A stretch of 64,000 nt of DNA, taken from positions 868,001-932,000 of the forward strand of contig NW_024881586.1 of assembly GCF_019059575.1 (NCBI RefSeq). Reading direction: 5' to 3'. The translations under genes were made by a program, and so were the position numbers. The first letter of the stretch is position 1. Every line of letters begins with the position of its first letter. The notes beneath the pieces were generated by a model. The model ran no database searches. It had not been told where the DNA came from and saw only the letters and a program-made list of their open reading frames with translations. Shown in pieces: positions 1-64,000 of the stretch. The DNA comes from Amphibalanus amphitrite (taxonomy: Eukaryota; Arthropoda; Thecostraca; Balanomorpha; Balanidae).

Positions 1-2391
1 TGTAACTTGTCGGTTGGTTTCATAAAGCGTTCCTATTTTTCCAAAAACAATAGAGTGGAAATATAATTAAATATGTTAGCCATTGCGTAAAATAAACAAG
101 TAGAATTCGACTCACGCTTTTAACATGGGGCTCCCCATACAAGTACTGTAAGTACATATTCTTCCTTTTTATTTTTGCCAATTATCTACAGGTAAGCGTA
201 TGTTATGTTTTCCAATCCATCAGCTTTCATATAATCGCTTTGTAATACCATATCGGTTATATGTCGTTTAAATTACGTAAACATTTTGATTGTAACAGCC
301 GACTATTTTTACAATCTTGCATGTGATAACGTTCGACTGAAATCACACCACGCCGACCTGCCATTATTATCCGTGCATTATCCCATTATCAGTGTGCATT
401 GACGGAACGATGCCGCGAACGACACACAGATCAACTGATATTTCCCTCCGCGGCCAATCGCCTGTTCTCGTAACGGCGCCGACGGGAAGCGAGCGGAGCC
501 AACTGCAAACATGTGGGCCATAATCAGAGGCGTGGCCAGGCTGGGAACATAGGGAGGCGAGGGTGAGAGAAAGGACATGAAGTGGATTTATAGGCGTGCT
601 CTGATGGAACAAGGGATAACAAATGGTATCTTCAATTTTGCACATATAACCATGGCTTAGACATAAACTTGTCACTGAATAGAATAAGCGTCAGACAAAT
701 ATGACATCTCAGAAGCGGTGTCTGCCTGCCGTCGGACCCCCCCCCCCCCCTGTTCCGGTGCCTGTCGCCGCCTCTGCCAGAGCGCCCGCACCTTTGGGCG
801 GTGCCGGTGTCACCTGCCGGGCCGGGGCCGGGCCGGGCAGTGTGCGGGCCGCGGGCCGTGAGGTGCGCAAGAGGCGACGGTGACAGTCTCCCCAGAGAGT
901 CGTGAGTGAGCGTTTCGTGAGAGTGCCATGAGTAATTGGTGAATGAGATGAAGATGTGATGAAGAGTAAGTGATAATGGAGAAGTGAGGATAAGGGCCAG
1001 TGACGAAACGGTGCACTGTAGATGATGCTTTGAGACTCAGCACTTTAATATTCTGTTATGAAGATTGCTTACAACAAAGAGTTGCGATAAAAATTGCGGC
1101 TTATTGAGCTCGACCCTATCAACTGCAGCGTGAGTACTGAATAGTGAGTAGTAAATGACAGTGGCGTGAGTAGTCCCAGATTTGGGTAAGATTGCTGTCT
1201 GAAGAGCCTGAAGCCTATTTGTAAGAGTAGACGGCTTTACGGGACTTTGACAAGAGCTCAGTTGAGCGTGGCACAGTCGACGGGAAGAACCAATCTCAGC
1301 TGTTTACGGTACTGCCACATTCCTATCTGAAGCCAACAATCTGTGGATAATCGGAGACCGCGTATCGTGTCAACGGCTAGCATACATTGCGGCCATAAAT
1401 CGACGGCGAACGTATCTCATCGAGTGAAAACCGGAATATCGGCTAACCGATATCCGATACCGGATGAACCGGGATATCGAAGAAACTTCTAGCACACGGC
1501 AACTAGTGCGCGATCAGCCTGAAGAAAAACAACACAGAGTTTTTTTCCGGGCATCATCTTTGCCTTCCTTCATGAAGTACTCGGCTTGCGTTTCGTGGCA
1601 GCCGTTGTGTAGAGAGCGCCTTGTTGGCAGTATTTCGTGCCCTGTCCCGGCTGAAACGAACACACTGCATCAAGTCCGGAACATCTGATCTGTCTTATCC
1701 CGCAAGGTATCTTGTCTGGAATTTCACAACCCTCGGTAAGCAGCCTAGTGAACTGTCCCATCCCGTTCGCTGTCCCACCCCTGTCCGTAGCGCCCGGTCA
1801 CCGCAGTCCACAGCGCGTGACCTGACGCGCCAAGCAACGTCGGTCCCGATGTAAGGCGCCGGTTTGGAGCGTCGACTGACATCGATCGCGAGACGCGCGC
1901 GGCGCGTCGGTGCGTCCACGCCCCCGACCGACAGGCCGGCGGAAAAACAGGTAGGCGGCGGTCACAACAGCGCGACTGGCTGCAGAGATCAACGGGCTGT
2001 TGGAGAATGAGGCTGAAATAAGAAATGAGGCGGTCTGATTTGTGTGAGTGAACAAGGCATAAGCTGGTAGTGCAATGATTGTCTAACATACAGTTACAAC
2101 TAGGTACTTACCTATACCTACCCCATTTTAGTTTTTGGGTATGTTTCCGCCAAATTTTAGTGCTTTATAAGAGCATTCGTTCTCAAACCTTTCTTCATGC
2201 TATTGATTAAAATTGCCTCCTGCGCGCAAGTTTGATGCCCGAAAATATTGCGGATATTTATTTATTACTCCTCTCTTAGCCGGGGTGGCATCAGGCTGAT
2301 TTACAGTAAATAAGATAAATAAGGAAAATATCAGCCGTTTGCATGACGGTCCTTGGTTTAACTTGTAAACATATGGTTATACAAACATTTT
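1..2391. other. No gene recognised; two GC-rich patches
   Basis: No open frame here resembles a known family. The first 700 bases are AT-rich. About 690-930 and 1590-1960 are clearly GC-rich and CpG-rich, with a poly-C run near 739-750, so they could be promoter-proximal or untranslated sequence of a gene lying outside the window. That is only a composition argument; no start codon, TATA box or convincing splice pair ties them together. Confidence 0.4.
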
Positions 2392-4463
2392 TTAACCCGC
2401 GCCCTGATGGGGGGGCCATTTTGGCCCCCCCCCCTGTGGTTTTTCTTAAATAGCGAAAAAAACGGCGGCGCGCAGCGCCGCTAAATTTTGGGTACCTTAC
2501 CGGGCATCAATTTGACACCTTCACACAAAATTTCAAGTCACAGGTCACCTCAAGTCAGGAGTTATTGAGGTCAAACTGAGGTCATGTTCGAGTAAAAATG
2601 AGCAAAAAACATGACATCTTGAAACGCTCACCAATTCTACAGTTAACCCTATTAGTGGCAGGCTCCTGGCTACCCCATATTAGTGGCAGGGGGGGGGGCT
2701 GTTTACGACCCCCCCCCTTGATATCTCGAGATCTAACGGGCCGATTTTCAAAATTCAAACGGCATTCGATTTGGCTCAACGAGATCTACATTTCTAAAAA
2801 AATTAAAATTAAAAAATGTCAATAGGGGGGTAGAGGGGGGTAAAAAAGGGCAAATTGCAGATACATTTTAGACTGTTTATCACGGCCAGGTTTCTGAACC
2901 AATCTTAACGCAACTTTTGCCGATCGATAGAGAATGAACCGGGAATTCACATGGATCCTAAAAATATGCATTTTCAAAAATCATAGGCGGATACAGATCA
3001 TTGAGATTGGGGGTACACAAAAAGTATAGTAAATAAGGTTTTTGTTGGTACTGTTTCTAAAAAGGGTGGCAATGGTCTTGTTATGTTACAATTTTCTTAT
3101 GAGAGAACGACTAAAATTGTATTGGTCATGCATAGGCGGTGTCAGGGCACCTATGTTGGGAGGTAAAAAATAACCCCCCTTTTTGGACGCCTGGATCCGC
3201 CTATTATAGCAAAAACGTGTCAAAAGAGGATGCACAATAACTTTGTATATGTTATCACATGATACCTTTCATTCACTGTTCGTAAAACTGGTGCAGCATC
3301 GTGATCTTCGCCCAAATGACTCGCTTCACGAATAGGACCCCCCAATTCCCAGTGCTCTGGAGCCGCCCCTGGTAAAGTTATGAACTTGAAATTTTCAGGG
3401 AATGTGCCCAATTTAGTTTTAGGAAAAGTCAGAAAATTTCAGCATCGTAGCTTCAGCGGTTTCGGAGATATTCCCGAAAAACCTGAGGGGTGGATAAAAA
3501 CAACCCCCCATGCCACTAATAGGGTTAACAAGCAATTTTAAAGTTCTTTATGTGGTTGTGTAGAGAAAAGACGGCGCTACAAAACTGCTATCTCGGATTT
3601 TCGAATTTTTCGGATTTTGACCCCCAAAAATAAAAAAAATGATTTTTTTAGAAAAACTCAAAAAAAATCCAAAAATTTTCCGAATTTCGAAAAAAAAACG
3701 GAATATATGTGATAGTCCCTGCGCTCTTCGATATACATATTAAATTTTAGATCGATACCTCTTTTTTTGGCCAAGTTATAGCGAAAAAACTGTTAAAAAT
3801 TGATGACGTCAAATTTTTGAACTCAATTTTTAGCAATTCTAGACCTCGTAGCGCAAAACGGAGACCACCATTGAACTCCCCGTGACGAGCTGCATCGAAT
3901 CGATACCCATTGTATGCAAAAATATGAATTTTGAAAGTTGACCTAATTTGACCTGACCTTGACCTGACCTTGACCTGACCTTGACAAAAACGTGACTTAG
4001 GCTGGCCCAAAAGTCTGCCTGACCCACATTATCGCATTTGTCATGTAAAATGGACCATAAAACATGTATCACACGACACTTTCATATTGTGACCCCCCAG
4101 TGACCTGACCTCTGTGGCCTGACCTGGTATCAGTGACCTTAAATAGCAAAATATGTGTTTGAAGAACATTTCCCCATCGATGATTTTCAATGAAATGCAT
4201 TTTACTCGATTTTACAACGCATTTCTTGAAATGCCTGTAAACGGTGAAAATTCGACCTTTGACCTGACCTGTGACGTCATCGGTTTGACCAAGATCAATG
4301 AAATTGGGTCACAAGGTAGTTCCCCGTTGGGGCTATCCAACGCCGTTTACCGCTTGTCGCTATGTTGCGTGGTTCTCGAGATCTTAGGGGGGGGGGCCAA
4401 AATGGCCCCCCCCCCCCCCATCAGACCGCGTTGCTCGGCCGACCCCATCAGGGCGCGGGTTAA
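2392..4463. mobile_element. TTAA-flanked piggyBac-like MITE, interrupted by a second one
   Basis: Both ends are TTAA followed by a matching terminal inverted repeat, CCCGCGCCCTGATGGGG on the left and its complement on the right. Just inside each end is a G-run/C-run hairpin: Gs, CCATTTTGG, Cs on the left, with a similar one near 4386-4420. TTAA duplication and CCC termini are the signature of piggyBac-type transposition. No transposase is encoded, so this is a non-autonomous copy. Near 3950-3985 are consecutive TGACCT/GACCT repeats. The copy is inflated to about 2.07 kb by another element at 2643-3528. Confidence 0.85.
2643..3528. mobile_element. TTAA-flanked MITE nested in the 2392-4463 element
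   Basis: The ends are TTAA plus CCCTATTAGTGGCA on the left and the exact complement TGCCACTAATAGGG plus TTAA on the right, a perfect 14-bp terminal repeat. A poly-G/poly-C hairpin sits at about 2690-2719, preceding the phrase CTCGAGATCTAACGGGCC. A second near-copy of the end (CCCCATATTAGTGGCA) lies at about 2670, a subterminal duplication. No coding capacity is seen. It inserted into a TTAA inside the outer element and is therefore the younger of the two. Confidence 0.85.
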
Positions 4464-4561
4464 GCATAAAATTTTAACAGCAACGGCTGACGCCTGCTCC
4501 CTTGTTCACAAAACAGATAGACATTGTCATGTCACAGTGTAGGTAGGTATATCAGCAGACA

Positions 4562-4680
4562 GCAGTCCCGTTCGGATACTGAGGTAAGTCTGCCCGGATA
4601 CTGCGGTGGGTTCTGTCCGTATATTGAGGTCATTCTGCCCGGATACTGAGGTAGATTCTGCCCGGATATTGAGGTAGATA
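4562..4680. repeat. Minisatellite, about 27-bp unit
   Basis: Four to five imperfect tandem copies of a unit containing TGCCCGGATACTGAGGTAG. It ends just before the left end of the mariner element at 4703. No function is suggested. Confidence 0.6.
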
Positions 4681-4861
4681 GGCGCACTGGGAGCTGGCAA
4701 TACGAGGGGGTATCGAAAAGTTCTGATCATCACATAGAAAATATAGACCGATTTTGATGATTTTTGGTGGGTATTTTATTTGGTTCTTAAGAACAATGCT
4801 CCCGCCAAGAGAATCATGAGAAGTGGTTTTATCTTATGTAGGGGAGACTTAGAAGTAAAAA

Positions 4862-5690
4862 AGATGAGTACTGGGCCCATTGAGGACCGAACCGTCATTC
4901 AATTAATGCATTTGAAACGGTATCACACTGAGAAAATACATCAAGAACGTGAAATTAGTTTATGGCGAGGAAAGCCCATCTCATGCACTTACCGAAAATG
5001 AGGAAATAATTTTCAACTTGGTTGCATGGCCCTTGCAGGGGAGTCAAAAAGTGAGTGACTACCAGTGACTGACAAGGTGGTGACTGTGAAGGAAGTGGAG
5101 GACCTCATCCTTACAGATCGTCGTGTGGCCTTTCAGATGATTGTGCAACAGAAAGGTCTCTATGCTGGCAGTGCCTGAAAATATTATCAGCGAAGAACTA
5201 CAGACGATAAAGGAGTCAGCCCGCTTAGAAGTTCATGTGTCTACTTTGTTCAAGAGAAAAATGCGTCTTGGCCTTTCGAAACGGAAACTAGGCCTTTTTT
5301 AGGAAATTGAAGACATCTTCGATCATTTGGTGACTTGTGACGAATGCTGGGTCTATGTGTATGATCCAGAGACAAAAAGATGATCAAGAAGTTTAAGCAC
5401 GGCACATCTGTCCTTCTTAAAAGGCGAAGATGCAGAGGCCGATATGGAAGGTCAATGCTATCAGTGTTCTGGATCTGGCGTAGAATAGTCATTACCGACT
5501 GTCTTGATGATGGTCGGATAATAATAAGCAAGCACTACTGCACACTTTTGAAGAAGTTGCGAGATGGCCTCAAGCAGAATCGCCGCAAAAAAAAACAAGA
5601 AAGATGTGTTATCCGCACCGACAGCGCCCCCGCCCATTCGTCCTGAGCTGCGATTGAAGAAACAACATGATGTGGACATTAAATCCTAAC
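4862..5690 (+). pseudogene. Mariner transposase pseudogene
   Basis: Conceptual translation across several frames gives typical mariner blocks in the right order: LKRYHTEKIHQE, KLVYGEESPSHALTENE (after a +1 shift near 4950), HLVTCDECWVYVYDPETKR (first catalytic Asp region, near 5320-5385), MLSVFW (near 5455), YCTLLKKLRDGLKQ (near 5535) and the end of the NAPAH block, seen as DSAPAHSS near 5620-5645. Multiple stops and frameshifts separate these blocks, and the Asn of DNAPAH is changed to Ser, so the copy cannot make transposase. The family assignment is secure from the block order; the subfamily is not resolved. Confidence 0.88.
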
Positions 5691-5744
5691 CACTGAACTC
5701 TAATATATACTGGAAGGAGCATTGGTGACTTGTTTTTGTCTATC

Positions 5745-5910
5745 GATTTCCGCCATGTTGTGTATACCAGAAATATAAATTGCATGTACGGTAGCAGAGG
5801 TGCAGTTTAGTGAGAGGTACACTACTCAAAAGTGCTGCTGCTTCATGCTTGCAGTTTGATTGCAGTGATCAACTTTTCAAGACTTTGGTATACACAACAT
5901 GGCGGAAATC
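5745..5910. repeat. Perfect 25-bp inverted repeat inside the mariner
   Basis: The arms at 5745-5769 and 5886-5910 are exact complements (GATTTCCGCCATGTTGTG... and its reverse), separated by 116 bp. They lie downstream of the transposase remnant. They could be the ends of a small foldback insertion, which would explain the element's excess length; no clear target duplication was found. Confidence 0.7.
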
Positions 5911-6277
5911 GTTAGACATTCTGGCCCAATTCTGGCCCATATACGGCCAAGGCGAGTGCCTCCCCCTGATCCTAACGCATCTAAGAAATTCACCTGACTG
6001 GGTATTAACTGACTCTTGATTGTTACGGGAGATGAAGAATCCACAGTATGGCCGGTGATTTAAGGACAGAAATGACGTCATTGATGAGGTGCAGCAGTGA
6101 TTTACGGGACAGTGCGAAGGTCCTACAATGACCGCCTGAGGCAGCTCAAGAAACGACGCAATAAGTTTGCAGTCGTGTGTGGTGACTTGTAAAGGAGTAA
6201 TGAGCATCATGTAAAAAGTTCAAATTTCTATCACATCTAATTCATGGTGATGATCAGAACTTTTCGATACCCCCTCG

Positions 6278-7414
6278 TATACCTACAATATGCACGCCAA
6301 AAATAGTTGAGTGCAGTTCGCGATATCAGTACTGGAAGGAGGAAAAGTGGACGAAAGAGACGGAAGGGGGGATAGGAAGCGGGGAAGGGAGGTCGGGTCT
6401 TGGGAAGGCAATGGACGAGGAAGGGAGAAGGGAGGGTACCTACGTAAATCAGTCAGCTAACAATCGCACCCCCTAAGGCACCCCCGTCACTGTGAGCCTA
6501 TTTATTTTTCGTTTGCAATGCGCCAGTGATCTCTGAATTCCTGGCGCCATTAGACCACACACCATTTTCATTTGATTTTATATATGTCATAGACCTCTGT
6601 ACAGAAGTTTATGTATATGTATATAAAGAAGTAGGTGGCGTGCAAGTGCTTTGGGCAGGTTTCTGTGTGCGATAGTGTTTCGCCAAGCTCAAGACTGGTT
6701 GCCAATGACACCACGGATTCACCTCTCAAAAGTTCCCGCGATCAGAGCTGATTAGAAAAAGCTGGACGAACCTCAAATTTTGAATGGCACGCGATTTTCC
6801 CGGGTCCCTAAGTAGTGACGTCCCAGGGGTAGACAGTAACAGTTGGTAGCATTAGGCCAAATGGGCGCTCAAAAACTACTACTCCATAGGGTTTCCATGT
6901 TAAATCGACCTTTTTCAAGCGAGCCCCACACGTAAGCTAAAGGATAAAGTGCCAATGTTATTGTGGGGAAAGGTAGCCACAAGCTTCCTCTACAACCTTT
7001 TTATTTAGCGTGCGTTTTTCGATGCGGAGGCCATAACAGGTCCAAAAAGCATTGGGCGCTGCCCGACGTACCAAAAGCCCCTCCATGAGAGCACAAGTTC
7101 CTGCGCATGCGCACATTGCCTCAACCCTGTACTAGCGTAAATTAGCGATACTGCTCACGGACTCCATCAGCCAATCAGCGTCCCCGATTACATTGATAGA
7201 TGTCGCTAGCATCACGTAAATCCTGCTTGCGAACACATTTTAAAAATGAAACAGCTGCGCCATTTCTGCCTTCCATTGATTCCTTCTATCTTAGTATCAA
7301 CTATACGCTTTTCAACTAACTTTAGACCAGGTGGGTGACAGCACGTGATCGCCTGAGGCGGTGGGGGGTAGAAATATTTTCGTCCCCGGCAGTTGCTGGG
7401 GTATTTCGCCACCC
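6278..7414. other. Intergenic, nothing recognised
   Basis: No conserved coding sequence, RNA gene or paired terminal repeat was found. A purine-rich stretch (about 6330-6430) and a TATATGTATATAAA tract near 6613-6626 are present, with no open frame downstream that looks real. Confidence 0.4.
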
Positions 7415-8318
7415 ACCGTTTGCTGGGGGGGGGGGGGCGTTAAACGCCTCCAGCCGATAACTCGAGAACCAATAGGCGCAGCGAAACGCACGAGGCGGCA
7501 AACAAAAGAACGCGACGAGACGCTTCAGATGAGTACCTTAAAGTTGAATTTTGAGGTCACAGGTCGGGTCAAGGTCAGGTCAAACACCTGAAATCGGGCT
7601 TTCAGTAGCATGGACTTCAGGACTTCGCAATGGGCGCTTCTCGTCAGAAACTCTGTCAAAACGGTGCACAATCCATCATATAAGGCCTACAAGAGTGTCA
7701 GTTCCATATAGGGGTCAGTAAAGCATAGGTCAGGGTCAAGGTCAGGTCAACCGGCTAGGCACATATCCCCGAAGATCAAAACTGATATTCGCAGCTTATG
7801 ACACATGTTTCATGGGTAATTTGGGCCGCAGAACACGATGGTGACATTCATTTTATCATATGTGTACGTGTTTGGCTCAAAAAGTTCAATTTAAGAAATT
7901 CATGTATCATGGTCGTGAAGTAGTCACGAGAAATTGTCAAGATTCAGTTCAAGATTTTGGAAAATGCGGAACGATAATCAATAATCGAAGATAGCCATTT
8001 GATTGTTCATGGTATTGGCATTCTAATGGCGTTTATGGCATGTCTGTATGTCTATTCTGTGATTTTATATGATTTTTTGAACATATGCCGTTTTTGGTCG
8101 AAAAATCAGAAATCATGACGTCACTAAAACCTCGATATCTCAAAAATTTTCCGACCGATTTTTTTTGAAACTTTGTCACAATAAACTTCAATCAATTCCC
8201 TACAGGTACCCAAAATTTGGCGCGCCTGCGGCGCGCCATTTTTATGCTATGGCCCGGCGAAAAAAGTGGGGGCGTTTAACGCCCCCCCCCCCCAGCAACT
8301 CGCGGGTTAATGCTCAAT
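7415..8318. mobile_element. TTAA MITE with eroded left end
   Basis: The right end is intact: a C-run, then CAGCAACTCGCGGG, then TTAA at 8315-8318, preceded by a hairpin CGTTTAACG. The left end keeps TTTGCTGGGG plus the G-run and CGTTAAACGCC hairpin (about 7418-7447), but the outermost bases and TTAA have been replaced. The interior has AGGTCA arrays at 7551-7581 and 7730-7750 and the phrase CTCGAGAACCAATAGG. Confidence 0.7.
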
Positions 8319-8934
8319 GCAATCGCTGCGACTTTTTATAAGACCTTCTCCTCGTCGTTGTTGCTTGCTTTCAACGACTGGTCCCCGAGTGATGACTATC
8401 CTCACGCAAGATATGATGAATGGAGCTAGCAATTAAGCCCAAAAAAGATATCGAAAATAATACAAAACACCTCTTTTGAAGGAGATGAATTTAATGGTTT
8501 TGGAGCCTCACGAAATATGTTTCAGATATGACGCGTCACACAAACTGACGCATAAAGACTGTGTTCAAAAACGTGACCGCGAGCACTTGTTGACGAATGA
8601 AAAGCGTAGGTACTGTCCGGTCGCCATAGCAACTAGTAAGCGTCACAAACTTCGAACACTATCCGAGTGCGCCAAGTTCGACTACATCGAGGACGATGGA
8701 TGATGGTTGCCAGCTGATTAATCTAATGAAACGCGAATAAATTCAACTTTTGTTTGAGATTGCGAGTAAATGTGTTTGTTGATTTCAAATATCATTGAAT
8801 TATTTTTTGTAAATAAATTAACTGCAAACGCCTCTGCGCAAAATGTTTAAAAGGATAAATCAAGGCTTATGAAAATCGTGAGAATGGTTGGGAAAAGCAG
8901 GAAAAAGGGTCACGTGACTGGTGTCCCAACCTTA
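8319..8934. other. Intergenic, nothing recognised
   Basis: The sequence becomes AT-rich after 8700. A 75-codon open frame at 8476-8703 has no recognisable domain and was not called. Confidence 0.4.
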
Positions 8935-9963
8935 GGGTAAGGCGCCTAATTAGCGACCCCCTTAATTTGAGGCGTCATTGCTCACGCTCTATGGGTGCCA
9001 CTGTATTACTGGTTTGATTTTCGCAGAGATCGTTCATTTTTCTATTAAAGCCTATTTTTCATTTTCATTTCATCATTTTCTGCCCCAATATCCACTAATT
9101 TATTTGTAGTGAGCATTCAGGCAAACCATTGCAAAAAACGCTAATAGGGAACTCGTCCCGATTAGCGACCGGGGAGGGTCGCTAATAGGTCTATGGGTTT
9201 TCCATAATAAAAATGGCAAAAAATGCGACGCCCGAAAAGTTGAAATATGATTCCAAAAAGGCAACCTATACACAAGGCACTCAACCATTGGAACACGACC
9301 GTTTATCAAACACCTTTATGAAGGTGAAAACTGATTAGGTGATGCACCAAAGGCGAAAATAAGGCGAAAACCCAAATGTTGTGGGCTATCTCGCATGATA
9401 CTCGAGGCCCGCCCTGGATTCGGCACCCCTGCAGTCGGTGACGACAATTGGCATCACCCGCCATACATCGCAAGCTTCAGCAACACCTCATTTTCATTTC
9501 TGTCTTTTCCCTTTCTTTTCCCTTCTTGAGCTATTTGCGACCATGTCGGGCGCAAATAGGAAATATGGGTAACACAGAACTATAGGAAATATTCCTATAG
9601 GAAATATAGGAAACACAGTTGACCACCATGCAGTGCACAGTTACGCTATTCACTACGGTAAAACGGCAATCAATTGAAAAAGGATTATCGATTCAGAATA
9701 AAAAAGGTGCATCATCTTAATGTGCATCGCTTTTCATCAGACAGGGTCCAAATACACACGTTTTGGATAAGAAACTGGCCATTTTTACTTAAACTCCCCT
9801 AAAATGTTCCACCAGATGCACCGACAACCGGAAAAGAATTTAGTTTGATAACCAAAGTATGGTAGACCTTCTGACATTGTTTTTACCCCGATTTCTCATG
9901 CCAGCTTTTCTGTAGAGAAGTAGGTCGCAAATAGGAAAGGGTCGCTAATTAGGCACCTTACCC
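8935..9963. mobile_element. Tc1/mariner-type MITE with TA target duplication
   Basis: The terminal repeats GGGTAAGGCGCCTAATTAG (left) and the complement of GGGTAAGGTGCCTAATTAG (right) are flanked by TA on both sides. The GCGACC that follows is shared by both ends. Internal echoes of the end motif (ATTAGCGACC, GGGTCGCTAATAGG) occur near 9160-9195. It encodes no transposase. TA duplication with GGGTA ends matches the Tc1/mariner superfamily and resembles the ends of the larger element at 55683-60665. Confidence 0.82.
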
Positions 9964-10837
9964 TATCTGTAAGAATCTTTCTTTAGACTAAGTTTTAAAC
10001 TATGGTTAGTATGTTATTTCTGGTACATATATTTTAAAAATAACTGCTTTATGAAATTGGCTTTACTCGTCAGAATGGAATGCTCTTTTTTTCCATATTC
10101 CAAAAATATATCACCTACCATGTAACTTATCCAGGTAAAATGGGCACTTTTCGCGTCGTTGGTGTACCCGTTGTTCTACGAGTATATACTCTGAGCGGTC
10201 CTCCCTTGTCAGTTACCGTCCGTGGCACCGAACAACATGATGCACTGCAGCCTAGGCTTTCTGCCGACGATTTTAGAACCAGAGGCCTTAGAGACTAAAA
10301 AGTAAATTTCCTACCAAATTTTTTTCAACGAAGGAAGCAGAACATTAATGTTACTAAGTTAGGATTAATAAAACAAATTAAAATCAAGTCTCCTTCCGGT
10401 AGATTTTGTGTTATACCAGTAGTTCACAGCTCAATTTTCTTTTTCAAATTGTGTTTTCCGTGCAAAAGATTCTAGGCCTGGCTAGGTATTTCCTTTATAA
10501 CTGTTCAGCTCACATACGTATTTACATCAAATAAGTCATGCGTCAAGAAGAGCAAATTTTGCTTTTTGGCGCCCGCGCAGCACCTCTCGGCTATTTATCA
10601 ATCTATTTACACCCTTCATTGCGTCTACGCAACGTAGGCACTCACAGCGCTCGCGTCGACCCGCGGTGACGTCCACAACCAATGCCAACTTGTCCTTACT
10701 TCTCGATGAGAAGCGGAACTTGTTTCTTTACCGTTGCACCGTTGCCCTTATATGTATATGCTGAGGTGCTAATCTAATTGAGATGCTGTTCTCTACTTGC
10801 GAGGCTCAGTTCACCCTTCTTATATCAGCAGGCCACT
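9964..10837. other. Region downstream of the Mab-21-like gene
   Basis: Mostly AT-rich sequence following the stop codon of the minus-strand gene. No clear AATAAA signal on the minus strand was found within a few hundred bases, so the 3' end of that transcript is not defined. Confidence 0.3.
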
Positions 10838-12949
10838 TTAGGCCATGTAAAGGCCGATGTAGGCCGATTCCTTGACCGAGAGGTATTGTACCAGCTCCCA
10901 GCGGTCTGGCCATCTCGTGCGGGCCGCGTCGTACGCCGTTCGAAACCGGTCACCCGACAAAAGGCGTTCTACCCGTTTACGGCAGAGCTGAGCTGTAGCG
11001 GTGACCGTCGCAGAATCCAGCTCAGGTAGGAAGACGCCGAACTGAATTTCAATCATACTGGGGATCGCCAGCCGTTCGAGCACGTCTCTTCGCTCAGTAT
11101 AGCTGGGGAGAGGACCGTTGTAGTTGCGATACGCTTGTGCTTTTTGAGCTTGCTCCAAAGTGTCCCACACAGCGAACAGCATCGGTACGGTTTCACTGAC
11201 AGCCTGTCGCAGCAGTTGTGGCCGCAGCAGCAGCTCAGCCCGGCCCTGCAGCGTGTCCAGTTCCGCGGTCAGGCCGGCCGGCCGCTCCGCCGGCGGCCGT
11301 TGTAGCTGCTGGTGACACCACGTAGCCACTGCGACCGGGTCGCCCAGAATGGTTCTCACGTCTTTTGTCGTGAGGATCGCCACCAGTGGCGTCACGTCCA
11401 GAGTTGTAAGACCCTCATCTCCATTCGGCAGAGTCTGTTGTTCTGCCTCAGTCAGATCGGCAGGGTCGATCACTGACCAGGCCATGAGCAGGCGACACTG
11501 TCGTTGGTTCCAGGCCGAGAAATGGTGGTAGTTCCACCAAAGTAGCTGTTGCTGCCTAGTGTATAGCATGCCAGGTATGTACAACCTCCCCCAAACGTTC
11601 CAGAACTCGCTGTCGGCGCCATGCAGCATGCCTTTCAACACCGCTTTCGTCACCAGCAGACGACCCAGACGGAGTCGGACTTCACGCTCTGGGATATGCT
11701 CTTCTGTGTCTTCGCCAAGGAGCACAGCGATATCATCCTCTTGGCAGCAGGCCATGAGAAGGTAGTTGGCGTGGGTCCTCATCTGGCAAATAGCGTTGCT
11801 GACATCCTGCCGTTGTTGCAGGCTAAGACTTCCCATAACGTTGAGGTTGCGCCAAAAGAAACATGGCAGATGGCCGGCTTTGAAGTGTTCTTCTAGACGG
11901 TCCAAAGCTCGTTGGATGCCGTCAGTCACACCCGTCCACGATTCTTTGGGTGTGTCTTGTGCCAGCCAAAGCACCGTTGTCTTGATGAAATAAGATTTCA
12001 GCTTGTCAGCATTCATGATGCCTATCTTCTTTGCCATCTTTTTCATTTTCTTCAGCGCCTTGATGGTGGCCCGTTGCACTGGACTGAGAAGACGGACGGC
12101 GACTACCTCCGCTCTGGAGAAAGATATCCTCCACTCAACCAGCTCAGTGTCGCTACCCGGTAGACCGGTCGGAACCAGGTGTACTCCGAACCGACACATG
12201 TCGTCTTGCGCCGTCGCTGGAGGGAAGTCGGCCTTGCGAAGTTGTTGGATGAACTCTTGTTTATCGGGCCACCATCCAGAGGCACGGATGCAGGGAACAT
12301 GATCCACACCGCCCTCCGTGTTGTCTGCTGGACGATGGACGTTGACTGCTGGGCCAGGGGTCTCGGGTCGGCAGGTGAACATCACTCGGCAATGGTCTCT
12401 CATCAGACGTCGTACAGAGTCAGCGGGTAGCGCCTCGACCGGCTCTTCGTGTTCGCATGCTGATGTTGGCACCCAGTGCAGCGTCACGAAGCCGGCGTTG
12501 CTGGTCGGCCGTGCCCACAGCTGGGGCGCAGACTGCGGGCTGATGTTGGCTGGCTGCTTAGCAGTTCCTTGCGCCGCCCAACGGAAGGGGCCGTCGAATT
12601 CGTACATGATATCGAAATCGGACGTACCTTTTTCTTTCATGTTACAGTCTGAGAGACCTTCTGCGCCACTTCCCGATCTGTTGAAATAAGTCATCCTCAG
12701 AGGGCGGCGAGGCTGACAATGTTGACACCGGGAGGCAGCGGCGGTCTTTCTGACATCCTGTAGTGCTGATAGCACAGGTTGCCATGGCAACCATCGGAGG
12801 GCGTCAGCAACTTCACTTATAGCTAGATACCCTTGCCAGACGGCGCTACTATGTTCAATGAGTTCTTCTGTAACTAGCAGGGTATCGGGTATTAGATGGT
12901 GGGATGAACCGCAACTTTCAGCAAGCAGCGCCGGTTTGCTCAGCGACAT
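10838..12949 (-). CDS. Mab-21/cGAS-like nucleotidyltransferase-fold protein, intronless
   Basis: An uninterrupted 703-codon frame; the ATG at 12949 is the first Met after an in-frame TGA. Residues about 85-330 carry the Mab-21 pattern: a GSGAEGL turn (93-99), SDFDIMYEFD (110-119), GGVDHVPCIR...WWP (213-228), the WRISFSRAE block (273-281), then a K-rich helix and SYFIKTTVLWL (319-329), with PCFFWRNLN near 362-370. In catalytically competent members the G-S turn and three acids bind NTP and metal. Here D111, D113 and D216 occupy those places, so an enzyme, possibly a cGAS-like sensor making a cyclic dinucleotide, is conceivable. The roughly 330-residue C-terminal extension (375-703) is not recognised. 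No zinc-ribbon insertion of vertebrate cGAS is evident. The lack of introns suggests retroposition or a lineage-expanded family. The family call is firm; the function is inference. Confidence 0.85.
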   Translation of the reverse strand: MSLSKPALLAESCGSSHHLIPDTLLVTEELIEHSSAVWQGYLAISEVADALRWLPWQPVLSALQDVRKTAAASRCQHCQPRRPLRMTYFNRSGSGAEGLSDCNMKEKGTSDFDIMYEFDGPFRWAAQGTAKQPANISPQSAPQLWARPTSNAGFVTLHWVPTSACEHEEPVEALPADSVRRLMRDHCRVMFTCRPETPGPAVNVHRPADNTEGGVDHVPCIRASGWWPDKQEFIQQLRKADFPPATAQDDMCRFGVHLVPTGLPGSDTELVEWRISFSRAEVVAVRLLSPVQRATIKALKKMKKMAKKIGIMNADKLKSYFIKTTVLWLAQDTPKESWTGVTDGIQRALDRLEEHFKAGHLPCFFWRNLNVMGSLSLQQRQDVSNAICQMRTHANYLLMACCQEDDIAVLLGEDTEEHIPEREVRLRLGRLLVTKAVLKGMLHGADSEFWNVWGRLYIPGMLYTRQQQLLWWNYHHFSAWNQRQCRLLMAWSVIDPADLTEAEQQTLPNGDEGLTTLDVTPLVAILTTKDVRTILGDPVAVATWCHQQLQRPPAERPAGLTAELDTLQGRAELLLRPQLLRQAVSETVPMLFAVWDTLEQAQKAQAYRNYNGPLPSYTERRDVLERLAIPSMIEIQFGVFLPELDSATVTATAQLCRKRVERLLSGDRFRTAYDAARTRWPDRWELVQYLSVKESAYIGLYMA

Positions 12950-14337
12950 GTCGGCAGTGAGTTTAAAACCTCAGCTACCACTGTCTGACACTTAGTTCCC
13001 ACCCTCCTAGCAGTTATGCCGCCATTGCACAACACCAGCCTTGATCGGTTTCCTTGTCCGCGCCCCCTTCCAGCTTCTGTTGCTATCGCCCGGCGGCCGG
13101 CGCCAATGTTCACTGCCTCTGTCACCACTGTCCAGCACTAGTCAGATTTCGATACTTCGGCCATTTTGCGGCACTTCATACCATACACTTCATTCCAGTA
13201 GTCGATATCTACTCTAGCCTCAGATATTGATCTCTGCTGCTGAGACCGTCTAGCACTGACCATGCCTACAGTTTTCTACGCAGATATTATGACGGGGCCT
13301 GAACAAGGTCTCCAGGACCACCGCTGTTACACCGCCGCGGGTCGTCTGGAAGTGAAGCTCATACTGGTCGAATCCTCCTGGTGTACTGGTCAAAACCACT
13401 GATATCGCCACCGTCTGCTACCCCCCCCCCCCCACTCCGGTCCGGTCCCACCTCCACTCCGGATGGGAAGGGGCGATAGCAGCTCGAGCCACCACATCCT
13501 GTCACAGTCAGTGGGTGGAAGGAGTGGTGTGAGGCTGAGCCCCGCCTTCACATACCATTCCTTACTGCCAATCCCGGCAGGAAGTACTCGTATGTATCTA
13601 TAGTCATGCAAGGCTTTTCTGTTCTGTTCTCTTCTAATTCGCTCTCACTTCAGTCCTCTGGCCCTGGGTTCGTTTTCATCTCTAGGCCAGTGCCCACTCC
13701 TATAACTCTTATACCTATTTCTCCGATGGGTTCCGTGTGACCCAGTTCTACCACTCGATCGGTAGCTACAGCACGCTGAGCGTTACGCCTCCGGGTCGGT
13801 AAATTCCTGTCTGCCGGAACCACGGGAAGACAGCTCATTAAGCTGAGTGGTCGAGAGGAAGCCGTGATACCTGCAGACTCCCTATTTATGGACGGCTCTG
13901 CCGCGCAATTAACGGCAGGGCGAACTCGTGTGCGACAAAGCTGACCTTTGTGATGTATGTGTGGCTGTGCAGTGTGTACACTGACGTTATATTACTTTTT
14001 TACATCAGGCTTATTTAGTTTGATGATGGTGTAGCGTCATCAGCATTTCTAAGTAATTTCCGTCGATGTTTGCATTCTCAGGAGTGAGTAGGCAAACGAA
14101 CTCGCTTAATATGGAACAGCTCTGTAGGCATCACAGCTATTGAACAACCTTGCTAGCTCAGGGATCGTATCATGCGCTCACCTCTACCTCAAACAGTTAT
14201 GGCGTAGCTGTTTGTTGTTCTCATCCTTATCACTGCCTCATCATGGCAGTGATGCAAACGAATATCTTTAGACATCAGGTTCACCGTATTACATACATAG
14301 TTATCATACACACAAGAATCAATATGCCTCACAGTTC
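12950..14337. other. Upstream region of the Mab-21-like gene
   Basis: Probable 5' flank. On the minus strand a CATAAATAG TATA-like box lies near 13882-13890, about 930 bp before the start codon. It could mark a promoter if the 5'UTR is long or spliced; this is weak evidence. A poly-C run sits at 13421-13434. No other coding sequence was seen. Confidence 0.3.
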
Positions 14338-14720
14338 AGTGGACGAAAACTGGCAGTAAATACTATGGTGGACGGGCTCGGGCAGTCTGTCCACTCTGGT
14401 GGACGGTTTCTGACTGTGGACACTGACGATGCAGTGGACGGAGCCTCATGTCCACTCCTGACGACTCGGGAAGATCGGGCCTGTGGACAAGTTGCGGTGA
14501 ACGGGACCCTTGTCTTTAACGAGTCGAGTGAACGGAGCCTTATTGCCGCAGTCTGGACAAGTCTAGTAGATAGGGCCTCCACGAGAGGAGTCTACTCTGT
14601 ATTCGGGGTAAACGGAACTTTATGTCCACTGAGCGAGTCTAGTGGACAGGTCCCACTGTCTACTCTGGACAAGCCTGGTGACGGGAACTTTTCTCCACTC
14701 CGGACGGGTCTTGTGAACGG
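14338..14720. repeat. Degenerate GTGGACGG/TCCACTC repeat tract
   Basis: Irregularly spaced GTGGACGG, GTGAACGGGAC and GTCCACTC motifs recur through about 380 bp. They leave overlapping open frames on both strands (about 130 codons +, 85 codons -) that are probably by-products of the repeat. A shorter run of CATCAGCG-type repeats follows at 14868-14965. Confidence 0.5.
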
Positions 14721-14965
14721 GACCGTCTCAGCCGGCTCAGAACGCCCGGCTGCCTTCCCCTGATGGTCCGGCGGCAGATCTCGATCGATATGTGCTGAGC
14801 GGCGTCCGCAAAACACACAAACACTTGTGTCGTCCCTAGGGAACCCTGAGGGGGTCTGAGACTATGAACATCAGCCCTGCGACAGCGTCAGCGGACATCA
14901 GCGTCTCCGGACGATGTCGAAACATCAGCGCCGACGTCTGTGTCATCAGCGTCGGTGGAACGTCA

Positions 14966-16299
14966 GCGTCCTGCAAAGTACAGATTACACACAGGGGATA
15001 TGGTGCGCATTGCAATCATGCGTGGTATGATTGCAATCATTGCAATCATAATCATGCTAAAAAAAAAAAACGTTTCACGCCATTCAAAAAGCGTGGTTAC
15101 ATTGGATGTATAGTGGACACTGTGGTAGGCCTGCCAAGAAAATTTCTGACAAAGTTTTCTGCAAACCTTGACCCTGAGTGTTGGTGAACAGGTTTTCATG
15201 AGAGTGCAGACATGTCGCGCAGGATTGATGTCATGCCGATGTTGCGCCTGCATAAATAGTTGCCATGTCAGAATCACTCGTTACTTCGCGATCTCCTTTT
15301 GTCGAGCTACGTAGAATTTCCCAGGAAATCTGTTTATTCAGTCGAAATGTGTCATTCAGCTTAAGGACATACCGCATAAGACGTATACCTATGCACGTAC
15401 GTACAGGCAAATATACCGTCGACAGGTCTAAAGGTCTACAGGTCTACAGGTAGGTACAGGTTTATCTACAGGTAAAATGAGTACCGACTGAAAATTTATC
15501 TCCACCCTCCCTACTAAGGTATAACTTAGTTACTAAGCCTGAATAAACTGAAATGAAGTAGGGTAGGGTGTCACTATCCTTGCGTCTCTGTAAATCACTT
15601 CGAGCTCCGGATTTTGGCTCTATTGCTTCAATCACGACTCCCTCGCCACGCCTCCCCTACCTCGTCCCCGCCCAGTATCCGAATAACACGTCTATTATCG
15701 CCCCGGGTTTGACACTCCCTGCACGGCACGGCCGACGTAACGTCAGCACGTCGGCACGTCAGCTCTGATCACGTCAACACGTCAGCACGTTTCACCGACG
15801 CCCAGGTGTTTGGTGTCAAAACTCTGAGACGGGCTGTCGCCGTGTAGGAGACAGTATTGCGGAGGTCTAGAGATGGAGACGCACGTCGCACATGGCCAAC
15901 GCAAGGCCATATAGGTCAACGTGTTTTGGTACGTGTGAGATATCGTCGTTTTATTCTATTCAGTCATGCAGTTTTCCTTAGGCACAGAACCTCTGGTTCA
16001 GGCTCTGTTTCGACTTTGGCAAAATGCAGAAGCACTGCTGCATATCTAACCCTATAAACAAATGAAAGCAATCACATGCTGATGGAAACTAGATCAATAG
16101 CTACTTTATCTATCGTTGAAAATTCATCAAAGCTGTTTCGCTGACGTCTGTTTGCATGTAACATAACATTCTGTTCAGCTCGTGAATGCCTCTGACCGTT
16201 TGTCGTTGTTTGCATCATGGGCGCCGCCACCGGGGGGGACGGGGGGGACGCGTCCCCCCCACTCTCAGAATGGAAGGGGGACGTCCCCCCCAAACTCAT
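14966..16299. other. Intergenic, nothing recognised
   Basis: Contains short tandem CAGGTCTACAGGT repeats (about 15420-15475) and a cluster of ACGTCAGCACGT repeats (15735-15790). A G-run/C-run palindrome at 16228-16290 resembles the hairpins of the TTAA elements but lacks paired ends. No gene was found. Confidence 0.4.
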
Positions 16300-16851
16300 T
16301 ACGGAGCGAGCGAAGCGAGCGTAGTCTTTCGTAGGTTAACGGAAATTTCTGAGTATGCCGTGGTCACGCTTTTGCTAGGCTTATATCTCAGCAACCACTT
16401 GACCGATTTACATGCGGTGATTTTTGTAGGGTAGCACTAGATTCATTCCTTCTGACGAGCATCGGACTATTCCCGATGCATGTGAGTGACCCCATATGCA
16501 CGTGCCACGTGAAAAACGAAGAGGTGTCAGTTTTGTAACAATTTCAATATCTCGGCAACTACTGGGCCGATTGCGCTGGAAGCTGGCATGTAGGTAGGTA
16601 TACCCACTAGGCAATGCATATCCATGTGCCACAGTTGGGGTGCTGCTGCACGTGCGCACATGCAGGGGTCGATTCCAGATCTCGAGAACGGCTAGGCCGA
16701 TTGCGCTCAAATTTGGCACATCGTTAGGGACCGGTTAGAAGGGTGCAGTGCACAAGTTAGTTGGAGGTATCCCCTCGCAATTTCGCACGTGCAAGGCCCA
16801 CCCCACCCTCTCGCTCGCTCCGTTGGTCGCCCCAAAAGGCGTTTTACTGGT
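16300..16851 (+). repeat. ACGGAGCGAGCG repeat family, copy 1 (shortened)
   Basis: Starts TACGGAGCGAGCGAAGCGAG and ends with TCTCGCTCGCTCCGTTGG then GGCGTTTTACTGGT. The end is partly complementary to the start. The interior repeats the phrase TCTCGAGAACGGCTAGGCCG. It matches the copies at 29265-29950 and 30711-31404 but is about 135 bp shorter and more diverged. The superfamily is unknown; no transposase and no certain target duplication. Confidence 0.75.
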
Positions 16852-17956
16852 TGTTATCCTACTCGAAATTTGATTAGGTCCTTCGGTCCAATGAGACCAT
16901 TTCAGAGCCGCAAGTATGAAAGAATTAGTGGGAGACATTGGTCGGGGCAGCCACCCCAGTGAGCCACTTGGGATGAACCCGACCAATTGAACAGGCAGCC
17001 CAGCCACTGGCACTCACTGCACCCGGCAGAGGACTATAGCTCCAGTGGAGCCATTCCCGCATGGGATAGAGTTGCCCGTCCAGCCCGGAGCAGGGGGTTC
17101 AGGCATGGAGAAGGATTTGACTGTCCTGGGGATGGAAGAGATGGAACGGCCGGTGCCGAATCTGAGAGGGTCCAGGAGGTTTAGATACTCAGTATATGGG
17201 GTGTGGGCCAACATGCATTGATCTGACCCCTGCCACCTCGGCCAACAAAATCTCCAGCTCTTATCCGACCTGTCATCACGGAACTGCCGATTTTCGATAT
17301 CGTGATCAACGTGTGTCGTTTAACACGACTGGCCGAACACGGGCCTAATATACCTATTTCGTCTAACCAGCCAAGCGCATGACTTTACACCAATCCGACC
17401 TCAAAGTCAAAATCCGAACATTTTCGAAGACTTCAACTCCGACTCTGGCCAAAACTGGCCAAAACAGTCAACTCCGACTGATTCCGGCTCCGACCCCACA
17501 CTTCTGCAGTCACGCTAGGTACACTAAATTTCCAGCTTCTAAGAAATAAGCTATACGGTTGACAGGACCACAAAACTTTGAGGCGACTTGACTACTTGAC
17601 TTGGTTTTCCTGACCTAAGGTTTTCTGGTTTCAAGCTTGTTACACGGGCTGCAAAATTCGTATTTTAAAGCAGTTTTGCCTAATGTTTTTTTGCCAATTT
17701 TCGCGGCGCTTCGCGCCGATTCGTGCACAAACGAAAAACAGAGATTTGTGACTATACAACGCCCCCTCCCCCACGCGGGTATGCAATATGCATTACCTAT
17801 GCAATATGCATTATCGATCATATTAGTGGCATACATCAGCAATTATACCGTGATAGAACACGAGACTTTGCCGTGTCAAACTGAATCGGACATCAAATGT
17901 GTATATAGGTAGGTACCTCGGTGGGAATGCGGTCTATAGTCATTACTTCAAGGAAA
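16852..17956. other. Intergenic, nothing recognised
   Basis: No conserved open frame or RNA gene was found. The 16960-17210 interval is GC-rich and looks like unique sequence or an old repeat, but it could not be matched to anything. Confidence 0.35.
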
Positions 17957-18146
17957 TACCTAAACATGGGTGTCCATTTCCGCCAAGTCGGGGGTGCCCG
18001 AGCTCTCCGAATTTCCCGCCGGCTCGGCCGGCTTGGCTTTGGAGCCTCAACAGACCGCGCGGGTCAAGGTCACCGCTAGGGCGGCAGCGGATTTGCTGCG
18101 CCCGGGCACCCCCAACTCGGTAGAAATCGACATCTATGTACCTAAA
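17957..18146. mobile_element. Short hAT-type MITE with 8-bp target duplication
   Basis: Identical TACCTAAA octamers at 17957-17964 and 18139-18146 bracket a 174-bp element. Its ends (CATGGGTGTCCATTTC and the complement of CATAGATGTCGATTTC) are inverted repeats continuing inward to GGGGGTGCCCG. An 8-bp duplication with short inverted ends is typical of hAT elements. It lies about 750 bp upstream of the Rab26 start codon. Confidence 0.8.
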
Positions 18147-18794
18147 CACTTTCCTTAAACCAGTTGTTTTGCCACAGTTTTATGAGTTTTTAAACTTAAA
18201 TTGGTCAGGAAATAATGAATATTTGCAAAAGGATTTTATATTTATCTTTACATCACTATTTTCCATCTTTCGTAGAGGCTACTTACCTATATTGCAGCGG
18301 AAGCTGATTACGCGTTGACCAAGCATAGTAGGTACGTAGTTCAAACCAGCTGAATGCTGATTCAGATTGGCTAGCATTTTTCCGTAAGGGAATGGATTCC
18401 TCGGTAAGAGAATGATAAAGTGTAATCTATGGGAATGACTTCAGTCTTCAAACCTAAAATCGATACCGATATATTTGGCTAGGGTGATCGTTGGGCCATA
18501 AAAGCTCCTGATTTGTTCTCGTCTCAGCTCAAGCTACAAAACTGTTACTTCAGTTCAAAACCCTATGTTGAAAGTGGCATATTTGCTTTAAACGTTGAAT
18601 GCATACGACCGAAAAAGCCACGGAAAGAATGTCTACTTTTGGGTTTTCAGTCGGTCAGTCCGTCCCCCCCAGTCAAAAATCCGTGGCGGCGCCCCTGGTT
18701 TGCATGATCTCTGCATGACTCCGTGTAACATCTTCCAGCATCTTGCTAACAAACTGCAATTTTTGGATGACTGGCCCACTAAATCCAAACCAAC

Positions 18795-18875
18795 TGCCTG
18801 CCTTCAACTGTCAACTAACTGGCACCTGACTGCCAACTAACTGCCACCTGACTGCCACCTGACTGCCACCTGCCC
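18795..18875. repeat. ACTGCCACCTG tandem repeat before the Rab26 start
   Basis: A run of roughly 11-bp units (CTGACTGCCACCTGACTGCC) ending about 20 bp before the Rab26 ATG. It would lie in the 5'UTR or core promoter. Because it is close to the start codon, length variation could affect expression; this is inference. Confidence 0.55.
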
Positions 18876-18896
18876 TGGAGAGAGGAAGAGAGCGGC

Positions 18897-35709
<16,813 letters not shown>

Positions 35710-36070
35710 TACCCGGAGAGCTAGACCCCAGCGTGGACCCCGGACCCCGGAGTGGATCCACAGGCGCCAGGGTGGATCCTCGGGCCCCAGAGGAGACCCT
35801 GGACTCTGAATGTGGATCCGCGGATCCAGTGTGGATCCACGGACCTCGGAGTGAACCCTCGAACCCCAGAGTGGGCTCAGGACACGAGTCCGGACCTGTA
35901 ATTACATGAGTCCGACATATCCGGGTACGGATCTGGAGTTGGGTCCTTAGCGGACCACGAAAATGGATACGTGGACCCGAGTAGACCTCAGACACGGATC
36001 CAGGCGAGATTCTGGACCCGAATCCGGATCCAGATACGAAGTTAGACAGGGATCCGGATCCAAACACGAC
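35710..36070. repeat. GGATCC-rich degenerate repeat in the Rab26 3' region
   Basis: Immediately after the Rab26 stop codon, GTGGATCC, GGACCCC and GGATCCGG motifs recur irregularly for about 350 bp. It would lie in the 3'UTR. No plus-strand AATAAA was seen close downstream, so the transcript end is not located. Confidence 0.6.
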
Positions 36071-37735
36071 TGCGGAAATGCCCCAGGTCCGGGGACGGCC
36101 CAGCGTGATGCGGTGTGGCTCAAAGAACAAAAGGGGGCCGAGAGCACACCGCTTCGAGACAATAGACCCACGACAATACGCCAGCAGGAGCTTCCGCATA
36201 GAGAAGGGGCAGTGAGAGGTGGTGCGTTTGTCTGCTGATTATCAACAAGGCGTGCAGAATACATGCAGTGAATAGATGTAGTAAAGGGTGTACTAGAACA
36301 TGTATTTTTCAACAATATTGTTTTATGTTGTCATTGCATTAATCTACATAGTCTGATGTCATAATTGATGGGCTGTAATGGCCTTATGTCGTGGCTATTT
36401 TATTGAAGTGTTTTACTTTATTTGTTGGGATCGTATGCATTATTTATTATTTGAAGGACCATATTTATAAAACAAACCTACGATGGTCTAATGTCTGTCT
36501 GTAGGTTGCACAAGACCAAAGGAGAATCCATTAGCGGCGATACAATATGCCCTTATGTTATCGTGGCTGCATCAGTTGTGTCTATGTTTACCAGCAGCTG
36601 TATTGAATGCCGGTAGTAGTGACTTTTTAACCGCTCGCTGAACCCAACTCGGTGCATACGCTACTTCACAAGTCTGCAGAAGACTGAACTGGAATGGAAG
36701 ATCGCTGACATTGAGCGAGCAATTGCCATCAAACGGAATGGCGTGGAGTTACACTTGGTGATGCGCTGGTAAAAGTGGCGTTTTGCTACTATGAGGAGAA
36801 GCAAGTGTGACTAATTCATATGTTCATATTGCTTGGCGCGTCTGCTGTGACGAGCGCTCGGTTGGGGAAGAAAGTTACATTACTTTGAACAGGGAGCATC
36901 ATGTTCGCTACTAATGACCAGTTTATTGCTGAAGTCTAAATATTGGGTTTCAGGCGTCGTGGAAGTGTGAATGCCTGTTAGTAGTCACGGGGTGGGAGCT
37001 AGGAGCCTGTGAGTGTGGCACAGGTATGAGTGACTTGACGTGTCATTTGTCATTGTGACAGAATCATGAGTGGAATTTGCTGGGCGATGACAAATAACTA
37101 TATCATGACCAGCAGCGAGCACAGCTTGTAACTTACCCTAATGAACGAGCTGTAACTGTGAGCTACTTGATCGCGGCGTAAATTATGACGTGACGTTATG
37201 AATTGTGCGACTGCCACACACGATTGGCCACTCGCAGCTTAGTTGTGTGTTGAAGTCAGAGATATCTACCGTACGCTGCTGCAGAGTAGTGGATTTTTGT
37301 GCTGCTGAGTGCTGATGTTTGCTGAATAAGTATGTGCTGGATGTGTGCTGGGTGTGTGCTGGCATAGATCGCATGTCAAACTGAAGTGGCGTTCTAAAAA
37401 CGCAAGACGATATCAAACCACACTTCGGGCCATGAAATCTCGCTATAGGTACCGCAAGAGACTGACTGCTTTCTCGCAAATAAGCTCGCGTGTTGCGGTT
37501 AAATCCGATGCTGTTGTATCGTGAGTTGCAAAACGTACCTATACTATGTGGGCAGCGTCTTGTGTTAGTGTTAAATTGTTTGCATTTAGACTAAATCTAT
37601 AAGTATGTCTTATTGAAAGCTGCAATATCTAAATACATACCCGTGAGCACAAATTATATCATGTAATTTATTTTAAAAAAAAAACGCCTCGAAGAGAAAC
37701 GAGCACAAAGTCTTAGATACGTTATCATATGAAGT
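36071..37735. other. Intergenic between convergent genes
   Basis: Separates the 3' ends of Rab26 (+) and the secreted-protein gene (-). No coding sequence or classifiable repeat was found; a GTGTGCTGG-type triplet repeat lies near 37330-37365. Confidence 0.4.
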
Positions 37736-37741
37736 TTTATT
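37736..37741 (-). promoter_or_regulatory. Possible poly(A) signal of the secreted-protein gene
   Basis: AATAAA on the minus strand, about 390 bp past the stop codon at 38130. It is the first canonical hexamer noticed downstream; no transcript evidence. Confidence 0.4.
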
Positions 37742-38129
37742 GCGGATGTGTCTGCAGTGAATCACACATTTAAACATCATTTTCCGACCAGTGCGTCACA
37801 ATATGCGTCCATGAAACGTAAAACACGAGTTTCACACCTGAAAACAATGCCTTTGAATCAATGTGATGGTCATTAGCGATTTATCACTCCATATAAGAGC
37901 GAAGCTGAGTTGCTGGCCATCAGTAATGCCATCTACAATACTGACCGTTTGAACGAACAGCAAACATTTAATTACCCAACAAACCCTTGATCGCTTTCGC
38001 TAGAAAACGCGATTGGCAGGTCACCCTCAGTGAAACGCCATGACGATACCGCATACCGTTTCACCACTCAGGCGACTGCCGCGTCATCTATATAAGCACT
38101 GCTTCATACTATCGCCGCCAGGTGGCAGG

Positions 38130-38409
38130 CTAGCAGGTGGGTGCGTTGAACGGCATCGGTGACGGCAGGCAGCCGTCGATGCTGATAGTGACGGTCTGCG
38201 CCCCTGGCCGGGTGCGCGTCACCGTCACCGTCTGCGTCGTCAGCATGGTGGTGAGGAAGGTGACGCCGCTATTCTGGTTGATGCACTCCTCGTTGACCCC
38301 GGAGAGCTCAATGATCTGAGGCTGGCCGGCTTCGGAGAGGGAGGACACCAGCTCGGGAGCCGCGCTGCCCACGGCTGCCGGCTCCGGCGCCAGAGACTTG
38401 GCCATCCGC
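38130..38409 (-). CDS. Secreted protein exon 3 and stop
   Basis: 280 bp from acceptor TGTCTCAG to TAG at 38130-38132. It encodes an Ala/Pro/Ser-rich segment, then GVNEECINQNSGVTFLTTML and the Thr-rich C-terminus ending NAPTC. Confidence 0.75.
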
Positions 38410-39738
38410 CTGAGACAGAGACAACTTCGGTTAGGGCGGTATCGTAACGGTAGTCAGTGCAGCATTATCACGGGGTGAGCATGTGACCATCCTCATTGAC
38501 TTGGCATTGCCTGATAACGCTATAAATTGGAGGACAAAATCGCAAATACTATCAGATCTATATGAATGATGCTCAGTTTGAATACTAGCTTGTTTAACAG
38601 TTGCTTACACACCTGAAAACAAAACTTTTAAAACTTTATAACAAAAGAAACTTTGTTGAGGATTTAGAACGGCAAATAAGCATAAAAATAAAAATCAAAT
38701 ACATAAACGTATACATGAAACGATAAATGAGTAAGACATGTCACTCCAATCTGTCCCGTCGCCGGTCGAGCCGCGCCCCTCACCTAACAGTCTTGGTCGG
38801 CTGCACGGGCTCCGGATCGCTGGGCGTGCAGGCCGGCAGGTCCTTGGAGTAGCTGACGCAGTACGGCGAGTCGATGATGGTCTGAGTCTTGGTGATAAAC
38901 TCCTGGGGGACGGGGCGATCGGAAAGGCGTCACACTCAATCAGGGGCGAAGCTTCATCCCACCAACATGCCATTTTGCCCCACCAATAAGCGTTTTGCTC
39001 CACCAAGTTTAGCTGATCTGTAGGACTTTGTTGCTTTGTAAATCAACCTTTTTCGTACTCAGGAGGTTTGAAATGTTTGTGTAATGCAAAAGCTTGTCTC
39101 TATGATGTAAAAAATTGATTCAGTGTGGCAACTTATTTGACTTATCAATCGGGTATTGTAGGTTTGACGACTTTGCCCACCAACTTCGCTGGAAAAGCTC
39201 CACTCATGCACTCAAGGCAGGTTAGGGCGGTGATTGTGCACTGTATAGTCTTGGAAACAGGCTTGTGACGATACGGTGATAAAATTGGTGATGTTTTTAC
39301 AGACGTGACCGACTCCTAGTTAAATTTAATGAATCGTATTTATGTACATATTTACGGTTCCATTGTGTGCAGCATTGTTCGACGCTGCTCTCAATAAGAG
39401 ACGATATCTGCGGCTTCCTTTACGAAAAATGATCAGTCAAACTCAAACAAATTAGATATAACTATGACCCAATACTCATCCTAAGAGCTGGGCCCGCAAG
39501 TACACATTCTTCGAACGTTACCTAAGTATGTATTTTCGACCGTTACCGACTACCGAAAGCTGTCGCCGGCGGGTCTCGAACTCACGGTCTCGCGGATGAC
39601 CTTCCTGACGGCTGTGATGCGCGCCTGGTACTCGAGCTCGACCCGTCCGTCGATGACCTCTGCCCTCTGGCGTTTCCTCGGGGCCATGCTGTGTGCGGCA
39701 GCCACCAGACAGGCGAACAGCATCAGCTTCGTCACCAT
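38130..39738 (-). CDS. Small secreted protein, three coding exons joined
   Basis: Exons 39738-39586, 38902-38784 and 38409-38130 join in phase (0, then 2) to 183 aa. Residues 1-17 (MVTKLMLFACLVAAAHS) are a signal peptide. RKRQR at 21-25 is a dibasic site where a convertase could cut. Five cysteines follow in the mature part (YC, AC, EC, GC and the terminal C), as in small disulfide-bonded secreted factors, but an odd number leaves one for a partner. The C-terminal part has a Thr/Val-rich TVTVTRTRPGAQTVTISIDG strand-like segment. I do not recognise the family. The ATG lies directly after an acceptor (CTGCCGCAG|ATG), implying an upstream noncoding exon; the best candidate is near 42671-42740. 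A longer in-frame start at 39852 exists but would put a second hydrophobic segment first, so it was not chosen. Confidence 0.72.
38784..38902 (-). CDS. Secreted protein exon 2
   Basis: 119 bp from acceptor CCCCCAG to donor GTGAGG. It encodes EFITKTQTIIDSPYCVSYS and a Pro-rich stretch; it ends in phase 2, matching exon 3. Confidence 0.72.
39586..39738 (-). CDS. Secreted protein exon 1 (signal peptide)
   Basis: 51 codons, ending RKVIRET before donor GTGAGT; phase 0. It contains the signal peptide and the dibasic RKRQR. Confidence 0.72.
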
Positions 39739-40754
39739 CTGCGGCAGGAACACGGGACCGTGAGCATAAGGAGCATTCACAACTAAAAACGCCAGAAAAA
39801 CGGCAATAAGAAGTGGAGCGCTCCAATATTCTCGGGACAAATGCAGCGTCACTTGATCGACTTATTGATTGTTATTTTACAGAATGGCTGTTGAAGGAAA
39901 TTCTTAACTGCATCCATGTAATCAGTGCTAATTGGACACGTTGTGCCATTGGCTTTCGTTATTCTGACCAGACAAAAAGTAGAGACGCCCGGTTAAATGG
40001 ACTACCACCCCAAACTCTCCGGCTCGATTCTCATTATCACATTTGGCACCACAGGTTATCTGGTTATTTTCACCAAATTCCTACGGCGAACCGTTTCTAA
40101 TGAGGCTAAATCACCGCGGCAGGTATTTGTCCTGCAGCAGTCGGTCAATTGGCCAATATGGAAGACGTCATTCACATACCACCCTCGGTAGAATGTAATG
40201 CCTATTTCATGCAACATTGCAGGGCACCATGGAGCGTGGCCAATATTTCACTCGATGCTCCCGAGGGCAAATATGTAGGGCATGATCAAAGGCTGGCACA
40301 AATTATCGCTCGACAGCTTATAGCTCACCGAGGGCTCAATGCTTGCTTTACTGCTCTGCTGCCACTCTTGCAACCGGCTTTCAGGTGCCGACCGCATAGT
40401 AAACAGAATGAATAAGCAAATACCGTTCTATTGTTGGAGAATGATGCTGCAGAGCGCCACATCACGCCGTATTTGCACGGCATCTGCCCAGAGGCGCCGC
40501 CGCTCGGCAGATGAGAGGACAATGACCGCAGCACAGCTTCCTTGCTCTCTCAGAGAAGCTGTTAGATATGCATGCTTGCAGATTGCCCAGAGGCGTGGGA
40601 AGGGATCAGCCCACGTCCATCGGACCCTGACTAACTGCACCACCTGGTCGCATCAGCAACTTTGCTAAGATAAAGGGTGCATTCACGCTTGCGGTACATT
40701 GACACGCGACTGTGACGCTTATTTTCACGACACAGCGAACCGTCGAAGGGAGAA

Positions 40755-42250
40755 GATTGAAATGCGCCTCTTGGGGGAATGTTATACCCAACACAAACTT
40801 TTTGTAACAAGTGAATATTGAATGAGCAAGCGTAAGTTTGCACGCGTGACCTCACGTTGTACCTTTGAGGTCATCTAAGGTCATAAGAAGTCAATAACAT
40901 TTTTTATGACTTGCGAAAGAGACAGAATAAAGCGCCTTGGATGCTTCCCCAATCAAAGATAAAGGTCGGCCGTTATGCAGCATGCCCTTCTCCGGTTAGG
41001 TCATGAGTTTAGGTCAACTAACCCTCGCCGGCACAGGCTATTTTGCGGGAAAATCGGGACCTGTTAGAAAGTCGTTACGTGTGGCTGTTATGTGGTTTTC
41101 CGGGGTGCTGATCACGATTATCGTGTTAGTTTTGATCAGAGATGATGTCTTTAGGCATTTAGACCAGGTCGGGTCAGGTCAGGTCAGGTCAACCGGTAGG
41201 GGCTGTGACGGGTATTCGTAATACGTGTCAACCGCCTCTGACAGCTTCGGAACATGTTACGAAGGCACCAAAACTACTTCGTAAATGTTCAAATGGTTGC
41301 TAAATTCGAATTCAGCTCCAAAAACTAGCCTAGAAACATGTAAAACTCGGAAAAGTGAACCGAGGTCACCCGAGGTCACCAAAGGTCAATGACCTGACCT
41401 GACCTTCAGGTGACCTTGAAACTCACCCTAATGTATGGGAGCAACATTAGCTCACATGTTTGAACGTTTGAAACCACGAAAAGCTTGCAAACGCGCGGCT
41501 AATGCGAGCCGACATACGCCGAATCGCGATTCCGGCCAAACATGGTCTCGGAAAAGAGATCACAGGTCAAAGGTCATTTAGGTCAGGGTCATGAAATTTT
41601 CAGGGTTGGTGTAAAATTGATCAATGCGAGGGTACTGAAAGTTTCGTTGTGATCTGCCGCTTTTTACGCGAGTTATTCGCGAAACAACCTTAGAGGGGTT
41701 GTATCAACCCCTCCCCCCTTCCCTGTGCCGGCGAAGGCTAAAAGGTGACATTTTGGGTCAAAACTACAGTTCATCTGGGCCATTTCGATAAGAGAAACAA
41801 CATCCCGATTACCGATCGAATCAGTTGAAAGTACGAATGGCCGTGTTTTGTTTTCAGTCGTAAGTTAGATATTGGAGAAAAAATAGTAATAATATTGCAT
41901 AATTTATGCTCTCTGGAGTCAAAGAAGTTCACCATATATTCCTGGTTAAATCTGATGGCACCTTAGCGAAATAACTTGAACGTAGCTTTCAAATGAGCAT
42001 TGTGGTTCTGCATCTTTATTGCGTAGTTCTCGAGCCACGCGTCCATTTGTTTAAATGTCGAAGTCGGGAAATTTTACGTTTGATGACCTCTGGTGTTCTG
42101 ACCTAAAAAAATTGTCTTAAATGATCGAAGTATATTCCTCATGTTCTTTACGCTTTTTCGAGTGCCTCTTACCATGTGCCGCTATGTGGCCCAGATGCCA
42201 ATATGAATTGAGGATGCAAAAACGCCCCCTCGACACGATGTGTTACAATC
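40755..42250. mobile_element. Decayed TTAA MITE copy, same family as 22865-24231
   Basis: The segments at about 40755-41015 and 41745-42250 align in order with 23380-24190 (shared GAAATGCGCCTCTT, TGACCTCTGGTG, CTATGTGGCCCAG and others). Its own termini are gone. It is split by the element at 41016-41745. It lies in the proposed first intron of the secreted gene. Confidence 0.75.
41016..41745. mobile_element. Nested TTAA-type MITE, CCCTCGCCGGC family
   Basis: Starts CTAA CCCTCGCCGGCACAGG and ends CCTGTGCCGGCGAAGG CTAA. The tetranucleotide is CTAA on both sides rather than TTAA. The interior (AAATCGGGACCTGTTAG..., the GGTCAGGTCAGGTCAGGTCA array at 41173-41192) matches 62925-63160 and, inverted, 50175-51029. 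Confidence 0.78.
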
Positions 42251-42670
42251 GGACCGCCGCCTTGACGTAGGTATAGTGGCGCAGATTGAATGATAACATA
42301 ACTATCTTTTAATTACTAGGTTTTTACTCATATTATTTATTCATTTTTAAACAGCAAAACAGATTTAAACAGATATGGGTTTGCATCGTGTGATTCGTTT
42401 AGATGTTATTCAGCGCGAATTTTGAACAAAGTTAATAATGTAAAAATAGCAACATGATAAGCAAACAGAGCCATGCATCATGTAAAGTAAATAACTACAA
42501 ACAAAATTAAAAAGTAGAACGGCAATGCAACTATACAATTACACCTACAGCATTTAGCCCGTTAGAGACGTCATAAATGACGTACGACGGGTGAATGAAA
42601 ATGTAAAAAAATTATTCTCCTGCAAAAAAAAAACCGACACGCGAAACGATAAAAACGTTTAGTGACCCAC

Positions 42671-42740
42671 CTTGCTATATGTGATGCGCGACCTGTGAAC
42701 GATCAACACCCAGCGATCTTCCTGCACCCAGCACTTGTGG
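42671..42740 (-). other. Candidate 5'UTR exon of the secreted-protein gene
   Basis: About 30 bp downstream of a TATA box, minus-strand sequence runs without any ATG to a good donor (CAAG|GTGGGT at 42671/42670). The next minus-strand acceptor next to an ORF start is at 39738, directly before the signal-peptide ATG, so the two would fit a 2.9-kb first intron. This is inference; the transcript start is only estimated. Confidence 0.5.
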
Positions 42741-42761
42741 CGTTCGTTCAACCTGCGCCGC

Positions 42762-42785
42762 CTTTATATAGCGTCAGTGACGTCA
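42762..42785 (-). promoter_or_regulatory. Core promoter: TATA box with adjacent CRE
   Basis: Minus-strand TATATAAAG at 42770-42762, with a palindromic TGACGTCA (CRE/ATF site) at 42785-42778 just upstream. The spacing to the proposed first exon suits a TATA promoter. TGACGTCA also occurs in the TTAA elements of this window, so the CRE alone would not be convincing; the pairing with TATA and a downstream donor is what supports it. Confidence 0.55.
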
Positions 42786-43200
42786 CTGGGTGTAGTCCGC
42801 CGCCGGCTAGGCCTCGGGCGGTGCAGCGGTCCAGCAGTTTACGAAGGACGGCGGTTAAATGCCGAGTGACTCGCCTCGAGCACCACTGCTCGGTGACATG
42901 GGGTGGGCTAAGGGCGACGGCAGGTCACGGGTCACGTAACCGACACAGGGGCATTGTCCTGGAGCTTCAGACGTCTAACCAATGTAAGCACACGCGTCAG
43001 AAGAAAGATGGTCAGTTTACGACCAATCAAGCTGTAAAAGTCAGTAAGTGCCTCCGCTAGCAATAACACCAACAACAAACAGGTGGCTGGATCGTAAATG
43101 CGGCTGTGAATAACATAAACGGTAGGCGAAAAACCGAGCGTCATGCTCCGACTGCCACGGTGGTCAGGTCGTGAGAACAGGTATTTATGTCCGATTCCAC

Positions 43201-44381
43201 TTAGCCCGCGCCCCACTGGGGGGGGCTATTTATAGCCCCCCCTCCCGTTTTTCTGCAATAACTTCCAAACCGCTTGACGGATCGATGCCAAACTTTCAGG
43301 ACCTTCGGCTGCATCTATTTGACACCTTGTGTCAAAATTTGAATTTCGTAGCTACCATAGGTCGGCTGGAAATGACGTCAGAGTGACGTCATGTTCGTCC
43401 GATTTCGACGCAAAACATTGAACCACGGCAATCGCTCCCAAGAGCTCAGTTTTTAAGCTAGATCCAATTTCTTTGTATGAAAGGACTCAGAATTGACTGC
43501 GCTATCAAACTGCTATCTCGGATTTCCAAAATTTTGAAAATTTCGAAAATTTTATATAATAATATTCAAAATTTATATTTTTATATTTTTTCAAAAAGTT
43601 TTTGACTTTTCGAAAAAACCGGAATATATGTGACAGAACGCATGATGTTGACTAACTCTAGCAAGTCTTAGCTAAATATCTTCAAAAATGGCCAAGTTAT
43701 ACGCATTATTGCAAAAAATTCACAATTATTAATTTTTCAAATCAATTTTTCAGTACGTATTTGACATCGTACACCAATATAAATGGCACCATCGTGTTCC
43801 TGAGCTCAAACTGCATCCATTAGGCACCTTTTTTGTTGAAAAATGTCAACTTCAAAATTTGACCTTTTTTGACCTGAAAGTGACCTGACCTAAGCGAAAT
43901 TCGACTCCAAATGACCTCGAATGACACAGACGACATCAAATTCGAAATCTATGGCCTAAATGGACCATAAAACATGTGTCACGTGACCGACGCATGATAT
44001 AATATTTTCGTGACCTGTGATGACCTGACCCTGACCTGAAAATCAAAGTACAAGTTTGGTACCCTCAAAGTATCTAGAGCACCTCTTCACGAGTGTGGAA
44101 ACCAAAAATGAGCCTGATCTGACTTGTAAGACGGCGGCCAGAGCCCAAAATGTGAACAATCCAAAATGCTAATAATTTTTACTTTGACCTGACCTGTGAC
44201 GTCATCGGTGACCTCGAGGTCAATGAAATTAGGTTTCGCTCGACAGTTTTTCCGGGGCTATCAGACGCCGTTTGAATTTTGACGATCGGCCCAGTAGTTT
44301 CGGAGTTAGGAGGGGGGGCTATGAATAGCCCCCCCCCCAGTAGGGCGTGTTATACACAGACCCCAGTGGGGCGCGGGTTAG
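43201..44381. mobile_element. TTAA-type MITE with TTAG flanks
   Basis: TTAG CCCGCGCCCCACTGGGG at the left, and its complement followed by TTAG at 44378-44381. Each end has a G-run/CTATTTATAG or CTATGAATAG/C-run hairpin. The interior contains TGACCT arrays (43880-44040) and a CCGGAATATATGTGACAG block shared with the elements at 2392 and 57436. It lies about 430 bp upstream of the secreted gene's putative promoter. Confidence 0.82.
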
Positions 44382-45180
44382 CTGCGTTGATAGTGGACCA
44401 GATTATCGAATAAGAAACCAAGTAAAAAGATTATCTATTTCAAGCTGAATCGTAAATCTAGCCGAAATAATTTCCTGTTATTTATATTTTCAATAAGAAA
44501 TGACTGTTGATGTATGTACACAATGATGCATAACAATAGGGTAAATTAAAAAGTTTACTGGTACACCGGATGGCCCCGGGTTCTTTTTACTTACTGACAC
44601 TTTTGAATCACAACTGTGTAGCGTTTGCGCGCAATAAAGCTATTCAGCGATGGACAAGTGTCGCTGGCTACGAATTGAACAACATGCCGTGCACTTTATG
44701 TCAAAACCCTCAAACGGCTAATTGCGCGTAGCTATAGGTAGGTATAGGTACCTGCCTGACCACGGGCGACATCAAAACTGCAGCGTCGCACAGGAAGGTA
44801 GCACTGTAGTGCTACTCTTCTGTGCAGCGTTAAAGTCTCCAAGTCAAGCCATTGCGATGCAGTCTCTCGGCGTTAGTTTTGTGTGCAGCCTTGCAGTCTC
44901 CAGACAGCGCACGGAGTACGGACGAGAGAGTACAATCTGGCTGACCCAATGCCGATCGATTGGGCTTGAAATACATCTGGCAGGGGATGTTAGAGCTGCT
45001 TGTGCGTGACGAATGTCCATGTGTCTTCATTATTATATATCACAATTATCTATCAAAGTAGCAGTTAATTATTGGTTACATCAGTCAGCTAATTAGCATA
45101 TAGCTACTTGGTGTGATGCACAATCGCTCAACGTCCGACAGGTGAAGAGAATGAACATTGAACACGAAAAAATAAAGATA
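44382..45180. other. Intergenic, nothing recognised
   Basis: Unique-looking sequence. The 95-codon frame at 44722-45009 has no recognisable features. Confidence 0.35.
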
Positions 45181-46116
45181 GGGTGAATAGGTCAAAAACG
45201 CCCCCATTAAGCGCGAAACCTGCTGACACTCAACCCAACACAGATTACTCAAACCTTTGGGCACCATCATGTAGCTCATTCTTTTTACTACGCTTTGAGA
45301 CCAAGAAAAGACACCTGCGTGTGGTATTTAACCCCCCCAAAAAGGTTTTCGCATACCCTTACAAAAGGGCGTTTTGCCCCACACCCTGGGTAATACGCCC
45401 ACACCCATGTGCAAATCGCCCCCACCCCATCCAGCAACAGAACATGATGAACATGGCAGAACTTGACGTCATTCTGACGTCATTTGTGGTCAACCTATCA
45501 TAGCCTTTGGAATAAAATTTTGTTGCAATGTGTAAAATGGATGCCCGGAGAAGTCCTGAAAGTTTGGTGACGATATCTGCAGTCGTTTAGGATATATCAG
45601 CAAAAAAGGACAGGGAGAGGTCTTTTCGGCACCCACCTACAAGGCGCTACCCTGCACTCTCACCACCGTGCAAAACGCCCCCCTTTCAGAAAACTGGGGG
45701 CGTCTTGCCCCATGCATCGAGTAGGCGTCTTTCCCCATCCGCTCCATTTCCGGTCAACAGAATATTGACAAAAAACGCGCCACTAACGCCGCAGCATAAT
45801 AAATTCAACCGAATGACAATAAAACGCAGTTTTTAGTGATGTGCACAATAGCAAGTTTTGTGATATAAAGAGGGCATCAAAATATTAGGAATCTTCTGTA
45901 AAAACAACAAAAACAACACCCAAAACCAACATCAGCACCTACCCACGCTGCTCCTCAAGACGCAGAACCGGAATAGAGACCTACGTAAACAAGCAGCTGA
46001 CTGTTCTGAAAGACAGGATAAAACACCTACATATATGTATCCGTCGATAAGAAATACGATTTTTTTAGGGGAGGCGTTTAACCCAGGGCCGGGGTGCGTT
46101 TTCCCCACAGTGACCC
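45181..46116. mobile_element. Candidate Tc1/mariner-type MITE, diverged ends
   Basis: TA then GGGTGAATAGGTCAAAAACG at the left. The right end is the complement of GGGTCACTGTGGGGAAAACG followed by TA. The interior repeats GGCGTTTTGCCCCA-like motifs several times. The terminal match is imperfect, so this is tentative. Confidence 0.5.
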
Positions 46117-46560
46117 TACCGTTGAAAAAGACTCAAGTTTGGTGACTCGGGATGGTGAGCATGGTTTGCAAACGGTTATCGACCAGGCTAATCACACAGG
46201 TCATAAATTAGCATAATTCAACATCAGACCGGCTCCAATGACTACCGCTATTTTCCTTATTGTCACTGTGCAGTGTGCATTGCCAGACAGGTGTTTGCGA
46301 ATGCGATCCCAAGCCTTATGCCTGACACTAGACTGGTGAGCGCGGTTAGGTTCACCGCCCGCGACCGCGCCGTGACGTGACGTGTGCCGTGACCACCGCA
46401 CGTGACGCGGCGTGACGCACTTCCGGCGTGCACACTCCGAGTGGTTCTGTGAGGTACGTGACGCGCCCATGAGCGTGGCAGAGGCGCAAAGTAACGGAGC
46501 AGGGGGGGGGGGGGGGGACCACGCCCTGAGGTGGTAAAGTGCAACGTACCGTTCCAGAGA
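46117..46560. other. Intergenic, GC-rich, with poly-G run
   Basis: A CACGTGACG/CGTGACG-rich stretch (46370-46420) and a G-run at 46502-46518. Minus-strand open frames here have no recognisable domain. Confidence 0.4.
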
Positions 46561-46660
46561 CATAGGTAACTATGATATCATAAAGTCTTTCTTTTGATGG
46601 AATCAAAAGTAATATAAAGTTTAATGTTAGGCATGACACGACATTCATGTATTAAATTCA

Positions 46661-46692
46661 GACCGGTTTCGAATCACAAGATTCATCTTCAG
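46661..46692 (-). ncRNA. Hammerhead ribozyme-like motif (sense copy)
   Basis: Minus strand, in order: CUGAAGA, one U, stem II GAAUC-UUGU-GAUUC, GAAA, then CCGGU and the cleavage triplet GUC. Stem III would be ACC/GGU, too short to close on itself, as in the minimal hammerheads of Penelope-like elements that work as dimers. Stem I has only about three pairs (UCA/UGA). Whether it cleaves is unknown. Confidence 0.6.
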
Positions 46693-46867
46693 TGACAAAA
46701 CTCTTTTCAAATTGATACAGGACACATATTCAAACACACTTTTGATCATAAAATATATCGCACACGCACATGCAATAGTTCGAGTTCAGCTTCGAATTAG
46801 AAAACTGCCTAATGCATTTAAAAGTACAATGACGTACACAACGAAACAGCTACATAAAAGTACACAG

Positions 46868-47821
46868 TTAAGCAGTGATACGTAGTGGATACGCCGAGGA
46901 CATGTCGTTGATTTGCGGCCTCAGACGATGAATATACAACGATTTCAGAATTCTTAAATCAGGGAATGTACTGCTTCTACTCAAAATTTGAAAGTCGTCT
47001 ATCCCTAGTGATGATTGACATGACAAGGCATGGTCTCTGATGGATGATGCTGAGGGAGATGACAGTAGTTGACCTGTACGATGTGACTTGCCTAAGTGCT
47101 GAGCTACTCTGGTGTACAAGCGTTGGTAAGTGGAGCCAACGTATGACGCCTGGCATGAGGCGCAACTATATTTGTAAACCACACCAGAGATGCTCGACTT
47201 GGGCAGTCTATCCTTGTAGCGAAACATAGATCCTATGGTTAATCTGTTACGCAATACTATTTTTGGGTTCAAATATGGGTAAAACTTGCTGAGAACTTCT
47301 AGAACTTCTTTTTGCATTTTAATGGACTGTTCCCCAAAGTATGGGAGCACTAAGTATTTCTCGAGTTTGTTGACAGTGACAGAGCTTTTTATTTCCTCAA
47401 AGCGCTTCTTCAGGAAGTCGCCGACAGTTCGTTCTACAAATTGTTTTGGAAAACCATTGTTGCAGAAAAAGGACGTTAAAAACTTTACTTCACTGTCGAA
47501 GAGTAGGTAGTTTGAACTTATTTTGAAGGCACGGTAAATCGCTGAATTCACTATGGCTCTCTTCACAATCATGGGGATGAAGCTAAAGAAACTGGTCGCG
47601 AGGCCAGTGAAAGACTGCTTTCTGTACACTGATGTCTCAAATCTGGACCCTACGCGTTTCACTTGAACGTCTAAGAACGATAAACTGTTATTAGCTTCCG
47701 TTTCTTTTGTGAACCTCATATTTGGGTGCTGAAGATTAAGGTAAGTGAGAAACTGAAGATGAATCTTGTGATTCGAAACCGGTCTGAATTTAATACATGA
47801 ATGTCGTGTCATGCCTAACAT
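46868..47821 (-). CDS. Penelope-like RT fragment plus GIY-YIG endonuclease
   Basis: The frame is open for 317 codons, but the first 24 or so are read through the inverted terminal segment, and the ATG itself lies in the target duplication, so the start is accidental. Genuine homology begins at FLTYLNLQHPNMRFT (24-38) and SLSFLDVQV (46-54), the last RT motif of Penelope elements. It continues through the connector to GIY-YIG: VVYKYSC (214-220), CASC, YVGST (227-231), R238, and H264/C268 of the zinc-binding set. In LRILKSLYIHRLRPQIN (289-305) Lys293 stands where the family has the catalytic Glu, so the endonuclease is probably dead. Most of the RT, including its catalytic Asp motif, is missing. 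Confidence 0.88.
   Translation of the reverse strand: MLGMTRHSCIKFRPVSNHKIHLQFLTYLNLQHPNMRFTKETEANNSLSFLDVQVKRVGSRFETSVYRKQSFTGLATSFFSFIPMIVKRAIVNSAIYRAFKISSNYLLFDSEVKFLTSFFCNNGFPKQFVERTVGDFLKKRFEEIKSSVTVNKLEKYLVLPYFGEQSIKMQKEVLEVLSKFYPYLNPKIVLRNRLTIGSMFRYKDRLPKSSISGVVYKYSCASCQASYVGSTYQRLYTRVAQHLGKSHRTGQLLSSPSASSIRDHALSCQSSLGIDDFQILSRSSTFPDLRILKSLYIHRLRPQINDMSSAYPLRITA
47753..47784 (+). ncRNA. Hammerhead ribozyme-like motif (inverted copy)
   Basis: The same core as at 46661-46692 but on the plus strand, at the 5' end of the truncated element. Stem I pairing is weaker because the base before CUGAAGA pairs but its neighbours do not. Confidence 0.5.
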
Positions 47822-47830
47822 AGGTAACTA

Positions 47831-49434
47831 ATTCCGTATCACGCATCTTGTCGAAAGCACTTTCTGCAATAATGAAAGCAAGGGCTACCTTACCTAAATA
47901 TAATTCTAGTTGACGTGAGCTCAGATCTGTGACGTCATTACATTAGTGTGCTGACACTGAGGTGACATTGGTACCAATATTTATTGAACAAACACACCAT
48001 TTTTCAATATACGATCATTAACGGAATACAGTTGTAAAAAAGCTTTGTCACTGTGCTACGCATCCTTTTGGGGAGCCATCCAGCTAATGGTGGATCCCAA
48101 GTCAGAGAAACCGTCCGTAACCACACGTTCCGCTACCTGCAGCTGTGTTCCTGTAGTTCCCGCTCCATCGCTTTCGCACGCTGTCTGACAGAGTTCTGCG
48201 TTCTGTAGGTAATCTGTATGAATGGTGCCTTACAGCAAAAGAGAACGACAGAGACACGAGCGAGCAGGAAGACCATTCGTCACGGTTAAATGTTTGTGGG
48301 AAATTGTTATAACGGGACCAGCAAGTAATCTTCTGAGACGATGACTTCGCACAATAAAGAGGTGTTTCTTATCTAGGCCTGAAAGAAGTAAGACGGAAGA
48401 GAAGAGAAGATGATAAAATGAGAAATGGAGGAGGAGGACAGGGGATAAAGTAGGTAAGTAAAAAGGAACAGAAAAGAGACAGAAAGGTCGTGGGCAGCGG
48501 ATGGTCGGGTTATGCGTACGATCCGTAGGACCGGACCGGTAAGGACGTGCCATGGTGCGATCTCCGTGGTCGTCTAGCGGCCACTCACCCGCCATTACCA
48601 CCCCGTAGCGCCGCGGGGCCGCGGACACCACTCACGGCACCGCCGCAGGGCACAGACGGGCCGAGTGCGTAGCCGGCCGTCGGTCACCACTGCGTGCACA
48701 GGAGGGTGCACAAGCCGACTCTGCACAGAGCATGGCGTAGCGTGCAATGTGCATGGCGTGAATGGAAGACCGTCCCCGGGGCGGAGATGGTTCTTGGATT
48801 TTCTAATGGCGGAGGAAGGGTCCTCAGAGCAGCGCGGCCCCAGGCTAAAGATGAACTCCGAAAGGCCTCGGAAAGGATATCAAACTCAAATTAGGCCCTA
48901 GGCTGGACATGAATCCACGACAGACCGGCCGAGTTAGGAATGCAGACTGGCTCTAACTGGATTTTTTTTTTAGAAAGAATCGCACTTCGCATGGGCATTG
49001 TGGATTTCGCAGGAACGCTAATAGGACGTAATTGTCCCTGCTCGCATTGTGGACACTGGACGCTGCGTCTGAAAGGCTGCCGAATGTACGTAATGCTCGA
49101 ATGTACAAAAGTAGTGAGTTTGACCCGTATCTCTCCCCGTATTGCACTTCATGGTGCGCTGTGCGCACTGCGCAGTGTACCGACTACCTCCGTCTCTGTC
49201 TCTGCTCCTCCCAGGCCGCGGAACCGACTGCCCTCGGGCTACGATGGCCAATGACCCCAGCGGTGGCCGGTCGTGCGGAGCGCTGGACACACCGCGCGCC
49301 GTAATTGACGCCGTGCGCTGGGAACGCCGCCGGCGGGGGTCGACGGACTGACTGTGCGGCACCGGCACGGGCGCCGTACCGACCGGCCGGCCGACCGGGG
49401 TCCGTTACTGCTGCCGACTTCGGCGCACCGGCGG
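47831..49434. other. Intergenic; GC-rich second half
   Basis: No gene recognised. 48540-48790 and 49150-49430 are GC- and CpG-rich. Open frames on both strands there look like composition effects. Confidence 0.4.
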
Positions 49435-49800
49435 CGGGTGGGAGCTGGCTTCTGGCGGTAGCTGGGAAGGGAGCTGACTTCTGACGGTAGCTGGGAAGGG
49501 AGCTGACTTCTGACGGTAGCTGGTAAGGGAGCTGACTTCTGACGGTAGCTGGTAAGGGAGCTGGCTTCTGACGGTAGCTGGGAAGGGAGCTGGCTTCTGA
49601 CGGTAGCTGGGAAGGGAGCTGGCTTCTGACGGTAGCTGGGAAGGAAGCTGGCTTCTGACGGTAGCTGGGAAGGGAGCTGGCTTCTGACGGCGGCTAGCAT
49701 GAAGCTGGCTTCTGGTGGCGGCTGGTATGGAGCTGATTTCTGACTGTGTATTGGGTTGCAGCTGGCTACTCTAAGCAATGTAGGCTAGGATAGGAGCTGG
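49435..49800. repeat. Minisatellite, 29-bp unit
   Basis: About a dozen tandem copies of TCTGACGGTAGCTGGGAAGG plus GAGCTGGCT. The unit is not a multiple of three, so the 179-codon minus-strand frame across it is not evidence for a protein. A looser GGAGCTGGAGCTGG tract continues to about 49885. Confidence 0.88.
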
Positions 49801-50174
49801 CTTTTGGCGGCTGCTACCGGCTACTGAGGCCGGAGCTGGAGCTGGAGTTGGAGCTGCTGGAGATGAAGCTGGGCAGCTGGATTTGAGATTGGTACGGCTA
49901 GAGATCCAGCCTCCAGCCCCAGTCCTATGACTGCGGCTGACTCGGGATTTGGAGACGGGACGGAGGCTATCAGTATCAGTTGAAGGAGGAATTGGGACTG
50001 GAGACGGGGCTTTGGCGACAGGGAGGGCTGGGGCGAGAGCTAGTGCATAACGAGACCCGCGGTTGGGACTGGAGCCGTGTTGAGAGTTGTCTATCGTTGA
50101 CAGCTGCGAATAGAGTTGGCTACTTAGACTGCGATGGTCACCAGAAATGGATCTGAAACTGGAAGAGACCCAAC

Positions 50175-51029
50175 TTAACTCTCGCACTCATAGCGGGGGG
50201 ATGTCGAATTGTGACCCCCTCCTCGGTTTTTCACGAATAACTCGCGCAAAAAGCAACCGATCGCACCGAAACTTTCAGTACCGTCGAGTTAATCTAGTTC
50301 GCGATACGGCGTTAGTTAGCGACATTATCCGTGCGCTCCCAGTCTTTTTGTGGTTGTAAACGTTCATGATGTAAAATCATGTTTGCCTCATGCATTTTGG
50401 TGGCTGCCGAGGTCAAGTGAGGGTCAGGGCAAGGTCACTGAACTTAGATGACCCCCGTGCGCTTTTTAGCTTTACATGTAACTAGGGTAGTTCTTGGAAC
50501 TGATTTCGAATTCAGCACCCATTTGAACATTCATAGGCACGTCGCACCCTAAACCACTAATAGACAAACAATGAGAAATAGTTTTGATGCCTATGTAGTA
50601 TGTCACGAAGCTGTCAGTGGTGGTTGACACCTATCATGGATAGCCGCCAGGACACCCACTGGTTGACCTGACCTGACCTGACCCCACCAGCCCCAAATGC
50701 ATGAACAGTCAGCTTTGATCAGAAATAACGTGAAATTCGTAATCAGGACCCCCGAAAACCTTCAAAACAACCTCACTTTACGAAGTTCTAGCTGGTCCCA
50801 ATTTTTCCCGAGTTTTGGAACATTGACCTGACCTGGAAGGTCAACCAATGACCTAGGAACTCAAAGTTGGGCACCATCGGCTTCCTCTCGTCACGGGCAG
50901 CACGCTCGTTTTTCCCTGCAAAGCTCTATCTGGATCAAAGCCGAACGGCAAGAAGGGGGGGGGGGGTGGAGTCCAACGAACGGACCCCCTCCCCATACGT
51001 TAGCGGCTTGCAAAACGGGCGAGGGCTAA
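50175..51029. mobile_element. TTAA-type MITE, inverted copy of the 62722 family
   Basis: Left TTAACTCTCGC; right GGGCGAGGGCTAA. Hairpins lie near both ends (G-run at 50194, G-run/C-run at 50955-50992). Read in reverse, it aligns with 62760-63150, including AAAACGAGCGTG..GCCCG and GGAAGCCGATG. The interior has TGACCTGACCTGACCTGACC near 50663. Confidence 0.75.
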
Positions 51030-53223
51030 AATCATGCCTACCACCCGAGCACCGGAGTCGTTTTTGATAGATAGCTTCGGCGAAATGGTCACAGAACAGC
51101 GAAAAAATGTCATGGTGGTTTCGTCTCGAACACCGTCATATCGTATAAATATAACTTGCGCATACGATTCAGCTGGTATAAATTGCCATTATGTGTTCAC
51201 CACACACAGATCTTCGTATGATGATGATATAGTTTATTTCAGCCATATTCGACAATGAGCATCCGTTCGGTAAACCCAACTGCACCTGGCAGTAAGACAA
51301 GACCCAATCGCAATAAGCACCTTTCCAACATATTCACTGACACATCATACACAATCTCGCCTTGCATCTTACCTATCCGTAGCGCGTCATACACTGCCTT
51401 GCCATACATACAGCCAAAGCTGTTTGCCCATCCAGACTGCTTCAAAGGCTCGCTGTGATGTAAGCAGCGCAGCGCCCCAAAGTCACAAAGGCGGACGTTT
51501 CTCATCACGGCTGATCCCAGATTGCCCCAAAATTTGGGTTTATGGGACACCAGCACTAACGTGGCCATAGGCAGTTCCCAAATCACACAGCTGACTAGAC
51601 GGACCGCTAATAGCGCCACCTCACGGCCGATACCAAATCACCGACCTCTGCCGGTCGGACTTGGGCGAGCACCGCGCTACACTCGCTCCAACGCATCAAA
51701 CAGCCATTACAGGCGCTCGCAGGCGCCCAACATTCACAACCGTTTAATCAGAACATACAAAGTAGTCATCGCACTGCGACACGGTTCAACCAGCGGTCCA
51801 TGGCAGACGAGACTCAATCATTGGGATCAGCGCAAAGTAATCAATCGGTTCATGATCCTACCCAGCGGTAAGCAGTTCCAGCGACACCAGCGTTTTCTCC
51901 ATTGCTGTACAAACACAAAATTACAACGGTTTGAATGAGAATATACATGAGGTGAACTCAATGAGACTAAACGAGTTCTCAGCGACATACGGACGACCAT
52001 GCACTGCACCTGCTACAGAATACAGAGCAACGCAAGGTCCCCTGCTCAGAGTCTTAGCGTACCGAACGGACAAGATCAGCACCAGCCAATGGAATCTCGG
52101 TTTTATCCAGCGCAGCATAAACAGCCAAACCTAAACGTGTGTAAATCAACTGTGTGCGTAACGCAAGACGTGATTGGACTGGAACACAAAGCACGGATTC
52201 GTCCGCCTTCCAGAAAAACGCCAATAACCTAAACATGCAGCAGGCGACCATTACGTTGCAAGCCCCAGGCAGAATCGAGTGAAACATTTCCAGGCCACAA
52301 TCAAATGATTGATATTGCGTCTGACTCCTAGCAGTGACTCCTCAAAATCAAAGGAACGAAGTAAACGGCCAACGGCCACCATCCTTTCTATGGCCTGTCA
52401 TCGTTGTCATGTCCTTGTTTATACACTGACATTCGAGTCTCCAGCACTTGAACAGAACACAACATCGGGTAGCGCCTCGATAGCCACCTCCCTTGGAACG
52501 ACTCAACACAAGGAGCTCTGGCGTGATGAACATTAGCAGCGCGCTAGCGATCAGCGCCCGCCACGATACTGGAAACCGCCGAGTATCAAACCACTGGCGG
52601 AGGTTATGCCTATTTCAAAACGACTCTCTCGAGACGACCCTTCGAGAGAACCGGCTGGAAACGTATTGCTTATCAAGCTCCACGGCGAACATATTTCCCA
52701 TTGTCCGCACACCTGAGGCAGTCTGATGAATCGGCTCTGTACACAAGCTTCGCCCTGTGATCACGGTCTTCCAGAGGCCGCCACCAACCGGGTAAGAAGT
52801 CACGCTGGTGACAATACCGCAGTGACCAGCACTGGCGTCAGGCAGCTAGCGACGGAATCAACCAATGCCCCGGTCGTATTGCATACCACTCTGCACATCT
52901 GATTCTGTCTTCAAGAAAGGTTCGCCTTGCGACTTGTCAGTTGGGAGGCATGTCCAGTGTCTCGCTGACAACCCGAACACATCACTGTGTCCATGAGCCA
53001 AACGACGCGAATCTCTCCGTCCACGGCGACACGCGGCACCATCAAAGTCACGATGGCAGATACAAGTTCCTGCAGGTACCAAGCCACCACCGCCGCACTA
53101 ATGCACTCGCCCATGGCGTTTTAACGTCAAAACAGCGCACAGCGGGACATTTCGTCAGCCAGTGACTTACTGTGGTTCGGACGCGACATCGTTTCAGTAG
53201 GTAAGTCCGGTGGGCGCAGCGCT
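51030..53223 (-). other. Probable long 3'UTR and flank of STUB1
   Basis: This 2.2-kb stretch follows the STUB1 stop codon and, unlike its surroundings, contains no recognisable transposon. A minus-strand AATAAA lies at 51233-51238. Short open frames (for example 51239-51619 -, 51522-51938 +) have no known domain. A 2-kb 3'UTR would explain both the lack of coding sequence and the lack of insertions, but this is inference. Confidence 0.45.
51233..51238 (-). promoter_or_regulatory. Possible STUB1 poly(A) signal
   Basis: AATAAA on the minus strand about 1,990 bp after the stop codon. No nearer canonical hexamer was noticed. Confidence 0.35.
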
Positions 53224-53349
53224 TCAGAAATCGTGCACCCACTCGTTCTCTTGAACGAAAGTGTCCACCACTTCCTTCATGGCCAGGTTGGGGATCAGCT
53301 GGTCGACGGTAAGCTCAGCCCGCGTGACGGGGTCGAAGTGGCCGACCCG
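53224..53349 (-). CDS. STUB1: STUB1 exon 6 (U-box, second half) and stop
   Basis: 126 bp from acceptor CTCCACAG to TGA at 53224-53226. It encodes [13 protein letters not shown] and [15 protein letters not shown], ending ENEWVHDF, close to the WVEDY end of vertebrate CHIP. Confidence 0.97.
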
Positions 53350-56300
53350 CTGTGGAGAGGTGAATCGGTCAGAGGGTTTGGTGCAACACGTATGATCAGT
53401 AGGGACAATTGGAGACGGAAATGGTTGCGATCTGGTGAATAATAGGAAGCCAGGAATAAGCATTACGGAAATCTATTACGCGGAAACAAATAGAACCATG
53501 ACCATTAATTTTTCGGACTCAAACTTCCGTGAAAACTCTAGCTCAATAGTCGAAGCGCCCGTGCTTTGTCTTCTTACGGCATTCATAATAAAACATATTT
53601 TGTACAAGACGACTGAAATTAAACACAATCTCTCAAGAACCCGGGCTTCACGTTGCCCTCCCAGCTACCAAGTCCTTCCCCAATCAGCTGCAGCCAGCCG
53701 AAGCGGCCCACCTACCGAGAGGTGCTCCTGGATGTCCTTCCTGTCGTAGGTGATGCCTGACGGTGTGATGACCGGGTCCCGCAGAATCTCGAAACTGATC
53801 TTACCGCACAGATAGTCGGGTACGTCTCGCTTCTGTCCGAACACAAAGACAGTCCACTATTAAATGTACAGAACGACTGTGAGTCGCACAGCACACACGC
53901 ACTGCGATATATCGGTAGGGTTACGTTTTTCCGTTATACATGACAGGAGACAAGGATGTTGGCTGGTTTCGATTCGGTTCATCACACCATAAAAGTATTT
54001 TTGTACTTATCGTAACACATGTTTGACGACATAAACATTTGTCAGTTTATCATCTTCGTTCGTTTTATCTCGTGCTGACTTATTCATACCTATGCAGTGT
54101 CCAATAGTACAACTATCATCTCTCTTCCTCGGAATTCCCTGCCACCATTCCATAACTGTCCTCCCTCCCTCCCTCTCCCACCGTCCTGTGACCTCCATCC
54201 ACCCCCCCCCTCTCTACTCACCCGTCGGTTATCGTCCACTTTAGCGAAGAGCTGGTTGAGCTGGGCGATGCGTTCGTCACAGCGCTCCTCGATCTGCCTG
54301 ACGCGGGACTCCACCTCACTGTCAGCACTGTCTCCGGCCGCCGCGTGCTGAGAGAGGAGGGTGTCCACCTGACGATCCTTGTCCTCGATCAACAGCCGGT
54401 TCAGGTGACTCTGAAATAGAGAAGGGCTAGTTAGGACTGGGTTAGGGCAGATCCATTGGGCATCCAAAGAGGCAATTAGGGCTGGGTTAACACAGAAACA
54501 GTGCAGAGTCAAAGAGGCAGTTAGAGTCGGGTTTATATAGAGCCAGTGGGCAGTCAAGATGCGGGCCAAGCTGTTGATGTGGGTTAGAACCTAGAGAAGC
54601 TGGTTACGGTGTCAGCACGTACACCGGGTTACGGCGCTGATATGCTTGGACGATAACGCTACAATGCCATAGCGATAACGCTAGAGTAGTTAGACGGGCT
54701 TGAAGCGCATGACAAGAGACATTTGATAAGCAAGACCACCAAACATTCGTCATCGGCCTAGAACATGCAAAAGATTAGATAACACCCTACGGCATCCGTA
54801 AATAACACCGCTGGCATTGATAGCTTTGCATATTGATAGATAACGAATTGACGCACTTGCAAATTCACAATGGCAGCGGTATCAGGGGAGAATGCGGGAC
54901 ACTACTCTCTACAACAATGCAATCGCGCAAAGGATGGACTAGATACGTGTATTTTCAGTGAGCCCGGTAGATCGCCGCCCAATCGATTCCTCCCCTCCCC
55001 AACTGTCCAAGCTCGGGTGATGGCAAGTCTCCAGTCTCGGCAGAACGTGACCTACTGCCCGGCACGGTCTGCCCATTAACTGTACTGCCCTGTTTTCAGG
55101 CGTCTATCGATTGGTACGGCCAGAGAGCTGCAAGCTTCAAACCACAGCAGGTTCGACGAGAAGCATACGAGAACGAGGTTGTCTGCGCAATAATTTACCG
55201 ATATGATATCGCATCTTGATTGTAGCCTTATACGAGATTCTCCTAGTGGTATTATGTTCTCCTAAAATACATTTCTTCTGAACTTTCTCCAATCCTCCCT
55301 ACACGGGAAGCGATTATGGTTCGACCCAACAGATGCGAAATGTGAACAAGCTACCGAACACGGACGTAATAAATTGTGCTGTTATCAGGGTTGTGCTCGA
55401 CTCAACAAAATTTGCTGACTCGACTCATCATTCAAGTTCAGAGAGCCCTGACTCAACTCTGACTCAAACAAGGAGCTGATTTTTTCCATTGACTCGACTC
55501 ATGACTCAAGCGGCTCAATGAAAATATGAGTTGACTCAAACTTGACTCAAATTTTTTGTTGAGTCAAGTGAGTTGACTCAAAATTGACTCAGATAAAAAA
55601 GTTGTTGAGCGGGGGGGGGGGGGGCAGGTGAAAAAAAAATCCGGCAGCAGGGTCAGGGCTAAGTTGTTAAGCGGGTGGTATAGGGTAGTGTGGGGTAATT
55701 TGAACATATTTTTACGTCTTCTCCGTTCTACCAAATTCCAGTTCAACCCTGGATGAAGAAAAACTGCTTCAGTAGCGCAAGTGTCACTTGCTTTCACCAT
55801 GCAAGCCTCATTTTTGGACGAGCCGAGCATACCTTGAATAGCATAGCCTCACTTATCCACCAAGTCACGGTGTGTTCAAATTGCCCCACCGTGGGGTAAT
55901 TTGAACATACTGCCTTTACCTGTCATAAAAACGATAGTCTCGCCAGCACCGATGTTGTTTGACCCATAAACAAATAGGCAGAACAATTCTAAACATACCT
56001 TCACTTGAAAAATCAACACAACAGCAAAAATAACAGTTGCAGAGTATCAATATCTGCACGCTGCACACCGGTCAGTTGACAGAATTCGCCCCTCTTCAAT
56101 TAACAGAACGTCTATCATTTTTGTTCGATAAAAACTCTCCCAACCGTACTACATCTGTTAAAGTGGTGCCAATCGAAACCTGGACATTTGGAGTTCTGAT
56201 TTTGTCCAATGTCCAATTCGGAATTGGTTGGACAAAGGTAGCAGCCTGGACAACATTGGACGATGGCTTGCTACACTTCAGCGCTTTTTATAAAGTAATC

Positions 56301-59300
56301 GTGCATAGCATTGATTGGCGAATGGAAAGCTTGTTAAGCTCTCAATATAATGAACACTTTTCGGCTGGTAAAATTACATGATGGCAATATAAATGACGGT
56401 TTTGAGTGTTGATATATATAGTCTGTTTTTTTAGCAGCTGCCGGTCGTTTAAAGCGCCTGTCTGATAAGTGCGCGAGGAGCGAAAGCAAAAATGCTATGG
56501 AAATCCTGCAAATCCTGAAACTTTGCACATCCGTAACTTTTCTTCGACATGAACTAAAAAGAAGGAAAAGATGTCTTTTTCGAAGCTAAAATGTTCCCCA
56601 ATCGATCGCCAGACCAAGGAGGTGATTTTCAATGTTTTTGAATTTTGTTCAAAAGAGAAAAGTAACATGGCCTTAACAGGAGAACCATGCGGTTCATATT
56701 GTTTGGTTCACCCAAATAAAGTGTATGAGAGAGTGAATCTGATGACTGGTGTTTCCGAGCGGACAGTTCGCAACATCATGAAAGAAAAGGAAGTCGGCGA
56801 GTTCAAGTCTCCTATGAAGTCAGCCCCACGGACGGGAGTCGTTCAGAAAATCGACGATTTCGACGTGTGTGCCATAAAACGAGCCATACACAGCATGTAC
56901 GAAAAGGGTGAGCGAGTTACCCTAAACTCGATCCTGATGAAGGTGACAAGTGAGCTGGACTTAACCTTCAGTCGCAGCTCCCTGCGCAAGATCCTCCTCC
57001 AGAACGGCTTCCGCTACAGGAAGGTAAACTACAGGAAGCTGCTGATGGAGCGCCCGTACGTGCGGGCTGCAAGAGCCCGCTACCTCAGAGAAATGCGCAG
57101 GATCCGCAATACTGAGCCCGACCGAGCAGTCATCTATCTCGATGAAACGTGGTTCAGTCAGTTTGATTTTGATCAAAAAGGCTGGCTGGATGATCGCGAG
57201 TTTTGTGGCAGAAGAAGTGTTGTTGGCAAAGGCAAGCGTCTGATCATTGTCCATGCTGGATCCAGAGATGGATTTGTCGGTGATGCCTTGCTTACCACCT
57301 GGACCGACGGCAAGAGCACCGACTACCACGACTCGATGAATGCGCAACATTTCGAGGAATGGTTCTCCAGCCTACTCCAGAACATCCCGGCTAACAGCGT
57401 TATCGTCATGGACAACGCCAGCTACCACAGCCGGATTAACCCGCGCGGGGCTGGGGTCTCCAGCCGAACGCGCGGGGCTGGGGGGGGGGGGGTAAATTTT
57501 ACCCCCCCCTGTTATCTCCCGAACTAATGGTCCGATTTGGAAAATTCAAACGCCAATCGAAAGCTCTCATCACGAACTACTAAAAACATGTACTTAATTT
57601 AAAGTTTGAGGTCAAGGTCAAGGTCAGGTCAAGGGTACAAATTGCAAGTTTCTACAGTATCGGCCTTGCACCGTAGTTGCCGAAGAATGGAGTCATGGAC
57701 TGAGACTGATCGCCCAAAACGTGTTCTTAGGCTACCAAGACAATATTCGTTGCATACAATATCATTCAGAGGTCAAGGTCAAGGTCAGGTCAGGTCAGGT
57801 CAGGTCACCAAAAAACAAAATATAGAAAAGGGCATGTGCGACACATGTTTTATGGGTCATTTTACTCATAGAATTCAATAGGCACACTCAATAAGTGATA
57901 TGGACCACCTCTGGATGAATTTCAGGTCGAGGTCAGGTCAAGGTCAGGTCAAGTGAGGTCAAATTTTGAAGTTGGTTGTTAAGGCCTAAAAAGGTGTCTA
58001 TCTGATGCAGTTTTTCACGGCGAATCGAATGGTGCTATTTTTGTTTCCGTACGAGGTCTAGAACTTCCAAAAAAGTCATTTTTCCAAATTTTTGTGTGTC
58101 GTGACGTCATAAAATTTTGAATAACTCCCACATTTTTGAACCGATTCTTCTAAAATTTGGTATGTAGGTGCACATAGACCACTTCTCTGACATATATTCC
58201 GGTTTTTTTCGATAGACTCAAAATGTTGGATTTTATAATGATTTTCCCGAAAAAATCAGTTTTTTGAAAAAAATTAGCCCAAAATCCAAAATTTTCAAAA
58301 AACCGAGATAGCCATTTGATAGACAAAGTAAAATTACGTATAACCTTTTTTGTTACGTCTTGATTCCTTTAAAAATGAAGATGTTAGCGGCGTTTGAACT
58401 TTTGCCGTTTTTGAGGCGAAAATGGCGAACATGACGTCACTAAAACGTCAATTTCTCAAAAATTTTCCGACGGATTTCGCTCAAATTTTCAGGGAACGTG
58501 TCAAATTGATGTAAGAAAAGGTACTGAAAGTTTGGCGGCGCTGCGCGCCGCCGTTTTTGAGATATCGCAAAAATTCGCGAGGGGGGGTAAAATTTACCCC
58601 CCCCCAGCCCCGCGCGGGTTAAAAACAAGACCCCGACGACCAGTAACAAGAAAGGGGAGATCCAGGCATGGCTGGAAGAAAATGGCATTTCATATGCCGA
58701 CGACATGCTCAAAGTGGAGCTTCTGGAGCTGGTTCACAAGCACGCTCCCCCAAAAACGTACTATGTGGATGAACTGGCAAAAGAAAAAGGACACACAGTG
58801 GTCAGGCTGGCACCCTACAGTTGCGACCTGAACCCGATCGAAATGATATGGGCTCAACTGAAAACGTATGTGAGACAACGCAACAGAAGCGGAAGCATGG
58901 GAGCCATCAAGCTGCTTGTGGAAGAGGCGGTGGCCCACATCCCACCCTCGGCATGGGCTAAGTGCTGCGATCACGTGGAAGTGCTCGAAGAGCGCTACTG
59001 GCAGCACGAGAACGTGGCCGAAGAGGTGGAGCGCGTCGTCGTTACCCTGGGAAGCAGTGATAGTGAAGACGAAGACACAGAAGACGAGTAGAAGACGAGA
59101 GGAGCTGTGCTGGGCTGACTCGCTATACGGTGATGACTGATGATGATCGCATGATTATGATTTGCGATTATGCACGAGGCAGGCGTGAACAGCTGGATGC
59201 AGACTGCACTGGGATGACCTTCAGAATATATGGTTTACTTTTTGCTCTTTCGTTTGACCTTTGATTTGACAAAATTTGACCTTTGATGACCTCTGGTGAC

Positions 59301-62181
59301 CTGACCTTTGACCTGACCTAAAAATGACTGATGTGTTTTCTTCATTATTTCTTTTGCTCTTTCGAATAACGCTTACTGCGAGTCGCTACTTGGCCCAGGA
59401 GCTGATTTAGACGGGGGTGGGTTCAGACACCCCCGGCCCGGCGCGGAAGTCGCCGAGTACCGGCCCGGCGCTGTTTAAAATACAAACGACGCCCGGACAT
59501 TTGAGCACTTTTGCATTTCATATAGGTATGATGCAATCTACATATAAAGAACAGTGATAAGGCGGTATACACAAGCTGGTTTCATTCCTAAATTATTCAC
59601 TTTCTCAATCTCCTGCCTCCTGCTATCGCTGGCACCATGGCACGACTTTTGTACCATCTTCGCTGACACAAAGAGGCCACCTGGCCAGGGAACGTTGCCC
59701 TCCTCTCAACCCCTCTCTCCTCTTTTTATTATAGTGTACAAACTGATAGCGCAAGAACGGTGATGACAATTCTCAAGAAGGGTTGTGACGCGTAAAAGAC
59801 AAATCCGCAGCTTATTCCACCAGCCTAAGTGAAAGTCAGCACAATTCTGAATGCTGGAGCCTGAGTGTGCAGAACATGGCAAGTTCAGTACGACAGCTGG
59901 ATCGACACGGATCGATACTGGATTGATACGCTCCATTCGAGCCGCCATAAAAGGAGCCGATAGAAAGTGTCTCGTATTTCTGTTTTCGCAGTCTCAAAAG
60001 CACGCGCAGTTGCAATTTAGGCACTTAAAACGACCGGCAGCTGCTAAAAAAACAGACGCATAATTTTCGGACATATTTGGACAAATAGTTGACTTTAACA
60101 TTTTTGGACGGAAAATCAACAAAAATGCCGGACATTAGACGGATATTAGAAGTAAATTTTCTAAAACTGGCATCACTTATCTGCTACTGCCTTGGGTCGA
60201 AAATATTGGCAAAAAAAAAAAAACTGGGAGCGTTGTTTTTTTCGGAGCTATTCCTGTCTTCATTGAAATTCTCACACTATGTTCAAATTACCCCACGCTA
60301 AAAGTTATTTTGCCATTTTAAAAAACAGGGTTAAAAAGCAAATTTCTTGGATTGAAGGCACTGATTAGGTCATTATACAACAAAAGCCGTTGCGTATTAG
60401 GCGCAAGCAATGCAAGATTTTGCGCTGCAATGAAGTTGCAATGACGTGTTGATAGGCGTTTTTCCTTGCGAAATTGATTTTTTACACTGTGCGTCAACAT
60501 CTTCATTCCCTGAAACTGTAAACCCCGTTCATATGATAGCCCTTTTAATTGCGATAATTTCTCTCATTGGTCTTATTTTCATGCCACTTATGGATTTTCT
60601 GTTATTTTCTGTTATTCACACTATGTTCAAATCGCCCCACATGTTCAAATTACCCCACCCTACCCTATATATTGTTTCTGGAAAGTTGAGACAGCTGACT
60701 CATGTCCCTAAATGTTTGACTCAACTCAATGTCAAAAATTATTTTACTGACTCAACTCTGACTCAACTCAACACTTAAATATTTTTGTCCGATTCAACTC
60801 TGACTCAACTCAACAGCTCAACATTTTATCCGACTCGACTCAAATCTGACTCATTTGAGTCAGAGTTGAGTCAAATTTCTGACTCGACTAATGAGTCAAG
60901 CACAACCCTGGCTGTTATTAAATCATTTTTCTCAGAAAGACGTTATTAATGGTAGCCTCATATAAAGGTCTATTGGAACAAAAATACAAGCATGCATTTC
61001 ATCTTAGGCTTCGTCCAATTAACAATCCCATCGTGCCACACGTTCAAAATAGGTTTACGATAATTCGTCAGCGTAAGCCACAATCGGTATTAGGAGGGCA
61101 GCACCAGCCATTAATGCACTCGTTTCCGACTGTATCCGCTGTACCCACCTGCAGTTCGATCTCCTCCGTTATCCGTCGCTCCTCCTGCGTGCTCCAGCGC
61201 TTCTTCCGTACCAGTCGCAGCTGGCCAGCGATGTCGTCCCCGAAATACTGCATCTGCTCCCGCGCCAGGTCGTGGGCTGATGACAGCGGGTCAGGGTGGG
61301 TCACAGCACGAACGATGGATTTTGGCTGACATAGACATTGTAATTGGTCCCCGGCACAGGACCTACCAGATGATAGGATAATCATGAATAGCCACTATGG
61401 AACAAATATCGTAAAACTTGTGATACACGATTTATAAGCCAGTAACACAAAACTCCCGTTACTTATTTAAGCCAGCACAGGCACTGTCACTAGCCGGCAG
61501 GCACTGTCTCCGCCAACACTGTTGTCTCGTGGCAGCTCCGCCCCTCCAGCGACCCCTCTCCCCAGTCATTCTCCCCAGAGCACCAGCCACCCGTGCCACA
61601 CGCCAACCAACCTCTCTGCAAATGTTTGATGGACTCGTCGTACAAGTTCAGCTCGAACAGTGCCTGTCCCAGGAAGAAGTGGCCCTTGACATTGCTGGGG
61701 TCCATCGAAGGGTCAAGAGCGCGTCGGCAGTCGGCGCACGCGAGCTCCCACTTCTGTAGCTTCAGGTAGCACAGCGCACGGTTCGTGAAGTAGTGCGGCA
61801 CATTGGGGTTCTTGATCTGGGAATACGAGACAGAGGGCACGAGACAGTGGTAAGATTGTGCTGAAATGTAATAGGTACCAGTTACAGCTGGCAGATTCGT
61901 CATTTGTTCATAGAATGTTGCTTAATGTTTATACTACGCTATTATTTACTTTTCTATCAGTTGGCAGTTGCGTGATCATTTAATAGTGATGCTATTCTTA
62001 TTATTACAATATGGGTTTATTTATACAATTAAATACTTACAATTGCTTTACTGTAGCATGCCACAGCATCATTGAACATCCTTGAAGCAAACAGTGCATT
62101 GCCCATTTCTTTGAGCTGCTGGGCATTCATCTTGGACTCATCTCCAGGCATGGGCTTCTTGGCTGACTTGGGTCTCTCCAT
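53224..62181 (-). CDS. STUB1: STUB1/CHIP co-chaperone ubiquitin ligase, six coding exons joined
   Basis: Joined exons are 62181-62041, 61816-61612, 61276-61149, 54410-54222, 53832-53716 and 53349-53224: 906 bp, 301 aa (human 303). CHIP binds the C-terminal EEVD of Hsc70/Hsp90 with its TPR domain and ubiquitinates bound clients with its U-box, in the cytosol. TPR residues about 18-120: the carboxylate-clamp residues are all present (K24, N28, N59, K66, K91). A helical, coiled-coil dimerisation region spans about 116-221, with FGDDI and RKKRW conserved. The U-box (about 222-297) reads [34 protein letters not shown] and [12 protein letters not shown]. Every splice junction is GT-AG and in phase. 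Intron 3 (54411-61148) holds a three-level transposon nest. The sequence suggests a fully functional gene. Confidence 0.97.
53716..53832 (-). CDS. STUB1: STUB1 exon 5 (U-box, first half)
   Basis: 39 codons from acceptor GGACAG to donor GTAGGT, phase 0. It encodes [17 protein letters not shown] and [16 protein letters not shown]. Confidence 0.96.
54222..54410 (-). CDS. STUB1: STUB1 exon 4 (coiled coil)
   Basis: 63 codons from acceptor ATTTCAG to donor GTGAGT, phase 0. A charged helical stretch from [16 protein letters not shown] to [13 protein letters not shown], matching the helical hairpin region of CHIP. Confidence 0.93.
54411..55385. other. STUB1 intron 3, part before the nest
   Basis: Unique-looking intronic sequence with a few short GGGTTA repeats near 54425-54540. 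It ends with the GCTGTTAT octamer (55378-55385), the left target duplication of the hAT element. Confidence 0.5.
56571..59091 (+). pseudogene. Tc1/mariner transposase split by a TTAA MITE
   Basis: The first part (56571 to about 57437) has a helix-turn-helix ([14 protein letters not shown], 59-72), a second DNA-binding segment, and catalytic D191 (YLDETWF) and D281 (VMDNASYHS). The second part (from 58623) contains [12 protein letters not shown] with the catalytic Glu and ends in an acidic tail at 59091. Removing the MITE with one TTAA restores an open frame with no other stop or shift. D281 to the Glu is then 82 residues, against 34-37 in Tc1 and mariner, and matches the DD82E (Sailor) group. 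It is inactive only because of the insertion, so the insertion is young relative to decay. Confidence 0.9.
57436..58622. mobile_element. TTAA MITE inserted in the transposase gene
   Basis: TTAA at 57436-57439 and 58619-58622. Terminal repeat CCCGCGCGGGGCTGGGG, and again, just inside, CGCGCGGGGCTGGGG before the G-run/TAAATTTTA/C-run hairpin. A matching hairpin is at the right end. AGGTCA arrays lie at 57608-57632, 57770-57807 and 57925-57962. Length 1,187 bp. The interrupted coding sequence proves the boundaries and the TTAA duplication. Confidence 0.95.
59235..59480. repeat. Fragment of a TTAA MITE right end
   Basis: Aligns with 24005-24200: TGACCTCTGGTGACCTGACC, CTCTTTCGAA, CTACTTGGCCCAGGAGC, then a hairpin GGGGGTGGGTTCAGACACCCC. 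It has no terminal TTAA and is older than the insertion in the transposase. Confidence 0.7.
61149..61276 (-). CDS. STUB1: STUB1 exon 3
   Basis: 128 bp from acceptor TCATCAG to donor GTGGGT, phase 1 to 0. It encodes [16 protein letters not shown] and [17 protein letters not shown]. Confidence 0.95.
61612..61816 (-). CDS. STUB1: STUB1 exon 2 (TPR)
   Basis: 205 bp from acceptor TCCCAG to donor GTTGGT, phase 0 to 1. It encodes [20 protein letters not shown] and the third TPR up to SIKHLQR. Confidence 0.95.
62041..62181 (-). CDS. STUB1: STUB1 exon 1
   Basis: 47 codons from ATG to ATT before donor GTAAGT, phase 0. It encodes the first TPR helix pair with [29 protein letters not shown] acceptor-like site lies about 25 bp before the ATG, so a noncoding leader exon is possible. 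Confidence 0.95.
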
Positions 62182-62721
62182 GGCTGCTCAGCATCTAATT
62201 CCACCTGCGAAGCACATAGCCCCTTATAAAAAATGAACGGCAAAATATGGATCAATTATCTCATGCATGCATTTTCGGCGTCACTCGTTTGCTCATTAAC
62301 TGTGTCGTACAAATCTGATAGGGAAATCATTGGCAGCAGAATTGACTACTTGATCAGCTTGATGCACATCTCGCCCTACCACCGAGCGACAACGCCAAAC
62401 CATCATATGAGCGGAGGCCGGAGCGCATCTCGTTTACTAATGCTGCATAATGCAACAACCTCAGCTTCTTTCGATGCAACTTATTAGCTGCATCAAACAT
62501 ACCCGATAAATCGTTCTCAATGCCTCATTTGACTGCTTGAAGCGGCGGAGCAGTTGTCCTCAAGCCCTCCCATCAGCAGTGCGCATCTCGAGTTCCTCCC
62601 ATCAGCCGTGCCCATCCCTCTCACCCAATAATCTGGTCTCAGCCGGGGCGCCCAGCACACAGATGCGCCGGACGCTGGTGACGACACTGTGGTCACTCGC
62701 CCGGGCAGAGCGATTTGTGTT
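62182..62721. other. STUB1 upstream region
   Basis: Probable 5'UTR and promoter of STUB1 (minus strand). No TATA box noticed, as expected for a housekeeping gene. A GC-richer patch occurs at about 62530-62710. Confidence 0.4.
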
Positions 62722-64000
62722 GTAACAGTGTGAGCTTGTCATCAATAACAGCCTCGAAACGTATATGGGGCGTTGGACCCCCTTACCGTTTCGCCACGGA
62801 TCAAGCTAGAGCTTCGCGGAAAAAACGAGCGTGTTGCCCGCGACGAGGGGAAGCCGATGATAACCAATTTAATGGTCCTAGGTCATTGGTTGACTTTCCA
62901 GGTCAGGTCAATGACCCAAAGGTCGAGAAAATCGGGACCTGTCGAAACGTCGTAAAGTGTGGCTGCTACCGGGTTTCTCAGGGTGCTGATCACGAATATC
63001 ATTTTAGTTTTGATCACCGATGATGTCTTCATGCTTTTAGGCCAGGTCGGGTCAGGTCAGGTTAGGTCAACCAGTAGGGGTTTTGTCGGGTTTTCGTAGT
63101 AGGTGTCAACCTCCTCTGACAGCTTCGTAACATATTACGAAGGCACCAAAACTACTTTGTTAAAGGGACACTCCCACCTTAACATTAGTTTTGAGTTGAG
63201 ATAGCCAAATTGGTGGCCATGGCCTGCAAATACCGGTTTGGGCACTCACAACATCGACAAATGCTTTAATTCGGAGATATGGAATTTCAAACTTGCAGTT
63301 TTCGGATTCTAAGGGGCTAGTGCATTGGTATGCCCCCTTAGAATTTGTGACGTCAGCGGAGATCTAACGATTTTTAAATCTTTTACTAAAACGTTTGGTA
63401 GCACGCGGTGGTATATGCTGCTTTGCGCGCAACAAATGCCGCACTTTCAAATAAAGTCGCTAGGAACAGCGGAGATCCCAAAAAGTAAACAAAAGTAAAA
63501 GTCTAATATCTTGAAAACCGGTGAATATTTTTCGATGAAATTTGGTAGATATTCGTTTTCGCTCTTTCTGAACCGAGCGACATCACTTTCGTGCCAATTC
63601 ATTAACTTTTTTGAAGGTGGGAGGGTCCCTTTAATGTTCAAATGGTTACTAAATTCGAATTCAGCTCCAAAAACCGGCTTAAAAACATGTAAAATTCGAG
63701 AAAGTGAACCGACGTCATCAAAGGTCAATGACCTGACCTGACCTTCAGGTGACCTTGACACCCACCCTAATGCATGGGAGCGACATCATATCCCATGTTA
63801 GAACGCTTGAATCCACGAAAAGGTTGCAAACGCGCGGCTAATGCGAGCCGACATACGCCGAATCGCGATTCCGGCCAAACAGTCTCGAAAAGTAGGTCAT
63901 ATGTCAAAGGTCATTAGGATCAGGGTTGTGAAATTTAAAGAGAGGTGTAAAATTGATTAACGCGAGGGCGCTGCAAGTTTCTCCGCGATCAGCCGCTTTT
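62722..64000. mobile_element. TTAA-type MITE copy, cut by the window end
   Basis: Aligns in direct orientation with 41035-41680 and in inverse orientation with 50175-51029. The left terminal repeat is worn and the right end is beyond the window. It carries the array GGTCAGGTCAGGTTAGGTCA (63051-63070) and is interrupted at 63160-63634. Confidence 0.75.
63160..63634. mobile_element. Nested 475-bp MITE with AAAGGGAC ends and TTAA duplication
   Basis: TTAA AAGGGACACTCCCACCTT-like left end (read from the shared A) and the complement, GGTGGGAGGGTCCCTT, at the right. The sister copy at 41272-41290 has the uninterrupted site (CTTCGTAAATGTTCAAATGG), so the insertion point is confirmed inside this window. 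The ends differ from the CCC-type families, and piggyBac versus Kolobok origin is open. Confidence 0.88.

Follow-up and report, generated by a model that had tools for sequence, protein, structure and literature searches.

Four kinds of DNA transposon bear on the locus described here. Non-autonomous elements of the hAT type make an 8-bp target duplication and have CAGGG-type ends, and TA-targeting MITEs of the Tc1/mariner kind combine a TA duplication and inverted ends with high copy number. piggyBac-like elements duplicate TTAA and have ends starting with CCC, while Kolobok-type elements likewise use TTAA. The fourth kind, Sailor (DD82E), has been described within the IS630-Tc1-mariner group (Shi et al., 2021; PMC8533490), and the parts of that report drawn on here give a spacing range of DD78E to DD111E, ends that start with GT or CC, and lengths of 1.8-4.4 kb in arthropods. 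Where one element interrupts another, the interrupting element orders their activity; this is the principle of transposition-in-transposition dating, which, in the sections of the two reports consulted, has treated many nests or retroposons (PMC3014933, PMC5657132).

Nested transposons as such are common, and the case presented here is ordinary transposon biology, as all four of its layers are new members of already known kinds of element. What the nest does provide is a strict relative order of insertion among four families of DNA transposon in one genome. We consider it very probable (about 0.92) that it arose by four successive cut-and-paste insertions of DNA transposons, each step presumably mediated by a transposase.

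Four nested elements in intron 3 of STUB1

The gene around the nest is STUB1 (CHIP), as the peptides of the flanking exons match solved CHIP structures (226 bits). Its intron 3, placed by this exon peptide match and by GT..AG ends, runs on the - strand from 54411 to 61148 of the window (the whole stretch of 64,000 nucleotides analysed), and its 6,738 bp agree with the intron of about 6.7 kb given in an earlier note on this DNA. Both splice ends are intact, and the nest occupies ~82% of the intron. From the outside in, the layers are a hAT-type MITE, a TA-flanked MITE of ~1.34 kb, a Sailor-type transposon with a transposase, and a TTAA element of 1,179 bp. Which element interrupts which can be read directly, as can the target duplications of layers 1, 2 and 4. 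The nested order in the earlier note (hAT, TA layer, transposase element, TTAA element) is backed by paralogous empty sites, but its count of three levels becomes four, since the TA-flanked MITE and the Sailor-type element (56421-60057) had been merged. An inverted-repeat listing of the region contains one more pair (56421-56475 and 60003-60057, 84% complementary) which encloses the transposase frame and falls between the TA and TTAA boundaries, pointing to an additional layer. All searches for further copies were run on the same genome assembly (807.5 Mb in 2,644 contigs), and the recurrence of identical boundaries and duplications in independent copies places the nest boundaries beyond chance.

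The outer shell, layer 1, lies at 55386-55682, a part whose last two bases are the TA that layer 2 targeted, and at 60666-60910 (both + strand). As previously noted, it is bounded by an 8-bp duplication around 55386-60910, and GCTGTTAT reads identically at 55378-55385 and 60911-60918; just inside this pair the shell ends in CAGGGTTGTGCTCGACTCA-type inverted repeats. There are at least 40 copies (the best 40 of 698 candidates all match, the window included), the others at 93-96%. The 8-bp target duplication of a hAT element is present in the window and in nine of the ten other copies with both ends found, among 11 other loci examined; the flanks differ in L022, and L018 yielded no pair. At the site of layer 2, one shell (L053) is empty and reads GTTAAGCGGGGGAAATATATATTGTTTCT without layer 2, and 9 of the 11 other shells have a longer ATGAAAAGCTT-type stretch, so that the form of the window's shell at this site is rare.

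Layer 2, at 55683-60665 with its inserts, has GGGTAGTGTGGGG ends and lies within the TA pair already noted (55681-55682 and 60666-60667). Its left part runs from 55683 to 56414, the point up to which other copies match, and its right part from 60058 to 60665, both on the + strand. At least 40 copies exist of the left half (best 40 of 1,536 candidates, all matching, the others at 98-99%) and of the right half (best 40 of 1,238, all matching, the others at 95-97%). The TA duplication of a Tc1/mariner-type MITE is seen in the window and in 12/12 other copies with both ends (13 loci; the right end of L032 was not found), and the Sailor site is read through, empty, in all 13. The terminal motif GTGGGGTAATTTGAACAT recurs internally in partly palindromic form at 55870-55912, 60275-60297 and 60619-60658, and these repeats may perhaps be repeated transposase-binding sites.

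Layer 3 occupies 56421-60057 on the + strand (3,637 bp with its insert), and its transposase frame is in two + strand pieces: 288 codons at 56571-57434 and, at 58621-59091, the remainder with its stop codon (KNKTPTT...EDE). Together the pieces reach Pfam DDE_3 barely over the cut-off (29.8 vs 28.6 bits). Four uninterrupted copies (L037, L038, L039, L041), 2,452-2,456 bp long with GTCTG ends, have an intact 445-aa frame with spacings of 89 residues from D to D and 81 from D to E. All 27 candidates from the genome search were scored, giving 28 matches that are not a lower bound, and six of these, the window included, cover the whole left Sailor segment at ~100%. TATA flanks both sides in 7/7 other copies with both ends found, among 12 other loci compared, with one extra A beside the left TATA in L040; the flanks of L041 and L044 are set out one base off register. 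The loci lacking both ends (L042, L045, L046, L047, L048) are diverged, are fragments, or run beyond the fetched stretch; L048 has TATA on its single end, and L046 and L047 share flanks, with TTTA on theirs. Two more loci, L049 and L050, were fetched and lie outside the 12-locus comparison. The TATA duplication, GT ends, length, and D-D-E triad with its long second spacer suggest that layer 3 is Sailor-type, in the IS630-Tc1-mariner group, and DD81E by our own count, although the window's own copy is without the second TATA. In single-protein scans of viral and prokaryote contigs, no relative of the transposase was confirmed. The fetched stretches of nine other loci (L037-L045) contain no layer-2 sequence beside Sailor, and nothing there thus suggests that layers 2 and 3 travelled together.

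The Sailor family also carries, as a fixed segment at 59272-59478, a truncated end from another TTAA-type element, which resembles L006:2680-2891 (84%) and 24014-24178 of the window (82%). A separate fifth insertion here was rejected because the segment is present, and identical, in 6/6 near-identical Sailor copies (L037-L041, L043), making it older than their spread. Further insertions break other copies: L040 and L043 contain TG..CA elements, LTR-like by their ends alone, with 5-bp duplications (CCCGA and GAGCG, respectively), and L044 is broken by a TTAA-flanked element and a hAT-like element.

The innermost layer, at 57440-58618 (+ strand; inverted ends CCCGCGCGGGGCTGGGG), sits in the transposase frame between TTAA at 57436-57439 and at 58619-58622, just as had been noted. 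Its copy number is a lower bound, the best 40 of 2,640 candidates having been scored. TTAA flanks both ends of 9/9 other copies, giving the TTAA duplication of a piggyBac-like element at 10/10 loci with the window. In 8/9 Sailor loci an exact probe finds the TTAA site uninterrupted; at L045, the remaining locus, the alignments meet end to end. L040 carries a different insertion 14 bases past this site. Elsewhere in the window, the stretch 43201-44381 is related to the TTAA element (64% across 871 aligned positions) and is flanked on both sides by TTAG, not TTAA.

The history proposed for this arrangement runs as follows. A hAT-type MITE would have inserted in STUB1 intron 3, duplicating GCTGTTAT, and a TA-targeting MITE of a high-copy family would then have landed inside its shell. 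Next, a Sailor-type transposon, itself encoding a transposase, would have entered the middle of the layer-2 MITE, where other members of that family read GATA-GCT-GCATAA, and finally the TTAA element would have entered the TTAA at transposase codons 289-290, splitting the frame after the second D and before the E.

The Sailor junction and rival readings

Three points speak against the four-insertion account: the odd Sailor junction, the rare form of the shell at the layer-2 site, and the rise in divergence at the innermost step. The junction also qualifies the statement in the earlier note that every target duplication is intact, which stands for layers 1, 2 and 4 and fails for the window's Sailor, whose left flank is TATA and whose right flank is GCAT. 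The other layer-2 loci all read GATA-GCT-GCATAA (13/13, with AATA in L029), and the window reads GATA-TATATA, then Sailor, then GCATAA. The TATATA (56415-56420), of which the last four bases are the left TATA, is absent from the other layer-2 copies examined, so that by comparison with the empty sites the left junction has gained six bases, and the right one lacks GCT and a second TATA. Either no second TATA was ever made, or it disappeared along with a few target bases. Something other than a plain insertion followed by a small loss could be responsible, either a repair insertion with TATATA as filler and a deletion of target, or recombination between two copies; we regard this as unlikely. 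In its favor, the TATATA goes beyond the family sequence of layer 2 on the left, both TATA and GCT are gone on the right, and when the genome was searched by pattern for a layer-2 copy having the TA run but no insert, just two hits came up, neither of which looks like layer 2. The right half of the window's layer 2 is also more diverged than the left (14/607 vs 4/732), but the same bias is found among other layer-2 copies (pairwise means of 0.9% left and 2.6% right), and a derivation of the two halves from different copies is therefore not supported. Nor is a chimera needed, as both outer duplications, the 8-bp one and TA, are intact around the odd junction.

That the nest was created by an erroneous joining of unrelated repeat copies during assembly might be entertained on the grounds that every layer is a repeat family and that the odd junction adjoins a short TA run, but a misjoin would not be expected to leave matching 8-bp, TA and TTAA pairs bracketing the blocks, and we judge such an artefact exceedingly improbable. 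The left intron flank, used as a query for a second allele in the assembly, matched only itself, and this single match also argues against a misjoin. The reading in which the TA-flanked layer and the transposase form one Tc1/mariner-type element is next to incredible. It is true that layer 2 and Sailor each place inverted repeats on either side of the transposase, and subterminal repeats can occur within an element; however, all 13 layer-2 loci examined are without the 56421-60057 block, and each of the seven Sailor copies with both ends is flanked by TATA of its own, with no adjoining layer-2 sequence in the fetched stretches. It was rejected because independent copies of layer 2 and of Sailor exist separately. 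Four successive insertions remain our preferred reading.

Divergence and the order of insertion

Measured against consensus, substitutions number 21/532 (3.95%) in the hAT shell, 18/1339 (1.34%) in layer 2, 3/2449 (0.12%) in Sailor and 11/1179 (0.93%) in the TTAA element. The samples comprised 11 (left) and 8 (right) of 11 hAT loci, 12 of the 13 layer-2 loci fetched (L032, whose right end was not found, was dropped), 5 (left) and 6 (right) of nine Sailor loci tried, and 9 TTAA copies; the fetched loci are those that resemble the window best, a choice that makes the divergence come out lower. It had been proposed as a check that divergence should decrease inward, and it does so from hAT to layer 2 (p = 0.0009) and from layer 2 to Sailor (p = 3e-6), but rises from Sailor to the TTAA element (p = 0.0005), an outcome that the earlier note had listed as refuting. 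Restricting the count to changes private among the sampled copies gives 3/2449 for Sailor and 6/1179 for the TTAA element (p = 0.066 for the rise), and p = 0.061 for the drop between hAT and layer 2. For the TTAA element, a "private" change is one confined to a single copy of the ten compared. When the genome was searched with a pattern covering three of its six private changes, 38 near matches were returned, each with 2 mismatches, and in these similarity-selected matches one of the three changes is present in 37, one in 2 and one in none. At least two of the six are hence not private genome-wide, and part of the TTAA excess is variation of a sublineage. CpG decay was considered as a source of the higher divergence of the TTAA element; none of the 10 differences in the CpG listing (11 by the leave-one-out consensus) is at a CpG site.

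The simplest account would be that the TTAA copy already carried differences on landing. As distance from a consensus includes variation inherited from the source lineage, the inner rise leaves the insertion order standing: it is interruption that sets the order, consensus divergence is a poor clock, and the proposed divergence test is unreliable here. The nest is in this respect a worked case in which consensus divergence does not yield insertion order.

AGGTCA arrays and comparison with known elements

Another observation relates to the hexamer AGGTCA, the nuclear-receptor half-site. Counted on either strand, it ranks second among the hexamers of the window, with 173 occurrences where ~30 are expected (the maximum of 50 draws was 45), and it holds the same rank in 38.4 kb of sequence flanking 24 other loci (87 vs 17). 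The TTAA element contains 16 copies at 57609-57961, all on the + strand and many overlapping at a 5-base period. It is conceivable, though very unlikely, that TTAA-type elements spread directional AGGTCA arrays and that the nest put 16 possible hormone-response sites into the STUB1 intron; receptor binding by these arrays, and any effect on expression, is conjecture from sequence. Our literature search for a link between AGGTCA and TTAA elements found none among the papers listed; primate Alu offers a precedent, as far as the portion of that paper drawn on here goes (PMC1785376). The AGGTCA-bearing TTAA elements and the young Sailor-type family are most worth following. The latter is very young, with seven near-identical copies in our alignments, the window included, and the four others that keep the 445-aa frame intact would be candidates for a transposition assay.

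Compared with known systems, layer 1 has in common with hAT-type non-autonomous elements the 8-bp duplication and CAGGG-type ends, by which it is called hAT-type, although it carries no transposase. Layer 2 shares the TA duplication, inverted ends and high copy number of TA-targeting Tc1/mariner-kind MITEs, but its GGGTAGTGTGGGG ends were matched to no named family here and ~1.34 kb is long for a MITE. Layer 4 resembles piggyBac-like elements in its TTAA duplication and CCC-start ends, yet it has no coding capacity that would tie it to piggyBac, and TTAA also fits Kolobok-type elements. The other copies of layer 3 share the TATA duplication and GT start of Sailor as set out in the parts of the published description used here (PMC8533490), and both the element and its transposase are within the arthropod length ranges given there; the D-E spacing of 81 lies within DD78E-DD111E, yet is not the 82 of DD82E, and the window's copy, unlike published Sailor, is without its right TATA. 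Ordering by interruption is what this nest has in common with transposition-in-transposition dating as outlined in the excerpts drawn on (PMC3014933, PMC5657132), the difference being that many nests or retroposons were treated there and a single nest of DNA transposons here.
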